Source of the DNA: Crocinitomicaceae bacterium
GTDB taxonomy: Bacteria; Bacteroidota; Bacteroidia; Flavobacteriales_D; Crocinitomicaceae
DNA length: 64,000 nt
Direction: 5' to 3'
Assembly: GCA_023957475.1 (NCBI GenBank)
Contig: JAMLHA010000004.1
Span: 1-64,000 of the forward strand
Below the pieces are notes generated by a model. The model saw only the letters and a program-made list of their open reading frames with translations. It ran no database searches and was not told the DNA's origin. Of the stretch, positions 1 through 64,000 are shown in pieces. How positions within the stretch are numbered: position 1 is the stretch's first letter; every line of letters begins with the position of its first letter. Position numbers and translations under genes: made by a program.

Positions 1-62
1 TATTTTATCATTATTGAAAACTAATTTTACTTAATGTTAAACAATTAAAATTTATAAATAGA

Positions 63-332
63 ATGAAAAAAAAAGAAAAAATAGTATCTATCGATGAGAT
101 TATTGGTAGTACTGTAAATCCTGAAGAAAGTGGTAATTATATTAAAGATGTAATTGAAAGTTTCACTCTAAGCCCTGATTTGTTAAAAAAGTTAGATGCT
201 GAAGCAGAACATCGTTGGAAAAATGGAGGAAAAGAAATATACAACAAATATGCTGCTGATTCAGCATTCGCCGAAACCGATGAATACAAAAATTATTTTA
301 AGAAATGGGGTATTCCAATTACTCTTAAATAG
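63..332 (+). CDS. Small hypothetical protein (89 aa)
   Basis: I do not recognise this protein. It is 89 residues, charged, rich in Lys, Glu and Asp, with no signal peptide or membrane segment, so it is probably cytosolic. The N-terminus is a run of lysines. The middle (about residues 35-60) looks helical, and the end is Trp-Gly-Ile-Pro-Ile. The ATG follows a very AT-rich upstream stretch and the gene ends in TAG just before an AT-rich inverted repeat. It stands alone and converges with the lipoprotein gene on the other strand. Codon use resembles that of its neighbours, so I take it as a real gene, but function cannot be inferred. Confidence 0.6.
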   Translation: MKKKEKIVSIDEIIGSTVNPEESGNYIKDVIESFTLSPDLLKKLDAEAEHRWKNGGKEIYNKYAADSAFAETDEYKNYFKKWGIPITLK

Positions 333-336
333 TTAA

Positions 337-359
337 CTTATATATTCTAAATATATAAG
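337..359. terminator. AT-rich inverted repeat between convergent genes
   Basis: CTTATATATT (337-346) and AATATATAAG (350-359) are perfect 10-bp arms around a 3-base loop. The repeat sits between the ends of two convergent genes, which suggests a bidirectional terminator. The stem has almost no G:C pairs, so it would be weak. Confidence 0.4.
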
Positions 360-384
360 ATATTAAACTTTGTTTTTAACTCAA

Positions 385-1074
385 TTATGGTATAACAACA
401 ATGCTTGTTCTATTTTTGGGGATGTATTTTAGATTAATAACACCTCCAGCACTTGTTCCGTTAACTTGATCGGAGCTGTATAAACGTTCCATTAAAATTG
501 TTCCATACGGACCAACCCCTAATTGAGCAAGATCATTTGTACCAAAAATAAGGCTTGTATTTCCAATAGTACTTGTTGATTTTAATCTAGAATCTCCTGT
601 TACATTGCTATTTACCCAAGCTGAGATGGTCTCTTTTGCTTTAACTGGGCTACCTAACCACGTAATTTGCAACGGTACAGATTTCACAATTGTATCCAAA
701 CCTGAAGTTGGAAAACCAATTGTATCAGCCAATACAACTGAATTTGTAAATACATTGTTATCCAAATCTTTGTATTTAAAAGTACCTGAATTAACAAATG
801 TAGTATATTCTTTTTCGTACCAACCACCAACAGGATTGTAATTCAATGTATCTGAATTAAACAACACATAAGCAGGTGATTTTAATTCCAACAATGTGCC
901 CAAAGCATTGCTAAACTTAAAAATAGCTTTTACCGAAGTAATGTGCGTGTTGTCATTGTAAATCAATTGGTACTCAGTCCAAATTTTATCTTGGTTTACA
1001 TTGTCTGATGTTTCTTTTGTACAAGAAGTCAAAATAGCTAAAGAGATAGCTGATAATAGAAATATTTTTTTCAT
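385..1074 (-). CDS. Secreted lipoprotein of unknown function
   Basis: The protein has a lipoprotein signal peptide: a Lys-Lys start, a hydrophobic core and the lipobox Leu-Thr-Ser-Cys. It is therefore probably anchored in the outer or cytoplasmic membrane facing the periplasm. I place the start at the Met beginning the signal peptide (1074). An upstream in-frame Met at 1098 would add eight residues before a normal signal sequence. The mature part, about 210 residues, looks beta-rich and low in complexity, with many Thr, Ser, Asn and Val, and has no motif I can name. It is divergent from the oxidoreductase at 1187. Confidence 0.7.
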   Translation of the reverse strand: MKKIFLLSAISLAILTSCTKETSDNVNQDKIWTEYQLIYNDNTHITSVKAIFKFSNALGTLLELKSPAYVLFNSDTLNYNPVGGWYEKEYTTFVNSGTFKYKDLDNNVFTNSVVLADTIGFPTSGLDTIVKSVPLQITWLGSPVKAKETISAWVNSNVTGDSRLKSTSTIGNTSLIFGTNDLAQLGVGPYGTILMERLYSSDQVNGTSAGGVINLKYIPKNRTSIVVIP

Positions 1075-1186
1075 AGTTTTTAATAGTTTACTATACAAAA
1101 ATAAACGTTTTTTATCTGAAAATATAATTTTTGATATTTTTTTTCATAGTTGACTTTAATTTATTACTTTTAAAAAAAAGAACATT

Positions 1187-2407
1187 ATGTCAGAGTTATC
1201 CAATTCATTGCAAAAACTGTTATCTCCTGTTCAACTCAACGGGATTACCCTAAAAAATCGCATTATCAAAGCGGCAACTTTTGAATCCATGTTGGATGAT
1301 AACAACAATATTACCGATAAATGCATTGATTTTCATGAAAGTTTTGCAGCTGGTGGCGTTGGAATGACAACATTGGCTTATTGTGCGCCAGAACCTGATG
1401 GCAGAATGATTGACAGTTACATGTACATTCGTGAGGAAATCAAACCCCAATTGCAAAAATTAGCCGAACGTGTTCACAAGCATGGTTGTATGTTGTCGGG
1501 ACAAATTGCGCATTGTGGTGCCTTTAGCAGAAACAAAAAACTACAACGCAAACGACCAGTAGCGCCATCCACCCAATTCAATAGCGTTGGCATGTTGTAT
1601 GGTTTATTCTTCACCCAAGAAATGGACCGTCAATTGATGGATGAAGTGGCAAATTCTTACGGAAATACAGCAAAAATCATGAAAGAATCAGGATTTGATG
1701 CTGTTGAATTGCATTTTGGTCACGGTTACTTACTCAGTCAATTCATTAGCCCGATAACCAACAAACGAAAAGACAATTATGGTGGATGTATCGAAAACAG
1801 AATGCGTTATCCATTGGAAGTTTTAGCAAATGTCCGAAAGCAAGTAGGCGATGATTTTCCAATTTTAGCTAAAATCACTATGTACGATGACATGAAAGGT
1901 GGTATCAGCTTAGCAGATGGTATTGAATCGGCTAAACTATTGGACAAAGCAGGTATTGACGGTATTATTTTAAGTGCTGGCACCAGTAGTCAAAACCCGA
2001 TGTTGTTATTCCATGGAGATTCTATCTTACCTGGTTTATTGGAGTATGAAAAGAATCCAGTAATGCGTTTCGGTATGAAATTAGTTGCCAAGACAATGTT
2101 TCGAAATTATCCCTATCGGGAACTTTATCTTTTAGAAGCTGCTAAAAAAATTAAAGCCGAAACAAGTTGTCATATCATCTACATTGGAGGAGCAAACGAA
2201 GTAGAAAGCTTGGAAAAAGTGATGGATTTGGGCTTTGATTTCGTTCAATCTGGGCGACCATTGTTGCGTGACCCAGAAATGATTCATCATTTACAAAAAC
2301 TGGGTAAAAACTATGTAAATGGTTGTGACCATTGCAATAAATGTGCACCATTAATGAATGATCCTGATGGCATTCGATGTGTTTTACCAAAATGGAGCGA
2401 ACAATAA
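1187..2407 (+). CDS. NADH:flavin oxidoreductase, old yellow enzyme family
   Basis: This is a TIM-barrel flavoprotein of the NADH:flavin oxidoreductase/old yellow enzyme family, which reduces activated C=C bonds using FMN. The N-terminus (Leu-Lys-Asn-Arg-Ile at about residues 22-26) matches the family start. A His-Phe-Gly-His-Gly-Tyr-Leu motif near residues 175-181 is the substrate-binding histidine pair, followed by the typical SPxxNKRKDNYGG segment. Near the C-terminus is a cysteine cluster, CDHCNKC, with a further Cys about 15 residues on. This resembles the Fe-S ligands of 2,4-dienoyl-CoA reductase-like members, although the long FAD/NAD domain of those enzymes is absent at 406 aa. The physiological substrate is unknown. 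Confidence 0.85.
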   Translation: MSELSNSLQKLLSPVQLNGITLKNRIIKAATFESMLDDNNNITDKCIDFHESFAAGGVGMTTLAYCAPEPDGRMIDSYMYIREEIKPQLQKLAERVHKHGCMLSGQIAHCGAFSRNKKLQRKRPVAPSTQFNSVGMLYGLFFTQEMDRQLMDEVANSYGNTAKIMKESGFDAVELHFGHGYLLSQFISPITNKRKDNYGGCIENRMRYPLEVLANVRKQVGDDFPILAKITMYDDMKGGISLADGIESAKLLDKAGIDGIILSAGTSSQNPMLLFHGDSILPGLLEYEKNPVMRFGMKLVAKTMFRNYPYRELYLLEAAKKIKAETSCHIIYIGGANEVESLEKVMDLGFDFVQSGRPLLRDPEMIHHLQKLGKNYVNGCDHCNKCAPLMNDPDGIRCVLPKWSEQ

Positions 2408-2473
2408 GGGGAGAATGTGAAAAAAAACGCCAATTGTTAATTAAAAATACGCCGTAGCAACACACAAATTCAT

Positions 2474-2481
2474 TATCTTTG
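2474..2481 (+). promoter_or_regulatory. Bacteroidota -7 promoter element (TATCTTTG)
   Basis: TATCTTTG matches the Bacteroidota -7 consensus TAnnTTTG. Transcription would start near 2487. That leaves the ATG at 2479 upstream of the transcript start and favours the ATG at 2512 for the DUF4494 gene. No clear -33 TTG is visible at the right distance. Confidence 0.5.
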
Positions 2482-2511
2482 CAATCCTTAATAATTTTAA
2501 AATTGAATGCT

Positions 2512-3099
2512 ATGAACTGGTTTACAGTAAAATTAAAATATACAAAGCAATTGGAGGATGGAACGTATAAAAAAGTATCCGAACCTTATTTGCTTGCAGC
2601 CGATTCATTTACAGATGCTGAAGCAAGAATTTACGAAGAATTAGGCGATTTAATCGCTGGAGAATTTAATGTTTCAAGCATCGCAAGAACAGATTTTCAT
2701 GATATTTTTGCCTTTGAAGGATCTGATTATTGGTGGAAGTGTAAAATTCTTTTGGAAACAGCTGATATTGATTCAGAAAAATCAAAAAAAGTTACACAAA
2801 CATTTTTAGTGTCTGCCGACTCTGCTAAACAAGCATTTGAACACCTTGGAGAATCACTTTCAACGTTAATGGTTGATTTTGAAATCACGTCAATTATGGC
2901 AACACCAATTCTTGATGTTTTTCCTCCAGTTCAAAACTTGGACAGAGAAATCAGTCGCCGACCAATCGAAGAAGTTGAAGAAATTGACACAAAACCTGGA
3001 AAAGGAGTAATGTACAGTGCTTCTGGCACAGATCTTGATGATGAAATAGAAGACGAAGTAGAGAGCGAAATAGAAGACGAATATTCAACAGAAGAATAA
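2512..3099 (+). CDS. DUF4494 family protein
   Basis: The start MNWFTVKLKYTKQ and the following Glu-Pro-Tyr-Leu and SFTDAEARIYEEL motifs are typical of the Bacteroidota DUF4494 family, whose function is unknown. I use the ATG at 2512. An earlier in-frame Met at 2479 lies upstream of the predicted transcript start and would add an untypical hydrophobic leader. The last 50 residues are a highly acidic tail rich in Asp and Glu, longer than I would expect for the family. The protein appears cytosolic. Its stop overlaps the pdxH start (TAATG), so the two genes are probably co-transcribed and translationally coupled. Confidence 0.8.
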   Translation: MNWFTVKLKYTKQLEDGTYKKVSEPYLLAADSFTDAEARIYEELGDLIAGEFNVSSIARTDFHDIFAFEGSDYWWKCKILLETADIDSEKSKKVTQTFLVSADSAKQAFEHLGESLSTLMVDFEITSIMATPILDVFPPVQNLDREISRRPIEEVEEIDTKPGKGVMYSASGTDLDDEIEDEVESEIEDEYSTEE

Positions 3100-3743
3100 T
3101 GAGTGATTTAACACAAGCTTTGAGGGATGATCACCATAGTTTTGATATAGCAAAACTTGATGAAATCAAAGACGGCAATCCATTTACCTTGTTTGAAAAA
3201 TGGATGCAACATGCTATTGACTCAAATTGCTTGGAAGCAAATGCTTGTATCATCGCTACTGTTGATGCAAACAACCAACCTTCTTCAAGAATTGTGTATT
3301 TAAAAGAACTTATTGATGATCAATTTGTTTTCTATACCAATTACCATTCTCACAAGGGGAAAGACATTGCATTTAACAATAAAATCTCGATGCAATTTTT
3401 TTGGCCTTTACTGCAACAACAAATACGCATAGAAGGTAGCGTTGAAAAAATTGACGAAAAAATTAGTGATGATTATTTTCAATCACGACCTTGGGAAAGC
3501 AAAATTGGCGCTTGGGCAAGCCACCAATCTGAAAAGCTTTCATCACGTGAAGAATTGGAACAACGTATTGACGAATTATCTAAAAAATACCCAACAGATG
3601 TCCCTCGTCCGCCACATTGGGGTGGTTATGCACTTACTCCCAATAAAATAGAGTTTTGGCAAGGACGAGCATCTCGTTTACACGATCGATTTGTATTTGA
3701 AAAAAATGGAACTAATTGGTCTATTTTTAGACTAAATCCTTAA
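3099..3743 (+). CDS. pdxH: Pyridoxamine/pyridoxine 5'-phosphate oxidase
   Basis: PdxH uses FMN and oxygen to convert pyridoxamine or pyridoxine 5'-phosphate to pyridoxal 5'-phosphate, the last step of vitamin B6 cofactor synthesis and salvage. The 214-aa length is standard. Visible family motifs are SSRIVYLK (about 67-74), the FYTNYHSHKGKDI phosphate/FMN-binding segment (about 82-94), SRPWESKIGAWAS in the middle, and the C-terminal IEFWQGRASRLHDRF ending in RLNP. It overlaps the DUF4494 stop by one base and is followed after 14 bases by an M16 peptidase gene, suggesting one operon. Confidence 0.95.
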   Translation: MSDLTQALRDDHHSFDIAKLDEIKDGNPFTLFEKWMQHAIDSNCLEANACIIATVDANNQPSSRIVYLKELIDDQFVFYTNYHSHKGKDIAFNNKISMQFFWPLLQQQIRIEGSVEKIDEKISDDYFQSRPWESKIGAWASHQSEKLSSREELEQRIDELSKKYPTDVPRPPHWGGYALTPNKIEFWQGRASRLHDRFVFEKNGTNWSIFRLNP

Positions 3744-3757
3744 TTTTCATTACCTAC

Positions 3758-5002
3758 ATGATGAAATTTGATATCCATCCTGAAATTATTCAGTTCCCAA
3801 ATGGTTTAAGACTAGTTTATCTTTACAAAGATTCATACGTAGGTCATTTTGGTATCAACATCCTTGCAGGTTCTCGTTATGAACGTGAAAATGAACAAGG
3901 TTTAGCACATTTCATAGAACATTGTATTTTTAAAGGTACGCATAAACGAAAGGCGTTTCACATTTTATCGCGATTGGATGCTGTTGGTGGTGAGTTAAAC
4001 GCCTATACAGCAAAAGAAGAGATTGCTATTTATGCTTCATTTACCAATCAACATTTACAACGAGCTATTGAATTAGTTGCAGACATTGCTTTTCACTCCT
4101 CTTTTCCAGAAAAAGAAATTTTAAAAGAAAAGGAAGTTGTTTTAGATGAATTAAACTCCTATTTGGATTCTCCAGGAGAACGCATTTTTGATGATTTTGA
4201 AGCTCATTTATTCAAAGGTCACGCACTTGGTTATAATATTTTGGGCAATGAACAATCCATTCGGAATTTTACCAAAGAGGATCTACAGCACTATGTCAAC
4301 CGCTTTTTTTCGTTAAAAAACATGGTTGTTTCGTATGTTGGAAGTGAAAGTATTGAAAAAATTAAAAAATTGGTAGAAAAGTATTTTTCCAATGAAAACC
4401 AAAACCCGGTCAAAGTCAAACTGTCTAGTTTTAAGCCACAACCTGCATTTAAACTAAAAGAAGAACACGGAAATGTTCAGACGCACGCCATCATTGGTGG
4501 TTTAGCGCCAAACTACACGGCTAACGACAGAAGAGGAATGACTTTATTGACGAATATTCTGGGCGGACCTGCTTTAAATTCACGACTCACACTCTCCATT
4601 CGAGAAAAACATGGATACGCCTACAATGTTGAGGCAAATTATACACCATACATGGATACAGGTTTTTGGTCTATTTATTTAGGTACAGATGAAAAATACC
4701 TCCAAAAATCACTCAAATTGGTTCAAAAAGAACTGAAAAACTTGTGTGAAATTAAAATGGGTGTGCATCAATTAAATCAGGCGAAAGAACAATTAAAAGG
4801 TCAGATTGCACTTTCGCTTGAAGGAAATGGTGGTTTGATGCTTGGATTGGGTAAAAGTGTACTGCTTTTTAATCAAATTGACACTATTTCTGCTATTTAT
4901 AAAGAAATTGATGGCATTACAGCCACTGACTTATTAGAAGTTGCCAATAAATACTTTGCTCCAACCAATCAAAGTGAATTAATTTTTGAGGTGAAAAAGT
5001 AA
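3758..5002 (+). CDS. M16 family zinc metallopeptidase (PqqL/YmxG-like)
   Basis: This is a pitrilysin/insulinase-type peptidase. The inverted zinc motif HxxEH is present as H51-F-I-E54-H55. The downstream glutamate expected as third zinc ligand lies in the KEKEVVLDELNSY segment near residue 130. At 414 aa it is the single-chain M16B type with two homologous halves. The second half has the usual arginine/tyrosine segment around REKHGYAYNVEANY. No signal peptide is visible, so it is likely cytosolic. It is encoded just downstream of pdxH in the same direction, with no obvious functional link. A second Met directly follows the first, so the start is uncertain by one codon. Confidence 0.88.
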   Translation: MMKFDIHPEIIQFPNGLRLVYLYKDSYVGHFGINILAGSRYERENEQGLAHFIEHCIFKGTHKRKAFHILSRLDAVGGELNAYTAKEEIAIYASFTNQHLQRAIELVADIAFHSSFPEKEILKEKEVVLDELNSYLDSPGERIFDDFEAHLFKGHALGYNILGNEQSIRNFTKEDLQHYVNRFFSLKNMVVSYVGSESIEKIKKLVEKYFSNENQNPVKVKLSSFKPQPAFKLKEEHGNVQTHAIIGGLAPNYTANDRRGMTLLTNILGGPALNSRLTLSIREKHGYAYNVEANYTPYMDTGFWSIYLGTDEKYLQKSLKLVQKELKNLCEIKMGVHQLNQAKEQLKGQIALSLEGNGGLMLGLGKSVLLFNQIDTISAIYKEIDGITATDLLEVANKYFAPTNQSELIFEVKK

Positions 5003-5005
5003 AAA

Positions 5006-5796
5006 TTACCCTCCAAAAACTTGTGTTAGTGCCTTTTCTTTGGTGTTTCTAAAAATAGTTTCGTGCTTTTCCCCTACTTCATCCGCATAATACCAGCTGA
5101 GGTTAACAACATTGCGTTTTTTCAACGTCTTTGCTATAATTCTTGTTGATTTAGATACATCAGGGCTACTTGAACCAGCAAACCAAAGTGTTTTTCCAGG
5201 ATATTCCAAATCAACCAAGTATTTATCCAAATCTTTCACATATTGATAATCGTTCATCCAAATTGCTGGGTCAAATGCAATGTAATAATCGAATGTCTCA
5301 GGTTTCAATAAATATGTTTCCAGCACAAATAAACCAGCCACCGACTCACCTATCACTGCTGTAAGCGTATTTGTACGATAGCTTTTGTTTATTTTAGGTT
5401 CCAATTCTTTTTTAATAAAAGTGAGGTATTTTTCAAAATCACTATTTGATTCAGCTTGGCTAAAATCAGCTAATTTTAAATTTGCGTCATTGCTTACTGA
5501 TTCTATTCCAACCACAATCATTGGTGATATTGCATTTTCATCAATTAATCGAGCAATGGTACTTGTAAACGTCATGAAATTACTGGATTCTTCACCGCTT
5601 GGTATAAATAGAACTGTATAGCGCTTTTTTCCACCTTTATACTCACTTGGCAACCAAACATTAATATTGCGTGAATCATTTAAAATGGTTGACTCAAGAA
5701 CAAATTGTTCGAAATTTACAGCATCGCTTTGATTTTGTGCATGCAACGATCCTGTTAAAGAGAAGCAAAAAACAAGGAAAAAAAAATTACTTTCAT
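5006..5796 (-). CDS. Secreted alpha/beta-hydrolase esterase, signal peptide out of frame
   Basis: The body belongs to the putative esterase (enterochelin esterase/esterase D-like) group: an alpha/beta-hydrolase with nucleophile elbow Gly-Glu-Ser-Val-Ala-Gly and a likely catalytic His in the C-terminal KHETIFRN segment. As sequenced, the open frame starts at 5746 with MHAQNQSD, which is the end of a signal peptide. Directly upstream, an ATG at 5796 encodes a good signal sequence (Met-Lys-Val-Ile-Phe then a hydrophobic core) ending at the same His-Ala-Gln. It is in a different frame. The break lies in a run of nine A on the plus strand (5778-5786), and ten would restore one continuous secreted protein of about 263 aa. 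Confidence 0.75.
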
Positions 5797-5892
5797 AAGA
5801 CTTTTAAAAGCCACAAAATTAACTGATTTCAATAGTTATTTCAACGCTAAAAAATGATTCTAATGGATTAGTTATAAACAAATTGTTAAAAT

Positions 5893-6591
5893 CTATTTTA
5901 CAAACTCAAAACCAAATTGCTGTGCCATTTTTTGTTTTAACACCTCACTGACTTCGTTCATATCCACTTCCCTTCCCAACTCTTGTTTCATGGAAGTAAC
6001 TCCTTTATCCTGAATACCACAAGGAACAATGTGGGAGAAATAACTCAAATCAGCGTTGATATTAAAACCTATTCCATGCATGGTTACCCAACGAGAGCTT
6101 TTAACTCCCATGGCACAAATTTTTCGAGCGGATGGTTTTTGCCCATCTATCCAGACACCTGTTAATCCTTCCACCCTTCCAGAGTTGATACCGTATTCTT
6201 TCAAAGTCAAAATAACCGATTCTTCCAAATAGCGCATGTATTTATGAATATCTGGAAAGAAATAATCCAAATCAAAAATTGGGTAACCTACCAATTGCCC
6301 TGGTCCGTGATAGGTAATATCTCCTCCTCTATTGATTTTGTAAAATTTTGCGTGGTGTTCATCCAATGATTGATCATTTAACAGTAGATGAGATACATCA
6401 CCACTTTTACCGAGTGTATAGACGTGTGGATGTTCGCAAAAAAGTAAATAATTGGTTGTCTTTAAATCCGTTTCACCATTGCGAATACGGATTTTAAAAT
6501 CAATTGTTTCTTTGAATATTTTTTCTTGGTAATCCCAAGCTTCTTGATAATCTATCAATCCCAAAGATTGAAAGATAACTTTTGGTTTCAT
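5893..6591 (-). CDS. lipB: Octanoyltransferase LipB
   Basis: LipB transfers octanoate from octanoyl-ACP to lipoyl domains of 2-oxoacid dehydrogenases and GcvH, the first step of endogenous lipoate synthesis. Clear signatures are RGGDITYHGPGQLVGYPIFDL near residues 89-109, the lysine in ARKICAMGVKSSRW, MHGIGFNINADLSYF, and the catalytic Cys in IVPCGI near residue 192. Length (232 aa) is normal. No lipA is present in the window. It lies three bases downstream of the sugar-phosphate isomerase gene and is probably co-transcribed with it. Confidence 0.95.
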   Translation of the reverse strand: MKPKVIFQSLGLIDYQEAWDYQEKIFKETIDFKIRIRNGETDLKTTNYLLFCEHPHVYTLGKSGDVSHLLLNDQSLDEHHAKFYKINRGGDITYHGPGQLVGYPIFDLDYFFPDIHKYMRYLEESVILTLKEYGINSGRVEGLTGVWIDGQKPSARKICAMGVKSSRWVTMHGIGFNINADLSYFSHIVPCGIQDKGVTSMKQELGREVDMNEVSEVLKQKMAQQFGFEFVK

Positions 6592-6594
6592 TTC

Positions 6595-7575
6595 TTAAAA
6601 GTTTGCTAATTCTGATTTTAATCGGTCAATTATATTGATTTCAAATGCATCTACTTGTTTGATTTCTGAAAGATAGAATGATGCCCAATCAACGATATGA
6701 ATTAAGAAGATAGAGCGTTCAACAAAGTTATTTCCTTCAGCTTTCACTACCAATAATTTAGTTTTTGAAGCAATAACTTCTAAGGTAATTTCTTCACGTT
6801 TTTTGTTGCGCGGATAAACATCACCTGTATCAAAATAAACCGCTGAAAAACGGCTATCTCCACCGCCCCAACCAACTAATTCATTGTGATTCATTTCTGG
6901 AATAACATGCATCCAGCACAACAATTTTGAGTTTTCATTAAATTGTTGTTTTGCACGAATTAAAACAGCCTCATAAGGCGTTGTTGCATAAAACGCTGGT
7001 ACAGTTCCATTGATAAATTCAGCCAACTTTTTACCCTCCGATTTGATGTATTCCGTACGATTTGCCAACAACTCACCTGCAGATTTTAAGTTTTTCAATA
7101 CATTTTCTGAAGTATAACCTAATTGATGAAAAATATTGGACAATTGTACAATGGAAAAAGCCAAAGCAGTTCTCGGTGGGTTTCCTCCTGGTACAATCAC
7201 ACAATCAAAATGGTGTTTTTTACATAATTGAGCAAGTTGACCTCCAGAACAAACGCCAATAACATACGCTCCTCTAGCAATCGCTTCTTCTGTAAATAAA
7301 AGTGTTTCTTCTGTATTTCCCGAATAAGAGGACGCTATTACCAATGTGTTGCTTCCAATGTAGTTGGGCGCAACGTAATCATGGACACATTGTACAGGCA
7401 AATTAATTTCATCTTGCAACCATAGAGAAACAAGTTTTCCTCCAATTCCAGAGCCACCCATACCGCAAATAACGATATTCTCAATCTTATTCTTAGGTGT
7501 TTGAAAAATAGAATTTTTAGCAATTAATAATGCTTCATCAATATTGGCAATAAAAGCAGCTATTAGCTTGTCCAT
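6595..7575 (-). CDS. Bifunctional phosphoglucose/phosphomannose isomerase (SIS domain)
   Basis: The protein has a sugar isomerase (SIS) fold with CGMGGSGIGGKL near residues 37-48 and the SSYSGNTEETL motif near 84-94, which binds the sugar phosphate. The C-terminal MNHNELVGW motif is typical of the bacterial/archaeal bifunctional phosphoglucose/phosphomannose isomerases. These interconvert fructose 6-phosphate with glucose or mannose 6-phosphate. At 326 aa it is a standard length. It is a cytosolic enzyme and is followed after three bases by lipB. Confidence 0.88.
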   Translation of the reverse strand: MDKLIAAFIANIDEALLIAKNSIFQTPKNKIENIVICGMGGSGIGGKLVSLWLQDEINLPVQCVHDYVAPNYIGSNTLVIASSYSGNTEETLLFTEEAIARGAYVIGVCSGGQLAQLCKKHHFDCVIVPGGNPPRTALAFSIVQLSNIFHQLGYTSENVLKNLKSAGELLANRTEYIKSEGKKLAEFINGTVPAFYATTPYEAVLIRAKQQFNENSKLLCWMHVIPEMNHNELVGWGGGDSRFSAVYFDTGDVYPRNKKREEITLEVIASKTKLLVVKAEGNNFVERSIFLIHIVDWASFYLSEIKQVDAFEINIIDRLKSELANF

Positions 7576-7672
7576 ATTTATTAAAATTTTCTGTAAAATT
7601 AATTATAATAACCTTTATAATCTGAGTTTGATTAATAATTCTATTAATATACGTTGAAAATCAAAAAATGTT

Positions 7673-8392
7673 TCATTCGTAAAACTGCTGAATCAAATGT
7701 TCAAAAGCAATTTCCCTGTCAATTGACACAATTTGTCGTTGTTCTCCAACTTCTAAACCCAACAATTCTATGGTATCATAATGCATAATGGTTTCAATAT
7801 CATGAGTTGAAAAGAGTATCAGTAAATTCATTTCTTGTGCAATAGTCAATAACAATTCTATGAGTCGCCGTTTATTTTTATAATCAAGATATCCGCTGGG
7901 TTCATCCAATAGAATAATCGACGTTTGTTGTGCCAAAGCTCGAGCTACAGCACACAATTGACGTTCACCATCACTCAATGAATTGGTAAATTTTTCTGCT
8001 AAATGCGTTATGTTTAGGCGTTCAATAATTGCATACACATAAGCAACATCTTCTTTTGATACAATTCCTCTATTATTCAAATAAGGTGTGCGGCCAAGCA
8101 GAACAAAATCAAAAACAGAAATAAATTCAACATCGGGAAAACGTGCAGGTACAAAAGAAATTTGTCTCGAAAGCTGTATTCTGGAATAATTTGTACTGTT
8201 TTTGTTTTGTATAAAAAATTGACCTGAAAATGGTTTAATTTGTCCACAAATAGTCTTTAAAAACGTTGATTTTCCACTGCCATTGCTACCAATCAAAGCA
8301 TACACCTTGCCTTTTTCCAATGATGAAATGGAAATTTTAGCTAACGATTGCTGGTACCCTATTTGCAACTCTTTAAAATCTATCACGACCAA
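7673..8392 (-). CDS. FecE-type ABC transporter ATP-binding protein
   Basis: This is the ATPase of a metal-chelate importer (iron siderophore, haem or cobalamin). It has Walker A GSNGSGKST (about 34-42), the signature LSDGERQ (about 139-145), Walker B IILLDEPSG (about 157-165) and the switch His in STHDIE. Its start overlaps the end of the FecCD permease gene by 10 bases, so the two are translationally coupled. No substrate-binding protein or TonB receptor is encoded next to the pair, so the substrate cannot be named. Confidence 0.88.
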   Translation of the reverse strand: MVVIDFKELQIGYQQSLAKISISSLEKGKVYALIGSNGSGKSTFLKTICGQIKPFSGQFFIQNKNSTNYSRIQLSRQISFVPARFPDVEFISVFDFVLLGRTPYLNNRGIVSKEDVAYVYAIIERLNITHLAEKFTNSLSDGERQLCAVARALAQQTSIILLDEPSGYLDYKNKRRLIELLLTIAQEMNLLILFSTHDIETIMHYDTIELLGLEVGEQRQIVSIDREIAFEHLIQQFYE

Positions 8393-9369
8393 CGTTTTAA
8401 AATAATATATATGACAAAAGGTGCCCCAATCATTGATGTTATAGCGTTAATTGGCACAATGACCGAAGTCGCTATTGCTTGTACAACACTATCACAAAAC
8501 AACATAAAAACACTCCCAAAAATCAATGAACCTGCAATTAATATTCGGTGATTTTGCGTTTTAAAAACCAATTTCACAAGATTGGGAACTGCAATGCCAA
8601 TAAAGGCAATAGGGCCACAAAAAGCAGTGATAATTCCTGTCAAAACAGATGCTATTAGAATGGCAATCATTCTTGTTTGTTTGCTATTTACTCCAAGAAT
8701 AGCAGCATTTTCTTGTCCGAGCACCAATGCATTTAATGCTTTAATTAGAAAAAAAGATGCAACAATTCCGACAAGCGACAAAATAAGTAGAATGGGTAAT
8801 TGTGAATACGTTACTTGCTGCAAGGAACCCATTGTCCACAATGTAAATAGTTTTAATTGATGGGCATCGCTCCATGTTTGAATGATACTGATAAAAGCAG
8901 CAGAAAAACTACCAAGCATAATTCCAATCAGCAAGAGAGAACCGTGAGAGCGCACAAAACGAGCAAAAAACAAGATGAGCATTCCAAATAAAAAGGCTCC
9001 AAGTAAAGCACTGGAAATCAACCCCCAATCCGAAGTAAAAAACGACACTCCTGTCATAAGAAACAACGCTACAAACAAACTTGAACCTGTGCTGACACCT
9101 AGAATATTGGGCTCGGCCAAAGGATTGTAAAAAATAGTTTGCATTAAAAGTCCTGCTAATGACAATCCTGCACCGGCAATTATTGCTGTCATCATTCTTG
9201 GCACACGCAAATCATGTGCTATCAAATGATTGGTATTGGTGGCATCATAATTCACGAAAGAATTCCAATAATCGGCTAAAGAAATTGCTGTAGAACCAAT
9301 TAATAAATGCACCAATATAAAGACCAGAAGAACTGCAATACTAAAAGAAAATTTTAACTGAATATTCAT
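8383..9369 (-). CDS. FecCD/BtuC-family ABC transporter permease
   Basis: A 328-aa polytopic membrane protein with about nine to ten hydrophobic segments and the FecCD signatures LRVPRMMTAIIAGAGLSLAG and NPLAEPNILGVSTGSSLF. The C-terminal part carries the GPIAFIGIAVPNLVK coupling motif that contacts the ATPase. It forms the channel of a siderophore- or B12-type importer with the downstream ATP-binding protein. The upstream neighbour is a LytTR response regulator that ends 16 bases before this start codon, so it could be in the same transcript, which would be an unusual pairing. Confidence 0.9.
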   Translation of the reverse strand: MNIQLKFSFSIAVLLVFILVHLLIGSTAISLADYWNSFVNYDATNTNHLIAHDLRVPRMMTAIIAGAGLSLAGLLMQTIFYNPLAEPNILGVSTGSSLFVALFLMTGVSFFTSDWGLISSALLGAFLFGMLILFFARFVRSHGSLLLIGIMLGSFSAAFISIIQTWSDAHQLKLFTLWTMGSLQQVTYSQLPILLILSLVGIVASFFLIKALNALVLGQENAAILGVNSKQTRMIAILIASVLTGIITAFCGPIAFIGIAVPNLVKLVFKTQNHRILIAGSLIFGSVFMLFCDSVVQAIATSVIVPINAITSMIGAPFVIYIILKRWS

Positions 9370-9385
9370 TGGTCAATCCGTTCAT

Positions 9386-10132
9386 TTAAAGATTTTCCAG
9401 TATTTTAAAGAATATTTCCCTTCTTGCTGGAGAAAGAGGTACTTCTGCTCCGTCTTTCATGACAACACAACCTCCATTTCCTTTATTATAGCGATCAACG
9501 TATTCCAAATTGATCAAATGCGATTGTTGAACCCTGATAAAATTATACCCAGTCAATAAATCATCGTATTCTTTCAATGTTTTGGAAACAAGAATTACCC
9601 TTCCATCGTTTAGATAAAAAGACGTATAGTTTCTATCCGATTCTAAACGAATGATTTGATCCAATTCAACAATATGAACACTTTCCAATGTTTTGAGAAC
9701 CAATTTTCGTTTTTGTTGAGGAGAGATATTGTTTTGCAAAGCATCAAATTGGCGTTCATCGTGCTTTTCACTCATCTTTTCTAAAGCTCGTTCCACCACT
9801 TGAAGCAATTCATCGGCATCAACAGGTTTTAAGATGTAATCCAGCGCGCTAAATTTGATTGCTTTGATAGCAAACTCTTCGTGAGCTGTAATAAACACAA
9901 CTTCAAATGATTTATTAGGCAAGGCTTTTAGCACATCAAAACCAGAACCATCAGGCATTTGAATATCAAGAAAAACGATATCGGGTTCATGGTTTTCAAT
10001 TGCTTTGATAGCTGATTTAGCGCTTTCTCCTTCTGAAATAGCCTCAATATCTAATCCAAATGAATTAATCATTTTGGCAATTAAATCTCTTGTTCTATTT
10101 TCATCATCAATAACTAATGCCTTTTTTTTCAT
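9386..10132 (-). CDS. LytTR-family response regulator
   Basis: The N-terminal receiver domain has the acidic pair D9-D10, the phospho-acceptor D56 in FLDIQMPDGSGF, the conserved Thr in FITAHEE and the Lys in YILKPVD. The C-terminal half (about residues 140-248) is a LytTR DNA-binding domain with RLESDRNYTSFYL and FIRVQQSHLIN. It lies ten bases downstream of a TPR-type histidine kinase, its presumed partner. Such pairs are common in Bacteroidota, and their target genes are usually not predictable from sequence. Confidence 0.92.
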   Translation of the reverse strand: MKKKALVIDDENRTRDLIAKMINSFGLDIEAISEGESAKSAIKAIENHEPDIVFLDIQMPDGSGFDVLKALPNKSFEVVFITAHEEFAIKAIKFSALDYILKPVDADELLQVVERALEKMSEKHDERQFDALQNNISPQQKRKLVLKTLESVHIVELDQIIRLESDRNYTSFYLNDGRVILVSKTLKEYDDLLTGYNFIRVQQSHLINLEYVDRYNKGNGGCVVMKDGAEVPLSPARREIFFKILENL

Positions 10133-10142
10133 AATTGTTAAA

Positions 10143-12359
10143 TTAAATTGCCTCTACTCTGTATGGTAACGAAATTACAATTTTTGTTCCAGTTTCCAAA
10201 GTTTTATTGTAATCTTCTATTTTTAAAAATCCTTCTGTTCTGTATTTTCTATTCAGGTTTTCAATCCGTTCTCTTGTAATATTCATCGCCATACTTTTGT
10301 GTTCACGACTTTTCTTATTCATTTCTGCACCTTTTCGGCCAATTCCATTGTCTTCAATAATAATTTCCAACATGTGCAATTTTTTTCTAAATGTAATTCG
10401 AATAAATCCTCCATCAATAGTGTGCAATTGACCATGTTCAATAGCATTTTCAATAAATGGTTGGGTAATCATCGGCGGAATCATCGCTTTCTCATGTTCC
10501 AAATCACCCTCAACATTTATCGAAAATTCAAAACGATTTTCAAAACGCATTTTCTGCGTTTCTAAGTACTTTTGAAGAATTTCCACTTCCAACTGTATTG
10601 GAATTTCATCTTTTGGAGAATTTTCGAGTATCAAACGCATCAAGCGTGAAAAATTCACTAAAAACTTGGCAGAGTTTTTGGTATCATTTTCGTAGATATA
10701 ACTTTGAATTACAGACATGGCATTAAATACAAAATGAGGGTTCATTTGAGCTCTTAAAAGCGTTTGTGCCATTTCTGTCTCTCGCTGTTGCTGTCTAATT
10801 TTATCTCGAATCCAACGGTTTCTAACAATAACAATAGCCATGATGATTAATAATATGAAACCTATAATGACATAAATTTGAAATGTATTTCGCAGTTTAA
10901 TATTTTCAAGTTGCGTAGCTGTTAACTGACGTTGTTGACGTTGTTTATCAATGGAATCGGCTTGTGATAAAATCAATCGATCACGCTGTTCTGCGCGGTA
11001 CAGTTCATTCAACTCTGCAATTTTACTCAACGATTGTTCTGTCGCATTGCTATCAATATAGTTGACATATATTTGCAAATAGTCCAACGCTTTTTTGGTT
11101 TGCCCTAAATCGCGGTAAATGGTTGAAATTAACCGATAATTTTCGTACAATTGATTGTTTGCCCCTGTTGTTTTGCTAATATCAATAGACCGGAACAAAT
11201 AATTTAGTGCATTTTCGTATTTTTTATTGGCATAAAACACCGTTGCTACATTGTGATAAACAACGGCAATTTGTTGTAAATCACCAATGGATTCGTAATT
11301 AACCAACGCGTGATTAAATTGTGTTCCTGCATGGTTAAACTCTTTTTGTTCTCGGTAAATCATTCCCAAGGTGTTAAATGAAGCCCCCAACCCCTCTCGA
11401 TTATTCAATTTTTCAAATAAGGTAATGGCTTGCAAACAATTTTTTATCGCTTCGTTATATTGTTTTTTTGTAAAATAAACATTTGCTAACTCAACCAATG
11501 AATTGGCATATAAATTGTCATCTTTTACATTTTTACTTTCATCTAAAGCTTGTTTGTAATAATATTCTGCATCTTGTACATTGTGAATGGTAAATTGAAC
11601 TCGACCTATTTCCAATGAATAAATTGCCACTTGGCGATAATTTTTAATTTCAGTTGCAATTTGTAATGCCAATATATCTTTTGCTGCACTCAAATCCAAT
11701 TGTCCAAAAGCCTTATACGTCAGAGATTGTTGATGAAAACAATCTGCAAGCAAAATTTTATTCGGTGTTCTTCTTGCAAATTGCAATGCCGTATTGATGT
11801 AATAAAGAGCCGAATCCTTCATTTTTGTGTTCAGTGTATGGTTTTTACTTAACAGCAAATTGGCTTCTGCTAGATATTGCTTAGAATCAATTGATTTTGC
11901 CATTCTTACCATCCGTTTTAAGTAAAAAACAGCCATTTCTGTTTCTTTATTTAAAATGTGGTAATTAGCTAAGTGCTTCAATATTTCAACTTGTATATTA
12001 TCGTTGTTCACACGATTGATAAAAGGTTGGCAACTCAATACAGTAGAAAAATAAGAGGATCTATCACCGGTAATAGATTCCATATCCGCTTTAAATAACA
12101 AAGCTGCCAATCTACTTGAATCGTTGAGCACAATACTTGTACTTATCAACACATTCTTCAATGAATCGGCTAATGCAACATTTGTTGTTTGATAAAATTT
12201 AGCACTCGACAAGATAAGTTCAAATTTCTTCGCAGGAGTTTTTCCTTTTAAGAGAGCTTCATTCAACTGATTTTCAGTATTATCCTTTTGAGCTCGCCCA
12301 TAAAATGAGCAAGTCAAAACACCAGTAATACAAAGTATAATTAGACGAGATAACATCAT
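10143..12359 (-). CDS. TPR sensor histidine kinase (LytS/His_kinase type)
   Basis: I place the start at the Met-Met beginning the signal peptide (12359). An in-frame Met at 12389 would add ten residues before it. After the signal peptide come about 400 residues of TPR-like helical repeats in the periplasm, including several Tyr-Ala-Asn-x-Leu repeats. A coiled coil follows, then one transmembrane helix and a cytoplasmic His_kinase domain. The phosphorylated His lies in AQMNPHFVFNAMSVIQSYI, and the ATP-binding domain has FIENAIEHG and EDNGIGRKG. It works with the LytTR regulator encoded directly downstream. The long TPR sensor suggests it responds to a protein or envelope signal. Confidence 0.9.
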   Translation of the reverse strand: MMLSRLIILCITGVLTCSFYGRAQKDNTENQLNEALLKGKTPAKKFELILSSAKFYQTTNVALADSLKNVLISTSIVLNDSSRLAALLFKADMESITGDRSSYFSTVLSCQPFINRVNNDNIQVEILKHLANYHILNKETEMAVFYLKRMVRMAKSIDSKQYLAEANLLLSKNHTLNTKMKDSALYYINTALQFARRTPNKILLADCFHQQSLTYKAFGQLDLSAAKDILALQIATEIKNYRQVAIYSLEIGRVQFTIHNVQDAEYYYKQALDESKNVKDDNLYANSLVELANVYFTKKQYNEAIKNCLQAITLFEKLNNREGLGASFNTLGMIYREQKEFNHAGTQFNHALVNYESIGDLQQIAVVYHNVATVFYANKKYENALNYLFRSIDISKTTGANNQLYENYRLISTIYRDLGQTKKALDYLQIYVNYIDSNATEQSLSKIAELNELYRAEQRDRLILSQADSIDKQRQQRQLTATQLENIKLRNTFQIYVIIGFILLIIMAIVIVRNRWIRDKIRQQQRETEMAQTLLRAQMNPHFVFNAMSVIQSYIYENDTKNSAKFLVNFSRLMRLILENSPKDEIPIQLEVEILQKYLETQKMRFENRFEFSINVEGDLEHEKAMIPPMITQPFIENAIEHGQLHTIDGGFIRITFRKKLHMLEIIIEDNGIGRKGAEMNKKSREHKSMAMNITRERIENLNRKYRTEGFLKIEDYNKTLETGTKIVISLPYRVEAI

Positions 12360-12507
12360 TTTCTCAGTTTGCAAAAGATAAAAATACACATTTTTAGTTT
12401 TTCAAACGATAATTAAACGAATATCCATCAAAAATAGACTTTATTAACCATACATTAAGTAACTGATTTTCGTACATCAAGTGTACATTCATTTAAAGAA
12501 AAATGGT

Positions 12508-12515
12508 TATCTTTG
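12508..12515 (+). promoter_or_regulatory. Bacteroidota -7 promoter element (TATCTTTG)
   Basis: TATCTTTG lies 66 bases before the ATG of the TPR membrane protein and fits the TAnnTTTG consensus. It sits in the divergent gap between that gene and the histidine kinase. I see no clear -33 TTG at 19-21 bases upstream. Confidence 0.4.
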
Positions 12516-12581
12516 CACAAATTTTGCGGTACATCAACTAGCAATTTTAAACGATAACAAAACAATTTAGATAATTTATAT

Positions 12582-13160
12582 ATGATCGGATTTATTATAA
12601 AGTGTGTATTAGCCATCACTTCCTTGTGGGGAACAATTAGTTTATTTGCAAACGGATATTGGGGTTGGGGAATTGTCATGATTTTTGTTACAGCATTAAT
12701 CGGTGTTTTCTTTTTTAGACACGAACGCATTATTTTGGCGTTTTACCAAATGCGTTTGGGAAATCAAGAAAAAGCAAAGTACCATTTTGATAAAATCACA
12801 GCACCTCAATTTCTTCCAAAAAAGCAACGAGCTTATGTACTTTATATGCAGGCTGTGCTAGGATCACAAGAAAATGGTCCTGCAAAAACAGAACAATCTC
12901 TTAGAAAAGCACTTGCAATTGGTTTAAGAGCAAAACACGATATCGCTATTGCCAAAATGCACTTAGCTGGTGCTTGTGCTCAAACAGGAAGAAGACAAGA
13001 AGCCTTAACTTTATTGGCTGAAGCAAAAAAATTGGATGAATCAGGAATGATGAAAGATCAAATAAAAATGCTTCAGGATCAATTGAAAATGGCTCCTTCT
13101 GCCAATCAAATGCGTATGGCTCAAATGATGGGTGGACGTAAAAAAATGCCTAGAAAATAA
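12582..13160 (+). CDS. Membrane-anchored TPR-like protein
   Basis: Two hydrophobic segments near the N-terminus (about residues 2-22 and 27-46) anchor the protein in the inner membrane. The remaining cytosolic part has TPR-like helical pairs, with MRLGNQEKAKYHFDKI at about 56-71 and a second unit around ALLAEAKKLDE. The tail is rich in Met and Lys (MAQMMGGRKKMPRK). I do not recognise a specific family. Such proteins occur in many Bacteroidota as scaffolds of unknown role. It is followed after six bases by a methyltransferase gene in the same direction. Confidence 0.7.
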   Translation: MIGFIIKCVLAITSLWGTISLFANGYWGWGIVMIFVTALIGVFFFRHERIILAFYQMRLGNQEKAKYHFDKITAPQFLPKKQRAYVLYMQAVLGSQENGPAKTEQSLRKALAIGLRAKHDIAIAKMHLAGACAQTGRRQEALTLLAEAKKLDESGMMKDQIKMLQDQLKMAPSANQMRMAQMMGGRKKMPRK

Positions 13161-13166
13161 ATTCTC

Positions 13167-14015
13167 ATGAGTCAAAAAAAGTTGTTCACCGAGGGGTGGG
13201 CAGACTATGAATTAATTGACGCTGGTGGCGGAAAAAAACTAGAGCGTTGGGGAAAGGTAATTACCATTCGTCCCGAAGTACAAGCTTATTTCAAAAGTGA
13301 AATTGCTTTTGAGAAATGGTACAAAATGGCTGATTGGGAATTTGTGCAAAAAGGGAGTGCTGGAATGTGGAAGCCGCTCAAACCAACAACTCCTAAAGAG
13401 TGGACCATTGGCTATAACCACCTAAAATTCAAACTTTCTCTAACCAAGTTTAAACACGTTGGTTTGTTTCCAGAACAACGCACCAATTGGGACTTTATCG
13501 AGCAACATCTATCGTCTGCTGATCGCTTTCTAAACTTATTTGCATACACTGGTGCTGCTTCTTTGGTTGCTCGACACAGTGGTGCAGAAACCTTGCATGT
13601 AGATTCTGTCAAACAGATGATAACATGGGCAAAAGAAAACATGGATACTTCACGATTACTCAACATTAAATGGGTTGTTGATGATGCTTTGAAATTTGCC
13701 AAAAGAGAAGAAAAACGCGAGAACAAATACAAAATCGTATTGATGGATCCTCCAGCTTGGGGTATTGGTGCTAAAGGAGAAAAGTGGAAACTCGAAGAAA
13801 AAATCGACGAATTACTTTCAACAGCTGCTTCTTTAGTGCAAGAAGGTGGTTTTTTAATTGTCAACACTTATTCTCCGCAATTAACCTATGATGATTTAAA
13901 AGAACTTGCCAACATCTATTTTTCGGATCAAACCTACGATTTAAAAGAGCTTTGGATGAAATCTACAAGTGGTCGAGAATTGTACTTTGGTAACTTATTG
14001 AGAATTAAATTTTAA
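13167..14015 (+). CDS. SAM-dependent methyltransferase, RlmI-like
   Basis: This is a class I SAM-dependent methyltransferase resembling the catalytic half of 23S rRNA cytosine-C5 methyltransferases (RlmI/RlmK type). The SAM-binding motif I is LNLFAYTGAASL (about 112-123), and motif IV is MDPPAWG (about 193-199), which holds the Asp-Pro-Pro typical of base methyltransferases. At 282 aa it lacks the N-terminal PUA domain of full RlmI, so the RNA target is not certain. It is likely cytosolic and shares a transcript with the preceding TPR protein. Confidence 0.8.
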   Translation: MSQKKLFTEGWADYELIDAGGGKKLERWGKVITIRPEVQAYFKSEIAFEKWYKMADWEFVQKGSAGMWKPLKPTTPKEWTIGYNHLKFKLSLTKFKHVGLFPEQRTNWDFIEQHLSSADRFLNLFAYTGAASLVARHSGAETLHVDSVKQMITWAKENMDTSRLLNIKWVVDDALKFAKREEKRENKYKIVLMDPPAWGIGAKGEKWKLEEKIDELLSTAASLVQEGGFLIVNTYSPQLTYDDLKELANIYFSDQTYDLKELWMKSTSGRELYFGNLLRIKF

Positions 14016-14124
14016 GCAATTCTTTAAAAAATCTTCTTGTTTTTTGGTTCCTATAACAATTATCTTATATTTGTCATACAAATAACATTTTGTACAATTT
14101 TTTTGAAACCGCTACAATAAAAAA

Positions 14125-14550
14125 ATGGAAAAAGATTTACCCGAAGCATTGGTTGTCAGTGTATATATCAATAAGACAATTGGTGAGGTTTGAAACACAT
14201 GGGCAAATAAGGATTTGATGCATAATTGGTTGTTTATAAACGACGACTTTAAAACAACCGAACTCAACGTTGATTTTGTTACCGGAGGGCATTTTTCTTA
14301 TGTTATGGCCTCAAAAGTTGGTGATTTAAAATACGAATACAAAGCCACATACTCATCCATTCGTCCGTTCGAAAAAATACTCATGACACTCGATGATGGA
14401 AGAAAAGCCAATGTTTTATTTTCTACTTCTGAACAGAGAACATTCATGCAAATGGAGTTTGAACCCTATCCTTATCAAGATTCTAGAGCTCAAATATTGG
14501 GTTGGCAAGCTATTTTAGATAATTTCAAAAAATTTGTTGAATCAATTTAA
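14125..14550 (+). pseudogene. SRPBCC (AHSA1/START-like) protein with in-frame TGA
   Basis: A continuous frame from the ATG at 14125 to the stop at 14550 would give a 141-aa protein, the usual size of an SRPBCC/AHSA1-like hydrophobic-ligand-binding domain. Codon 23 (14191-14193) is TGA. It falls in the segment Ile-Gly-Glu-Val-(stop)-Asn-Thr-Trp, where this family normally has Val-Trp-x-x-Trp/Leu. A TGG to TGA change would explain it. The rest of the frame is undamaged and reads like a normal domain (VTGGHFSYVM, then FMQMEFEPYP and a C-terminal helix ending FKKFVESI). A short form could start at the TTG/ATG at 14215-14218 but would lack the first beta strand. Confidence 0.75.
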
Positions 14551-14559
14551 AAAAAATAA

Positions 14560-14579
14560 AAGTCGCCCGAAAGCGACTT
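14560..14579 (-). terminator. Rho-independent terminator of the 3-hydroxyacyl-CoA dehydrogenase gene
   Basis: AAGTCGC (14560-14566) and GCGACTT (14573-14579) form a 7-bp stem with a six-base loop. Read on the minus strand it is followed by a T-rich tract (14551-14559), placing it as terminator of the dehydrogenase gene. It also lies just beyond the convergent SRPBCC gene. Confidence 0.75.
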
Positions 14580-14608
14580 AAATCAATATTAGAATAACTT
14601 CTATTATT

Positions 14609-15502
14609 TTATTTCTTAGCAAAGTTTGGAGCAACAACTAAGTCTTTTGTTCCATGTGTCCAAGAATAAAAACCTTCTCCTGATTTTACACCTTTTTTAC
14701 CTGCCGTTACCATATTTACCAACAACGGACAAGGCGCATATTTGGTATTTCCAAGACCATCGTACAACACTTCCATAATCGCCAAACAAACATCCAATCC
14801 AATAAAATCAGCTAATTGCAATGGTCCCATTGGGTGAGCCATTCCTAATTTCATTACAGTGTCAATTTCTTCTACACCAGCTACGCCTTCTTGCAAGGTA
14901 ATAATGGCTTCATTAATCATTGGCATTAAAATACGATTGGCAACAAACCCAGGGTAATCATTTACTTCTACCGAAACTTTACCAAGGTTGCGTGACATGT
15001 CCATGATTGTTTTAGTAACCTCATCAGATGTCGAATACCCTCGGATAATTTCTACCAATTTCATAACTGGAACAGGGTTCATAAAGTGCATACCAATTAC
15101 CTTATCAGGGCGTGAAGTTACAGCTGCTATTTTTGTAATTGAAATAGACGACGTATTGGATGCTAAAATAACATTCTCAGGTGTGTATTTATCTAAATCA
15201 GCAAATATTTTCAATTTTAAATCAACATTCTCTGTTGCTGCTTCTACAACCAATTCAACACCTTTAACTCCTTCTTCTATACTAGTAAAAGTAGTCAGAT
15301 TAGCCAATGTTGAATTTTTATCATCTTCCGTTAACGCTCCTTTTGCCACTTGACGATCCAAGTTTTTAGCAATAGTTGCCATTCCTTTTTCTAAAGATGC
15401 CTCTGATATATCGATTAAAGATACGTTGTATCCAAACTGTGCAAATACATGAGCAATTCCATTTCCCATTGTACCAGCACCAATAACTGCTACGTTTTTC
15501 AT
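14609..15502 (-). CDS. 3-hydroxyacyl-CoA (3-hydroxybutyryl-CoA) dehydrogenase
   Basis: A NAD-dependent dehydrogenase that interconverts 3-hydroxyacyl-CoA and 3-oxoacyl-CoA. The N-terminal Rossmann motif is VIGAGTMGNGIAHVFA (about 6-21). The active site holds Ser in SNTSSIS (about 115-121), His in GMHFMNPVPVMKLVE (His at about 138) and Asn in FVANRI. The C-terminal 3HCDH domain includes MKLGMAHPMGPLQLADFIGLD. At 297 aa it is the short form (Hbd/PaaH type), not a fusion with enoyl-CoA hydratase. It is a single-gene unit with its own terminator. Whether it serves fatty acid oxidation or butyrate metabolism cannot be told here. Confidence 0.93.
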   Translation of the reverse strand: MKNVAVIGAGTMGNGIAHVFAQFGYNVSLIDISEASLEKGMATIAKNLDRQVAKGALTEDDKNSTLANLTTFTSIEEGVKGVELVVEAATENVDLKLKIFADLDKYTPENVILASNTSSISITKIAAVTSRPDKVIGMHFMNPVPVMKLVEIIRGYSTSDEVTKTIMDMSRNLGKVSVEVNDYPGFVANRILMPMINEAIITLQEGVAGVEEIDTVMKLGMAHPMGPLQLADFIGLDVCLAIMEVLYDGLGNTKYAPCPLLVNMVTAGKKGVKSGEGFYSWTHGTKDLVVAPNFAKK

Positions 15503-15578
15503 TCTATTTGTATTTTAAAAATTATCTAACTCTACAAATTTAGAAGAATTTGTCGGAAGTGCAATTAGAGAATAAAAA

Positions 15579-15619
15579 AAAGGAGATGAAAAACAATAGC
15601 CTGTTCTTACACCTCCTTT
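15579..15619 (-). terminator. Terminator of the GH5 gene
   Basis: AAAGGAGATG (about 15579-15588) pairs with CACCTCCTTT (about 15610-15619) with one wobble. Read on the minus strand the stem is followed by a run of T, ten bases downstream of the GH5 stop codon. Confidence 0.65.
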
Positions 15620-15628
15620 TGTTGTATA

Positions 15629-16966
15629 TTATTTTAAAATTCGGAGAACAATTGGTTGATTATCAACTTCAACCTGCAATATATAAACTCCTTTTTCTAA
15701 GCTTTCTGTATTAATGGCTGTATTTCCTGCAGATAATTCCTCAGAAAGAATCTCCTTCCCATTCATATCAAATACAGTAATTTGCAGTTGTTGATAGGGT
15801 TGATTTACAAGAATGTGCAAAATATCATTCACTGGATTTGGATAAATCTCAATTTTATTTTCAATTGTTTCCAAACCAAGTAAGCACGAGAAATCTGCTT
15901 TTACTGCGTGATTTGCTAACCCAAAAATAGCGTTGTTCACAATGGTTTGCCCATAAGCTGTCAACGTTGAAAACATTCCATCTGTTGTAGAACTTGGTAC
16001 TCCCGGTTGATTATCAGTCATGTTTCTATCGTCGCATTCGTCACGGTTCCAAGTCCAAGCCAACCACCCCATATCTTTATCTTGACACGCTTCTAAAAAG
16101 CTATTCATTGGAATTGCATTACAAGAAAAATCAACATTTCCAACTTCTCCAAAAATAACTGGTACAGTCAATGCTGACAATTGATTAACAATAGCTGCCA
16201 TTCCTGCTGCATCCGTGCCCCAATATGTGTGGCAACTCATAATAATTCGATTTAGAGGATCGTGATTGTTAAAAACAGTAGCATTGGAAACAACTGTTTG
16301 ATAATCCATACCATAGTTTGGTGCATCAATGACAATTGGCACTTTAATACCAGCATTTCTGAGTCGAACAATCACATTTTTGTAATGTTTTACCCATGTT
16401 GTAATTTCTGCTGCATAATTCGGATTTGTTGTATAAGTTGGCGGTGGATACAACGAAGGTCCATATTCATTGGCTACATTCACAAAAATATGTGATTGAT
16501 GTTTTTCGATTAAATCTAAAATTGGTTGACTTGTCCACCAAGCCACAACTTGTGAATTAAACAATGTTGTATCTGTATGAATGTGTGTAAAATCATGAAT
16601 TTCTAAAATCGATGCAATATTGGCAGCTGCAAATCGAGAGATTACACTATCCAATCCAACCAATGTCAATGCTGGCCGAGATGATTGCCCATAATCCACA
16701 TACCATTGAATACGCACGGTATTCGGATTTGCTAAACTAATTTGTGAAGACAATTCTTTTCCATTATTAAGATTTCCTGGAAAATTCCAATCATCAGCCA
16801 AAGAATAATTGACACCTCTAGGTATAAAATTATTTCCACATGGGTCTTTAATTTTATTTCCACTGGTTGTAAAATAGTCCTGATTTTGGGTAAGACCACT
16901 AAAAGTAATTAAAAGCAATACTAGTAGAGCGTTTAATCGTTGGGATACGTTATTGTTCCATTTCAT
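15629..16966 (-). CDS. Glycoside hydrolase family 5-like enzyme with type IX sorting domain
   Basis: A secreted TIM-barrel glycosidase resembling GH5 (cellulase/mannanase). After a signal peptide ending near Ser-Gly-Leu-Thr-Gln, the mature start matches other GH5 enzymes (RGVNYSLADDW). The likely acid/base Glu is in NVANEYGP (about residue 166) and the nucleophile Glu in VIFGEVGNVD (about 272). The last 75 residues are a type A T9SS C-terminal sorting domain: a IYPNPVNDILHI opening, a Thr/Ser-rich middle and GVYILQVEVDNQ near the end. The enzyme is thus exported by the gliding-associated type IX system to the surface or medium. It stands alone, not in a polysaccharide utilisation locus. Confidence 0.85.
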   Translation of the reverse strand: MKWNNNVSQRLNALLVLLLITFSGLTQNQDYFTTSGNKIKDPCGNNFIPRGVNYSLADDWNFPGNLNNGKELSSQISLANPNTVRIQWYVDYGQSSRPALTLVGLDSVISRFAAANIASILEIHDFTHIHTDTTLFNSQVVAWWTSQPILDLIEKHQSHIFVNVANEYGPSLYPPPTYTTNPNYAAEITTWVKHYKNVIVRLRNAGIKVPIVIDAPNYGMDYQTVVSNATVFNNHDPLNRIIMSCHTYWGTDAAGMAAIVNQLSALTVPVIFGEVGNVDFSCNAIPMNSFLEACQDKDMGWLAWTWNRDECDDRNMTDNQPGVPSSTTDGMFSTLTAYGQTIVNNAIFGLANHAVKADFSCLLGLETIENKIEIYPNPVNDILHILVNQPYQQLQITVFDMNGKEILSEELSAGNTAINTESLEKGVYILQVEVDNQPIVLRILK

Positions 16967-17312
16967 AATTAGTTATATATAAAAAAGTTACGAAAATAAT
17001 TTTAAAAATTTTACACTTTAATACAAACTTTTTTTCAATTTATTGAAAACTATCCTTATCGAGGGAAGACTCATATTAGGTGCTAAATTTAAACGTTTAT
17101 TAAGTCATTTAGTTGGTATAAAAAATGGTGTTTTAACAAAATAAATTTGGTTGATTCAAAATTTATTTTTTTATTTTGTTAATATAAGCATCCTAAGATT
17201 TATTAATTTTTAGTTTTAAACGATAATAAACAGGTGTTAAAGGTCTTTATTTGTTTGTTTTCGAAAGTAATGAAAATAAAATAACGAAGAAAATCATTAA
17301 AAATTAATAGCT
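16967..17312. other. Intergenic region, 346 bp
   Basis: A divergent gap between the GH5 gene and the beta-propeller-like gene. It is very AT-rich. One TAnnTTTG match (TAAATTTG) lies near 17143, pointing to the plus-strand gene, but the spacing to a -33 TTG is poor. I see no ORF, RNA gene or repeat. Confidence 0.4.
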
Positions 17313-18325
17313 ATGAAAACAACAATTTATTTTTTTATTGTATTGATAACATTGTTTATCATGCAATCCTGCAAAAAAGACCCAATTGATTCTGATTTTT
17401 CAAAATCTTTGATTTGGGCAAGTCCTCTTTGTGAAGATGTGAGTGATAGCACATTATTACCTACTGTTCCATCAGTTATAGTTGAAAAAGGTTCTCAATT
17501 CAAATATCCAGCATTTAATCCTCTTAATTCGTATGAACTTGTTTATTTCGAACAAGTTGCAAATGTAGGAGAGACACCTTCCGAATCAGGGAAATTAGTC
17601 AAATATAATTACCAATCAAATGTTAAAACTACTTTGGTTAACAGTGTTGCGTTGAGTGGTTCACCTGCTTGGAATGAAAATGGCTGGATTGCGTATGAAA
17701 CAACTTCAAGTCAGATTTATATTATTCGGGACAATGGAACCGACCTTATGCAGTTTACAACACATAGTGGATTTAATGGTTATAATCAACATGTTACGTG
17801 GGTGAACGGTGGAAATAGTTTACTTTGGAAATACCTTAATTATGGTTCGGGAGAAATTTATCTACTTCAAAAAACCATTGGTCAACAGGAGACAGACACG
17901 TTGTATCATGGGGAACTTGGCTTTTTTCAGTTTCAAATGATAATAAGTTACTTTCTGCAGATGGGATAAAAACACAGTTATTGGATTTAAATCAAAATCC
18001 ATTGTCTTTACAAACATATTCATCTACATTAGGTGGACTTTTTTATCGAGGATTGAGTTGGCATCCAAATGGAACTAAATTTTACATTTCTCAAATTGGT
18101 TCATTTGATACAGCTGGTTTATTTGAAGTAGATTTTGCAACGGGGAATGCAACAAGAATTGTTGAATATTGCCCCAATTGGGTTTATGCTCATATTAGTA
18201 TTTCACCTGATGGGAATAGGTTAGTAATTCAAAAAATGGCAAGTGATAGATATGGAATAACACGAAATTCAAGCATTTGGTTATTGGATTTAAACACGTT
18301 ACAAGAAGCAAAATTACCGTTGTAA
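17313..18325 (+). pseudogene. WD40-like/TolB-type beta-propeller lipoprotein, frameshifted
   Basis: The start encodes a lipoprotein signal peptide (lipobox Met-Gln-Ser-Cys). The body looks like a TolB/PD40-type propeller, with repeats such as YPAFNPLNSYELVYFE, SGSPAWNENGWIAY and later HISISPDGNRLVIQK. The frame stops at 17969, yet the next frame continues the same fold without a gap to 18325. A run of six T at 17922-17927 marks the break. Seven T would give one protein of about 337 aa, with the junction reading GELGFFSVSNDNKLLSADG. As sequenced, the first 218 residues are made and the last blades are lost. Confidence 0.75.
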
Positions 18326-18382
18326 AAATAACAACTATTTTTTGTCTTCGTCAACTTAGTGGACCTCAAAAAACCGCATAAA

Positions 18383-18415
18383 AAAAGGAGCTGTCATTGA
18401 TTGGCAACTCCTTTT
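18383..18415. terminator. Bidirectional terminator between convergent genes
   Basis: AAAAGGAG and TGTCA (18384-18395) pair with TGGCA and CTCCTTTT (about 18402-18414). T-rich sequence follows on both strands. The hairpin lies between the propeller gene and the convergent lipoprotein gene. Confidence 0.75.
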
Positions 18416-18434
18416 ATCGTATCAAAATTTTTAA

Positions 18435-19226
18435 TTATTCAATCGTAACTGTTTTTACACGAGCTGTTTCATTGATTAAATAATAAGCTCTTGTAGCGAT
18501 TGTTTGAGGATCGTAATTTAAACCAACAACTTCCAAAATACCTGTTCCAGCACCACAAGAACTAACTTCTGCAGCTGTAAAAGTATGTTGTGTTGGCGAA
18601 CCAGCAACCACTTTCATCACATAACCATTAGTACCAACCAACATGAACAATGTAGAATCTGCTCCAGAAGCACTGTTTACAGATAATGTATAGTTAGAAG
18701 ATGTGCTAGGATTACCAGAAGTGATTGTTCCAACTGTTGAAAACACTTGTGATGTAGAAGCTGTGAACGCAGGCCAAGTACTACCATCACCTTCCCAATT
18801 AATTGTTGAACCAAAGCTTATTCCTTGTGGATTATCAGCAGTAACAGTGTAATTGTAAGTATGATTTTCCATCACATTCAATGCAGTAGAATTACATTTT
18901 ACTGTTCCAGCAGGTAAAAATGTTGAACCTCCATTTTCTGAAAATGCCGCAACTGCCGTTCCAATATTAGTATCTACATCTCCTAATGGCGTTGAAGTTG
19001 TTGCCACAGTTTTAATTGCTACCAACGTTCCAAAAGTTCCTGCAAAGACAGGGTTATAAGTTGGTGGAGTAATTTGTGCAGGTTGTGGATAAGTACAAGA
19101 ACCATCGTCTTTCGTTGCTCCAACTGAGTAATTTTCTGCTGTAGGATCTGTACACCCTTCTTTTTTACACGATGTAAAACCTAATGTTAAGGCAAAACAC
19201 GCTACATATAAAGAAATTTTTTTCAT
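18435..19226 (-). CDS. Lipoprotein with GCTDxxAxNY motif
   Basis: A 263-aa lipoprotein with lipobox Phe-Thr-Ser-Cys. Straight after the cysteine comes KKEGCTDPTAENYSVGATKD followed by DGSCTY, a small Cys/Asp motif common on Bacteroidota surface proteins. The same motif opens the beta-helix lipoprotein at 61024. The rest is Thr/Ser/Gly-rich and probably beta-sandwich, with no catalytic motif. It should be exposed in the periplasm or on the surface. It is a single-gene unit with its own promoter and terminator. Confidence 0.75.
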   Translation of the reverse strand: MKKISLYVACFALTLGFTSCKKEGCTDPTAENYSVGATKDDGSCTYPQPAQITPPTYNPVFAGTFGTLVAIKTVATTSTPLGDVDTNIGTAVAAFSENGGSTFLPAGTVKCNSTALNVMENHTYNYTVTADNPQGISFGSTINWEGDGSTWPAFTASTSQVFSTVGTITSGNPSTSSNYTLSVNSASGADSTLFMLVGTNGYVMKVVAGSPTQHTFTAAEVSSCGAGTGILEVVGLNYDPQTIATRAYYLINETARVKTVTIE

Positions 19227-19253
19227 GTGATTTAATTTAATAATTTATTTGAA

Positions 19254-19261
19254 CAAAGATA
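19254..19261 (-). promoter_or_regulatory. -7 promoter element for the minus-strand lipoprotein gene
   Basis: CAAAGATA on the plus strand reads TATCTTTG on the minus strand, a full match to TAnnTTTG. It lies 28 bases upstream of the lipoprotein start codon. Confidence 0.5.
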
Positions 19262-19304
19262 AACTATTTTTTAAAAGAAAAAAATACGACAAACGACTGA
19301 TTTT

Positions 19305-20315
19305 CTAAACAAAGAAACTCATTACTCTTTCAGGGTCAATTGTTTCGATGCATTTACAAGGTTTACCTTTTTTACATTGTTCGCAATTTTCATCCGCCAC
19401 AACATAATGGGTATCATTGCCAATAGCATGCCACCTACCAGGATGAATTGGTTTTCTATTAGAGAACAATCCAACAGTGCGTGTGCCTAAAAAACCACTG
19501 ATATGCAATGGTCCAGTAGAACAAGCAACCAAACCCGATGCTTGTTGAATAAACAACATCAATTGATTCAAGGTTAACTTACCAGTAGTATCAATAATTG
19601 TGCTTGACAATGAAATATTCTCTCTAAATTTTACACCTTCTTTATCCGTACCTGTATAGGCAACACCATATCCTTTAGCTATCAAAAGGCTTGCCAATTT
19701 TGCATAATTTTCTATCGGCCATTCAACGGCGCTTCCTTGCGATTTTGGATGAAGAATGACAAATTTTGAATTATTTTTGATGAATTCTTGAATGTCTTTG
19801 GGTAAATCTTCATGAATTGGCTTGAAATTATGTGTTAATTCAACAACTTCTTCCATTGATGGGATGGTGGTGAGTCCAAAAGGGCGTAGCAACTCAAAAT
19901 TCAACTGTGATTCGTGCAAATCAGAGCGCTTTCTTGTGAAATTGAGTCGATAATTACAGGTTAATAGATGAAAACTTCGGTGAGAGGTTCCTATTCTGTA
20001 TGGAATTTTAACTTTTTTGGCAAATGATGCGATTTCTTTGTTCGGAAAAACATGAACTATGGCATCAATTTTCAAATCGTGTAGTTTTGACAGTTTATTT
20101 ACCGTAGGTAAATCCTGAAATTCATCCCAATCAACAATTTCATCAATCGATTTAAAGGCTTTTAAAATAGGAATAGTGTAACTCTTTCCTAAAAAAATCA
20201 AGGTTGCATTTGGATAGTTATTTTTTAACCACTCACACATAGGCAAAGTCAGCATAACATCCCCAATACTATCCATCCTACTTATCATTATGCGTTTCCC
20301 GTTCCAATCACTCAT
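19305..20315 (-). CDS. Glycosyltransferase family 9 (heptosyltransferase-like)
   Basis: A GT9 enzyme of the lipopolysaccharide heptosyltransferase type. It has the N-terminal nucleotide-binding fold IMISRMDSIGDVMLTLPM (Asp-Ser-Ile-Gly-Asp-Val at about residues 15-20) and the donor-site region VACSTGPLHISGFLGTRTVGLF (about 270-291), where Thr-Gly-Pro-x-His is the hallmark. The C-terminus is Cys-rich (CEQCKKGKPCKC), common in this family. It is encoded one base after a GT2 gene, so both probably act in lipopolysaccharide core or surface-glycan assembly at the inner membrane. Confidence 0.88.
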   Translation of the reverse strand: MSDWNGKRIMISRMDSIGDVMLTLPMCEWLKNNYPNATLIFLGKSYTIPILKAFKSIDEIVDWDEFQDLPTVNKLSKLHDLKIDAIVHVFPNKEIASFAKKVKIPYRIGTSHRSFHLLTCNYRLNFTRKRSDLHESQLNFELLRPFGLTTIPSMEEVVELTHNFKPIHEDLPKDIQEFIKNNSKFVILHPKSQGSAVEWPIENYAKLASLLIAKGYGVAYTGTDKEGVKFRENISLSSTIIDTTGKLTLNQLMLFIQQASGLVACSTGPLHISGFLGTRTVGLFSNRKPIHPGRWHAIGNDTHYVVADENCEQCKKGKPCKCIETIDPERVMSFFV

Positions 20316-20316
20316 T

Positions 20317-21066
20317 TTAATGTTTATTTAATCTTCTTAATTCTTTGTATTTTAACACATTGGATTTTGCGCTTATTTGTGCAATTTTAAATCCTGCTTT
20401 TCCATCTAAAAATCCTAATTTTAAAAAATACATGGCAATAAATCGACCAAGAGCACTAAGATATGGCTTTAAAACCGATGCTTTTTTGCCTTTTGCATGC
20501 ATTTTTTGAGCCGTCAACACAGAATACTTATCTGCCCTAGCTTGATGGTCTTCATAAGAATAGTAAGAATAATGTTCCAAAATACCTTCCAGTAGTTTTG
20601 GTGTTTTATCTAAAGTAATTAGTTCTTCATGCACAAATTCACCTGACCAGTAAGAACCTTTCTTTGGAAACAAACGTGTTTTGACATCTGGAAACCAACC
20701 ACTGTGTTTAATCCAAGCTCCCATGTAATTGGTCATACGATTTACAGCATAAATTCCTTTGAAACCAGTTTGTTTTTCTTGTTGAATTGCACGATACAAA
20801 TGTTCATTCAGTGCTTCATCGGCATCAAGTGATAAAATATAATCTGATGTAACTAAGTTGTTTAGAAAATTCTTATTGCTGCTATAACCTTCCCAAGCAC
20901 GTTGTTCTACTCGTACATTGAGTTGTTTGCAAATTTCAACAGTTTTATCGGTTGAGAAAGCATCCAATACAATGATTTCATCTGCTAAATCACGCACAGA
21001 TGATATACAACGTTGAATATTTCTTTCTTCATTGTAGGTAATTATTGCAACTGCTAAAGTGCTCAT
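20317..21066 (-). CDS. Glycosyltransferase family 2 (WaaE/KdtX-like)
   Basis: The GT-A fold starts with LAVAIITYNEERNIQRCISSV and the metal-binding DxD-type motif SLDADEAL near residue 102. The sequence resembles the WaaE/KdtX lipopolysaccharide core glucosyltransferases, including the HSGWFPDVKTRLFPKKGSYW segment near 120-140 and the FVHEEL motif. A hydrophobic C-terminal part (MYFLKLGFLDG) may associate with the membrane. It lies four bases downstream of the transglycosylase gene and directly upstream of the GT9 gene. Confidence 0.87.
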   Translation of the reverse strand: MSTLAVAIITYNEERNIQRCISSVRDLADEIIVLDAFSTDKTVEICKQLNVRVEQRAWEGYSSNKNFLNNLVTSDYILSLDADEALNEHLYRAIQQEKQTGFKGIYAVNRMTNYMGAWIKHSGWFPDVKTRLFPKKGSYWSGEFVHEELITLDKTPKLLEGILEHYSYYSYEDHQARADKYSVLTAQKMHAKGKKASVLKPYLSALGRFIAMYFLKLGFLDGKAGFKIAQISAKSNVLKYKELRRLNKH

Positions 21067-21070
21067 AAAT

Positions 21071-22585
21071 TTATTTTACACGTATTCTCTGTCCCAAACT
21101 TAAGCGTTCAATATTGATGTTTGGATTCAACGCCTTCAGTTGGCTGATTGATTTACCATATCGCTGTGCTATTTTGCCAAATGTATCTCCAGATTTTATG
21201 GTATAATATTGCGGTTGTGAAGTGGTGGTGGTTGATTTCTGTGTTTCAACGGTTGCAGCACCTGTTTTTGATTCAATTTTCAAACGTTGACCGACATAAA
21301 TTGTAGCCGATGACATACCATTTAAAGCCATTATTTTACTAATCGTAGTACCGTACTTTGTTGCAATCATTCCTAAATTCTCTCCTTGTTGTACTTTGTG
21401 ATAGAAAGTATTTCCAGCATTGGTAGTACCCGGAGGAATTGAATCAGCAATAGGCGTTTCATTCGTATTATTCGCTGTAGTATCAATCTCTGAAGTATTA
21501 GATGGAGGAATGTATTTTGCTGGACTAAATATTGCATGTTCCAAAGTATATAAAGAATCCTCTAAACTTACAATTTTTCCAATATACTTGATAGGGCCTT
21601 TTACACACTGTTTCGGATTTGTTTCAGGAATGAAATTGTATTTATAAACCGGATTCAATGCTTTAATATCTTCTTGATTCCAACCAGTTAATTGTTCAAT
21701 TGTTGACATGTGAAGTCCTTTGGAAAGACAAACAGTGTCTAATTCAACTGCGTGAATTGTGGCTTCGGCCGGAATGATATTGTGTTCTGCATGGTAACTT
21801 AACAAGTAAACAGCAGCTATAAAGTTGGGAACATACCCTTGTGTTTCACGAGGCAAGAAAGGGCGAACATCCCAATAAGTCGTTTTATTTCCAGAACGTC
21901 GAATGGCTTTATTTACGTTTCCAGGGCCAGCATTATAGGCTGCTAAAGCTAAATTCCAATCACCGTAAATATTGTACAGTTGTTTCAAATAGCGACAAGC
22001 GGCGTCTGTTGATTTTTCAGGATCCATGCGCTCATCAACGTAATAGTTTTCTTGCAAACCATACATTTTTCCCGTACCGTACATAAATTGCCACAAGCCC
22101 AAGGCTCCAGCTCTGGACTTTACTTGAGGTCGCAATCCACTTTCAATGACACTTAAATATTTTAGTTCAAGAGGCAATCCGTATTCTTGCAATTTCTCTT
22201 CAAATAAGTCAAAATACAATTTTGAACGTCCGAGCACAATTCTCGCAAAACCACGTCTTTTTGTGACAAAGAAACGAATTGTAGCAAGTGAAATTGGATT
22301 GCAATCAAGTTTAAACGAGGTTGTCTTACTCAATTCATTTAAGCGTTGACAATAAATTTCATCAGAAAAAGTTACTTCTTGTCCATCCGCATAGTTCAAT
22401 GCGGCAATAACAGACTCGTAACTTTCATTTTGTTTTTTTGCATATTCTGCATAATAAGCTGCAAAAGATTGTTCTACAACATCTGCAAATTGATCACCCG
22501 AAAATTTAAATTCTTCAGTCTTCTTTGGTTGTGCCAAGACTAAAGAACCAACAAGGGTAAAACACGCTATAATAAACAATCTCAT
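21071..22585 (-). CDS. Membrane-bound lytic transglycosylase with LysM repeats (MltD-like)
   Basis: The start is placed at the MRLF signal peptide (22585), two residues after an in-frame Met. The catalytic SLT domain begins around ELKYLSVIESGLRP, with the catalytic Glu in that motif (about residue 148), and continues through GALGLWQFMYGTGKMYGL and NLALAAYNAGPGNV. Two LysM peptidoglycan-binding repeats follow near the C-terminus (YHKVQQGENLGMIATKYG and YYTIKSGDTFGKIAQRYG). The enzyme cleaves the glycan strands of murein in the periplasm with formation of anhydromuramyl ends. The linker between catalytic and LysM parts is Thr/Pro-rich. Confidence 0.93.
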   Translation of the reverse strand: MRLFIIACFTLVGSLVLAQPKKTEEFKFSGDQFADVVEQSFAAYYAEYAKKQNESYESVIAALNYADGQEVTFSDEIYCQRLNELSKTTSFKLDCNPISLATIRFFVTKRRGFARIVLGRSKLYFDLFEEKLQEYGLPLELKYLSVIESGLRPQVKSRAGALGLWQFMYGTGKMYGLQENYYVDERMDPEKSTDAACRYLKQLYNIYGDWNLALAAYNAGPGNVNKAIRRSGNKTTYWDVRPFLPRETQGYVPNFIAAVYLLSYHAEHNIIPAEATIHAVELDTVCLSKGLHMSTIEQLTGWNQEDIKALNPVYKYNFIPETNPKQCVKGPIKYIGKIVSLEDSLYTLEHAIFSPAKYIPPSNTSEIDTTANNTNETPIADSIPPGTTNAGNTFYHKVQQGENLGMIATKYGTTISKIMALNGMSSATIYVGQRLKIESKTGAATVETQKSTTTTSQPQYYTIKSGDTFGKIAQRYGKSISQLKALNPNINIERLSLGQRIRVK

Positions 22586-22594
22586 TATCAACTA

Positions 22595-23998
22595 TTATTT
22601 TTCTAAATACTGTGCAAAATTTAATATTCCATTTTCATCAAATTGTTTTCCTATGATTTGAATACCAAAAGGCATGCCATTTGAATGATTTCCAAGTGGA
22701 ATAGATAAAGCTGGATGTCCTGTTAAATTTGCATGAACAGTAAAAATATCTTGTAAATACATTTGAATAGGATCTTTTAAGCCTCCCAAATCAAATGCCG
22801 TTGAAGGAGTTGTAGGCAACAAAATAAAATCAAAATCGGAAAGAATTTCATCTGTTTTATCCTTTAAAACCCTCCTTACTTTTTGAGCTTTTGTATAGTA
22901 CGCATCGTAATAACCATGAGAAAGAACAAACGTTCCTGCCATGATTCTACGTTTAACTTCCTTACCAAAACCTTCACTTCTTGATTTTTTGTAGGTTTCT
23001 TCAACCCCAACTGCATCTTTACTTCTGTAACCAAAATGCACCCCATCAAAACGAGATAGATTAGAAGATGCTTCTGCTGTAGTTAACACATAATATGCTG
23101 GAACTACATATTTTAAATATGGAAAAGAAACCAATTCAACAGCGTGTCCTTTTGCTTCGAGGTCAGAAATGATGGATTTCATTTTTGCCACTATTTCTGC
23201 ATCCATTCCCTCTGTTTCTAAACATTCTTTTAAAACAGCAATTTTTAATTTTTCTGGCAATTGCTTGTCTAAATATGTTGGAACAGAATTAGAAGAAGCT
23301 GTTGAATCAAATGCATCTTTACCAGCCATAATTTGTAGCAACAATGCTGCATCTTTGATGGAGTTTGTAAATGGTCCGATTTGGTCAAACGACGAAGCGT
23401 AGGCGATCAAACCGTATCTACTAATTCTACCATAAGTTGGTTTCAATCCGTATATTCCTGTAAAAGAAGCCGGTTGACGAATAGAACCTCCCGTATCGCT
23501 ACCTAATGAAACAGTACACAACCCTGCGGCAACAGCAGCTGCAGAACCTCCAGAAGAACCTCCTGGTACTTTTGTTGTGTCAACAGGATTTTTTACAGCA
23601 CCGTGAAAAGATGTTTCATTGGAGCTTCCCATCGCAAATTCATCACAATTAAGGCGACCAATAATGATTGCATCTTCATCCAAAAGGCGTTGAACTGCTG
23701 TACCTGTAAACAATGATTCGAAATTGTCTAATATTTTAGATGATGCACTCACCTTATGCCCTTTATAACATAAATTGTCTTTAATACCAACAACAACTCC
23801 AGCTAATCGACCCGCAGTTCCTGCTTTTATTTTATCATCAACTAATTTTGCTTGTTCTAAAGCAGATTTAGTAAACACTTCAGTAAAAGCATTCAAATCT
23901 TTGCGTTTTTCTATTGCAGTTAAATAATCTTCCACAATAGAAACAACAGACTTCCCTGCTAAGATTTGTTCTTTTACCTCATCAATTGTACGATACAT
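22595..23998 (-). CDS. gatA: Aspartyl/glutamyl-tRNA amidotransferase subunit A
   Basis: GatA is the amidase subunit of GatCAB, which converts Glu-tRNA(Gln) or Asp-tRNA(Asn) to the amidated form. The Ser-cisSer-Lys triad is visible: K73 in VGIKDN, S148 in PGGSSGGSAAAVAAG and S172 in SDTGGSIRQPASF. The spacing is identical to the usual K79/S154/S178. Length (467 aa) is normal. gatB and gatC are not in the window. It follows tatA on the same strand with an 18-base gap. Confidence 0.94.
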   Translation of the reverse strand: MYRTIDEVKEQILAGKSVVSIVEDYLTAIEKRKDLNAFTEVFTKSALEQAKLVDDKIKAGTAGRLAGVVVGIKDNLCYKGHKVSASSKILDNFESLFTGTAVQRLLDEDAIIIGRLNCDEFAMGSSNETSFHGAVKNPVDTTKVPGGSSGGSAAAVAAGLCTVSLGSDTGGSIRQPASFTGIYGLKPTYGRISRYGLIAYASSFDQIGPFTNSIKDAALLLQIMAGKDAFDSTASSNSVPTYLDKQLPEKLKIAVLKECLETEGMDAEIVAKMKSIISDLEAKGHAVELVSFPYLKYVVPAYYVLTTAEASSNLSRFDGVHFGYRSKDAVGVEETYKKSRSEGFGKEVKRRIMAGTFVLSHGYYDAYYTKAQKVRRVLKDKTDEILSDFDFILLPTTPSTAFDLGGLKDPIQMYLQDIFTVHANLTGHPALSIPLGNHSNGMPFGIQIIGKQFDENGILNFAQYLEK

Positions 23999-24015
23999 AG
24001 CAAATTTTAGCGTTT

Positions 24016-24210
24016 TTACTTCTCTTCTTCTTCCTCTTTTTTAACTTCTTTTTCTTCAGGTGCTTTTGAAGCATTTTTAAATTCTTTTACACCTTGCCCC
24101 AATCCTTTCATTAGTTCTGGAATTTTTTTACCTCCAAACATTAAAAGCAAAACAACAACGATAAGGACAACTTGCCAAGGGCCAATTACCCCTAAAATAC
24201 CTACTACCAT
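24016..24210 (-). CDS. tatA: Twin-arginine translocase subunit TatA/TatE
   Basis: A 64-aa protein with one N-terminal membrane helix, the family sequence GPWQVVLIVVVLLLMFGGKK followed by the amphipathic helix IPELMKGLGQGVKEFKNA, then an acidic/lysine tail. TatA oligomers form the transport path of the twin-arginine system for folded proteins. No tatC is in the window. It lies just upstream of gatA; this placement is common in Bacteroidota and is not a functional link I can support further. Confidence 0.92.
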   Translation of the reverse strand: MVVGILGVIGPWQVVLIVVVLLLMFGGKKIPELMKGLGQGVKEFKNASKAPEEKEVKKEEEEEK

Positions 24211-24326
24211 ATATTCAAGTATTAATTATAAACAAGCAACAAATGTAATGAATAATAAGTTTAATTAAACTATTTTCGTGACTAAGTATCAAACTTTATT
24301 ATCATTTTTTAACAAAAGGCATTTAT

Positions 24327-24701
24327 TTACCAATCATCTAAGAAATCAGAAATATCTCTTCTATCCTTCTTTGATGGCTTACCTGTACCCAATGAACGGT
24401 AAGCACTTTGCGCTAATTGATACGCTTTGTATTTCTCTATTTCTAACGGGTCAGTGACATCTATAACATAATCAGTAATCAATTTAGCTCCTACTCTATT
24501 GGGCAACAATTGAAGTACTTTATACGAGAAAAAAGCATTGTTTTTTTGAATCGTGATGACATCACCAATTTTTACTTCTTTTGATGGTTTTACCTGCTCA
24601 TTATTGATTTTAACCTTTCCTTTTGAGACCAAATCGGTGGCGATACTTCGTGTTTTAGACAGGCGAACACACCAAATAAATTTATCAACCCTCAAGCTCA
24701 T
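24327..24701 (-). CDS. S4-domain RNA-binding protein (Hsp15-like)
   Basis: The N-terminal S4 domain (MSLRVDKFIWCVRLSKTRS, then VKINNEQVKPSKEVKIGD) is that of the Hsp15/YrfH ribosome-associated heat-shock group, which in E. coli handles blocked 50S subunits. The C-terminal 40 residues are basic (GKPSKKDRRDISDFLDDW). Length 124 aa is close to E. coli Hsp15 (133). Its start lies inside the last codons of the MmcQ/YjbR gene (17-base overlap), so the two are probably translated together. Confidence 0.85.
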   Translation of the reverse strand: MSLRVDKFIWCVRLSKTRSIATDLVSKGKVKINNEQVKPSKEVKIGDVITIQKNNAFFSYKVLQLLPNRVGAKLITDYVIDVTDPLEIEKYKAYQLAQSAYRSLGTGKPSKKDRRDISDFLDDW

Positions 24702-25047
24702 TTCTTAATTTCTTTGATAGTGATAAAAATACTAAATTATAAGAATGATCAATCAATTCAAGTACCATTTTATTACTCAGAGAACCTGTGAGTAAAACTG
24801 TATTCCAATGTTTTTTATTCATGTGGAAGCCAGGAGTTATTTCTTCAAACTGTTCCCTCAATTCAACGGCTTTATCTGGGTCACATTTTAGATTAATCGA
24901 AGAACAATCATCTATATCAATCAATGCAAACATTTTTCCACCTACCTTAAAAACCAAGGTTGTTTCATCAAATGGAAATGATTCGGATACTCCTTTTTTG
25001 ACTATGCAATAATTTCGAATTGCTTCTAAATCAATGTTCATTTGCAT
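24685..25047 (-). CDS. MmcQ/YjbR family DNA-binding-like protein
   Basis: A 120-aa protein with the MmcQ/YjbR hallmarks: an N-terminal YCIVKKGVSESFPF, then VFKVGGKMFALIDI, LKCDPDKAVELREQFEEITPGFHMNKKHWNTV and a C-terminal SYNLVFLSLSKKLR. The fold is CyaY-like with a suggested nucleic-acid-binding role, but the cellular function is not established. The Met at residue 3 (25041) is an alternative start. It overlaps the end of the desaturase gene and the start of the S4 protein, forming a compact three-gene unit. Confidence 0.87.
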   Translation of the reverse strand: MQMNIDLEAIRNYCIVKKGVSESFPFDETTLVFKVGGKMFALIDIDDCSSINLKCDPDKAVELREQFEEITPGFHMNKKHWNTVLLTGSLSNKMVLELIDHSYNLVFLSLSKKLRNELEG

Positions 25048-26155
25048 TTACCGGCACTGACTTCAAAGAATCGTATTTACCCAAGTTTTTCAACAATTTT
25101 GCATGGTCTTTGATAGCACCATAAAACGTTACATAACTATAATACGGAATATTGTATTCAATAGCTGTTTCTTTCACAATTTTTGAAATATTCTTGTAGT
25201 GTACGTGGCAAATATTTGGAAATAAATGGTGTTCTACCTGATAATTTAACCCACCAAGCAACCATGTCAACACTTTTGCTTTTGGTGCAAAATTAGACGT
25301 ATTCATCAATTGGTTGATAGCCCATTCAGATTCAATACTTCCAGAAGCATCTGGTTTTGAGAACTCTGAATTTGGCAATACGTGAGCCGATTGAAAAATC
25401 AATGACAAGATAAATCCTGCTGTAAACTGCATAATAAAAAACCCAATAATGGAAATATACCACGGAGTTGGAGCAATCCAAATAGGTAAAACAATTGAAA
25501 TAAAAGTATAGACAATTTTCATTGCAATTACCATTGAAAGCGCTTTACCATATTTAATATTTTGTGTATCCAATAAACCTCTTTTGTGGTAGCTCGTTAA
25601 TTGTTGATAATCTTTTCTAAAATACCAATTCAACGTCAATAATCCATACAAAAACCAAGCATAAATATGTTGGTATTTGTGAAAACTTTGACGTTCTTGA
25701 TTAGGAGAAAAACGCATCAAGCCATCTACATCAATATCTTCGTCAACACCAGTAACATTTGGGTAAGTGTGATGCAACACATTGTGCTGGATACGCCAAT
25801 TCACATCACTTCCTCCAACAAAATTAATTACAAATCCCAATGATTTATTGACAAATGGGTATTTTGAATAAGATCCATGGTTGGCATCGTGCATAATTGA
25901 CATTCCAACTCCAGCCATTCCTAAACCGGTAACAAACCAAAGTATCAAAGCCAACCAAGATTGTTCAACAACAGTTAAAATCAAAATCAATGGAACAAAA
26001 TAAAGTGCTAACATGAATATTGTTTTAATAATCATATTAGTGTTTCCATATTTTGAAATATTTTCCGTTTTAAAATAGTTATTTACACGCTTTTTTAACT
26101 CTTTGTAAAACTCAGAGTTGCGATCTTTTGAGTATTTTATTGATTTTATGTCCAT
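25031..26155 (-). CDS. Membrane fatty acid desaturase (acyl-CoA / front-end type)
   Basis: An integral-membrane di-iron desaturase that introduces double bonds into fatty acyl chains. The three histidine boxes are present: HDANHGS (about 89-95), HNVLHHTY (about 124-131) and QVEHHLFP (about 305-312). The QxxHH third box, with Gln instead of His, is typical of front-end (delta-5/delta-6-like) desaturases, but no cytochrome b5 domain is fused. Four or more hydrophobic segments flank the boxes. It begins after a -7 element (TAACTTTG, minus strand, 26181-26188). Confidence 0.9.
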   Translation of the reverse strand: MDIKSIKYSKDRNSEFYKELKKRVNNYFKTENISKYGNTNMIIKTIFMLALYFVPLILILTVVEQSWLALILWFVTGLGMAGVGMSIMHDANHGSYSKYPFVNKSLGFVINFVGGSDVNWRIQHNVLHHTYPNVTGVDEDIDVDGLMRFSPNQERQSFHKYQHIYAWFLYGLLTLNWYFRKDYQQLTSYHKRGLLDTQNIKYGKALSMVIAMKIVYTFISIVLPIWIAPTPWYISIIGFFIMQFTAGFILSLIFQSAHVLPNSEFSKPDASGSIESEWAINQLMNTSNFAPKAKVLTWLLGGLNYQVEHHLFPNICHVHYKNISKIVKETAIEYNIPYYSYVTFYGAIKDHAKLLKNLGKYDSLKSVPVNANEH

Positions 26156-26299
26156 ATTTCTTTCTGATTAAAAAAGTGGTCAAAGTTAATCATTAAAAAC
26201 GAGGTTAAATCAGATTCTTTTATCTTTATTTAAAATTTAACACTATTATCCGATAAAAAGCAATTGATTCAAAATAGTTAAGCCCACTCACTTTGTCCA

Positions 26300-26490
26300 A
26301 GATGACAATCATAAATGGTTGATAATAAAAATTCTAGCTAAACCCATTGTACATTTAGATAGAAAGCAATTGTAAAAATAAAAGATTCCTCAAAAAACCG
26401 AAGCGATTTTATCGGAATGACGGCACTTATTGATGTTTAGGAGATGGAAGGCAACAACTGAGTTGTTGCCTTCCATCCTTTTTTTATGCA
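26300..26490 (+). ncRNA. Candidate small RNA ending in a strong terminator
   Basis: A perfect 16-bp hairpin (ATGGAAGGCAACAACT and its complement, about 26444-26479) followed by seven T ends a plus-strand transcript, but no ORF precedes it. A possible promoter lies upstream: TTG at 26264, 21 bases, then TCACTTTG at 26288-26295. Together they define an RNA of about 180-190 nt. The promoter match is imperfect, so the 5' end is a guess; the terminator is clear. Confidence 0.4.
26443..26487 (+). terminator. Strong rho-independent terminator with no upstream gene
   Basis: The stem is a perfect inverted repeat of at least 16 bp, rich in GGCAACAAC on one arm and GTTGTTGCC on the other, with a 2-base loop and then a T7 tract on the plus strand. 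Confidence 0.85.
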
Positions 26491-26652
26491 CCTGATTGCT
26501 GTCATTTTCGAACCAACAAGTTGGGAAGAACTATTTATTTTAGTTGTATTTTATTGATTACAAAGTAGTTATGTATAATATGCTGTTTTTTTGTTTTACA
26601 AATGCACAACAAGCTAGTTAAACTTTAGTTAACAAAATAACAAACAGTGATG

Positions 26653-26668
26653 TATTTTTGTAATTTTG
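26653..26668 (+). promoter_or_regulatory. Two tandem -7 elements upstream of purN
   Basis: TATTTTTG (26653-26660) and TAATTTTG (26661-26668) both match TAnnTTTG. The first would place transcript start a few bases before the ATG at 26673, implying a very short leader. Only one is likely used. Confidence 0.4.
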
Positions 26669-26672
26669 CACA

Positions 26673-27245
26673 ATGAAAAAAATAAATTTAGCGATATTTG
26701 CCTCAGGAACAGGAAGTAATGCCATGAATATCATTCAGTATTTTAAAAATTCGGATGCTGTTCAAGTACAATTTGTTTTGTCCAATAAACCTGACGCTAA
26801 AATTATTACTTCTGCGCAAGATGAAAACGTAAAAGTACTATTAGCATCTAATGCTGAGGTTGAGGAGGGTGATAAAATCGTTGAATTATGTACTGCACAT
26901 GACATTGATTACATTATTTTGGCAGGTTTTTTAAGAAAAATACCACTTAAATTAATAGAAAAATACCCTAGTCAAATCATCAATATTCATCCTTCATTAT
27001 TGCCAAAATACGGTGGCAAAGGTATGTATGGTGCAAATGTACACAAGGCGGTTTTAGAAAACAAAGAACAAGAATCGGGTATTACTATCCATATTGTCAA
27101 TTCAGAATTTGACAAAGGTGAGATACTTGCTCAATTCAAATGCGCTATCTCCAATGAAGAAACACTGGAATCGTTGCAACAAAAAATACACTATTTAGAA
27201 CATACTAATTTTCCACAAATAATTGAAAAAACTATAATAAAATGA
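26673..27245 (+). CDS. purN: Phosphoribosylglycinamide formyltransferase
   Basis: PurN transfers a formyl group from 10-formyltetrahydrofolate to glycinamide ribonucleotide, the third step of purine synthesis. Motifs: the phosphate-binding ASGTGSNAMNII (about 10-21), the folate-site LAGFLRKIP, and the catalytic set NIHPSLLPKYGGKGMYG (Asn-x-His, His near residue 108) with the conserved Asp in FDKGEILAQ. At 190 aa it is normal. The stop overlaps the marC start (ATGA). Confidence 0.94.
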   Translation: MKKINLAIFASGTGSNAMNIIQYFKNSDAVQVQFVLSNKPDAKIITSAQDENVKVLLASNAEVEEGDKIVELCTAHDIDYIILAGFLRKIPLKLIEKYPSQIINIHPSLLPKYGGKGMYGANVHKAVLENKEQESGITIHIVNSEFDKGEILAQFKCAISNEETLESLQQKIHYLEHTNFPQIIEKTIIK

Positions 27246-27838
27246 ATGAATTATTAGAATCCTTTAGCTGGTCACAGGTATTCCGTGCATCAATGGTCTT
27301 GTTTGCTGTCATTGACATTATCGGCTCCATACCAATCATTATCAAAGTTCAAGAGAAATCAGGTAACATCAGCCCTATGAGAGCTAGCATAGTGTCTTTT
27401 GGCATTATGATTGGATTTTTAGTGCTTGGAGAATCCATTCTGAACATTTTTGGTGTAGATATTCGTTCATTCGCCGTTGCTGGTTCACTCATCATCTTTG
27501 CTTTAGCACTTGAAATGATAATGGGATGGAACTTATTTCGAGATGAGGTTAGTGGCAAAGTAGCTAGTGTTATTCCACTTGCTTTCCCGATCATTGCAGG
27601 CGCTGGAACACTCACAACATTGGTGGCTTTAAAGGCAGAATACAATGCAATCAATATTTTTATCGCAATTATTTTAAATGTCATTATCATCTATACGGTG
27701 TTGCGTTTAACAAATAAAATTGAACAATTATTGGGTGAAGGTGGAATTGCTATTGTGAAAAAAGCATTTGGTATCATTCTTTTAGCAATTGCATTAAAAT
27801 TATTTTCAACAAACATTACATTCTTATTTGCTAAATAA
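27242..27838 (+). CDS. MarC/UPF0056 family membrane protein
   Basis: A 198-aa inner-membrane protein with six hydrophobic segments and the MarC family pattern (FAVIDIIGSIPI near residues 22-33, then FGVDIRSFAVAGSLIIFALALEMI, PLAFPIIAGAGTLTTL). It is probably a transporter, but no substrate is established for the family and the old link to multiple antibiotic resistance is not supported by later work. It overlaps purN by four bases. Confidence 0.9.
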   Translation: MNELLESFSWSQVFRASMVLFAVIDIIGSIPIIIKVQEKSGNISPMRASIVSFGIMIGFLVLGESILNIFGVDIRSFAVAGSLIIFALALEMIMGWNLFRDEVSGKVASVIPLAFPIIAGAGTLTTLVALKAEYNAINIFIAIILNVIIIYTVLRLTNKIEQLLGEGGIAIVKKAFGIILLAIALKLFSTNITFLFAK

Positions 27839-27907
27839 TTCATAATCAAACAATTGAGCTGTTGAAAATTGTATCAATCTATTTTTTTAAAACATTTGTA
27901 TAATTAT

Positions 27908-27939
27908 TTGTTATTATTTTAAAGAATTTGTTATTTTTG
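27908..27939 (+). promoter_or_regulatory. Well-spaced Bacteroidota promoter
   Basis: TTG (27908-27910, within TTTG) is followed by 21 bases and then TATTTTTG (27932-27939). This is the clearest -33/-7 pair in the window. It drives the ACT-like protein gene at 27966. Confidence 0.65.
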
Positions 27940-27965
27940 CATGGTATTAATGAAAATTTAACTTT

Positions 27966-28628
27966 ATGGACTCAATTGGGAAAATTACTGAAGACATTAT
28001 TAATAGAAGTCCCTTTTTAAGAGAATCTATGACAGAAGGTCTAATCAACATTTCTGCATTAGCTCGAAAAATACAACCTGAAATAGAATCCGTTATAGGT
28101 AAAAAAGTAAAAGAAGGCGCGATCGTAATGGCTATCAAGAGAATGTCACCAGGTCTTTACCATAAGTTAAACATTAAAATCAAAAACGTATTGGGTGAAT
28201 TGGGTGATTTCATAGTTAGAAGCAATCTTTCTGATTTTACTTTTCACAATTCAGAATCTTTAGGTATGAAGCAATCTGAATTGATGCGTCAATTGAATAG
28301 TGAACCAGATGCTTTCTTTGCTTTTGTTAGAGGTGTTACCGAAACAACTGTTATAACAGGTGATAAGTACAACGGTTTAATTGAAAAGTTATTTGCCAAC
28401 GAAAAATTGATAACATCTACTCAAGATTTAGCATCAATTACGGTTAAATTGCCTCGTATTAATATCGAAATTTATGGTATTTACTATTACATTCTTAAGC
28501 AATTGGCTTGGGAAGGTATCAATATCATTGATGTTATTTCTACAGCAAATGAATTTACAGTGTTGGTTTCTCAAGACGATGTTGACAAGGCTTTTAAAAC
28601 CTTAATGCAGTTAAAAAGAGGTTTTTAA
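27966..28628 (+). CDS. Conserved ACT-domain-like protein
   Basis: A 220-aa protein that I assign only loosely. The N-terminal half (about residues 1-100) is helical with a possible winged-helix character (GLINISALARKIQPEIE, VKEGAIVMAIKRM). The C-terminal half (about 140-215) reads like an ACT domain related to the regulatory tail of aspartate kinase (SITVKLPRINIEIYGIYYYI, AWEGINIIDVISTANEFTVLVSQDDVDKAFKTL). ACT domains usually bind amino acids, so a ligand-sensing regulator is plausible but is an inference. It is transcribed alone and converges on the helicase gene, ending four bases past that gene's stop. Confidence 0.7.
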   Translation: MDSIGKITEDIINRSPFLRESMTEGLINISALARKIQPEIESVIGKKVKEGAIVMAIKRMSPGLYHKLNIKIKNVLGELGDFIVRSNLSDFTFHNSESLGMKQSELMRQLNSEPDAFFAFVRGVTETTVITGDKYNGLIEKLFANEKLITSTQDLASITVKLPRINIEIYGIYYYILKQLAWEGINIIDVISTANEFTVLVSQDDVDKAFKTLMQLKRGF

Positions 28629-31600
28629 TAATTCATTTTCACATCCCAACCCCTTTGTGACAATACTGAATAAGTAGTTATAAGTTCTATTGCATTCTTT
28701 ATTTGTGCAAATACATTGCTAATTATCAATTGGTTGCCTTTTATTTCGGGCTGAATACCGAGTGGAAACTCAATTTCATGTTCAAAATTGGATTGCTCCA
28801 ACTGGAACAACCATTTATAGAGTACTTGAATGGACTCATTGTCGCTCCACTGTACTGCTGATGAATGAATAGAACACACAAAATCAATTGTTTCAGAAGC
28901 TCTTGAAAAGAGTACATTCAAGCGGTTTCTTCCTGATTCGGTGTTCAACGGTCCAAAATGCAAACTAAATTTCCCTTCATCATCGGGTGCATACCCCAAA
29001 CTGATGATTAAATGCTCACATTCATCTCCTTGAACCTTTTCCAACGGCTTGATAAACAGCTTATTTTCATCAATTTTTTCTTGTATTATCGGCACCAAAT
29101 CACTTGGAATAGCTTTCCAAACTGCATCTACTTGTTCCATGGAAAAAGCAACAATACCAATTGTTTTTTCTTGTTTTAGATAACTTTTTAGTAATTCAAC
29201 AACCTTTTTTGCTTCCTCTACGTTGCGGCGATTAATAAATCTACCCGTATCACAAAAATGACGTTGGATACAACTTGTATTATTGGGAAAAGAAGGATAA
29301 ACAACCAAGTTGTTTTCATAAAAATTCTCATTGGAAAAAGCTATCAATGGCGCATGTTTACTTCTATAATGATGTGAAAGCGAATAATTGGTTAAATAAT
29401 AACTTGCATGATGCAACAAACTTACCACTTGTTTGGAACTTGATTGAAAATAACTTGTCGGATTCATTTGCTGTTCATCACCTGCGATAATAACATATTT
29501 ACTCCGTTGCAAAGCACCAACTCCATTCTGCAATGGCATTTGACTCGCTTCATCCATTATACACACATCAAACAATTCTTTGTCAAGTGGGAAAGTCTTT
29601 GCTAAACGTGTTGGATTGCTTAACCATACAGGTTTTAAGGCTTTAATCCACAAATAAGCATCCGATGACATCAATTCTCGCATTGTTGGATGTTGGCGTG
29701 TTTTAGCAAATTCTTTGACCAATACAGATTTTCCTTTCTTCAAACGTTGTTTCAGTAGTTTTTCTTCGGTCGTTAGCTTTGTTGAAGCTGTATTAATCAG
29801 CGCATTATACGCTTCAAATGTTTGTTTTACGTGATTTAAAATACGCTTTGCAACCAAACTATTTTCTTTCTTTTGCTCGTCAATTATTTTTAGTACACGT
29901 TGTTCCAACTCTTCTCCAGAAAACGATGAGAACGAAGGATAATGTGATTGAAAAATAACCTGATGTGATTTCAAAACATTTTGTAGATACAAGGAAAAAG
30001 TAGCACTTTGAGCCATGGCTTCACAAATAGCTGGTGTCAATTTTTTCAAATCTTGCTCCAATACAAGTAATTTGGGTAAATCAGATGTTATTTTATCCAA
30101 TTGCAACATGATGGATTGATTCGCATCAAGATTAAAACCTGTACGCAATTCATTTTTTAGCATTGAAATAGTTGATTCCAATTGTTGTAAAATAACTTTA
30201 TCCAATGATTTCAATTGATTGTAAACAGTCCATTTCTCTTTAGAAAATAGGTGTAAACTTGCTTTTATTTGATCAATCTCTGTTAAATCATAGACACCAA
30301 GTTCATTGAATTTTTGCTCCAACGTCACCAATTTTTGCTTGCTATTTCTATAATCTATCAATCGTTCTATAGCGTCCAATGCTTTCTCTTTAGGCAGTTG
30401 GTTTACTTTTTTCCATCGGCGATTAAATTGTATTTTTTTCAGCAATGAAGTTGACTCGCTCAATTCTTTAAGATGCGCTAACTGCAAATCAGAAGGAAGT
30501 TGTATCCAATCAGTCAAATTATTTTTGTCTTCCAATTGCTTTTGAGTCTGCTTGTATTTTTTAAATAGCTTATCGAATTTTTTTTGTGATTTTGATTCTG
30601 GTTCAATAATAGCTTTGTATTTCTTTGCCAATTCATTTTGAAACAACTGATAAACGATTTGTTGGTGTTGTAAAACAGCCAAATCATTATAGGTCAAACC
30701 TGGTATTTGTTGCTCAATTGATAAAACAATCTCTTTTAACTTTTTTATTTTATCTGCAAACAATCTCAATTCACTTTGCTGTAGAGCTGAAAGATTGAGT
30801 AGCGAGCTACTTTCTGCTAATTTTTCAGTATATAGTTTTTCAACTATTGATACTGTATGTTCAAAATCTCTTAATTCAGGTGGATTGGAAATAAAATTGG
30901 TTTCCTCAAAAAATTGAGCACTTGGTTTTGCCTCAATTGTTGCCTTTTTAAGTAATTTTTTCTTTAATTCATTAAATTCTTGAAAAGAAACTCCACCAAT
31001 CAATTCCGGTTGATTGAGCACATCAAGTATGAACTGTAAATTTTTTTCTAAATCGTTTCTTACGGAAATCTCTAATTTTTTCTCTATTTTATACGATTCA
31101 AAAAACTCCCAAGTCATTTTCAAATCTTGCAAAAATTGATGCGTGGTTAGTTCATCAGTATCAACAATTGCAACAACTCCTACACCATTTAACTCCAAAC
31201 GTTTTTTTACCACATCCAAAGCAGCTTTTTTTTCAGACACAAAAATTGTGGTGTAATCTCCTAAAATTGTTTTCGCAACAATATTGGTAAGCAATTGAGA
31301 TTTACCTGTTCCTGGCGGACCTTGTACCACGCAATTTTCATTGGCAAACAATTCCATTACATTCCAATGATCAACATCGTAGGGCAACAATGTTTCGTTT
31401 GTAAATTGCAATGTGGTTCTTTTTTTCTTTTCACCTGTTAGCAATTGAGCCAAAGCATCTGAATAATCATCTGCATCCAATAAACCTTGCAATTCCTTCA
31501 ACAAAACATAGCGATGGTGGTGAAAATTGCCAACAGATAAAAATTCGGTATTGATGGATTCCAATCCTGCAAGTTTTAGTGCTTCAAACACTTCTTCTTT

Positions 31601-31993
31601 CGATAAATTATCTAATTGAATCGCATATAAATCGTTCAACTTTTTAAGTAGAAACGGGTTTACAAAGCCTTCTTCTTCTTTTGGTAAAAGGCTAACTTGT
31701 TTTCTAACTTTATCGTTTTCAAAATCAAGAGGAATGAGCCAAATTGGCGTTTGAACAGATTGATTGTTGTATTCCCAATTTAAGTAACCTATTGTTTGAC
31801 AAAGCGGGTTTACTCCACTCTCTTTTATAGAAATTTGTGCTTCAGCAATCGTTTTTTCCAATGAATGGATCGGTAAAATTTCTTGAAACACCTGTTGTGT
31901 TGATACATTAAAAGACACGAGCAAATCATTCTTGTTGAATTCGCTTAATTGCAGCATCCAATCTTGTAATAATTGCTTTTCGTCTTTATTCAT
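28625..31993 (-). CDS. Large superfamily 1 helicase-like ATPase (AAA_11/AAA_12)
   Basis: A 1122-aa protein of the UPF1-like SF1 helicase group. Walker A is GPPGTGKSQLL (about residue 225), the Walker B/motif II is DEASQMP (about 812), and motif III/IV elements SLSHHYRSKHAPLIAFSNENFY follow. Motif V/VI are near QGDECEHLIISLGY and NVLFSRASETI. Between about 330 and 780 is a long, largely coiled-coil insertion. Related large helicases often end in a nuclease domain, but here only about 80 residues follow motif VI and no nuclease motif is seen. Function is unknown; such proteins occur both as housekeeping genes and in defence islands. Its neighbours do not look like defence genes. Confidence 0.85.
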   Translation of the reverse strand: MNKDEKQLLQDWMLQLSEFNKNDLLVSFNVSTQQVFQEILPIHSLEKTIAEAQISIKESGVNPLCQTIGYLNWEYNNQSVQTPIWLIPLDFENDKVRKQVSLLPKEEEGFVNPFLLKKLNDLYAIQLDNLSKEEVFEALKLAGLESINTEFLSVGNFHHHRYVLLKELQGLLDADDYSDALAQLLTGEKKKRTTLQFTNETLLPYDVDHWNVMELFANENCVVQGPPGTGKSQLLTNIVAKTILGDYTTIFVSEKKAALDVVKKRLELNGVGVVAIVDTDELTTHQFLQDLKMTWEFFESYKIEKKLEISVRNDLEKNLQFILDVLNQPELIGGVSFQEFNELKKKLLKKATIEAKPSAQFFEETNFISNPPELRDFEHTVSIVEKLYTEKLAESSSLLNLSALQQSELRLFADKIKKLKEIVLSIEQQIPGLTYNDLAVLQHQQIVYQLFQNELAKKYKAIIEPESKSQKKFDKLFKKYKQTQKQLEDKNNLTDWIQLPSDLQLAHLKELSESTSLLKKIQFNRRWKKVNQLPKEKALDAIERLIDYRNSKQKLVTLEQKFNELGVYDLTEIDQIKASLHLFSKEKWTVYNQLKSLDKVILQQLESTISMLKNELRTGFNLDANQSIMLQLDKITSDLPKLLVLEQDLKKLTPAICEAMAQSATFSLYLQNVLKSHQVIFQSHYPSFSSFSGEELEQRVLKIIDEQKKENSLVAKRILNHVKQTFEAYNALINTASTKLTTEEKLLKQRLKKGKSVLVKEFAKTRQHPTMRELMSSDAYLWIKALKPVWLSNPTRLAKTFPLDKELFDVCIMDEASQMPLQNGVGALQRSKYVIIAGDEQQMNPTSYFQSSSKQVVSLLHHASYYLTNYSLSHHYRSKHAPLIAFSNENFYENNLVVYPSFPNNTSCIQRHFCDTGRFINRRNVEEAKKVVELLKSYLKQEKTIGIVAFSMEQVDAVWKAIPSDLVPIIQEKIDENKLFIKPLEKVQGDECEHLIISLGYAPDDEGKFSLHFGPLNTESGRNRLNVLFSRASETIDFVCSIHSSAVQWSDNESIQVLYKWLFQLEQSNFEHEIEFPLGIQPEIKGNQLIISNVFAQIKNAIELITTYSVLSQRGWDVKMNY

Positions 31994-32097
31994 TTAGCTA
32001 AAGTAATTAATTTTAAGAAATAATTCAATGAATCAGAAAATCAGACTTCCACTAAATAAAAAAGTTATTTAAATGGGCAATGGATTAGAAAAAAACA

Positions 32098-33498
32098 TCA
32101 ATAATAAAATCCCAACACCGTTTGTTTAAACAATAACTGATATTTGGCTTGTATCAATTCTGATTTTGCTTGAAATAATTTGTTTTTAACTTCAATCAAC
32201 TGCGTATAAGTCGCATTTCCTGTTTCGTAGCGAACTTGGAAATTCTCACAATTCAATAACGCAGATGAATAGACTTTTTCTAACGCTTCTATTTGAGAAC
32301 TAGTATTTAGAATATCCATTGAAAGTTGCTCAATCTTTTGTTTCAATTGATTGTATTCATTTTGCTTGTTGATAAACAGCGATTGTAGTTCTAATTCTTT
32401 TATTTTTAGCTGATTTCGTGTAGCATTTTTGTTGAAAATCGGAATACTCAACGAAAAAGAAAGAGATTGATACAAGTTGTTGTTAAACTGTTCCCCAAAA
32501 GGTCTGGGAACATAGTCTCCATTAGCATTAAGCATCTTATTATTTCCCGAATATCCACTACCAACAGAACCACTCACTAAAATAGACGGATAATATCGCC
32601 CTTTCAATGATTTTATCAAATACATTTGTTTTTGAATACCTAATTCTATTTTAACAATTTCTGGTAGTGTGTATATAGCTGCATCAGCTAAAATCGTTTG
32701 CACTAATGAATCCTCATCCCGATAGCTGCTATCGAGAGAAGTGGGAATATCAAAACTATCACTAATTGAAATATTTAATAGTTGTTGGAGCAACAACTTA
32801 GAATAGCGCAAATCATTTTCTGCTTTTGTAATAGTGTAATTATCCAACTGCTTTTGAGCATCTATTTCCGATAATTCAAATTGTGTTGCTTGACGAGCCG
32901 AAACAAGTTCATGTATTCGTTTATATTGTAGTTCTGTTTTCAGAAAATTATCTTTTGCTAATTCAACAACTTCTTTATTGAGCAATACTTGTAAAAAAGT
33001 AGCTGATACATCAATTTTTATGTTACGCTGAAAAATTTCCTGCTCCAAAATACTTTCTTGTACGGCAATATTATTGACTTTTATAGAATAGAAATTTTGA
33101 AGTCCCGAAAACAATACGACACTACTACTCAAATAAAAGTTGTCAAACATAACTCTATTTGTCGCAAATTGATTAGTAAACAAGTCAATCGTCTGCCCCC
33201 AATTATAACCGTGTGTTACACCTGCATTTAACGAGGGAAGTAAATTTTGTTTTGAATTTTTGAGATTGACAGAAGCGATTTGAGAATTAATCAACCCCGA
33301 TTTTAATTTCAGATTATTTTGCAAAGCAGTATCAATGCAATTATCCAATGTCCAAACCTGCGCACAAGCGCAGTTTAAATTGACAATTAGCAAATGTACA
33401 ATTGACAATATCAAAATTGATACCCTAAATTTTGAATTGACAATGAGATAATTTACAATTGACAACGTCAGTATTTGATATTTCATTTTGTTAATCAT
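32098..33498 (-). CDS. TolC-family outer membrane channel protein
   Basis: An outer membrane efflux protein with two homologous TolC halves (VWTLDNCIDTALQNNLKLKSG at the start; SLSIPIFNKNATRNQLKIKELELQ in the second half) and long helical stretches. It is the outer channel of the type 1 exporter for the RiPP locus, with the HlyD adaptor and C39 ABC protein encoded upstream. The first 45 residues include an unusually long hydrophobic leader made of repeated Leu-Ser-Ile-Val-Asn-like units. These are encoded by the same AATTGACAAT repeats found in the flanking intergenic DNA. The signal peptide then ends at Ala-Cys-Ala-Gln. The exact start (33498, or the Met at residue 5) is uncertain. Confidence 0.88.
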   Translation of the reverse strand: MINKMKYQILTLSIVNYLIVNSKFRVSILILSIVHLLIVNLNCACAQVWTLDNCIDTALQNNLKLKSGLINSQIASVNLKNSKQNLLPSLNAGVTHGYNWGQTIDLFTNQFATNRVMFDNFYLSSSVVLFSGLQNFYSIKVNNIAVQESILEQEIFQRNIKIDVSATFLQVLLNKEVVELAKDNFLKTELQYKRIHELVSARQATQFELSEIDAQKQLDNYTITKAENDLRYSKLLLQQLLNISISDSFDIPTSLDSSYRDEDSLVQTILADAAIYTLPEIVKIELGIQKQMYLIKSLKGRYYPSILVSGSVGSGYSGNNKMLNANGDYVPRPFGEQFNNNLYQSLSFSLSIPIFNKNATRNQLKIKELELQSLFINKQNEYNQLKQKIEQLSMDILNTSSQIEALEKVYSSALLNCENFQVRYETGNATYTQLIEVKNKLFQAKSELIQAKYQLLFKQTVLGFYY

Positions 33499-33540
33499 CT
33501 AATTGTACATTTGTTCATTGTTCATTGTCAATTGTTATCA
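33363..33540. repeat. Dispersed AATTGACAAT-type repeats across tolC start
   Basis: Several degenerate copies of AATTGACAAT and its complement lie from about 33380 to 33540, spanning the first codons of the TolC gene and the gap to hlyD. The core CAATTG is palindromic. Related copies recur at 34794-34890, 34990-35010, 35426-35500 and 44197-44300. Confidence 0.7.
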
Positions 33541-34943
33541 AAAATTTTTCTGAATTGATTAAATATTCGGTCTGTTATCCGCAAATCTTCCGTTATGATT
33601 TCAGCTGTTCCGCCCATTTCAGGTGTATAATTTAATTCCTTGTTATAAGTAGTTTTTAATCCGTTTGTCAATGCTACTTTAACCAAATAATTTTCCTCAT
33701 TGGCAATGAGCGAAACTGATTGTACTTTTCCAACTAATTGACCGTATTCGTGAGCAGGAAAATTATCTATTTTCAACATTACTTTTTGCCCTGTTTTTAC
33801 TTTTCCGTAACCGCTTTTTGGAATTTTCAGTTGAGCAATATACGACTGATTGGAGGGTATGATTGCAAACAATGCTTTTCCCGATTCAATAAATTGATTT
33901 TCATTGATTGTCTGTAAATAGCTTAATTTTCCGTTAATCGGCGCACTCAATTGATAGGTGCGTGTCCATGTTTGCAAACTGTTTTCAATGGTTGAAAGCT
34001 GGGTTTCTATTTCAAGAAGCAATACCTTTCGCTTTTGCTCAAAAGTGAATTTCAAATCATTGAGTTGTTTTTCTAAATCGGTAATTGAAATAGCTGTTGA
34101 AATCTTACTTTTCTCTAAATTGTTGATTTCATTGATTGCTGTTTCGTAAGTGCGCTCTCGGTCAAAAAATTCTGCCTGTGAAATAATTCCTTTTTCGTAC
34201 AATGCTTTATCCGATTTAAACTTGTTTTCTGCATTATTTAGTAGTTTATGGCTACTGCTTAATTGTTTTGTAATGAATTGCTGCAATGCTTTTTGGTTGC
34301 TGATTTGTTTGGAAATATTGGCAATATTAAACGCTGTATTATCTTCATTGATAAGGTATTGATAATTTTTTAAAGCGGTCGTTAATGCTGAAACATTACT
34401 TTGCACATCTCCAAAGACCAATTCAGTTGGTACGATTTTTAGTTTTTCCAGTGAATTATTAGTGTATGCTTGTCTAATTTTAACAAGTTCAAGTGTTAAA
34501 AATCCCCTTGCACTATCTGAAAGCGTGCTTTTAATGGTTGCAATAACCTGTCCTTGTTTAATCGCTGTATTTTCTTTGTTTTTTAGAAACTCTATTTCTC
34601 CTGCTGATTTGGTGACTAATTTTATCGGTGGTTCTGCTGTTGTCAGTGTAGTAGTTCCCTTAATAACATCGGGATATTTAATCAACCACGCCAAAAACAG
34701 AAACAAGGCAATGATTCCGAAAATAAGCGAAATACCCCAACGAATCATCCAGTTGGGAACATGCGACAAGATTTCTTGTACCTCATCGGAACGAATTGAC
34801 AATGGTTCAATTGACAATGGTTCAATTGACAATGGTTCAATTGACAATGGTTCAATTGACAATGTACAATTATTAGTTGACAATGACTCAATGGGCAATT
34901 GACAATTTTCGGGGGAATCGCTATTTTGTATTTCTTTTTCCAT
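33528..34943 (-). CDS. HlyD-family membrane fusion protein of the RiPP exporter
   Basis: A periplasmic adaptor with one N-terminal membrane helix (about residues 72-92), biotinyl-lipoyl-like strands (PIKLVTKSAGEIEFLKNKENTAIKQGQ), a long alpha-hairpin (about 165-310) and a C-terminal beta-barrel (SAPINGKLSYLQ, then IAQLKIPKSGYGKVKTGQKVMLKI). It bridges the C39 ABC transporter and the TolC channel. The cytoplasmic N-terminus (about residues 20-55) contains a pentapeptide repeat Ser-Ile-Glu-Pro-Leu, four to five copies, encoded by a 15-bp tandem repeat. This segment is absent from ordinary HlyD proteins and looks like coding of a spreading intergenic repeat. Confidence 0.88.
   Translation of the reverse strand: MEKEIQNSDSPENCQLPIESLSTNNCTLSIEPLSIEPLSIEPLSIEPLSIRSDEVQEILSHVPNWMIRWGISLIFGIIALFLFLAWLIKYPDVIKGTTTLTTAEPPIKLVTKSAGEIEFLKNKENTAIKQGQVIATIKSTLSDSARGFLTLELVKIRQAYTNNSLEKLKIVPTELVFGDVQSNVSALTTALKNYQYLINEDNTAFNIANISKQISNQKALQQFITKQLSSSHKLLNNAENKFKSDKALYEKGIISQAEFFDRERTYETAINEINNLEKSKISTAISITDLEKQLNDLKFTFEQKRKVLLLEIETQLSTIENSLQTWTRTYQLSAPINGKLSYLQTINENQFIESGKALFAIIPSNQSYIAQLKIPKSGYGKVKTGQKVMLKIDNFPAHEYGQLVGKVQSVSLIANEENYLVKVALTNGLKTTYNKELNYTPEMGGTAEIITEDLRITDRIFNQFRKIFDNN
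34794..34864. repeat. 15-bp tandem repeat inside the hlyD coding region
   Basis: The unit AATTGACAATGGTTC is repeated four times exactly (34794-34853) and a partial fifth copy follows. Because 15 is a multiple of three, changes in copy number would lengthen or shorten the protein by five residues (SIEPL) without changing frame. Confidence 0.9.
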
Positions 34944-35003
34944 TTTTTTTATAATTGATAATTAACTTCGTTGAGGGCTTTGCCGTTGTACATTGATTAA
35001 TTG

Positions 35004-35369
35004 TCAATTGCTATGTGCTATATTTCGCTTTGTTGTATTAATTATAGAAATCAACATTCTTATTAATTCCTTTACTCTTGAGAATAAATCTTCAAAATCA
35101 TCTACTTGAATCAATTTTGTTTCATGCATCAGTTCAATCCAATATTCGGTCTCATTTGCTTCTTTTAGAGAAATTGCTAATTTGTGGATGAAATCTTTTT
35201 TACTTTCAGCTTGTTCTGCCTCTCGAATTAACGCCCCCACAGCTGTTCCACTTCTTAAAAATTGTTTAGACAATACAAATTCTCTCATTTCCCCATTTAG
35301 TTTTTTATTCATTTCTACAACCAAAACCGCAAACTCAAAACTCTTTCTTTTAATAACATTTTCTTTCAT
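35004..35369 (-). CDS. Four-helix bundle protein (S23/IVS family)
   Basis: A small helical protein of the four helix bundle family first seen in 23S rRNA intervening sequences (KSFEFAVLVVEMNKKL, KQFLRSGTAVGALIREAEQAESKKDFIHKLAISLKEANETEYWIELM). I use the MKENVIKRKSFEF start (35369); an earlier Met at 35429 would add 20 untypical residues. The family occurs widely in Bacteroidota, often inserted in unrelated operons, and its function is unknown. Here it lies between the hlyD and C39 ABC genes of the exporter, flanked on both sides by AATTGACAAT repeats, as if inserted as a small cassette. Confidence 0.88.
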   Translation of the reverse strand: MKENVIKRKSFEFAVLVVEMNKKLNGEMREFVLSKQFLRSGTAVGALIREAEQAESKKDFIHKLAISLKEANETEYWIELMHETKLIQVDDFEDLFSRVKELIRMLISIINTTKRNIAHSN

Positions 35370-35425
35370 TATACATCGTTTTCCAATCAAGTTAATCAAA
35401 AACAACATATCTAGCAAATAAATTG

Positions 35426-35500
35426 ACAATTATTCAATTGAAAATGTACAATTACCCAATTGTCAATTGTTTCATTGTACATTGTACATTGTCAACTCCC
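35426..35500. repeat. Inverted AATTGACAAT/ATTGTCAATT repeats
   Basis: Between the four-helix-bundle gene and the C39 ABC gene, copies of TTGACAATT lie in one direction (35433-35455) and ATTGTCAATTG, ATTGTACATTGTACATTGTCAA in the other (35458-35495). They could fold into a hairpin in the transcript. Confidence 0.6.
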
Positions 35501-37684
35501 CAATTCCAACTGATTTTTCACCAAATCAAAATATTTCCCCCTCAATTTTACCAATTCTTCGTGTGTTCCTCTTTCTACAATACATCCATGTTCCAACACA
35601 ACAATTTGGTCTGCATTTTTAACAGTGCTTAAACGGTGTGCAATAACAACGGCTGTACGTCCTTTAAAGAACGTGTTTAGATTCTCCATAATCACACGTT
35701 CATTATTGGCATCCAATGCGCTTGTAGCTTCATCAAAGAAGATGAATTTTGGATTTTTGTAAACCGCACGGGCAATTAACAGGCGTTGTTTCTGCCCTGT
35801 ACTCATTCCTATACCCTCCATCCCTATTTTAGTATTATAGCCCAAAGGCAATTGCTCTATAAAACTTCCAATATTGGCTATTTCAACTGCCTTTTTTAAT
35901 CGTTCTTTGTCGATAATATCCTCCCCGACAGCAATGTTATTAGCAATCGTATCGTTAAAAATATACCCCTCCTGCATTACAGCACCACTATTTGCTCTCC
36001 AGGTATGTTGACTGATTGTAGTTAAATTTGTATTTCCTATTTTGATTTCTCCTGTTCCTGGTTCGTAGAATTTCAACAGCATTTTCATTAGAGTTGTTTT
36101 TCCGCTTCCACTCGTTCCGACGATTGCCGTTATTTTGTTGGCAGGAATGGTTAAATCCAACCCCTTAATCACTTCTTCGTGGCTTCCTGTATAACGGAAA
36201 TGCACATTGGATAGTGTAAAATCTTCATTTTCGGGAATATCATGTACTTTTTCATCTTCTGTCTGTTCTTCATCTTCACGATTGTGAATTTCAGAAAGGC
36301 GTTCTAACGCAATTTTTGCATCCTGTACCGAGTAAACAAAACCGATTAACTGTTGAATAGGGCTGTTGAGCTGACCAATAATATATGAAATTGCCATCAT
36401 CATACCAAGTGTTATTTCTCCGTCAATAACCAGTTTAGCAGAAAACACGGTAATAAAGATATTTTTGAGCTCGTTGATAAAACCTGAACCAATGGTTTGC
36501 GTTTGCTCTAAAACCAATCCTTTCATAGAGATTTTAAACAAACGAGCCTGTAAAAATTCCCAACTCCATCGTTTTTGTTTTTCGGCATTATGTAGTTTTA
36601 TTTCCTGCATACCGTTAATGAGTTCTATTACTTTACTTTGTTCTTCACTCATTTGTGAAAAACGTTTGTAGTCTAAATCTTTTCTTCTTTTTAGAAAGAG
36701 AAGCACCCAAACAAAATATAACCCACTTCCAAGAAAGAAAATGCCAAATATTTTTAGGTCATACCATGCCAGTACACATCCGAAAATAATCAGATTAAAA
36801 AATGAGAACAGTGTATTAAGAGATGTTGATGTTAATAAAATTTCAATACGTCTGTGGTCACTAATTCGTTGCATGATGTCTCCCGTCATTTTACTGTCAA
36901 AATAGGAAATAGGCAGGTTCATTAATTTGATGAAAAAATCAGAAATCAGTGAAATATTGATGCGTGTGCTTAAATGCAGTAAAATCCACCCCCTAATAAT
37001 ATCAACGCTTGTTTTTCCGATGAATAAAAGTAATTGTGCAATGAGAATCAGATAAATAAAATTGATGTCTTGGTTCTGAATACCAATATCAACAATACTC
37101 TGTGTTAAAAAAGGAAAAATTAATTGAAGCAAAGAACCAACTAATAAGCCTAATGCCAGTTGAAAGATAAATTTCTTGTATCGGAATAAATATTGATACA
37201 GAAATGAAAAACCCCTTCTTTTTTCAATATCATCGTCTTCTGTTTGCTTTAATCGTGGAGTTGGTTCCAATAGCAATGCAATTCCTTCTTCTGTGGTTTC
37301 GTTTGCGGTTTTTCCTATCCAATTGTCTATAAAATCATGAATCGAGTATTTTAATAATCCATGTCCGGGATCAGCAACATAGACAATGCTATTTTTTATC
37401 TGATAGACAACAACAAAATGGTTGCTCTTCCAATGAACAATACACGGCAATGGGGCTTCTTCTTTGAATTTATTGAAGTCAACCTTTACTCCCAATGTGC
37501 GAAATCCTATTTTTTCTGCTGCATCTGAAACACTCTTTAAGTTACTACCTTGTCGGGTCGTTTCAGATAATTTTTGTAGTTTCTCTAATGAAATAGAACG
37601 CCCGTAATGTTTTGCTACCATACGTAAACAGGTAGGAGCGCAGCTCATTGCATCAGGTTGACGAAACAGAGGAAAAGATTTCAT
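35492..37684 (-). CDS. C39 peptidase-containing ABC exporter (PCAT)
   Basis: A 730-aa protein in the order C39 cysteine peptidase, ABC transmembrane domain, ATPase. The peptidase holds C15 (in RQPDAMSCAPTCLRM), H89 (SNHFVVVY) and D105 (VADPGHG). The membrane domain spans about residues 165-440. The ATPase has Walker A GTSGSGKTT, signature MSTGQKQR and Walker B FIFFDEATSALD. Such proteins cleave leader peptides after a double Gly and export the core. The precursors encoded upstream carry a Gly-Gly in the right place. It follows the SPASM maturase gene after two bases and works with HlyD and TolC. Confidence 0.93.
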   Translation of the reverse strand: MKSFPLFRQPDAMSCAPTCLRMVAKHYGRSISLEKLQKLSETTRQGSNLKSVSDAAEKIGFRTLGVKVDFNKFKEEAPLPCIVHWKSNHFVVVYQIKNSIVYVADPGHGLLKYSIHDFIDNWIGKTANETTEEGIALLLEPTPRLKQTEDDDIEKRRGFSFLYQYLFRYKKFIFQLALGLLVGSLLQLIFPFLTQSIVDIGIQNQDINFIYLILIAQLLLFIGKTSVDIIRGWILLHLSTRINISLISDFFIKLMNLPISYFDSKMTGDIMQRISDHRRIEILLTSTSLNTLFSFFNLIIFGCVLAWYDLKIFGIFFLGSGLYFVWVLLFLKRRKDLDYKRFSQMSEEQSKVIELINGMQEIKLHNAEKQKRWSWEFLQARLFKISMKGLVLEQTQTIGSGFINELKNIFITVFSAKLVIDGEITLGMMMAISYIIGQLNSPIQQLIGFVYSVQDAKIALERLSEIHNREDEEQTEDEKVHDIPENEDFTLSNVHFRYTGSHEEVIKGLDLTIPANKITAIVGTSGSGKTTLMKMLLKFYEPGTGEIKIGNTNLTTISQHTWRANSGAVMQEGYIFNDTIANNIAVGEDIIDKERLKKAVEIANIGSFIEQLPLGYNTKIGMEGIGMSTGQKQRLLIARAVYKNPKFIFFDEATSALDANNERVIMENLNTFFKGRTAVVIAHRLSTVKNADQIVVLEHGCIVERGTHEELVKLRGKYFDLVKNQLELGS

Positions 37685-37686
37685 TA

Positions 37687-38673
37687 CTATTTATATAATT
37701 CAGGTTTTTCATATCCTTCTTGCCCCTTCCATTTATTTGTGTATGGATTATATATACAAGAGGAAGGTCTTGAATGTTCATCATTTACAACCTTAACACG
37801 GCAATCCGTACAGATATACCGAAATTCACAGTCTTTACAAACGCTTATTGTATCTTTATTAATAAACCAATAATCTGTTTCCAATTGTTTTACATCAATG
37901 GTTTGTAAATCTTCAAACGAGCAAATAACATCTTTCATTGACGGACAATTCTTTACCTTTCCGTTAACATCAACTCCAATCTTTTTATATAGACAGGAGT
38001 TGTAGTTCATACTTTTGAAAATATGTTTTTTATTACTGGAAAAAAAAGACGGGTGGACTATTCCACAACATGAATCAGATTTAATTTCTTGACTTGTAAA
38101 AATGAACTTATTGTTTACCTTGTAAGTCGTTACGTCCTTATTAAAATTTGTGAATATGACGGAATTAATTTTAGGGTAAGAATTTATATTTAAAGAGACA
38201 TAATTAAATATTTCCTCATCAAAAGGTACAATAAAATCAATTGATTCTACAATAGTATTTTCTGTATATTTTAATATCTTTTCCAAGTCTTCCAAGCAGA
38301 CAGCATCAAAAAACCTAAATTGATAGAATTTAGTAAGAAAATCATCCAACTTAGATAATAATATAGGTATTGAATATATTGAGTCCTTATTTCTGTCAAT
38401 AATAACGGACTCTATTATTGCAGGAAAATCATACTCATATTTAAGTTTAGGAAACTGATTTTTAATACTATCGGGGATTTTTAAAATTATTTGGTTGTCA
38501 ATTAAGTGACTTAGTGTTTCCATTTCAAATTTTTCAATGGGAATATCTATATCAGGTAAATCAAAATCTATATGGTACCAATCTCCACGTTGAATGTCAA
38601 TCAGTAAATTTTTAGAATGTCCCTTAACAAAAAGACAGTTTGAAGATAAAATGTATGATTCTGTGTTATTCAT
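37687..38673 (-). CDS. gwsS: Grasp-with-spasm system SPASM-domain peptide maturase
   Basis: A 328-aa protein recognisable as the SPASM partner of the grasp-with-spasm RiPP family. The C-terminal part carries the auxiliary Fe-S ligands: SCLYKKIGVDVNGKVKNCPSM (about 228-248) and CKDCEFRYICTDCR (about 281-294), with a final Cys near 310. The N-terminal 200 residues have no CxxxCxxC radical-SAM motif. This is a feature of the family and not damage here. Its exact chemistry is not settled. The start overlaps the stop of the 79-aa gene (ATGA), and the C39 exporter follows directly. Confidence 0.85.
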   Translation of the reverse strand: MNNTESYILSSNCLFVKGHSKNLLIDIQRGDWYHIDFDLPDIDIPIEKFEMETLSHLIDNQIILKIPDSIKNQFPKLKYEYDFPAIIESVIIDRNKDSIYSIPILLSKLDDFLTKFYQFRFFDAVCLEDLEKILKYTENTIVESIDFIVPFDEEIFNYVSLNINSYPKINSVIFTNFNKDVTTYKVNNKFIFTSQEIKSDSCCGIVHPSFFSSNKKHIFKSMNYNSCLYKKIGVDVNGKVKNCPSMKDVICSFEDLQTIDVKQLETDYWFINKDTISVCKDCEFRYICTDCRVKVVNDEHSRPSSCIYNPYTNKWKGQEGYEKPELYK

Positions 38674-38909
38674 AGAACTTCGTCGGGATTAATAATAAGA
38701 CTTAATTGAGAATAGGAAACTAATCTGATATGCCCCTCATAGTTAATTTTATCAATTTTAATTGACGAATTGAAATGTAAATTTTGTTGAATGTCTTCTT
38801 CCTGAGTTTTCTTTATCGTTTTTTCTTCTAAAAAATAAATATCCATTGGGAAGAATGATTTATCTATTCCAGTAGATTCTGATAAAAAATCAATATGGTT
38901 CTTTTTCAT
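38670..38909 (-). CDS. Unknown 79-aa protein between the two maturase genes
   Basis: I do not recognise this protein. It begins MKKNHIDFLSESTGIDKSFF, superficially like the precursor leaders (MKKN), but it has no Gly-Gly site and no Cys. It is linked to both neighbours by ATGA overlaps (ATP-grasp gene upstream, SPASM gene downstream), so it should be made in equal amounts with them. Size and position suggest a small accessory partner, for example a leader-binding protein, but that is only an inference. Confidence 0.7.
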   Translation of the reverse strand: MKKNHIDFLSESTGIDKSFFPMDIYFLEEKTIKKTQEEDIQQNLHFNSSIKIDKINYEGHIRLVSYSQLSLIINPDEVL

Positions 38910-39922
38910 AATACCAAATGTTGGGCAACAATTTTTTGCAGGTAAAAATTACAATTTTCCGAATTAGCAATATATTGACCGGAGGGGTTTACCTCCAAAA
39001 ATATATATTCATTATCAACAGAATAAATGATATCAAGAGAACCCGTAACCAAGTTCAATTTATGCATTAAACCGTCTATTTTTTGTTCAATGTCTTCAGG
39101 TAGTGTAAACGGAACTATCCGAGTTGGATTCTCTCTGTCATAATGACGATAGTCTGTTTGAGTTTCCTTTTTGTTTTGTGTAAACATTGCACAGGAATAC
39201 ATACTCCCATGAATGTAAAATGTGCGAATTTCAAATAACTTCCCTATTTTCTCTTGAAATAGTGTTAAGGGAAATTCATCTGGAAAAGTCAAAATATCTT
39301 CTTTAGTAATTTCGTGTGTGTATTGGGAATATACTGTTTCATTGTTTTGGTTATAGAATGACAAATTCAGACCTAAACTTTTAGTTATAATTTGACTACA
39401 TTTTTTATTAAATGACATTAACCCTGCTCTTTTTGTTGTGAGGATTGTATTAGGAATTTTTAATCCAATTAAAAAGGCAGTATTTAAAACTGTAATTTTA
39501 TTAATAAAAGCTCCATTATCATTTCCGATGAGATTTAACGACTTCAAACTATCTAAACAATGGTTTTTTATATTATGTTCGTAAGCCATGAAATAATTTG
39601 CTAAACGTGAATAGGTATTAACCATTGATTCTGTGTTACTTCTCAAACCTGTATAGTTCGTATAAGTCAATGCCCCACTTCTAAAATAAATACCTTGAAT
39701 ATCATCCAAATGATATTCGTATTCCTCATTATTGAATTGAATATGTTTATTTATTTCTCCATTAGTAAAACTTATTTCCGTGAACCTGAAAGTTTCTTTA
39801 TCCGCATTTATATGCCGGAATAATTTATTTCCAGTTAAACAATAATAATATGCCCAATCCGATACTAATTTGGCAGTATAATCACCGCTTTTTGACACAA
39901 TTAAAACGATCCTTTTGCTCAT
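38906..39922 (-). CDS. gwsG: Grasp-with-spasm system ATP-grasp peptide maturase
   Basis: A 338-aa ATP-grasp enzyme similar to the microviridin/pheganomycin-type peptide maturases. Such enzymes use ATP to form ester or amide bonds between side chains of a precursor. The N-terminus IVLIVSKSGDYTAKLVSDW is the family start. The C-terminal metal- and ATP-binding strand is GSLDIIYSVDNEYIFLEVNPSGQY (Glu and Asn in EVNPSGQY, about residues 313-320). It overlaps the end of the accessory gene by 41 bases, and its stop overlaps the 79-aa gene start. The ATG at 39922 is the best start I see. Confidence 0.87.
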   Translation of the reverse strand: MSKRIVLIVSKSGDYTAKLVSDWAYYYCLTGNKLFRHINADKETFRFTEISFTNGEINKHIQFNNEEYEYHLDDIQGIYFRSGALTYTNYTGLRSNTESMVNTYSRLANYFMAYEHNIKNHCLDSLKSLNLIGNDNGAFINKITVLNTAFLIGLKIPNTILTTKRAGLMSFNKKCSQIITKSLGLNLSFYNQNNETVYSQYTHEITKEDILTFPDEFPLTLFQEKIGKLFEIRTFYIHGSMYSCAMFTQNKKETQTDYRHYDRENPTRIVPFTLPEDIEQKIDGLMHKLNLVTGSLDIIYSVDNEYIFLEVNPSGQYIANSENCNFYLQKIVAQHLVL

Positions 39923-40834
39923 GATAATATTCGTAAAATGGTGTTGTTTTTGGTAAATCTCCTAAAGCCGGTGTCGTATCAAGATCATCTTTGAAATAAG
40001 GCGATAAGCCTATTTTATTACAGCGTTTAAAAAACTTTTCAGGAGAAGGAAGACTATCATTTGCCCCTCCCCACCTAAAATAATAAGACGGTTTACCTTT
40101 TTCTGAATACTCTCGTCTGTCAACTGCTATTGCATAATCAACAGGTAGCAAATGACCCTTCTTGAGCGATTTATACAAGAATTTTTTGTTTTCTTGAAAC
40201 CATTCAGGTGTGGAGTGAGTTAAAAAAATGTACGTTTGTCTGGGGACGACCCAATTTATTCCTCCTAAATAGCCTTGTTTTTGATAAACTGAATCTATAA
40301 AATTTCGATTGTCCTCATCAATCAGCTTCATGGTATCTAAAATAAGTTGTAAGATAAGTGAATCACTACCTTTATTGGATGCTTCAGTATATTTGTCCCT
40401 CACAATACGATCTTCTTGTAGTCTTCTTTCTATTTCCTGAAATAAATCAGAATTTATAAGTGGCATAATAGAATCATCAATGTATTTTTGATTAATTTCT
40501 CGAATGCTATCTTTCAATTGAGATGGCATACTTCTAAAATAGTGACGAGAATTTGTTCCCATTAACGTCGTTAAATTTGTTTCTAAGATTTTAATTGCTC
40601 GTTTTTCTTCCCCCTCTTCATTAGGCAAGCGGCATAAAACATTTCATCTATATCATACGGCTTATTTACTTTCTTAAATCCATTTTCAAAAAAGACTTGG
40701 GCATTTTTATAGTCTTGATTAAAAAAATAATAACGTGCTTCATTAATATTTTGATAGTATTTAATGTAATTGGTCTCCTTACAACTAATCAGTAGAAGAA
40801 TCAAAGCCACTGTTGATAAATATCTTTTGTCCAT
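39882..40834 (-). pseudogene. Secreted accessory protein, copy A (DUF6624-like), frameshifted
   Basis: Two frames, 40834-40583 and 40628-39882, together match the intact 312-aa paralogue at 42310-43248 over their whole length. The first encodes a lipoprotein signal peptide (lipobox Leu-Ile-Ser-Cys) and a TPR-like segment (NINEARYYFFNQDYKNAQVFFENG). The second has the C-terminal domain (LIDEDNRNFIDSVYQKQGY, FLTHSTPEWFQENKKFLYKSLKKGHLLPVDYAIAVDR by parts). The break is at a run of five C on the plus strand (40610-40614). Six would give one 317-aa protein. The C-terminal pattern resembles DUF6624. It lies between the precursor and maturase genes. Confidence 0.75.
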
Positions 40835-40854
40835 TTTAAAACTATTTGAAAAGA

Positions 40855-40889
40855 AGCCTTAAGCCGTTTTAGGAAAACGGCTTAAGGCT
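40855..40889 (-). terminator. Perfect hairpin after precursor A
   Basis: AGCCTTAAGCCGTTTT (40855-40870) and AAAACGGCTTAAGGCT (40874-40889) are perfect 16-bp arms with a 3-base loop. The hairpin lies six bases beyond the precursor A stop and before the accessory gene. It may act as a partial terminator or 3' stabiliser, so that precursor mRNA exceeds maturase mRNA. Confidence 0.8.
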
Positions 40890-40894
40890 AAAAA

Positions 40895-41167
40895 TTATCT
40901 GGTTCTTACAGGAGGAACAACAGGAGGTGTCCCAGGATTTGAAATACCTGACCCCGGTGTACAATCGTCCCATCGCTCATCCGTACAAGTAGTTGTTCCT
41001 GGATAAGTACAATCGATGTTTTTATCGGACTGCTCTGTTACCAATTCTTCATCATTATCAGCAGTTGCGCCCTATGTTCGGGTTCCTCGGTAGTAATATC
41101 CACCATGAATAACACCAAGATTTTCAATTTTGTTTTCAGAAAACCCTTCAAAAACATTTTTTTTCAT
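40895..41167 (-). pseudogene. Grasp-with-spasm precursor peptide, copy A, with internal TAG
   Basis: From the ATG at 41167 the frame reads MKKNVFEGFSENKIENLGV, then Ile-His-Gly-Gly-Tyr-Tyr-Tyr, and reaches TAG at codon 32 (41072-41074). Beyond it the same frame continues 58 codons to TAA, through Cys-, Asp- and Thr-rich sequence, to a Pro-rich end closing with Pro-Val-Arg-Thr-Arg. The intact copy B has the same leader start, the same Gly-Gly-Tyr-Tyr and the same Arg-Thr-Arg end, so both halves belong together. A CAG or TGG codon changed to TAG explains the break. The Gly-Gly is the expected C39 cleavage site. As sequenced, only eight core residues would be made. Confidence 0.75.
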
Positions 41168-41214
41168 AATAAAAAAATTAAGTTAATTGCCCTCTAAATT
41201 TCTTACCTTTACAC

Positions 41215-41325
41215 TGCATTTCGGGCATTCTACAATGCAAGGTTGCGCAGCAAAACAGTTCGGTAAAAATGCTTTTTTGCGTCTTTTAGAGGAAGTGTTA
41301 CCGCACTTCCTTTATTTTTAGTGTT
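41215..41325 (+). ncRNA. Candidate short transcript with terminator and 28-codon ORF
   Basis: GGAAGTG (41291-41297) and CACTTCC (41304-41310) form a stem followed by TTTATTTTT on the plus strand: a rho-independent terminator with no annotated gene before it. A 28-codon ORF from the ATG at 41239 (MQGCAAKQFGKNAFL...) ends in the terminator. Either a small RNA or a very short peptide is possible. The 5' end is a guess. Confidence 0.35.
41291..41320 (+). terminator. Plus-strand terminator upstream of precursor A
   Basis: A 7-bp stem GGAAGTG/CACTTCC with a six-base loop and a T-rich tail on the plus strand only; the minus strand has no T-tract after the stem. Confidence 0.65.
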
Positions 41326-41444
41326 TTAATCCACAACTGAAAAATCAACTAAATTTGTTGCAATTTGATTAACAATCACAGTGATAAAAAATAAAATGTT
41401 TGTAATTTAACATTCAATATTTTTTCTAACCGTTTTGCTAAAAA

Positions 41445-41452
41445 CAAACATA
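41445..41452 (-). promoter_or_regulatory. Minus-strand -7 element, candidate precursor A promoter
   Basis: CAAACATA reads TATGTTTG on the minus strand (TAnnTTTG). Use of it would give precursor A an untranslated leader of roughly 270 bases that contains the 41291-41310 hairpin. Confidence 0.35.
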
Positions 41453-41554
41453 AGTATCTATACGAACTAAAAATTACGTAGAAATACGTGTTTTTTGAAA
41501 TTATGTCAACTAAAATTAATGAATTTTCATAATTTATGAATTTAAAATAGTGCT

Positions 41555-41642
41555 TACTCTAAATGGTTTTCGGCAACCCCAGCGAATAGCTGTTTTTCTC
41601 GATAAACAGCAATGGAAATCGACTAAAAAGTAGTTGCAACAT
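41555..41642. repeat. Noncoding block duplicated with the precursor module (copy A)
   Basis: This block aligns with 43610-43694. Shared parts are TACTCTAA, GGTTTTCGGCA, TTTTTCTCGATAAACAG and GCAACAT in the same order and similar spacing. CTGTTT...AAACAG inside it can form a small hairpin. It lies upstream of both divergent genes. Confidence 0.75.
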
Positions 41643-41694
41643 TAAATTAGTGTTTGCAAGATATATCAAAAAAAACGAAGAAATATCATTGTAT

Positions 41695-41713
41695 AAGTTG
41701 TATTTTACAACTT
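41695..41713. promoter_or_regulatory. Palindromic operator 1 upstream of XRE regulator A
   Basis: AAGTTGTA-TTT-TACAACTT is a perfect 8-bp inverted repeat around TTT. The core GTTGTATTTTACAAC recurs 87 bases downstream. Confidence 0.75.
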
Positions 41714-41763
41714 GTACTGCTTATTTTAATTGTATTGCACAACCAAATATATAAAAAACCCTT

Positions 41764-41771
41764 TATATTTG
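41764..41771 (+). promoter_or_regulatory. -7 element of XRE regulator A
   Basis: TATATTTG matches TAnnTTTG and lies between the two palindromes, 51 bases before the ATG at 41823. Confidence 0.5.
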
Positions 41772-41783
41772 CTAAAGTTGAGG

Positions 41784-41800
41784 GGTTGTATTTTACAACC
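41784..41800. promoter_or_regulatory. Palindromic operator 2 upstream of XRE regulator A
   Basis: GGTTGTA-TTT-TACAACC repeats the core of operator 1. It overlaps the start of the predicted XRE transcript, a place suited to autorepression. Confidence 0.75.
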
Positions 41801-41822
41801 TAAAAATCTATTTTTTGAAAGT

Positions 41823-42230
41823 ATGGAAAGTAGCATTAATGTATCACATGCCAAAAAATTACGTTTTTTAAGAAAACAATCTGACAAAAAACAAAGCGAA
41901 ATAGCCCACTATTTGGGGCTCAGTCAGCAGGCATACAGCAAGCTGGAAAATGGAGAAACAGGTTTTTCGGACGAAACCATTGAAAAAATTTCTCATTTCT
42001 TTGGCATTTCACCGGCAGAATTTGAACGGGTGCAGGAATCTGTTTATGTAGGTAATAACAGCTACAATTATGCCTCCAGCATCCATAATGTGGATGAACG
42101 CTTTCTAACATCTTACGAGACATTATTAGAGCAAAACCGGAAACTTTATGAAGATTTGATCCGGGAAAAGGATGAACGCATCAAATTATTGGAAGCGCTG
42201 TTATTGAAAGCGGACGGAGGAAAAGGTTAA
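41823..42230 (+). CDS. XRE-family helix-turn-helix regulator A
   Basis: A 135-aa regulator with an N-terminal HTH_3 domain (AKKLRFLRKQSDKKQSEIAHYLG, then LSQQAYSKLENGETGFSDETIEKIS) and a C-terminal helix (KLYEDLIREKDERIKLLEALL) suited to dimerisation. I use the ATG at 41823. The longer frame from 41730 would run through the promoter and operator 2. It is divergent from precursor A, and the two palindromes in between are its likely binding sites. A second, related regulator sits in the same position next to precursor B; both end in a similar KDERI/KDRVIE coiled helix. Confidence 0.87.
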   Translation: MESSINVSHAKKLRFLRKQSDKKQSEIAHYLGLSQQAYSKLENGETGFSDETIEKISHFFGISPAEFERVQESVYVGNNSYNYASSIHNVDERFLTSYETLLEQNRKLYEDLIREKDERIKLLEALLLKADGGKG

Positions 42231-42309
42231 TAAGCCTTTAACGTTGGTAGCCATTATCCTTTGTATGATTTCCTGTTGCTTTTGAATCAAAGTAAGCGAT
42301 AGGGGGAGA

Positions 42310-43248
42310 TCATTCGAACCTGCTACAATTAAAATCTTCTTTCTTTTCATTATAGTAGTCATAAAAAATTGTTTTTCTCAGAGTCTGTCCCCGTTTTAGA
42401 ATGGAATTGTTTGGATTATCAAAGTAAGGACTTAGTCCAATAAGGCATCTATTGATAAAAATTATTTCGGGACTTGTTGATACAACTGTATTAGAAGATA
42501 CATATAGATTGTACAAAGTTTGCGTTTTACAACTATTGTCATAAAAAGCACGGTCTAAAATTATCCCAAAGTGATACGGATCCATTCTACCTCCCTTTAT
42601 TTCTTTGAGGAATAACACATAGTTTCGAAATAACCAATCAGGCGGTATATGCAATATAATAGCTGTTACATCAGGATTTGGATAGTAGTAACCTCCTGGA
42701 AACCCATATTCCTTTATATATTCCAAAAACCTTTCTCTGTTTATGGAATCCTGAAAATCCATTTTTGTTTTCAACAAAGCACGTTGAATGCTATCCTCTT
42801 TAAGTATATTATTGAACTGTTTCCGATATAATTGATCGTACTTTATTAATGTATCGAAAAATATTTTGTTAGTCGGTATCATTATTGTGTCAGGAGCAAT
42901 TTCTAATAAAATTTTTTCTCTATTTTCCTCGCTCATTCCTCGATAATAAGTTGTGTCATTTTTAAAAAGATAGTGAACTCCCCAATTAAGCAAAACATCA
43001 ATTGATTTTTTTCTATTATTTGTTTCCCATAAGACACGGCTGTATAAATGAGCATCTTTTGGAAAAAATTTATATCCAAAGGTTTCAGCCTTTCCATAAT
43101 AAACTGCTGCTGAATCCCATTTCTCCTGATAGAACCAGTATTCCGCCTCGTTTAGATTATTCCGGAAAGGAATATAGTTTTGAGCATCACATGTATAAAC
43201 AATACTATTTATAACAAATAAAGCTATTGTATTATTTATGTTTATCAT
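42310..43248 (-). CDS. Secreted accessory protein, copy B (DUF6624-like)
   Basis: The intact 312-aa paralogue of the broken gene at 39882-40834. It has an N-terminal signal sequence ending near Asp-Ala-Gln, a TPR-like segment (NLNEAEYWFYQEKWDSAAVYYG), a linker, and a C-terminal domain (INRERFLEYIKEYGFPGG, LHIPPDWLFRNYVLFLKEI, HFGIILDRAFYD, then RCLIGLSPYFDNP). The order Gly-Phe-Pro-Gly, then a helical middle and Asp-Arg resembles DUF6624, a family of unknown function. It is encoded directly behind precursor B and is thus expected in the periplasm, perhaps handling or answering to the exported peptide. That role is inferred from position only. Confidence 0.75.
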   Translation of the reverse strand: MININNTIALFVINSIVYTCDAQNYIPFRNNLNEAEYWFYQEKWDSAAVYYGKAETFGYKFFPKDAHLYSRVLWETNNRKKSIDVLLNWGVHYLFKNDTTYYRGMSEENREKILLEIAPDTIMIPTNKIFFDTLIKYDQLYRKQFNNILKEDSIQRALLKTKMDFQDSINRERFLEYIKEYGFPGGYYYPNPDVTAIILHIPPDWLFRNYVLFLKEIKGGRMDPYHFGIILDRAFYDNSCKTQTLYNLYVSSNTVVSTSPEIIFINRCLIGLSPYFDNPNNSILKRGQTLRKTIFYDYYNEKKEDFNCSRFE

Positions 43249-43287
43249 AATTAAGATCTATAAATAGTCTAAACCTCTTTGACAAAT

Positions 43288-43319
43288 AAGCTGGAATGCA
43301 CCATAATGCACACCAGCTT
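43288..43319 (-). terminator. Hairpin after precursor B
   Basis: AAGCTGG and CCAGCTT (43288-43319) form the outer stem, with TGCA-containing inner pairs. Like the hairpin at 40855-40889 it lies just beyond a precursor stop codon and before the accessory gene. Confidence 0.7.
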
Positions 43320-43327
43320 TTATGTAT

Positions 43328-43585
43328 TTATCTTGTTCTAATGGGAGTCATAGGCACTCCCCATCCAGGATTAGGAGCTACAAGATCAAAAACCTCTATT
43401 CCATCGGAAAGATTCCATGATGCACCATTAATGTGACCATATTGATCTTTATCTCCTGGTTCTGTAATTGTTTCACAATCGTCACTACCATTAGTATATA
43501 CTGTATCTTGAGTATAATACCCTCCTGTTATTTTGTCTAATACTGTTTTTTTATCAGCAAAAGCCTCAATTGAATTTTTCTTCAT
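43328..43585 (-). CDS. Grasp-with-spasm precursor peptide, copy B
   Basis: An 85-aa RiPP precursor. I use the MKKNSIEAF start (43585) to match copy A; an in-frame Met lies two codons earlier. The leader (about 22 residues) ends in Ile-Thr-Gly-Gly, a C39 cleavage site, and the core starts Tyr-Tyr-Thr-Gln-Asp. The core is about 63 residues, rich in Thr, Asp, Glu and Gly, which are substrates for ATP-grasp cross-linking, with one Cys and a Pro-rich tail ending Ile-Arg-Thr-Arg. It is divergent from XRE regulator B and upstream of the accessory gene and the maturation operon. Confidence 0.85.
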   Translation of the reverse strand: MKKNSIEAFADKKTVLDKITGGYYTQDTVYTNGSDDCETITEPGDKDQYGHINGASWNLSDGIEVFDLVAPNPGWGVPMTPIRTR

Positions 43586-43609
43586 AATCATAATTTTTAG
43601 TTCAACGCC

Positions 43610-43694
43610 TACTCTAAGGTTTTCGGCATCCCCATAAAACTAACTATTTTTCTCGATAAACAGTTATAAAATCGGTTTTATTTTGCTGCAACAT
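43610..43694. repeat. Noncoding block duplicated with the precursor module (copy B)
   Basis: It aligns with 41555-41642 over about 85 bases, with the same ordered motifs (TACTCTAA, GGTTTTCGGCA, TTTTTCTCGATAAACAG, GCAACAT). It lies 25-110 bases upstream of the precursor B start. Confidence 0.75.
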
Positions 43695-43745
43695 ATTTTA
43701 ACACTCCAAATAAAACACATATTTTGCAATAAATATCGGTAAATA

Positions 43746-43798
43746 ATTACTAAATATTATAATATTTTACTAAATTATAAATATTTTTACTAGATTTG
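43746..43798 (+). promoter_or_regulatory. 20-bp-phased direct repeats and promoter of XRE regulator B
   Basis: TTACTAAAT (43747-43755), TTACTAAAT (43767-43775) and TTACTAGAT (43787-43795) recur every 20 bases, about two helical turns. The last overlaps the -7 element TAGATTTG (43791-43798). This looks like an operator array for the adjacent regulator. Confidence 0.65.
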
Positions 43799-43820
43799 TT
43801 TTTAAATATTTAAAATATAC

Positions 43821-44201
43821 ATGATGAATATAGGAGAAAACATTAAAAGCATCAGGGAACTAAAAGGATATTCACAAGAGGTTATGGCTTCGAATTTAGA
43901 TATAAGTCAAAAGACTTATTCTAATATTGAAAAGGCTGGAAATGATATATCTTACGAACGCATTCAAAAAATAGCAGATATTTTGGAGGTAAGTGTTACC
44001 AAGATTTTGCAACTGAATACTGAACACATTCTAAACAGCAACAATCAGTCTGGTGGGATAAGCCAATTAAATACTGCTGCAACTTATAATTATTTAAATG
44101 AGGCTCAAGCTAAATTATACGAAAGAATCATTGAAGAGAAGGATAAACTTTTGGAAGAAAAAGATAGGGTTATTGAGATTTTGAGAAGAATTGATAATTG
44201 A
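43821..44201 (+). CDS. XRE-family helix-turn-helix regulator B
   Basis: A 126-aa regulator with an N-terminal HTH domain (IGENIKSIRELKGYSQEVMA, then LDISQKTYSNIEKAGNDISYERIQKIADIL) and a C-terminal coiled helix (KLYERIIEEKDKLLEEKDRVIEILRRI). It is paralogous in layout to XRE regulator A and divergent from precursor B. Three phased repeats in its promoter are its likely sites and differ in sequence from the palindromes at copy A. Two Met codons open the frame; either could be used. Confidence 0.87.
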   Translation: MMNIGENIKSIRELKGYSQEVMASNLDISQKTYSNIEKAGNDISYERIQKIADILEVSVTKILQLNTEHILNSNNQSGGISQLNTAATYNYLNEAQAKLYERIIEEKDKLLEEKDRVIEILRRIDN

Positions 44202-44210
44202 CAATGGTCT

Positions 44211-44300
44211 AATTGACAGTTGGCAATGATTCAATTGACAGTTGACAGTGATCCAATTGACAGTTGGCAATGATTCAATTGACAGTGATATAATTAACAG
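44211..44300. repeat. 22-bp imperfect tandem repeat of the AATTGACA family
   Basis: Units AATTGACAGTTGGCAATGATTC (44211-44232), AATTGACAGTTGACAGTGATCC (44233-44254) and a copy of the first (44255-44276) are followed by shortened units to about 44300. They begin ten bases after the XRE B stop. Confidence 0.85.
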
Positions 44301-44320
44301 TTGCACATTTATTTCCCCTT

Positions 44321-44488
44321 AAAAAATGTTTAAGATGACGGTTTTATGTAATAAAAAGTGTGTATGATTGATATTTTTACATTGTAAAAAATGTGATATA
44401 TTTTAATTATTATGTCGTAAAAAATGTAGTAAAATGATTTTTAATCTCAAAAAAAGTGTAAGTTTGTGTTAATTACTATAGAAAATGT
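44321..44488 (+). repeat. Six short repeats (AAAAARTGT) at 29-33 bp spacing
   Basis: Copies end at 44329, 44361, 44394, 44427, 44459 and 44488, so the spacing is 32, 33, 33, 32 and 29. Core sequences are AAAAAATGT, AAAAAGTGT, AAAAAATGT, AAAAAATGT, AAAAAGTGT and GAAAATGT. The last one contains the ATG of the ATPase gene. Too short for CRISPR repeats; more likely a binding array of about three helical turns per unit. Confidence 0.75.
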
Positions 44489-45786
44489 ATAGAGAAAAAA
44501 TCAGTGAATTAAAGGTGTGGAAGGATTCTAAAGGGCGTAAGCCATTGGTTGTTCTTGGCGCGAGGCAAACCGGAAAGACCTAGCTGTTACAAAAGTTTGG
44601 AAAAGAAGAACTCCAACAAACGGTTTACATCAACTTTCAACGTGCAACGGAATTAAAAGGACTTTTTTTGCCTGATTTAAATATTAAACGCCTTATCACT
44701 GCTTTTGAGATTTATAGTGGAATTAAAATTCAGCCAGAAAACACCTTAATCATCTTGGACGAAATTCAGATGGCTTCTAAAGGAATTACCTCTCTGAAAT
44801 ATTTTCATGAAGATGCTCCTGAATATTCCATTGTTGCAGCAGGCTCTCTTTTGGGATTGAATTTACACCCAGATGAATCTTTCCCCGTAGGAAAAGTGAG
44901 TTTTATGGAATTGCAACCGCTTTCGTTTTACGAATTTCTATTGGCATTGGGAGAAGATGGATTAGCACAGCTTTTAAAAGAAAAACTTTGGGAGCTTTTA
45001 CCTTCTTTTTCGGAGAAATTCAAAGAACATCTGCGTTATTATTTTTACATAGGAGGAATGCCTGAAGTAGTGGCACATTTTGCACACTCCCGAGATTGGA
45101 AAAAGGTTCGTTCAATCCAAAACGAGCTTCTTCAAACTTACAAAAACGATTTTTCCAAACATGCACCGACAGAAATTATTCCACGTATTCATCAAGTTTG
45201 GGAAAGCATTCCTGCACAGTTAGCGAAAGAGAATAAGAAGTTTATTTATGGTATTATTCGCGAAGGTGCAAGAGCCAAGGATTTTGAGTTAGCCATTCAA
45301 TGGCTGGTAGATTATGGATTATTGCATAAAATTAATGCTGTTTCAAAACCTGCATTACCTCTCAAAGCTTATCAACAAGCTACTATTTTTAAATTATACC
45401 ACAATGATCTTGGTCTTTTGGGAGCAATGGCAGAATTATCGGTACAAACCATTTTACACAGCGATGCCATATTCACTGAATTTAAAGGAGCATTGACCGA
45501 ACAATTTGTTTTTCAAGAATTAAAATTGGATACTTCACGATCTATCTTTTATTTTCCTTTTAAAAACAGTCAAAATGAAATCGATTTTATACTACAAAAT
45601 GAAGTTAATAGTGTTATTCCAATAGAAGTTAAAGCGGGAGAAAATTTACGAGCGAAAAGTTTTAAGCTCTTTTGTGAAAAATATCAGCCCAAAATGGCAA
45701 TCCGAACTTCTCTTTCAGGTTATCGTGAAGAATTATGGATGACAAATGTTCCACTGTATATTGTTCGAAGCTTTTTATCATCTTAA
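44485..45786 (+). pseudogene. AAA ATPase with DUF4143 domain, TAG in the P-loop region
   Basis: From the ATG at 44485 the frame encodes a 433-aa P-loop ATPase of the AAA_14/DUF4143 family. Walker A is GARQTGKT (residues 25-32), Walker B is LIILDEIQ (about 87-94), and the C-terminal DUF4143 part holds a PD-(D/E)xK-like set: Glu in TEQFVFQEL, Asp in NEIDFIL and PIEVKAG. Codon 33 (44581-44583), directly after the P-loop Thr, is TAG where relatives have a bulky residue or Trp. A TGG to TAG change would explain it. The rest of the frame is undamaged. A reinitiated product from about 44668 would lack ATP binding. Confidence 0.82.
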
Positions 45787-45814
45787 ATTTAAGCATTTTT
45801 ATAGATAAGCAAGC

Positions 45815-45846
45815 AAAAAAACCGATGATTCTTCACCGGTTTTTTG
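45815..45846. terminator. Bidirectional terminator between the ATPase and trxA
   Basis: AAAAAACCGATGA pairs with TTCACCGGTTTTTT (one mismatch) around a short loop. Runs of A and T flank both sides, serving the convergent ATPase and thioredoxin genes. Confidence 0.75.
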
Positions 45847-45865
45847 TATTTTAAATTGTAATTAA

Positions 45866-46183
45866 TTACAAAATCGCATCTAATTTTGATGTTAATTGTT
45901 GTTTTGGAACTGCACCAACAACTTTGTCAGCAATTTCTCCGTTCTTAACAAAAAGAACAGTAGGGATATTGCGAATTCCAAATTGTGCAGATACACCAGG
46001 GTTTAAGTCAACGTTTACTTTTCCGATCACTGCTTTTCCTTCGTATTCACCTGCCATTTCTTCAATAACTGGTCCAATCATTCTACAAGGTCCACACCAC
46101 TCTGCCCAAAAGTCAACTACTACTGGAACAGAAGATTTCAAAACAACTTCTTCAAAGTTTGCGTCTGTGATTTCTAATGCCAT
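45866..46183 (-). CDS. trxA: Thioredoxin
   Basis: A 105-aa cytosolic thioredoxin with active site W29-C30-G31-P32-C33, the cis-proline in RNIPTVLFVKNG (about 75-86), and the typical C-terminal GAVPKQQLTSKLD. It reduces protein disulfides using electrons from thioredoxin reductase, for example for ribonucleotide reductase. The length is standard and it appears to be a single-gene unit. Confidence 0.96.
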   Translation of the reverse strand: MALEITDANFEEVVLKSSVPVVVDFWAEWCGPCRMIGPVIEEMAGEYEGKAVIGKVNVDLNPGVSAQFGIRNIPTVLFVKNGEIADKVVGAVPKQQLTSKLDAIL

Positions 46184-46289
46184 AATTATATTATTTTAAA
46201 TTAAATTCAATTCTAACTGTTGTAAAGCTAGTCATTTTTTATTAATCAATAAACTTGCCAATACTTGTTTTGTGCCAATATGACAGATT

Positions 46290-46682
46290 TTAATTTTGTA
46301 TTGTCATTCGTTTCATTGTTTTTTGATTTTCTGTCAATAAACAATAAAAATATGTTCCGTTTTGCAATTCAGTTGTGTCAAGATGAACAATATTACCATC
46401 AGCATGGCATTCTTGGTTGTAGATTTCCTTGATTAACTTGTAATCTGTATCCAAAATTTGCAATTGCACGTTCTTTTCTTCTTCGGAAGTAAAATACAGT
46501 TGCACTTTACCAGTAGCAGGCTCTACTTCCAAACTGTACAACACACAATATTTTTCTTTTGGAAGAGCTCCCTTTCCAAGATAACCCAATAATTTCCTGT
46601 ACGCAATAACCAACAATAAAAGTGCTAAAGTAAATGTCATCACACCTACTGCTAATTGCATTTTTGTAAAAGCTAAAATCAT
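46290..46682 (-). CDS. Membrane-anchored hypothetical protein
   Basis: A 130-aa protein with one N-terminal membrane helix (about residues 10-30) and a small beta-rich domain (YCVLYSLEVEPATGKVQLYF, then VQLQILDTDYKLIKEI and NGTYFYCLLTENQ). The domain resembles the immunoglobulin-like fold of T9SS sorting domains but lacks their signature and is preceded by a membrane anchor, so I do not call it a sorting domain. The start overlaps the DUF493 stop (ATGA). Function unknown. Confidence 0.7.
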   Translation of the reverse strand: MILAFTKMQLAVGVMTFTLALLLLVIAYRKLLGYLGKGALPKEKYCVLYSLEVEPATGKVQLYFTSEEEKNVQLQILDTDYKLIKEIYNQECHADGNIVHLDTTELQNGTYFYCLLTENQKTMKRMTIQN

Positions 46683-46942
46683 AGTGCTATTAATCCTTTA
46701 ATTTTGGTTGCTTCTTTGTATTTTTCAATTACGGAGTTAGCATCCAACATCATAATTTTAGCTGAAATGCTCACGTATTTATCGTTTTGAGATGGTTGTG
46801 AACTCATATTGGCTTCATCTTCGAACAACGCAAATACTTGTGCAACATGCTCTGATGTATTGGGAACAATAAACTTGAACAGATAGACCTGTGGCCATTC
46901 TTCTTGTTCCAACTGCTTATGTAATTTATCAAATACTTCCAC
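46679..46942 (-). CDS. DUF493 (YbeD-like) family protein
   Basis: An 87-aa protein with the DUF493 pattern in Bacteroidota: WPQVYLFKFIVPNTSEHVAQVFALF, then KYVSISAKIMMLDANSVIEKYKEATKIKGLI. E. coli YbeD has an ACT-like fold; its function is not established. The start overlaps the preceding gene by 14 bases, and a membrane protein gene overlaps its end, so this is one operon from the tilS gene onwards. Confidence 0.85.
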   Translation of the reverse strand: MEVFDKLHKQLEQEEWPQVYLFKFIVPNTSEHVAQVFALFEDEANMSSQPSQNDKYVSISAKIMMLDANSVIEKYKEATKIKGLIAL

Positions 46943-47537
46943 TACTGTAATTTTTAGCTAGCAAAGATAGTCGTTTCATTTCTTTTAAAAGAAAAAGATT
47001 ATCATTTACTAGTAAAATATCATCAAAAGTTGTGCCACCTTTCTCATTAAACTGCTTTATCTCGGCATAAACTTGCATAGCATCTTCCTCTTTTGAAAGT
47101 TGCGAAACCTCAATATCAATTTCTTGCTCAGTAACCCACTTGGCTCTATAAGAATTGGTCACTGCAACAAATTCATTGACTGCTTTGAATAAATTTTCTA
47201 TAGCTGTTGCAACGGCTATTTGTTGCTTGCACTTTCCTTTTAGTTCTTCCCATTGATTAAATGCTTTTAAAACATTGTTTGGAAATTCGATTGCTTTATT
47301 GACTTCTGACCAATCAATCGACGGTTCTGGAATACGTACATTGTTTAACTCTTGCTGTAAAAACCGGTAAGCTTTATCGAGTTGAACCAATCGATTCAAC
47401 TTGGATTCAACGACTTTTTTTATGGGGATTTTGGATAAAAAGAAATTCTTGTATTCAAAAAAACGTTCATCGTACAATTCTTCCAAATCATCGCCTTCTT
47501 CAAAAGGGAAAAACAATTTTGCTTCATCTATTGTCAT
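46929..47537 (-). CDS. Hypothetical protein, helical (202 aa)
   Basis: I do not recognise this protein. It is almost wholly helical, acidic near the N-terminus (FPFEEGDDLEELYDERFFEYK), with no signal peptide or Cys motif and several possible coiled-coil stretches. It lies two bases after tilS and overlaps the DUF493 start by 14 bases, so translation is coupled. It is possibly a conserved Bacteroidota gene of unknown function. Confidence 0.65.
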   Translation of the reverse strand: MTIDEAKLFFPFEEGDDLEELYDERFFEYKNFFLSKIPIKKVVESKLNRLVQLDKAYRFLQQELNNVRIPEPSIDWSEVNKAIEFPNNVLKAFNQWEELKGKCKQQIAVATAIENLFKAVNEFVAVTNSYRAKWVTEQEIDIEVSQLSKEEDAMQVYAEIKQFNEKGGTTFDDILLVNDNLFLLKEMKRLSLLAKNYSSGSI

Positions 47538-47539
47538 GG

Positions 47540-48790
47540 CTATTCCTCTAATTTAACCTCCCAAATAACATTGTCAGTTGGTGTTGAGATTGCAAATTTA
47601 CCAACTTTTAACCCAACTACCCAATGAATTTGAAAATCATCGTGAACAACCAATATACGCTCCCTTTCCGAATGCTGAATTTTCGCATCTTTGATGATTT
47701 TAGAAACCAATTGTTGTCCGTTTACTCCAAGAGGTGTCATTTTGTCGCCTTGTTGCCATCTCCTCACTTTTAACGCACCTTTTAGTTTACTTGGGTTTAG
47801 ATACACAACTTGTTTGGAAAATTGAGTTGGTAGATGATCTATTTCTTTAATCAGCAATTGAGGTTGTTCTATTTTTTTAGCAACTGGAATAAACGAAAAT
47901 ACTTCACCTTCGCTAATAATTTTGCTAAAATCACCTGCTGTTTCGATGAATTTACTCTTGGGTAATGTTGCCAAATTTTCAAACCGAGAAAATAAATTAG
48001 CTGGTTGTTTTAATTGACGCCACAATTCAAATAATTCGGTATTGCTCATTGCTTGATACTCCGACAAAGTCAGTTGATTTGTTGCTTGAATGTTTTTAGT
48101 TATTGGTTGCATTTTATCTTCCAATAATTGCTGCGTTTGTTGAAAGGCATTCACTAAAAACAAAACAGCATTCTTAATGGATGGATTTTCTTTTTCCAAC
48201 AATGGTATAAATTCTAATCGCCATTTATTGCGTAAGTAATTTCCTTCTTGATTGGAAGCATCTTCTCGCCATGGAACTGCATTTCTTTTGGCATACTCTA
48301 TTAAATCGGCTTTAAAAAGATGAATAAATGGTCGCAAAAAGTTGGCTCGAATACGTGGCATAGCGCTCAACCCCATAACTCCCGATTGGCGCATTAAATT
48401 CATAAAAAATGTTTCCACTTGATCGTCGGCATGATGCGCCAATAAAATTTTTCCATCCTTACCTGCCAACTCTTCAAAACATTGGTACCGAAAATCGCGT
48501 GCAAGTTCTTGAAAATTTCCTGTTTGTTGGGCTTTGTAGTGGAAAGTGCGGCAATAAATGCCTTGTTCTTGACAAAATTGGTTGACCAATTCCATATCCA
48601 AATCACTTTCTTTGTTACGTTTGTGGTAATTTACGTGTGCAACAACTATCTTAAATTCATTGGCTACTAAAAAATGAAGCAATGCCATAGAATCGACACC
48701 ACCGCTACACCCAACACACAATGTATGAGAGCGAAATGGTTCTAAGAAGTCAACTACTTCTTTCCAAATTGATTCTTTAGCGAAATGCAT
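47540..48790 (-). CDS. tilS: tRNA(Ile)-lysidine synthase
   Basis: TilS attaches lysine to C34 of tRNA-Ile (CAU anticodon), changing its specificity from Met to Ile. The ATP-pyrophosphatase loop SGGVDS is residues 29-34, and the family pattern continues with HHADDQVETFFMNLMRQSG and WREDASNQEGNYLRNKWR. C-terminal domains (about 340-416) bind tRNA and include WQQGDKMTPLGVNGQQLVSKI. The length is normal. The start overlaps the end of the upstream chorismate-enzyme gene by 14 bases. Confidence 0.94.
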   Translation of the reverse strand: MHFAKESIWKEVVDFLEPFRSHTLCVGCSGGVDSMALLHFLVANEFKIVVAHVNYHKRNKESDLDMELVNQFCQEQGIYCRTFHYKAQQTGNFQELARDFRYQCFEELAGKDGKILLAHHADDQVETFFMNLMRQSGVMGLSAMPRIRANFLRPFIHLFKADLIEYAKRNAVPWREDASNQEGNYLRNKWRLEFIPLLEKENPSIKNAVLFLVNAFQQTQQLLEDKMQPITKNIQATNQLTLSEYQAMSNTELFELWRQLKQPANLFSRFENLATLPKSKFIETAGDFSKIISEGEVFSFIPVAKKIEQPQLLIKEIDHLPTQFSKQVVYLNPSKLKGALKVRRWQQGDKMTPLGVNGQQLVSKIIKDAKIQHSERERILVVHDDFQIHWVVGLKVGKFAISTPTDNVIWEVKLEE

Positions 48791-49979
48791 CTAATAATTT
48801 CCTGACTTTTGTTTCACATTCATCGTACTCCATTGCTGCATCACTTTTAATGGTAATAGCACCACCAACACCGCACGACAAATAGTTTTTATCCGAATTA
48901 TAGAGCAAGGTACGAATAACAACGTTAAAATCAAAATCTCCATTTGGTAAAATGTATCCAATAGTTCCAGAATACAAACTACGTTTGAATGACTCAGCTT
49001 GTTCGCTCAGTTTCATGGCGCTTACTTTTGGAGCTCCCGTCATGCTTCCCATTGGAAAAGTAGCTTTTAATATGTCAATAAAACTTGTGCTTGTTTCCAC
49101 TTCGCAGCTAATGGTAGAAATTAATTGATGAACCGTATTAAAAGAATACACACCAAACAGTTCATCTACTTTGACACTGCCGTTTGTTGCTATTTTGGAT
49201 AAATCATTGCGCACCAAATCAACAATCATTACATTTTCTGATCGTTCTTTTGGATTGTTTTGCAACGCATTTTTTAGTGCTAAATCTTCTTGCTCGTTTT
49301 TTCCTCTCGGTGCCGTTCCTTTGATAGGTTGTGAGCTAATTTTAGTACCCTTTCGCTGAATAAAACGTTCCGGACTTCCACAAAAAGCAAACCACTCATC
49401 GTAGTGAAAATAAACAGAAAAAGGAGCTTGCGTAATTTGATTAACAGTAGCATACACACTCAGTGGATTATCTATTACAGCTTTGTCATCATAAAATTCT
49501 TGACAAAAATTGATTTCATAAATATCTCCTCTTTGTATGTGCTGTTTTAGCTGATTAACCGATGAAATATAGGCTTCTCTTGAAATTCTTGGTCGGAAAT
49601 TAAACGTTTTTTTACTATTTTCAGAATTAACCGTATTTAGAAATTCATCTACAAATGCTCTGGATTCAAAAGAATCTTCACCTTGAATGTATTGCATTCT
49701 ATTTTCAGTTAACTCAACGACCGTTTGAGGAACAAAGAACACAACTTCAGGAAAATTCAAGTTATCAGTATTGGAAGATGTTAGCTTTTCGATGGAATTT
49801 TTAAAATCGTAACTCAAATAAGCACAGATAAATTGCCCTTTGTATTGATCAACAAAATATTGAAGTTGCTGAAAATCAATTGGGTTATTTAGCACAATAG
49901 CATCCTGCCTACCAAAGCATAAATAGTTGGTTGAACTTGAATTTGAATTATAATAGACGATGTATTGCTGTTTCATCAC
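48777..49979 (-). CDS. pabB: Aminodeoxychorismate synthase component I-like enzyme
   Basis: A chorismate-binding enzyme. Motifs are QPIKGTAPRG (about 234-243), IVDLVRNDLSKIA, FPMGSMTGAPKVSAMK (about 308-323) and SGTIGYILPNG. Length 400 aa and the short N-terminus favour PabB (4-amino-4-deoxychorismate, folate route) over TrpE, but isochorismate synthase or anthranilate synthase cannot be excluded from sequence alone. No glutamine amidotransferase (PabA/TrpG) or PabC is adjacent. It overlaps tilS. Confidence 0.85.
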   Translation of the reverse strand: MMKQQYIVYYNSNSSSTNYLCFGRQDAIVLNNPIDFQQLQYFVDQYKGQFICAYLSYDFKNSIEKLTSSNTDNLNFPEVVFFVPQTVVELTENRMQYIQGEDSFESRAFVDEFLNTVNSENSKKTFNFRPRISREAYISSVNQLKQHIQRGDIYEINFCQEFYDDKAVIDNPLSVYATVNQITQAPFSVYFHYDEWFAFCGSPERFIQRKGTKISSQPIKGTAPRGKNEQEDLALKNALQNNPKERSENVMIVDLVRNDLSKIATNGSVKVDELFGVYSFNTVHQLISTISCEVETSTSFIDILKATFPMGSMTGAPKVSAMKLSEQAESFKRSLYSGTIGYILPNGDFDFNVVIRTLLYNSDKNYLSCGVGGAITIKSDAAMEYDECETKVRKLLDAFR

Positions 49980-50004
49980 AAATGAAATGAATAAGCTGTG
50001 TTAA

Positions 50005-50775
50005 TTACTCCCCATTCGGTTTAATACCCTTTTCCTTCATTTGCTTCATCAAGGCTTTCAATTGTTCTCCTTCAACTAATTTTCCAAAATGATAATAGCG
50101 TCGTTGACCTTCTGTTCCGTTTTTATTGTACCCAATAAACCAACCGTGCATTTTACCATCCAAATAGTGCTCAACATACATTTTTTTACCATCCAATTCA
50201 TAGCTAACCCACTCTCCTACTCGTTTATGGTTTCGATATTGCCCAGTTAATTTAACAACTCTATTGGGTTTTGTTGGATAATATTCTGTAAATTTCCCTT
50301 CTGGTTTGCCATCCACATAGTTATAGGTTGAAATAATAATTTGTGATTTATCTTCTGGATCAGATGGAATATAATACATGTTTTTTTCACCATTTAACAA
50401 GTCATTTTTATACGTTTCCGTCATAGACAACCGTCCTGATTCATTGAAATTGACCCACACGCTGTCTTTTTTCATATTCTGATATATCCCGTGTGACATT
50501 AATTGTCCATTTTCGTAATAATAAAAAGCTTCAGCTCGTGGTGAATTAGCATTGTATTTTAGTACAGCTTTCACTTTATTGCTTGGATACCGGTAGGTAA
50601 ATGTTCCAATAGGCTTATCGTTTTTAAACTCACCTTGATACATTGCCACCTTGCTATTGGGGTATGTTTTTACCCATTGACCTTGTTTTCTACCTTGTGC
50701 ATCTTTTTGGTTAAGTTGACAAAAAGTAGAAAAAGCAATAAAAACACTCAATATTGTATTTAAAAACTTCATCAT
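50005..50775 (-). CDS. MORN-repeat-variant protein (YwqK-like), secreted
   Basis: A 256-aa protein with an N-terminal signal peptide (KFLNTILSVFIAFSTFCQ) and repeated MORN-like units such as QGEFKNDKPIGTFTYRYPSN, YYENGQLMSHGIYQN, YVDGKPEGKFTEYY and YLDGKMHGWFIGYNKNG. YwqK-type antitoxin annotation is common for such repeats but is not evidence of a toxin-antitoxin role. It likely acts in the periplasm or on the surface. Its start overlaps the HAD phosphatase gene (ATGA). Confidence 0.8.
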   Translation of the reverse strand: MMKFLNTILSVFIAFSTFCQLNQKDAQGRKQGQWVKTYPNSKVAMYQGEFKNDKPIGTFTYRYPSNKVKAVLKYNANSPRAEAFYYYENGQLMSHGIYQNMKKDSVWVNFNESGRLSMTETYKNDLLNGEKNMYYIPSDPEDKSQIIISTYNYVDGKPEGKFTEYYPTKPNRVVKLTGQYRNHKRVGEWVSYELDGKKMYVEHYLDGKMHGWFIGYNKNGTEGQRRYYHFGKLVEGEQLKALMKQMKEKGIKPNGE

Positions 50776-51311
50776 TGTATCATTTTATAAAAATCATAAA
50801 GACTTTTAACATTCAAATCAGCTTCAACCGCTGGTAATTTATCGCCTACGATTCTTACAGTTTTCATACCAAGATTCGTACCAAAAATTATATCCGAGTC
50901 ACTATCTCCAATCATAATTGATTTTTGAAAGTCAACTCCATCAAATTCACTTTGAGCCAACAATCCCATTCCTGTATTGGGTTTTCTCAAAGGACTATTG
51001 TCATTTGCTAAAGCTGGAGCATGATAGCATTTTGTTATTTTACCACCATCATTTTCCACTTCATCCATCATATAACGGTGGATATCCAGAAGGTTACTTT
51101 CGGTCATAATACCTTTACCGATACCTTGTTGATTTGTGACGACAAATACATGGTTAAATAGATGAGAAAAGGCAACAATTGCACTTTTGGCATTGGGTAA
51201 AAATTCAAACTCATCAATGGTTTCGATGTAACCACCTATTTTTCGACTATTGATAACGCCATCTCTATCTAAAAACAAAGTCCAAGATGAGTCAATATTC
51301 CAAAGATTCAT
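50772..51311 (-). CDS. HAD-IIIA phosphatase (GmhB-like)
   Basis: A 179-aa HAD phosphatase with FLDRDGVINSRK (nucleophile Asp about 14), VVTNQQGIGKG (motif II), the LRKPNTGM segment and MIGDSDSDI (acidic pair). It resembles D-glycero-manno-heptose 1,7-bisphosphate 7-phosphatase (GmhB) and related histidinol-phosphatase domains. The four zinc-binding residues are only partly seen (CYHAPA), so the substrate is uncertain. It lies one base after a GT2 gene, which fits a role in surface-sugar supply. Confidence 0.83.
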   Translation of the reverse strand: MNLWNIDSSWTLFLDRDGVINSRKIGGYIETIDEFEFLPNAKSAIVAFSHLFNHVFVVTNQQGIGKGIMTESNLLDIHRYMMDEVENDGGKITKCYHAPALANDNSPLRKPNTGMGLLAQSEFDGVDFQKSIMIGDSDSDIIFGTNLGMKTVRIVGDKLPAVEADLNVKSLYDFYKMIQ

Positions 51312-51312
51312 A

Positions 51313-52272
51313 CTAAATCTCCTTTTCTATCAGATAAACATTTCGAGTAGATGAGTTTCTACCAATCATTTCGGCAATAAAACCAGCTAAGAAGAATTGA
51401 ACACCGATAATCATTGCTACCAATGCTATATAAAACTCTGTTCTATCTGCTATTTTGATGGCATGTGTGTTCAAGAATAATTTATCGAACGCCAAATAAA
51501 ACGAAAATCCAAAACCGATAAGAAACATGACCATTCCAACTGCTCCAAAGAAGTGCATTGGTTTTTTACCAAATTTCCCCATAAAAACAACTGAAATTAA
51601 ATCCAAAGGGCCGTTTACAAAACGATTGAGTCCAAATTTAGTTGTTCCATATTTACGAGCTTGATGGATTACCACCTTCTCACCAATTTTAGAAAAACCA
51701 GCAAATTTTGCTAAGACAGGAATATAACGATGCATATCGCCATAAATTTCAATGCTTTTTACCACTGCATTTTTATACGCTTTAAGTCCGCAATTAAAAT
51801 CGTGCAAATAAATACCTGACAATCTTCGTGCTGTCCAATTGTATAATTTTGTTGGAATTGTTTTTGAAATAGGGTCGTAGCGTTTTTTCTTCCAACCTGA
51901 AACAACATCAAAATCTTGCTCCACAATCATATTATAAAGTGCAGGAATTTCATCTGGAGAATCTTGCAAATCAGCATCCATTGTAATCACAACGCTTCCT
52001 TTTACTGCTTCAAAACCAGTGTGTAGAGCAGCTGATTTTCCGTAATTTCGCTGAAATTTTATTCCTTTGACTTCGGGGTGATTTGCTGACAAATTTTCAA
52101 TAACACTCCACGATTTATCTTTACTTCCATCATCAACAAAAACGATTTCATACGAAAACTGATGTTCATCCATTACACGCTTTATCCAAGCATGCAATTC
52201 GGGTAAAGATTCGTCTTCATTAAACAAAGGCACGACAACTGATATATCCAAATTTTCTTCCACCATTTTCAT
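51313..52272 (-). CDS. Membrane glycosyltransferase family 2 (DPM1/ArnC-like)
   Basis: A GT-A domain (VVVPLFNEDESLPEL, FVDDGSKDKSW, VITMDADLQDSPDEIP with the DxD-like triad) is followed by two C-terminal membrane helices (about 235-255 and 270-300). This is the layout of polyprenyl-phosphate sugar transferases such as ArnC, GtrB and DPM1. It should transfer a sugar onto a lipid carrier at the inner membrane. Confidence 0.9.
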   Translation of the reverse strand: MKMVEENLDISVVVPLFNEDESLPELHAWIKRVMDEHQFSYEIVFVDDGSKDKSWSVIENLSANHPEVKGIKFQRNYGKSAALHTGFEAVKGSVVITMDADLQDSPDEIPALYNMIVEQDFDVVSGWKKKRYDPISKTIPTKLYNWTARRLSGIYLHDFNCGLKAYKNAVVKSIEIYGDMHRYIPVLAKFAGFSKIGEKVVIHQARKYGTTKFGLNRFVNGPLDLISVVFMGKFGKKPMHFFGAVGMVMFLIGFGFSFYLAFDKLFLNTHAIKIADRTEFYIALVAMIIGVQFFLAGFIAEMIGRNSSTRNVYLIEKEI

Positions 52273-52303
52273 TTAGAAGTACAAATATAAAAGAAATGAT
52301 GAA

Positions 52304-53035
52304 TTACTTTAGTGAATATTCCAATCGAATTGTAATTGATGCTGTTTTTAATTTGGAAGACGTATTAAAAGAACCGCCCCAACTGTAATCTTCGGAAGAA
52401 TTTTTGGCTGTAATTTGAATCACGCCCATTGAAGCATTTTTTAAATCACCAAGCTTACTTCCTCCATTTTTAGCGATGATTTCTGCACGATCTTTAGCAT
52501 CCTTTGTGGCATTTTCAATCATTCGCAATTTCAATTCATCCAACTTCGTGTAATAATATTCAGGATCAAAAGAAGTTAGCTCGATGTTTTGATTGATTAA
52601 TTCTGTGACTTCCCTTGATATTTTCTCGATTTTATCAACGTCTTTTGATTCAATTCTTAAATTTTGCGTCAATAAATACCCTGAAAACACAGAATAGAGG
52701 AAATTTCCATTCGAATCGTAGGAGTTGGAATATTCTTTGGAAATATTGACCGATGTAAAAACGATATCGTTATCTCCTATTCCTTTGGATTGCAAGTACT
52801 TTTTTATTTTAATTCTATCTTCACTCAATTGATTGGAGATAGATTTTAAATCACTTCCTCGTTTAGAAAAAGTAGCCTGCCAAACAATTAAATCTGATGT
52901 AAAATCTTCTTGACCGAGACCAGTAACATAGATTTTTTCTTGTTGCTTGTATTTGTATTTATAGGCATTCCCCAATACTACTGCAACAATAATAAGCGCA
53001 ATAGACAATAAGGCAGTTTTAATGATTTTTTTCAT
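52304..53035 (-). CDS. SIMPL domain-containing periplasmic protein
   Basis: A 243-aa protein with an N-terminal membrane anchor (IIKTALLSIALIIVAVVLGN) and a SIMPL/DUF541 domain (YVTGLGQEDFTSDLIVWQATF, KKYLQSKGIGDNDIVFTSVNI, and near the end SITIRLEYSLK). The family forms oligomeric periplasmic assemblies of unsettled function. It stands upstream of, and divergent from, the phosphate operon. Confidence 0.88.
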   Translation of the reverse strand: MKKIIKTALLSIALIIVAVVLGNAYKYKYKQQEKIYVTGLGQEDFTSDLIVWQATFSKRGSDLKSISNQLSEDRIKIKKYLQSKGIGDNDIVFTSVNISKEYSNSYDSNGNFLYSVFSGYLLTQNLRIESKDVDKIEKISREVTELINQNIELTSFDPEYYYTKLDELKLRMIENATKDAKDRAEIIAKNGGSKLGDLKNASMGVIQITAKNSSEDYSWGGSFNTSSKLKTASITIRLEYSLK

Positions 53036-53135
53036 TGGTTAATGATTTGGTATATGTAAAGGTAAGAAAAATTTGACATATAGTAAATTGAGTTAAAAAA
53101 TAAAAAACTTAATGTCATGTTTTACAATATAATTT

Positions 53136-53193
53136 TCTTAACAAAATCGTAATTATTTCTAAAGAAAAAAGTAATAAAACACTCATAGATTTG
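53136..53193 (+). promoter_or_regulatory. Candidate Pho box array and promoter of pstS
   Basis: Heptamers every 11 bases: TCTTAAC (53136), TCGTAAT (53147), TCTAAAG (53158) and AAGTAAT (53169-53175), with AT-rich 4-base spacers. After exactly 10 bases follows the -7 element TAGATTTG (53186-53193). No -33 TTG is present, as expected for an activator-dependent promoter. The promoter points to the ATG at 53214 as a better start than 53205. Confidence 0.7.
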
Positions 53194-53204
53194 CAAAGAA
53201 TAAA

Positions 53205-54029
53205 ATGAAAAAAATGAAAAAAGTACTTATTGTAACATGGGCACTACTTGGAGTTACCCTATGTGTAAATGCGCAAAAGATTAAAGGCTCGGATACTGTT
53301 TTACCTTTATCTGAGAAAGAGGCACAAGCTTTTATGAAAAATAATAAAGGTAACAAAGTAATGGTAACAGGTGGGGGCTCTGGTGTGGGGATTGCTGCGT
53401 TAATTGAAGGCACTACAGATATTGCACAAACATCTAGAAAAATAAAATTCTCTGAACGTCAAAAAATTCAAAATAAAGGAAAAACTGTAAAGGAAGTGAT
53501 TATTGGTTATGATGCATTAGCGGTAATTATCAATAATGGAAACGGTATTAACCAACTAACAAAAGAACAGCTAGAGGGTATTTTCACTGGAAAAATAAAA
53601 AATTGGAAAGAAGTTGGAGGGGCTGATTTAAAAATAATTCCATTGGCTCGAGAAACATCTTCAGGAACCTATGAATTTTTCAAAGAAAAAGTTATGGAAA
53701 ATAAAAACTATTTTAGTGGAATAAGAAGTCTTCCTGCTACAGGTGCAATTATTCAATCTGTATCACAAACAAAAGGAGCCATTGCTTATGTAGGAATTGC
53801 CTATTTAAATAACTCTGTAAAGGCTTTGTCTATTTCATTTAATAATGGGAAATCATATATCAAACCGACAGAAGAAAATACAAAAAACAAATTGTATCCA
53901 ATAATACGCCCATTGTATTATTATTACTTAACTAGCTCTGAATCAAAAGTTAAAAACTTCATCAACTTTGTATTATCTTTTGAAGGTCAAAAAATAGTAC
54001 AGACAGTTGGATATATTTCTACAAAGTAA
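53205..54029 (+). CDS. pstS: Phosphate ABC transporter substrate-binding protein
   Basis: A periplasmic phosphate-binding protein of the PstS-like family. After a signal peptide ending Val-Asn-Ala-Gln come the binding-site elements IKGSDTVLPL (about 27-36), GGGSGVGIAAL, TSRKIK and LARETSSGTYEFF, plus LTKEQLEGIFTGKIKNW. It has no lipobox. The frame has in-frame Met at 53205 and 53214; the promoter position suggests the second. It is the first gene of pstS-pstC-pstA-pstB-mgsA-phoU. Confidence 0.9.
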   Translation: MKKMKKVLIVTWALLGVTLCVNAQKIKGSDTVLPLSEKEAQAFMKNNKGNKVMVTGGGSGVGIAALIEGTTDIAQTSRKIKFSERQKIQNKGKTVKEVIIGYDALAVIINNGNGINQLTKEQLEGIFTGKIKNWKEVGGADLKIIPLARETSSGTYEFFKEKVMENKNYFSGIRSLPATGAIIQSVSQTKGAIAYVGIAYLNNSVKALSISFNNGKSYIKPTEENTKNKLYPIIRPLYYYYLTSSESKVKNFINFVLSFEGQKIVQTVGYISTK

Positions 54030-54045
54030 CCACCCAAAAACCATA

Positions 54046-55257
54046 ATGATAAAGAACAAAACCTTTAAAAGTATAATAGAGAAATTAATTGAGAAGGTCT
54101 TTTCAATAAGCGGTTTACTAACGAGCATCCTCATTGTATTTATCTGTTACTTTCTATTTAAAGAGGGAATAGGCTTTTTCAAAAATTCTACAATAGAAAA
54201 TGGATATGGTCTTTATGTTAATTCAAAAAATAAAAATTTAAATCTTAGTTCACAAGATTTAAAACAAATTTTTGATGGAAACATTAGTAATTGGAAAGAA
54301 TTAAACGGAATAAATAAATCAATTGAAATCATCCGAATAGATGATGTGTTTTCAATTTATTCAGAAGAAGAAATAGGTGAAAATTATGAAAACTTATCAT
54401 CTAAAACAAGTGAACTTATCGCAAATAAAGAAGGTTCTATTGGTTTCTTCCCAATTGAATACGAGCCAAAAGGAAGCAGAGTAACAAAACTTCCAACAAA
54501 TCATTTAAAATTAAGTGATTTTCTTAGAGGCAAGGAATGGCTTCCAACAGCAACACCTGCTCCATTATTTGGCGTGCTTCCATTAATTTACGGTACTTTA
54601 TTAGTAAGTTTTCTAGCAATATTAATAGCTGTTCCATTAGGACTAGGAGTTGCCATTTATTTATCTGAATTAGCTTCTGCGAGTCAACGAAAAATAATGA
54701 AGCCGATTATAGAACTTTTAGCAGGAATTCCGTCAGTTGTTTATGGTTTTTTTGGTTTAGTAGTCCTCTCTCCCTTTGTACAAAAAATATTTAATTTACC
54801 CATTGGAGAAACGGCTCTTACTGGAAGCCTTATACTTGCCATCATGGCGTTACCAACCATTATTTCTGTGGCAGAAGATGCTATGCGTAACACACCTAGA
54901 TCAATGCGAGAAGCAAGTTTAGCGTTAGGAGCTACTCACTGGCAAACAATTTACAAAGTAATCATTCCATATTCAAAATCAGGAATAATAACGGCTATAG
55001 TGCTTGGCATGGGAAGAGCAATAGGGGAAACCATGGCTGTTTTGATGGTTACAGGAAATGCTGCCATTATTCCTCATTCAATTTTTGATTCAGTAAGAAC
55101 AATTCCAGCAACAATTGCTGCAGAATTAGGTGAGGCTCCTTCTGGAGAAGCACACTATCAAGCACTCTTCTTATTGGGATGTGTTTTATTTACTATTACA
55201 ATGATAATTTCAATTGTATCTGAATTGATTAGTAAAAAGTCATATAAAAAATATTAA
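54046..55257 (+). CDS. pstC: Phosphate ABC transporter permease PstC with a PstS-like insert
   Basis: I use the ATG at 54046; an earlier Met at 54007 overlaps pstS. One membrane helix (about residues 18-38) is followed by some 120 periplasmic residues that resemble part of PstS, including LSSQDLKQIFDGNISNWKEL near 66-85 and NKEGSIGFFPIEYE. The normal PstC core begins at FLRGKEWLPT (about 164-173) with EWLP-type motif, six helices, the PALAA-type loop EASLALGATHWQTI, and GRAIGETMAVLMV. It pairs with PstA as the phosphate channel. The insert lacks the phosphate-binding Ser/Thr loops, so it is probably structural or docking. Confidence 0.9.
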   Translation: MIKNKTFKSIIEKLIEKVFSISGLLTSILIVFICYFLFKEGIGFFKNSTIENGYGLYVNSKNKNLNLSSQDLKQIFDGNISNWKELNGINKSIEIIRIDDVFSIYSEEEIGENYENLSSKTSELIANKEGSIGFFPIEYEPKGSRVTKLPTNHLKLSDFLRGKEWLPTATPAPLFGVLPLIYGTLLVSFLAILIAVPLGLGVAIYLSELASASQRKIMKPIIELLAGIPSVVYGFFGLVVLSPFVQKIFNLPIGETALTGSLILAIMALPTIISVAEDAMRNTPRSMREASLALGATHWQTIYKVIIPYSKSGIITAIVLGMGRAIGETMAVLMVTGNAAIIPHSIFDSVRTIPATIAAELGEAPSGEAHYQALFLLGCVLFTITMIISIVSELISKKSYKKY

Positions 55258-55258
55258 A

Positions 55259-56110
55259 GTGAATAAAAAAATCAATCAAAAAATTGCATTCTTACTTTTC
55301 AAATTATTTGGATTAGTGGTAATAGGCATATTAATTGGAATATTAGGTTTTATCTCTTTTAACGGCCTTAAAGTGATTAACTGGGAATTCTTAACTTCAA
55401 ATCCAAAAGAAGGCATGACATCAGGAGGGATTTTCCCAGCTATTCTAGGAACATTCTATCTCATTGTTGGTAGCTTATTTATTGCCTTTCCTTTGGGGGT
55501 AATGTCTGCAATCTACACTATTGAATACGCTGGGAATGGTTGGTTAATTAAAGTTATACGAATGATGACCAACAACTTAGCCAGTATCCCCTCCATCGTT
55601 TTTGGGCTGTTTGGAATGTCATTGTTTGTTAATAAATTAAAATTTGGTGACTCAATTTTGGCGGGTTCTCTAACACTTGGAATTTTAGTCTTACCTATTA
55701 TTATCCGAACAACTGAAGAAGCTTTAAAAGCTATCCCTGACTCATATCGAACAGGAAGCTATGCATTAGGAGCTTCCAAATTACAAACTATCAGAAAAGT
55801 AATATTACCTTCTGCAACGCCAAACATTATAACTGGATTGATTCTTTCTATTGGTCGTGTATCAGGTGAAACAGCTCCCATCCTATTTACAGTTGCAGCA
55901 TATTTTTTACCTCAATTACCCTCAAGTATTTTTGATCAAGTAATGGCACTCCCATATCACTTATATGTCTTAGCTACTAGTGGGACTGATATTGTTGCCA
56001 CACGGAGGATGGCATACGGAACAGCATTAGTGCTAATTTTCATAGTTCTTTTGTTAAATCTATTAGCGGCGCTTATACGGAGAAAAATAGAAAAAAAATC
56101 AAAATATTAA
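55259..56110 (+). CDS. pstA: Phosphate ABC transporter permease PstA
   Basis: A 283-aa membrane protein with six helices and the PstA pattern: SNPKEGMTSGGIFPAILGT (about 46-64), the coupling loop GSYALGASKLQTIRKVILPSA and GRVSGETAPILFT. It starts with GTG (55259), one base after the pstC stop; no ATG fits better. It forms the channel with PstC. Confidence 0.93.
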   Translation: MNKKINQKIAFLLFKLFGLVVIGILIGILGFISFNGLKVINWEFLTSNPKEGMTSGGIFPAILGTFYLIVGSLFIAFPLGVMSAIYTIEYAGNGWLIKVIRMMTNNLASIPSIVFGLFGMSLFVNKLKFGDSILAGSLTLGILVLPIIIRTTEEALKAIPDSYRTGSYALGASKLQTIRKVILPSATPNIITGLILSIGRVSGETAPILFTVAAYFLPQLPSSIFDQVMALPYHLYVLATSGTDIVATRRMAYGTALVLIFIVLLLNLLAALIRRKIEKKSKY

Positions 56111-56116
56111 TAAAAA

Positions 56117-56863
56117 ATGATACAAGCAAAAAACATACATTTTTATTATGGTAATTACCATGCTTTAAAAGGTATCAATATGATTATTGATAAAAATACA
56201 GTCACTGCATTTATAGGACCATCTGGTTGTGGAAAGTCAACCTTTTTACGTTTATTCAATAGAATGAATGATTTAATTGAAAATACAAAGCTAAATGGAG
56301 AATGCTTGATAAATAGTCATAACATTTATGACAAGCAAGTAGATGTAGATGAATTAAGAAAACAAGTCGGTATGGTATTTCAAAAACCCAATCCATTCCC
56401 AAAATCAATATTTGAAAATGTAGCTTATGGTTTAAGAGTTAATAATATGGGAGATAAATCTTTTATAAGTCAACAAGTCGAAAAATCTTTAAAAGCTGCA
56501 GCTTTGTGGGATGAAGTAAAAGATAAATTACATAAATCAGCCTTTGAACTTTCTGGAGGGCAACAACAACGACTTTGTATAGCTAGAGCATTAGCTATTG
56601 CTCCTGAAATCATATTAATGGACGAACCTGCATCGGCTTTAGACCCAATATCCACATCCAAAATAGAGGAATTAATTCATGATTTAAAACAACAATATAC
56701 TATCGTAATAGTGACTCACAATATGCAGCAAGCTGCTAGAATAAGTGATAAAACAGGGTTCTTCATGTCGGGTGAACTTATTGAATTTAGTGAAACAAAA
56801 AAAATATTTCTTAATCCAGATAAAGAAGAAACTCAGAATTATATTACAGGAAGATTTGGTTAA
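56117..56863 (+). CDS. pstB: Phosphate ABC transporter ATP-binding protein PstB
   Basis: The ATPase of the Pst system: Walker [10 protein letters not shown] (about 35-43), LFNRMNDLI typical of PstB, Q-loop [17 protein letters not shown], signature [10 protein letters not shown] and Walker [14 protein letters not shown]. Length 248 aa is normal. It lies six bases after pstA. Confidence 0.96.
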
Positions 56864-56883
56864 GAATAATTAATTTATAAAAT

Positions 56884-57357
56884 ATGAAAAAAATTAAACG
56901 AATAGCCCTTGTTGCTCACGATAATTGTAAACAAGAATTAATGGAATGGGTAGATTGCCATTGGAGAGAACTTATAAAATATGAATTGGTTTGTACAGGA
57001 ACAACTGGTAAGTTAATTGAACAAGAATTACTAAACAAAAACAATATAAATAAAGAAAATAATCTTATCAAGATAACTAAATTAAAGTCAGGACCTCTTG
57101 GTGGAGATCAACAATTGGGAGCAGCTATCTGTAATAAAGAAATTGACATCTTATTTTTCTTTTGGGATGCAATGGAGCCTCAACCACATGACGTTGATAT
57201 AAAAGCATTACTTAGAATCGCAACATTATACAACATCGTTTATGCATGTTCGCGATCTACAGCCGATTTTATTATTTCATCTCCACTTTTTTCAACCAGC
57301 TATTATAGTGAGGAAAATGAACAAATTGAAGAATACATTAATAGAGCTATAATATGA
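56884..57357 (+). CDS. mgsA: Methylglyoxal synthase
   Basis: MgsA converts dihydroxyacetone phosphate to methylglyoxal and free phosphate. Matches to the E. coli enzyme cover nearly the whole length: IALVAHDNCKQELMEWV, TGTTG, the active site SGPLGGDQQLGAAI (catalytic Asp in GGDQQ), IDILFFFWDAMEPQPHDVDIKALLR (conserved His and Asp) and ATLYNI, TADFIISSPLF. At 157 aa it is normal apart from a short insert before the active site. It lies between pstB and phoU, with its stop overlapping the phoU start (ATGA), so it is part of the phosphate operon. Confidence 0.93.
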   Translation: MKKIKRIALVAHDNCKQELMEWVDCHWRELIKYELVCTGTTGKLIEQELLNKNNINKENNLIKITKLKSGPLGGDQQLGAAICNKEIDILFFFWDAMEPQPHDVDIKALLRIATLYNIVYACSRSTADFIISSPLFSTSYYSEENEQIEEYINRAII

Positions 57358-58022
57358 AGCACAATGAGCAAGAAATGATTCTTTTAAGAGAAGAAATCAA
57401 TCAAATGTGGAAGTTAGTTATTTCACAATTAGAAAAAGCAAAACAAGCATTCTTAACAAAAGATGTAGGTTTAGCTTTAGAAGTTATTACACTTGAAAAA
57501 CGCGTAAATGCATTTGAATTAAAAATTGATAGTAATTGCGAAAATTATATCGCTTTATACAATCCTGTCGCTATTGACTTACGATTAGTACTATCGATTA
57601 TGAAAATTAGTATTACCTTGGAAAGAATAGGTGATTATGCTGTTGGAATAGCTCGATATATAGCTGATAAAGATTGTAATTATAATAACTCTGATCTTAT
57701 TGAATCATTGGAATTGGAGCGTATGTTTAACATTTTACAAACAATGATACTAGAAAGTTATATTTCCCTTAGCACTGAAACAACCGCCAATGCTGGTAAA
57801 ATTTTAGCAAAAGATCAGGAAGTGAATGAGATTTATCGAAATGCACTTCTTGTTTTAACAAATCATATTCAAAATAATCCAGAGTTTGCACATTGCGGAT
57901 TAAAACTATCTTCTCTTATCAGAAAAATGGAACGAATAGGCGATCATTGTAGCAATATCGTAGAGGAAATTGTATTTTATATTGAAGCAAAAGTTCTAAA
58001 ACATAAAGGAAAAACAAATTAA
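57354..58022 (+). CDS. phoU: Phosphate uptake regulator PhoU
   Basis: A 222-aa all-helical protein with two PhoU repeats. Family motifs are ALEVITLEKRVNAFELKID, AIDLRLVLSIMKISITLERIGDYAVGIARYI in the first half and LSSLIRKMERIGDHCSNIVEEIVFYIE in the second. PhoU links Pst transport to the PhoR kinase and represses the Pho response when phosphate is plentiful. It is the last gene of the operon. Confidence 0.94.
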   Translation: MKHNEQEMILLREEINQMWKLVISQLEKAKQAFLTKDVGLALEVITLEKRVNAFELKIDSNCENYIALYNPVAIDLRLVLSIMKISITLERIGDYAVGIARYIADKDCNYNNSDLIESLELERMFNILQTMILESYISLSTETTANAGKILAKDQEVNEIYRNALLVLTNHIQNNPEFAHCGLKLSSLIRKMERIGDHCSNIVEEIVFYIEAKVLKHKGKTN

Positions 58023-58029
58023 TTCACAG

Positions 58030-58060
58030 CCTGAATGAGATTCTATATAGAACTCTCAGG
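58030..58060 (+). terminator. Hairpin after phoU
   Basis: CCTGA and TCAGG with inner pairs GAG/CTC and TTCTA/TAGAA form an interrupted hairpin eight bases after phoU. There is no T-tract, so it may be a 3' stabiliser rather than a strong terminator. Confidence 0.4.
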
Positions 58061-58141
58061 GAAAATAGTAAGCCTCATTGTAGTCACTACATTCTTAAAA
58101 TAGATTGGACTTTATCTTCAATCATAAAAACATTAGCTGAT

Positions 58142-58188
58142 TTGTAGTTTTTCCGTAACAAAACTGAAACATTTGATTAAGAAATTTG
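58142..58188 (+). promoter_or_regulatory. Candidate Pho box array and promoter of the TonB-dependent receptor
   Basis: TTGTAGT (58142), CCGTAAC (58153) and CTGAAAC (58164-58170) lie 11 bases apart. Ten bases later is the -7 element GAAATTTG (58181-58188), a one-mismatch TAnnTTTG. This is the same geometry as at pstS. Confidence 0.65.
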
Positions 58189-58227
58189 CATCGTAAAATA
58201 AATGTAATTAATTCTTAATAATTCAAA

Positions 58228-60924
58228 ATGATACTAATTAAAATTCAATCAGTTATTCTTATTTTTATTTGTGTAATCTACAGTTCATTGGTGTTTAGTC
58301 AAAAAGGTATTATCAGTGGTAAAATAATTGATTATCACACAAAAGAACCTCTTATAGGAGCTGTTGCAAGAATTGAAAACTCTTCACTTGGTGCTGTTAC
58401 AGATATTGAAGGAGATTTTCTTATTTCCGAAGTTAAAGAGGGCCAATATTCATTGTCATTTTCTTACTTTTCTTATAAAACCAAAACAATATTTGATGTG
58501 GTTGTAAAATCAGAAGACACGACATTCATTGAAGTAACATTAGAAGTAGAAATTACAACTATTGAAGAAATTGAAATTGTTGCTAAATTAAACCGTGAAT
58601 CTGAAAATGTATTATTATTAGATCAAAAAAAATCATTAATCACCACTCAAAGTATAGGTGCAGCGGAGTTATCTAGAAAAGGTTTTGGTGACGCTGAGGC
58701 TGCCGTTTCATCTGTTGCAGGAATATCAAAACAAGAAGGTGTAAAAAATGTATTTATCAGGGGTCTTGGGGATAGATATAATCAAACCTTATTAAATAAT
58801 TTACCAATACCATCAGAAGATCCAGAATATAAAAATATTGCTTTAAGTATTTTTGAAGCCGATATCATTAAAAATATTGGGATAGAGAAAGTGTTTTCAT
58901 CTCAAAATTATGCGGATGTGGGTGGAGCTGTTATAAATATTAAATCCAAAGAACTACAAGATGATTATGCACTTGGAATAAATGTATCTACTGGATTTAA
59001 TTCTAAAGCAGTTACTAGTTCTTATAAAAGAGTAGATGGTATTGGTTATTTTGGAAACACTAATAAAAAGCAGCCTATTGAAAATAAATACTCCTTTTCC
59101 AACAGTCTTGATCCTAATTCCTTAAATGTACCAATCAATGAAAGTTATAGAATATCAGGTGGAAAGCTATTTAATTTCAGAAAAAGCTCTCTATCTATAT
59201 TTGCTGTAGGATCACACGCTTCAGAATACACATTCACAGAAGAATCCATTAGAAACTCTACGACAGATGGCACCATCTATCAGGAACAAACAGGACAAAA
59301 ATATAGCGGAAAAAAAAGTCAATTAGCTTTAGCTAATATTAATTACAAAATGAACAACTCACACTCAATTTCATATAATTTCATTTTATTACATACAACT
59401 AATTATTACATTGGAGAATACATAGGTCGTAATTCAGAAAAGTTTCAAGATGCTTTTAATGATATGGGATACGTAAGGCGTCAACAAATTAATGATAATT
59501 TATTATTCAGTCATCAATTCATTACAGAATGGAAATTTTCAGAAAAATGGTTTATAAATATTGATGCTGCTATCAATCAAATAAAAGGAAATGAACCTGA
59601 TAGACGTGAAAATTATTTATCAAAAAAAGAAGATGAAACTTATAGGTTAACTGGAAGTAATCGTCAAAAAAGATTCTATTCTGAATTAAATGAAAATCAA
59701 TACAATACAAAGTTTTCTTTGAGCTATAAACTCAAAGATAAATTTAGTAGTGGTAATTCTAAAATAACATTCGGATATAGTTTTCAGAATTCAACTAATA
59801 ATTTTGAAGCTGTTGAATATAATTTTTCGGCATTAACGGGAAGTTTGACCTTAAATAATCTACTATTAAACAATTTATATAATTCAGACAATTATAACAA
59901 CCATCTTTTTTCTATTCAACAAAGTGATCCCAGTACTTATAGTGTAGCGAAAAACAATCATTCAGCTTTTGGTACTGGTTCATATCAAATAACTCAGTCA
60001 CTTAGTGGAATTATAGGATTTAGATATGACTTTGTACATCTTAATGTATTGTATGATATACCTGGTCAAAAAGGTAGTGATAGTATTAAACCGTCTTTCT
60101 ATTTACCGAGTCTTCATTTGAAATATGATATCAATGACAAACAAATCATTCGCTTTGGTGCAAGTAAAACCTATACCCTTCCCCAATCAAAAGAAATATC
60201 ACCTTATCAATATGTTAATATTGGATTTACAAGTGAAGGAAATCCAAAGCTAACCTATTCAAATAATTACAATCTTGATTTGAAATGGGAATACTATCTA
60301 AAACCAGAAGAGATCATCTCAGCGGGCGTTTTCTATAAATACATAGAAAATCCAATTGGACGAGTTGATAAAGGAAATTCGGCTGGCTTGCTTACGTATG
60401 ATAACATTGGAAAAAATGCGAATGTTTTAGGATTTGAAACAGAAATTAGAAAAACAATCTTTCAAGCAAGAGATATAGATTTGTTATTAGAAAATCGTTT
60501 AACTAGTGGTATTAATTTTTCTTATATTCTTACACAAACAAAACTTCATGTTTCAAACACACCTGAAAGAATATCGAAGTTAGAAGGTGCTTCACCTATT
60601 ATAATTAATTTAGATTTAACATACCATTATACTAAACGGAATTTTGGTATTACAACTTCGATTGTTTTCAACTATTTCAGCGACCGAATATTCACCATTG
60701 GAACATTGGGGTATCAAGATATTATAGAAAAAGGAATACCTACTATTGATTATATTTTAGGTTGTAGAATCAATAAACGTTTTGGTTTAAAAATTAAAGT
60801 AGCAAATGTTTTAAACCCTACTTTTCAGTTATCCAGAAAAGCATTTGGATCAAATGACAGAATAATATTAAATAGCTATAAAAAAGGTATTAATTTTAGT
60901 TTAGGGGTTAGTTTTGATTTATAA
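58228..60924 (+). CDS. TonB-dependent receptor with CarboxypepD_reg-like domain
   Basis: An 898-aa outer membrane receptor. After a signal peptide (ending Val-Phe-Ser-Gln) come a CarboxypepD_reg-like domain (KGIISGKIIDYHTKEPLIGA, about 24-110), the plug (AELSRKGFGDAEAAVSSVAGI, KNVFIRGLGDRYNQTLLNN, GGAVINIKSKEL, about 140-245) and a 22-strand-type barrel ending with an aromatic residue before Asp-Leu. With its Pho-like promoter it probably takes up a phosphorus-containing compound; the substrate is an inference. It forms a likely unit with the beta-helix lipoprotein downstream. Confidence 0.88.
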   Translation: MILIKIQSVILIFICVIYSSLVFSQKGIISGKIIDYHTKEPLIGAVARIENSSLGAVTDIEGDFLISEVKEGQYSLSFSYFSYKTKTIFDVVVKSEDTTFIEVTLEVEITTIEEIEIVAKLNRESENVLLLDQKKSLITTQSIGAAELSRKGFGDAEAAVSSVAGISKQEGVKNVFIRGLGDRYNQTLLNNLPIPSEDPEYKNIALSIFEADIIKNIGIEKVFSSQNYADVGGAVINIKSKELQDDYALGINVSTGFNSKAVTSSYKRVDGIGYFGNTNKKQPIENKYSFSNSLDPNSLNVPINESYRISGGKLFNFRKSSLSIFAVGSHASEYTFTEESIRNSTTDGTIYQEQTGQKYSGKKSQLALANINYKMNNSHSISYNFILLHTTNYYIGEYIGRNSEKFQDAFNDMGYVRRQQINDNLLFSHQFITEWKFSEKWFINIDAAINQIKGNEPDRRENYLSKKEDETYRLTGSNRQKRFYSELNENQYNTKFSLSYKLKDKFSSGNSKITFGYSFQNSTNNFEAVEYNFSALTGSLTLNNLLLNNLYNSDNYNNHLFSIQQSDPSTYSVAKNNHSAFGTGSYQITQSLSGIIGFRYDFVHLNVLYDIPGQKGSDSIKPSFYLPSLHLKYDINDKQIIRFGASKTYTLPQSKEISPYQYVNIGFTSEGNPKLTYSNNYNLDLKWEYYLKPEEIISAGVFYKYIENPIGRVDKGNSAGLLTYDNIGKNANVLGFETEIRKTIFQARDIDLLLENRLTSGINFSYILTQTKLHVSNTPERISKLEGASPIIINLDLTYHYTKRNFGITTSIVFNYFSDRIFTIGTLGYQDIIEKGIPTIDYILGCRINKRFGLKIKVANVLNPTFQLSRKAFGSNDRIILNSYKKGINFSLGVSFDL

Positions 60925-60926
60925 GA

Positions 60927-60984
60927 TCGTAACAAAAACTCAATAATTCTGTAATCTGATAGTAATAATTAAACAAGAATTTTG
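60927..60984 (+). promoter_or_regulatory. Candidate Pho box array and promoter of the beta-helix lipoprotein
   Basis: Four heptamers at exact 11-base steps: TCGTAAC (60927), ACTCAAT (60938), CTGTAAT (60949) and TAGTAAT (60960-60966). Ten bases later is GAATTTTG (60977-60984), close to TAnnTTTG. The clearest array of the three. Confidence 0.7.
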
Positions 60985-61023
60985 TCATGTAAAAAAAGAT
61001 AATAATTTAAAAAATTTCAAAAC

Positions 61024-62250
61024 ATGAAATCAAAAAAAGTAAACTTTAGTAAAATTGCCTTTGCAATGATGATTACAACACTTCCATTAGTGTCTTGTAA
61101 AAAAGAAGGTTGTACAGATGTTAATGCAGCCAATTATAGTGAAAAAGCCAAAAAAGATGATGGTTCTTGTACTTATAATATTGCTGGTGAATTAGTTGGT
61201 AGTATTTCTGGCACAAAAACATTAGATGCGTCAATATCTTATTTAATTACAGGCCCCGTTATAGTTGAAGAAGGTGCTGTATTAAATATTCCAGCGGGTA
61301 CAACTATCAAAGCTAAGAAAGGCTTTAATAATTACATATTAGTTTTGCAAGGTGGGAAAATAAATGTTAATGGAACTGCAGAAAAACCAGTAAGAATCAC
61401 TGCAGACATAAGTAATGCTCAACCTGGACATTGGGGTGGATTAATAATCAATGGTAGAGCTCCTTTAGCTGGAGGAACAATCGGTAGTACAGAAATTAGT
61501 TCTGCACATCAATATGGTGGTACAGATCCAAATGATAATTCAGGAAGTATTACTCACCTAATTTTGGAATACACTGGCGCACGTTCTAGCGCTGATGTTG
61601 AACACAATGGATTAACTTTAAATGGAGTTGGAAATGGTACAATTATAGAAAATATTTATATTCCAAACGGAGCTGACGATGGGGTAGAATTATTTGGTGG
61701 GACAGTAAATATAAAAAATATATTTGTTGTAAATTCAGATGATGATATGTTCGATTTTACTCAAGGATATACAGGAACAATCGAAAATGCATATGGTATT
61801 TGGGAAGCTGGATATACTAGTACTGAGTCTGATCCTAGAGGAATTGAAGCCGATGGAAATCTAGATGGAAATTTCCCTTCACAAACTGGTCAATCTAATT
61901 TTATTGTAAAAAACCTCACAATAGATTTAAAAATTACCGTAGCTACAGATGGAGACGCATCTAATGTGACGAATAAAATGCAAGATGCAATAAAAATTAG
62001 AAGAGGTGCTAAAATAAATGTAATAAACGCATTAATTAAAGGAAGTGGCACAGTAATTGATCTAATTGATTTTACTGATGGTAAAGGCACTGGTGATGCA
62101 GGTTCTACAATCAGTTTAACAAATAGTTTAAACAATACTATCTTAGGTAAATTAGTAAATCCAACAACTGGTTTCCCTGATGCAAAAATTGAAACAGGAA
62201 ATACAGGTTGTCCTTCCAATCTATTTCATTGGACAAATTACAACTTTTAA
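61024..62250 (+). CDS. Beta-helix lipoprotein (phosphate-block surface protein)
   Basis: A 408-aa lipoprotein (lipobox Leu-Val-Ser-Cys) that opens with KKEGCTDVNAANYSEKAKKD and DGSCTY, as in the lipoprotein at 18435. The body is a right-handed beta-helix with repeated Asn/Gly turns. Recognisable family segments are ILVLQGGKINVNGTAEKPV, GHWGGLIINGRAPL, YGGTDPNDNSGSI, GLTLNGVGNGTII and DDGVELFGGTVNIKN. Relatives are common next to TonB receptors in Bacteroidota, some mis-annotated as multidrug transporter. No enzyme activity is established. With the receptor it may form a Pho-controlled surface binding pair. Confidence 0.8.
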   Translation: MKSKKVNFSKIAFAMMITTLPLVSCKKEGCTDVNAANYSEKAKKDDGSCTYNIAGELVGSISGTKTLDASISYLITGPVIVEEGAVLNIPAGTTIKAKKGFNNYILVLQGGKINVNGTAEKPVRITADISNAQPGHWGGLIINGRAPLAGGTIGSTEISSAHQYGGTDPNDNSGSITHLILEYTGARSSADVEHNGLTLNGVGNGTIIENIYIPNGADDGVELFGGTVNIKNIFVVNSDDDMFDFTQGYTGTIENAYGIWEAGYTSTESDPRGIEADGNLDGNFPSQTGQSNFIVKNLTIDLKITVATDGDASNVTNKMQDAIKIRRGAKINVINALIKGSGTVIDLIDFTDGKGTGDAGSTISLTNSLNNTILGKLVNPTTGFPDAKIETGNTGCPSNLFHWTNYNF

Positions 62251-62281
62251 AAATGTTCTTAAATAAATAATAGTTCAAATT

Positions 62282-62326
62282 ATAATTTAAAGGCGCAGAA
62301 ATAATTGTTTTTTGCGCCTTTAATTA
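62282..62326 (+). terminator. Hairpin after the beta-helix lipoprotein
   Basis: TTTAAAGGCGC (about 62286-62296) pairs with GCGCCTTTAA (about 62313-62322) around a 16-base loop that contains a T6 tract. It separates the lipoprotein from the response regulator. Confidence 0.6.
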
Positions 62327-62408
62327 TGAAAGTAAAGTTCGTTGGAATTGTTTTATTATTTTTGAAAAACAAAAAACGTAAATCACACAGAAAATAACCA
62401 AAAGCGTA

Positions 62409-63131
62409 ATGAATTCTTTTAATAATAACAAAATAGAAACTCCAAAAATTTTATTAGTCGATGATGATCAAAACATTTCAGAAATTTTAGAATTTAATTT
62501 AAAAAATGAAGGTTTTGAAGTTGTTTCTGTCTTTTCTGCAGAAGAAGCTTTACAGAAAAACATTCCTGAATACAATCTTATTTTACTCGATGTAATGATG
62601 GGAGGAATGTCTGGTTATAAATTAGCTGAAAAATTAAGGTCAGAAAAAATTAACGTTCCTATTATTTTTTTAACCGCAAAAGATACTGAAAATGACATGT
62701 TAACTGGTTTTTCTGTAGGTGGCGACGATTATATTTCAAAACCATTTTCAATCAAAGAAGTTATTGCCCGAATTAAATCTATATTAAAAAGAAGCTCTCT
62801 CAAAGAAGAACAAAAATCTATCAATACAGAAGATAGTTTAAAAATTGGTGATTTATCTATTTTCTTTGTTCTTAAAGAAGTATTTATTGGTAGTGAAAAA
62901 ATTAACCTTACAAAAACCGAGTTTGAGCTATTGGCTCTACTAGCAAAAAAATCTGAAAAAATATTTTCTAGACAGGAAATGATTGATATTCTATGGAGTG
63001 AAACTCCCTATATTACTGAACGAACTATAGATGTTCATATCACTCGACTAAGAAAAAAATTAAAAAATTATGCTGCTGTCATAACGAATCGATCAGGATA
63101 CGGGTATAGATTCAATGCTGATGTTAGCTAA
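62409..63131 (+). CDS. OmpR/PhoB-family response regulator
   Basis: A 240-aa regulator: receiver domain with acidic pair D18-D19, phospho-acceptor D61 in LILLDVMMGGMSGYKL, Thr in IFLTAKD and Lys in YISKPFS, then a winged-helix DNA-binding domain (LTKTEFELLALLAKKSEKIFSRQEMIDILW, TERTIDVHITRLRKKL and YGYRF). The receiver, winged helix and location behind the pst block make it a good PhoB candidate. Its binding sites would be the 11-base-phased heptamers upstream of the three Pho-like promoters, an inference. A promoter element TATTTTTG lies at 62357-62364. Confidence 0.88.
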   Translation: MNSFNNNKIETPKILLVDDDQNISEILEFNLKNEGFEVVSVFSAEEALQKNIPEYNLILLDVMMGGMSGYKLAEKLRSEKINVPIIFLTAKDTENDMLTGFSVGGDDYISKPFSIKEVIARIKSILKRSSLKEEQKSINTEDSLKIGDLSIFFVLKEVFIGSEKINLTKTEFELLALLAKKSEKIFSRQEMIDILWSETPYITERTIDVHITRLRKKLKNYAAVITNRSGYGYRFNADVS

Positions 63132-63172
63132 ATTATACTATTTGATGTTTGATATTCCTTATTAAAAAAGTT

Positions 63173-64000
63173 ATGAAATTAAGCTACAAACAACAACTTT
63201 TTCTGTATTTTGGACTTCTATTTACATTATTTACTATATGTATTATCTTTTTAGAAAGGTCACTTGAAAAAAAATTAAAAACACAAGCTTTAGAAGATCA
63301 ACTTGAAGTATATACAACTATTATTGACAGAAAAATTAATAATACTAATATAACTAACAATAATATTTCTGAAATCCAATTACTTTTCCCTAATCATCTA
63401 AGAATTACATTAATCAATTTCAATGGAGAAGTTACTTTTGATAATTCAATTACTTCTTATTTAGAACTGAAAAATCATAAAAATAGACCTGAAATTATTG
63501 ATGCAAATCTACATGGAAAAGGCTCAAATATTAGAAAATCAGCATCCAATCATCATCCATATCTATATTTTGCAAAAAAAACAAAAACACAATTTGTTCG
63601 TGTGGCACTTCCATACAATATACAGACACAAAATTTTTTGAAAGCAACTAATGGCTTTATTTACATTATAATCTTATTTTTTGTAATTGCTATACTAATT
63701 ATTCACAAAATTACTGAACGATTTGGTTTAACAGTAAAACAACTCCGTGATTTTGCAGTAAACAAAGATAATTTCTCATTCAAATTTCCAAATGATGAAT
63801 TTGGAGAAATTGGTAAAAAAATAACCGAAAATTATATTAAATTAGAAGATAGTCAAAAAAATTTAATTCTCGAAAAACAAAAACTTCTGAAACACATTCA
63901 TATTTCAGAAGAAGGCATTTGTTTTATTTCTGACAAAAACGAAATACAATTTTATAATGGATTATTTATACAATACCTTAATTTTTTAGCTGACTATTCG
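63173..64000 (+). CDS. Sensor histidine kinase (PhoR-like), 5' part
   Basis: The gene starts at the ATG at 63173 (MKLSYKQQLFLYFGLLFTLF) and runs beyond the window end, so only the first 276 residues are seen. These show one N-terminal membrane helix (about 8-28), a periplasmic domain of about 130 residues, a second membrane helix (about 163-183), and then a HAMP-like linker and the start of a PAS-like region (EEGICFISDKNEIQFYN). The kinase domain is outside. It follows the PhoB-like gene by 41 bases and is its expected partner. Confidence 0.8.
   Translation, partial: MKLSYKQQLFLYFGLLFTLFTICIIFLERSLEKKLKTQALEDQLEVYTTIIDRKINNTNITNNNISEIQLLFPNHLRITLINFNGEVTFDNSITSYLELKNHKNRPEIIDANLHGKGSNIRKSASNHHPYLYFAKKTKTQFVRVALPYNIQTQNFLKATNGFIYIIILFFVIAILIIHKITERFGLTVKQLRDFAVNKDNFSFKFPNDEFGEIGKKITENYIKLEDSQKNLILEKQKLLKHIHISEEGICFISDKNEIQFYNGLFIQYLNFLADYS

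Follow-up and report, generated by a model that had tools for sequence, protein, structure and literature searches.

The segment at positions 32098 to 44201 of the window, a 64,000-nucleotide stretch of DNA from a Crocinitomicaceae bacterium, is by its gene content a grasp-with-spasm (graspetide-type) RiPP locus. Our main reading, to which we give a probability of roughly 70%, is that this is a cluster in which one machine serves two old modules, the precursor genes lie behind structured elements, and RNA acts alongside the XRE regulators in setting precursor output.

The earlier note had assigned the locus to the grasp-with-spasm type, and NCBIfam model searches agree. Both maturases exceed the model cut-offs: the ATP-grasp peptide maturase (38906-39922, − strand) narrowly, with 231.4 bits against TIGR04192 (cut-off of 230), and the SPASM-domain maturase (37687-38673, − strand) with 185.1 bits against TIGR04193 (cut-off of 175). 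A single ATP-grasp sequence used as the query against genome contigs gave no match; an alignment query succeeded. Gene content, strands, and gene order were as that note had described, and the SPASM protein indeed lacks a radical-SAM motif. This is no peculiarity of the locus, however, because the CX3CX2C motif was found in 0 of 114 TIGR04193-like proteins, including that of the window (first 200 residues checked), so that its absence is a normal trait of the family. Between the maturases and directly before the SPASM gene is a gene for a 79-aa protein (38670-38909, − strand) that occupies the position of the LPL family and has orthologues in loci L049 and L130 to L133. The candidate LPL motif reads FPMD in the window and IPLD in relatives, and the role of a small protein in this position is taken from what PMC8939145 says of it.

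The export genes encode a C39 peptidase/ABC exporter (35492-37684, − strand; PF03412, E = 2.6e−33, with ABC domains), an HlyD-family adaptor (33528-34943, − strand; TIGR01843, E = 2.9e−39), and a TolC-family outer membrane protein (32098-33498, − strand; PF02321, E = 5.4e−40), with an IVP/S23-type ORF (35004-35429) between the ABC and HlyD genes. The C39 exporter shares the locus with double-glycine precursors, precA (ITGG) and precB (IHGG). precA had no match among the curated NCBIfam precursor models (TIGR04194, TIGR04149, and TIGR04139), and the precursors of relatives matched them weakly or not at all. Most branch 5 precursors go unrecognized by models according to the account of that branch in PMC8939145, and recognition is thus not needed for membership.

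As the earlier note had seen, the order XRE (+)/precursor (−)/accessory (−) occurs twice before the single set of maturase and export genes. Module A consists of XRE-A (43821-44201, + strand; 126 aa, HTH_3, E = 3.7e−13), precA (43328-43591, − strand), and accA (42310-43248, − strand). precA is intact and encodes 87 aa with the leader MKKNSIEAF...ITGG, which resembles precursors behind L132 and L229, and the C terminus PIRTR; accA, also intact, encodes a 312-aa protein with a signal-like N-terminal helix and an all-alpha fold. Module B consists of XRE-B (41823-42230, + strand; 135 aa), precB (40895-41167, − strand; leader MKKNVFEGF...IHGG), and accB (39882-40834, − strand), which has a lipoprotein-like N terminus (LLISC). 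An intrinsic terminator with a 16-pair stem and a T-rich tail (40855-40889, − strand) separates precB from accB. The proposal that one machine handles two precursor/accessory modules gains from comparison of module number, as relatives have the same plan and L049 carries two precursor/accessory pairs before one maturase set.

The two modules are, by sequence comparison, old paralogues and not recent duplicates. Identity is 26% between accA and accB (E = 2e−27), 34% between precA and precB (E = 1e−5), and 30% between XRE-A and XRE-B (E = 1e−7). In the accessory tree, accB and the accessories from three further genomes are sisters (100/95 support), with accA placed outside their group (96/93). 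The duplication proposed in the earlier note therefore holds as an old event and fails as a recent one. Alternatively, module A may have been gained separately by horizontal transfer, which we regard as doubtful. accA has no close relative among the genomes searched, and the divergence between the modules exceeds that among accB orthologues, as such a gain would predict; yet in the tree the accB group still has accA as its closest sister, and both leaders carry MKKN(S/V)(I/F)xxF. The modules were also thought to be under different regulators. The XREs have diverged, but separate control is in doubt because a 57-bp block, 83% identical (E = 2e−8), lies upstream of both precursors, so that control of precA and precB is probably at least partly common. 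Apart from this module A block, the DNA of 41167 to 41830 is not repeated elsewhere in the genome.

The suggestion that copy A is decaying was not borne out: the lesions are in module B, which is the disrupted copy in this assembly. precB is not one open frame but contains an in-frame TAG (41072-41074), 8 residues past the Gly-Gly, and accB is split into two overlapping frames by a frameshift at a G5 tract (40610-40614). A neighboring ATPase gene also has an in-frame TAG. Recoding of TAG was ruled out, as TAG terminates 5 of the 49 long genes in the window. The lesions could be sequencing or assembly errors, with both modules functional. The accB change is a single base in a G5 tract, the frames of precB and accB reopen past the lesions and resemble those of relatives (the precB core included), and the ATP-grasp gene of one relative is broken in an A8 tract. 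We nevertheless consider errors at all three sites unlikely, since two of the three lesions are TAG codons, i.e., substitutions rather than length slips, in a window where TAG is a normal stop, and all three fall within 4 kb while long adjacent genes are intact.

Comparison across loci shows that precursor genes of grasp-with-spasm systems start directly behind conserved, predicted structured elements, which are short (as in module A) or long (as in module B). The short element of module A (43603-43639, − strand) resembles the DUF805b RNA (RF02914, 26.9 bits, E = 2e−4; R1, 36.4 bits) and ends 11 nt before the precA ATG. It comprises a hairpin with a CCGAAAA loop and three of four stem pairs, a GCC/GGC pseudoknot with all of its pairs, and a GAGTAGG tail. 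A second, orphan copy with no ORF after it lies in module B (41548-41586, − strand; RF02914, 26.4 bits), within the 57-bp block common to module A; one of its pseudoknot pairs is broken (GCC versus AGC), and its tail reads GAGTAAG. Both copies score below the RF02914 gathering score of 35.6 bits.

Across 79 named grasp loci from throughout Bacteroidota (1.17 Mb), the short element gave 23 matches with E < 0.01, each of them on the same strand as the maturases and 14 to 35 nt ahead of a small ORF, mostly of the double-glycine type. Nearly all matches in Crocinitomicaceae loci lie 10 to 20 nt (once 31 nt) ahead of such ORFs. The density is about 19 per Mb in these grasp loci versus a summed genome-wide density of RF02914 of about 0.5 per Mb. 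Stem and pseudoknot covary, with 93% of cells paired and 49 double changes, a level reached in 0 of 500 shuffles. DUF805b also precedes many genes without a RiPP connection and is thus not specific to grasp-with-spasm systems. The literature searched contained no papers about DUF805b or about control of graspetides by RNA.

Directly before precB is a long structured element of about 150 bp (41165-41318; R2, 135 bits) that has no match in Rfam (E ≤ 0.5-10). Its hairpin loop pairs with a downstream TTACCG, and TGCCC pairs with GGGCA near the ATG; given the latter pairing, an earlier candidate, a degenerate element before precB (GAGTAGG without TA), was dropped. The hairpin and loop-loop helix are 95.8% paired with 58 double changes. 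There are 24 strong matches in grasp loci. Among 299 genomes of the order, 12 contain the element, and 11 of those 12 also carry grasp genes; the sequences are related to each other, however, so these counts do not represent independent events. In two cases, L234 and L241, the element sits before a lipoprotein gene instead of a precursor.

Several features suggest that an sRNA is encoded opposite to precB in the long element. The proposed gene (41204-41319, + strand) has a −7-like box, TACCTTTA (41204-41211), and a terminator hairpin with a T-run (41287-41319). Boxes of the form TTTG-N19-21-TAnnTTTG were observed 9 times versus 0.3 expected at a strict threshold, and A-C outnumber G-U cells in the element 12:2. 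The promoter boxes, the terminator, and the G-U evidence together suggest an opposite-strand sRNA. At just short of even odds, the element would represent a new class of RNA, a control unit acting in both directions: the mRNA of the precursor would start close to a DUF805b-like pseudoknot, and the amount of graspetide precursor would be set by a divergent structured sRNA with a terminator hairpin, the loop of which pairs with another loop upstream.

The element could instead be purely an mRNA leader on the precursor strand, riboswitch-like, with two pseudoknots and no opposite-strand sRNA. The pairings near the ATG (UGCCC/GGGCA, ACCUACAU/AUGUAGGU, and GUCUC/GAGAC) are possible on the precursor strand only and show compensated changes, and spacing to the ATG is constant. 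The 12:2 ratio points to the other strand, however, where the T-run after the hairpin is conserved and the −33/−7 boxes lie; on the precursor strand, promoters are not in excess upstream of the hairpin. A search for sense promoters within the element likewise gave no excess. We rate the leader-only reading as less likely than not.

The accessories have a hydrophobic N terminus, invariant H200 and D232, and a near-invariant R142. accA resembles cluster 23 of PMC8939145, for which that paper, in its treatment of the cluster, proposes enzymatic activity from conserved His and Arg. An enzyme that processes or modifies the peptide is accordingly a credible alternative to an immunity or receptor protein, one that the invariant His and Asp residues would also suit, and we place it somewhat below an even chance. 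Against an enzyme, there is one accessory per module, strongly diverged between modules, whereas the modifying enzymes are single, and a mostly helical predicted model had no fold match, enzyme-like or other. Pairing of each accessory with its own precursor would fit a peptide-specific partner, for example, an immunity or receptor lipoprotein.

We propose that one machine (ATP-grasp, SPASM protein, small partner, C39 ABC exporter, HlyD, and TolC) would serve both modules. The ATP-grasp enzyme most likely binds the shared MKKN leader and would then cross-link core Thr/Ser with Asp/Glu side chains, and the C39 domain would cleave after Gly-Gly during export. Graspetide products are marked by omega-ester or omega-amide cross-links. 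Precursor output would be set at the RNA level on top of the XRE regulators: the short element of module A would act in the 5′ UTR on precursor translation, and the long element would also carry the gene for a structured sRNA, divergent from the precursor and overlapping the leader of its mRNA with its 5′ end. This RNA layer looks new, with a function that we infer. RNA elements before the peptide genes offer a first handle on how these little-studied peptides are switched on, and their near-constant distance from the precursor ATG provides a way to precursors that profile searches overlook, several of which (e.g., in L062, L051, L053, and L060) were pointed out by the element. An Rfam family named solely for a domain of unknown function is now tied to a biological process, and regulation becomes testable. 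With a precursor and an accessory in each module and a single machine, the role of the accessory (immunity/receptor versus enzyme) can be tested as well.

Cis-antisense RNAs control small-peptide mRNAs in systems of the CopA/CopT and type I toxin-antitoxin kind, which the proposed divergent structured RNA resembles in that its 5′ end would overlap the mRNA leader; here the case comes from sequence alone and involves no toxin or replication protein. The short element of module A shares with DUF805b RNA (RF02914) the hairpin, CCGAAAA loop, GAGTAGG tail, and proximity to the ATG, but the window copies are under its gathering threshold, and RiPP precursors, not DUF805 genes, lie downstream. Among grasp-with-spasm systems (TIGR04192/TIGR04193), the branch 5 graspetide loci, as PMC8939145 presents them, have the same ATP-grasp and SPASM maturases with a small protein before SPASM, an accessory of the cluster 23 kind, to which those of the window may belong, double-glycine precursors, and C39/HlyD export, with cases of several precursors per locus. 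The window differs in that its precursors match no precursor model, entire precursor/accessory modules occur twice with an XRE each, and structured elements, which are not part of that paper's description of these loci, precede the precursors. The chryseoviridin loci of the same paper likewise have several precursors per ATP-grasp and show tandem duplication and precursor loss, but the duplication reported there is of precursor genes, whereas in the window the accessory and regulator are doubled too.

The grasp-with-spasm locus (32098-44201) lies in a genome of 3.14 Mb (33 contigs), and the named relatives in its family are Crocinitomicaceae MAGs. The minus strand carries the whole maturation and export set: an ATP-grasp enzyme, a 79-aa protein, a SPASM protein, a C39 ABC exporter, an IVP/S23-type four-helix ORF (35004-35429, PF05635) between the exporter and HlyD genes, HlyD, and TolC. 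The earlier note had proposed that the two enzymes are grasp-with-spasm maturases, and both exceed the curated model cut-offs, the ATP-grasp enzyme barely. Its doubled XRE(+)/precursor(-)/accessory(-) module was also confirmed, upstream of this single set, as module A (XRE-A, 43821-44201; precA, 43328-43591; accA, 42310-43248) and module B (XRE-B, 41823-42230; precB, 40895-41167; accB, 39882-40834). Related minisatellites with 15- to 22-bp units (AATTGACAGTTGACAATG) occur at 34794-34906, 35420-35469, and 44189-44286; one sits within the HlyD gene and codes for the HlyD N-terminal SIEPLSIEPLSIEPL repeat.

ATP-grasp enzymes of this family ligate Thr or Ser to Asp or Glu side chains, C39 domains cleave after Gly-Gly, and the enzymes encoded here would join and cut in the same way. 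Because each module has its own accessory gene while the enzymes are single, the accessory protein may be a peptide-specific partner. A terminator call after precB suggests that precursor transcripts exceed enzyme transcripts, and control of both modules is probably partly common, via a 57-bp upstream block.

The SPASM maturase had been described as lacking a radical-SAM motif, which is normal for its relatives: CX3CX2C was found in the first 200 residues of 0 of 114 TIGR04193-like proteins, and 84 of the 114 have a C-terminal CxxC..CxxC pattern. The family is termed radical SAM enzymes in PMC8939145, a label that the N-terminal part of the checked sequences does not support.

Modules A and B are only distantly similar (26% identity between accA and accB, 34% between the precursors, 30% between the regulators). 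In a tree of 53 accessory proteins, accB clusters with those of three relatives' genomes, G230, G096, and G062 (100/95), and accA falls outside that cluster (96/93). By these sequence comparisons, the modules are old. Relatives vary this plan: precursor and accessory genes occur twice ahead of a single maturase set in G062, two precursors in tandem accompany a divergent XRE gene in G096, and G230 has a single module. Leaders of the B type, MKKNVF(Q/E)GF, and the A type, MKKNS(I/L)xxF, are both present in relatives; the precursors are therefore conserved, a point on which the earlier note had staked its reading. The G096 tandem precursors (L133, 2540-3264) have identical leaders, and a one-G difference in the Gly-Gly-coding G-tract shifts the frame in one. 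The G062 ATP-grasp gene has a frameshift at an A8 tract (L049, 8600-8990).

Copy A had been suspected of decay, but precA and accA are both open and the broken module is B. In precB, MKKNVFEGFSENKIENLGVIHGGYYYRGTRT is followed by TAG and 58 more residues, whose pattern DEE..T...CTD.RWD.C agrees with cores in G230, G096, and G062. In accB the frame changes at a G5 tract, and accA can be aligned to both halves. The ATPase gene adjoining XRE-A (44486-45786, plus strand), presumably AAA/DUF4143-like, has an in-frame TAG within Walker A (GARQTGKT*LLQKFG). Recent lesions are a likelier source of these changes than assembly errors.

An ~150-bp element (41165-41318), unlike the short one discussed below, lies directly ahead of precB and is common to many Crocinitomicaceae precursors; it matched no Rfam family. 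Its two helices, a hairpin of seven pairs and a six-pair helix that the hairpin loop forms with a strand downstream, were scored in 31 sequences: pairing is 95.8%, and there are 58 double changes. A loop pairs additionally with a strand directly ahead of the ATG. Of 299 genomes from the order, 12 gave a match to a model of the element (R2), and a TIGR04192 gene is present in 11 of these 12. Among 77 named loci it occurs on one contig only, from a Flavobacteriia MAG, in three copies each ahead of a double-glycine ORF. In two Crocinitomicaceae genomes (L234, 312-1657; L241, 1105-2416), it is flanked by an XRE gene on one side and a lipoprotein gene on the other, with no graspetide genes nearby.

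Related sequences bear on which strand is transcribed. Read as precursor-strand RNA, the two helices have 12 A-C cells versus 2 G-U cells, and the A-run ahead of the hairpin is a T-run after it on the opposite strand, where the hairpin is called as a terminator (41287-41314, plus strand). Bacteroidota-type -33/-7 boxes occur on the opposite strand in 9 of 31 copies versus 0.3 expected, and no promoter excess was seen on the precursor strand of these copies. On these grounds we favor a divergent sRNA whose 5' end would overlap the precursor mRNA. Since the ATG-adjacent pairing needs precursor-strand RNA, both strands are probably in use.

Each module also has one match to Rfam DUF805b (RF02914; E = 2e-4 and 3e-4, below the gathering score). 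The module A copy is 11 nt ahead of precA on the minus strand; the module B copy (41548-41586, minus strand) has no ORF behind it and one broken pseudoknot pair. The 57-bp block common to the modules (43607-43663 and 41552-41609) includes a candidate operator, an imperfect palindrome (CTGTTTATCGAGAAAAACAG) that lies upstream of the short element in each. Three further DUF805b-like copies in this genome (L002, L003, L006) precede genes for a lipoprotein, a repeat protein, and a TM2-like protein. The 4-pair stem and the 3-pair pseudoknot, in which loop NCC pairs with tail GGN, were scored in 32 aligned copies: pairing is 93%, and the 49 double changes compare with ~16 in shuffles and no more than 17 in slid controls. 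A model built from these copies (R1) was searched against 583 kb of Crocinitomicaceae grasp loci and 1.17 Mb from 79 named loci. All 23 matches in the named loci with E < 0.01 (Chryseobacterium, Aquimarina, Kordia, Tenacibaculum, Mucilaginibacter, and others) are on the maturase strand, and each is followed after 14 to 35 nt by the ATG of a small ORF, mostly of the double-glycine type. Unselected RF02914 matches have a density of ~0.5 per Mb and precede mostly genes of other kinds, often for lipoproteins or secreted proteins. The short element is thus, as judged from its genomic distribution, not RiPP specific, yet it is ~40-fold enriched in grasp loci and precisely placed.
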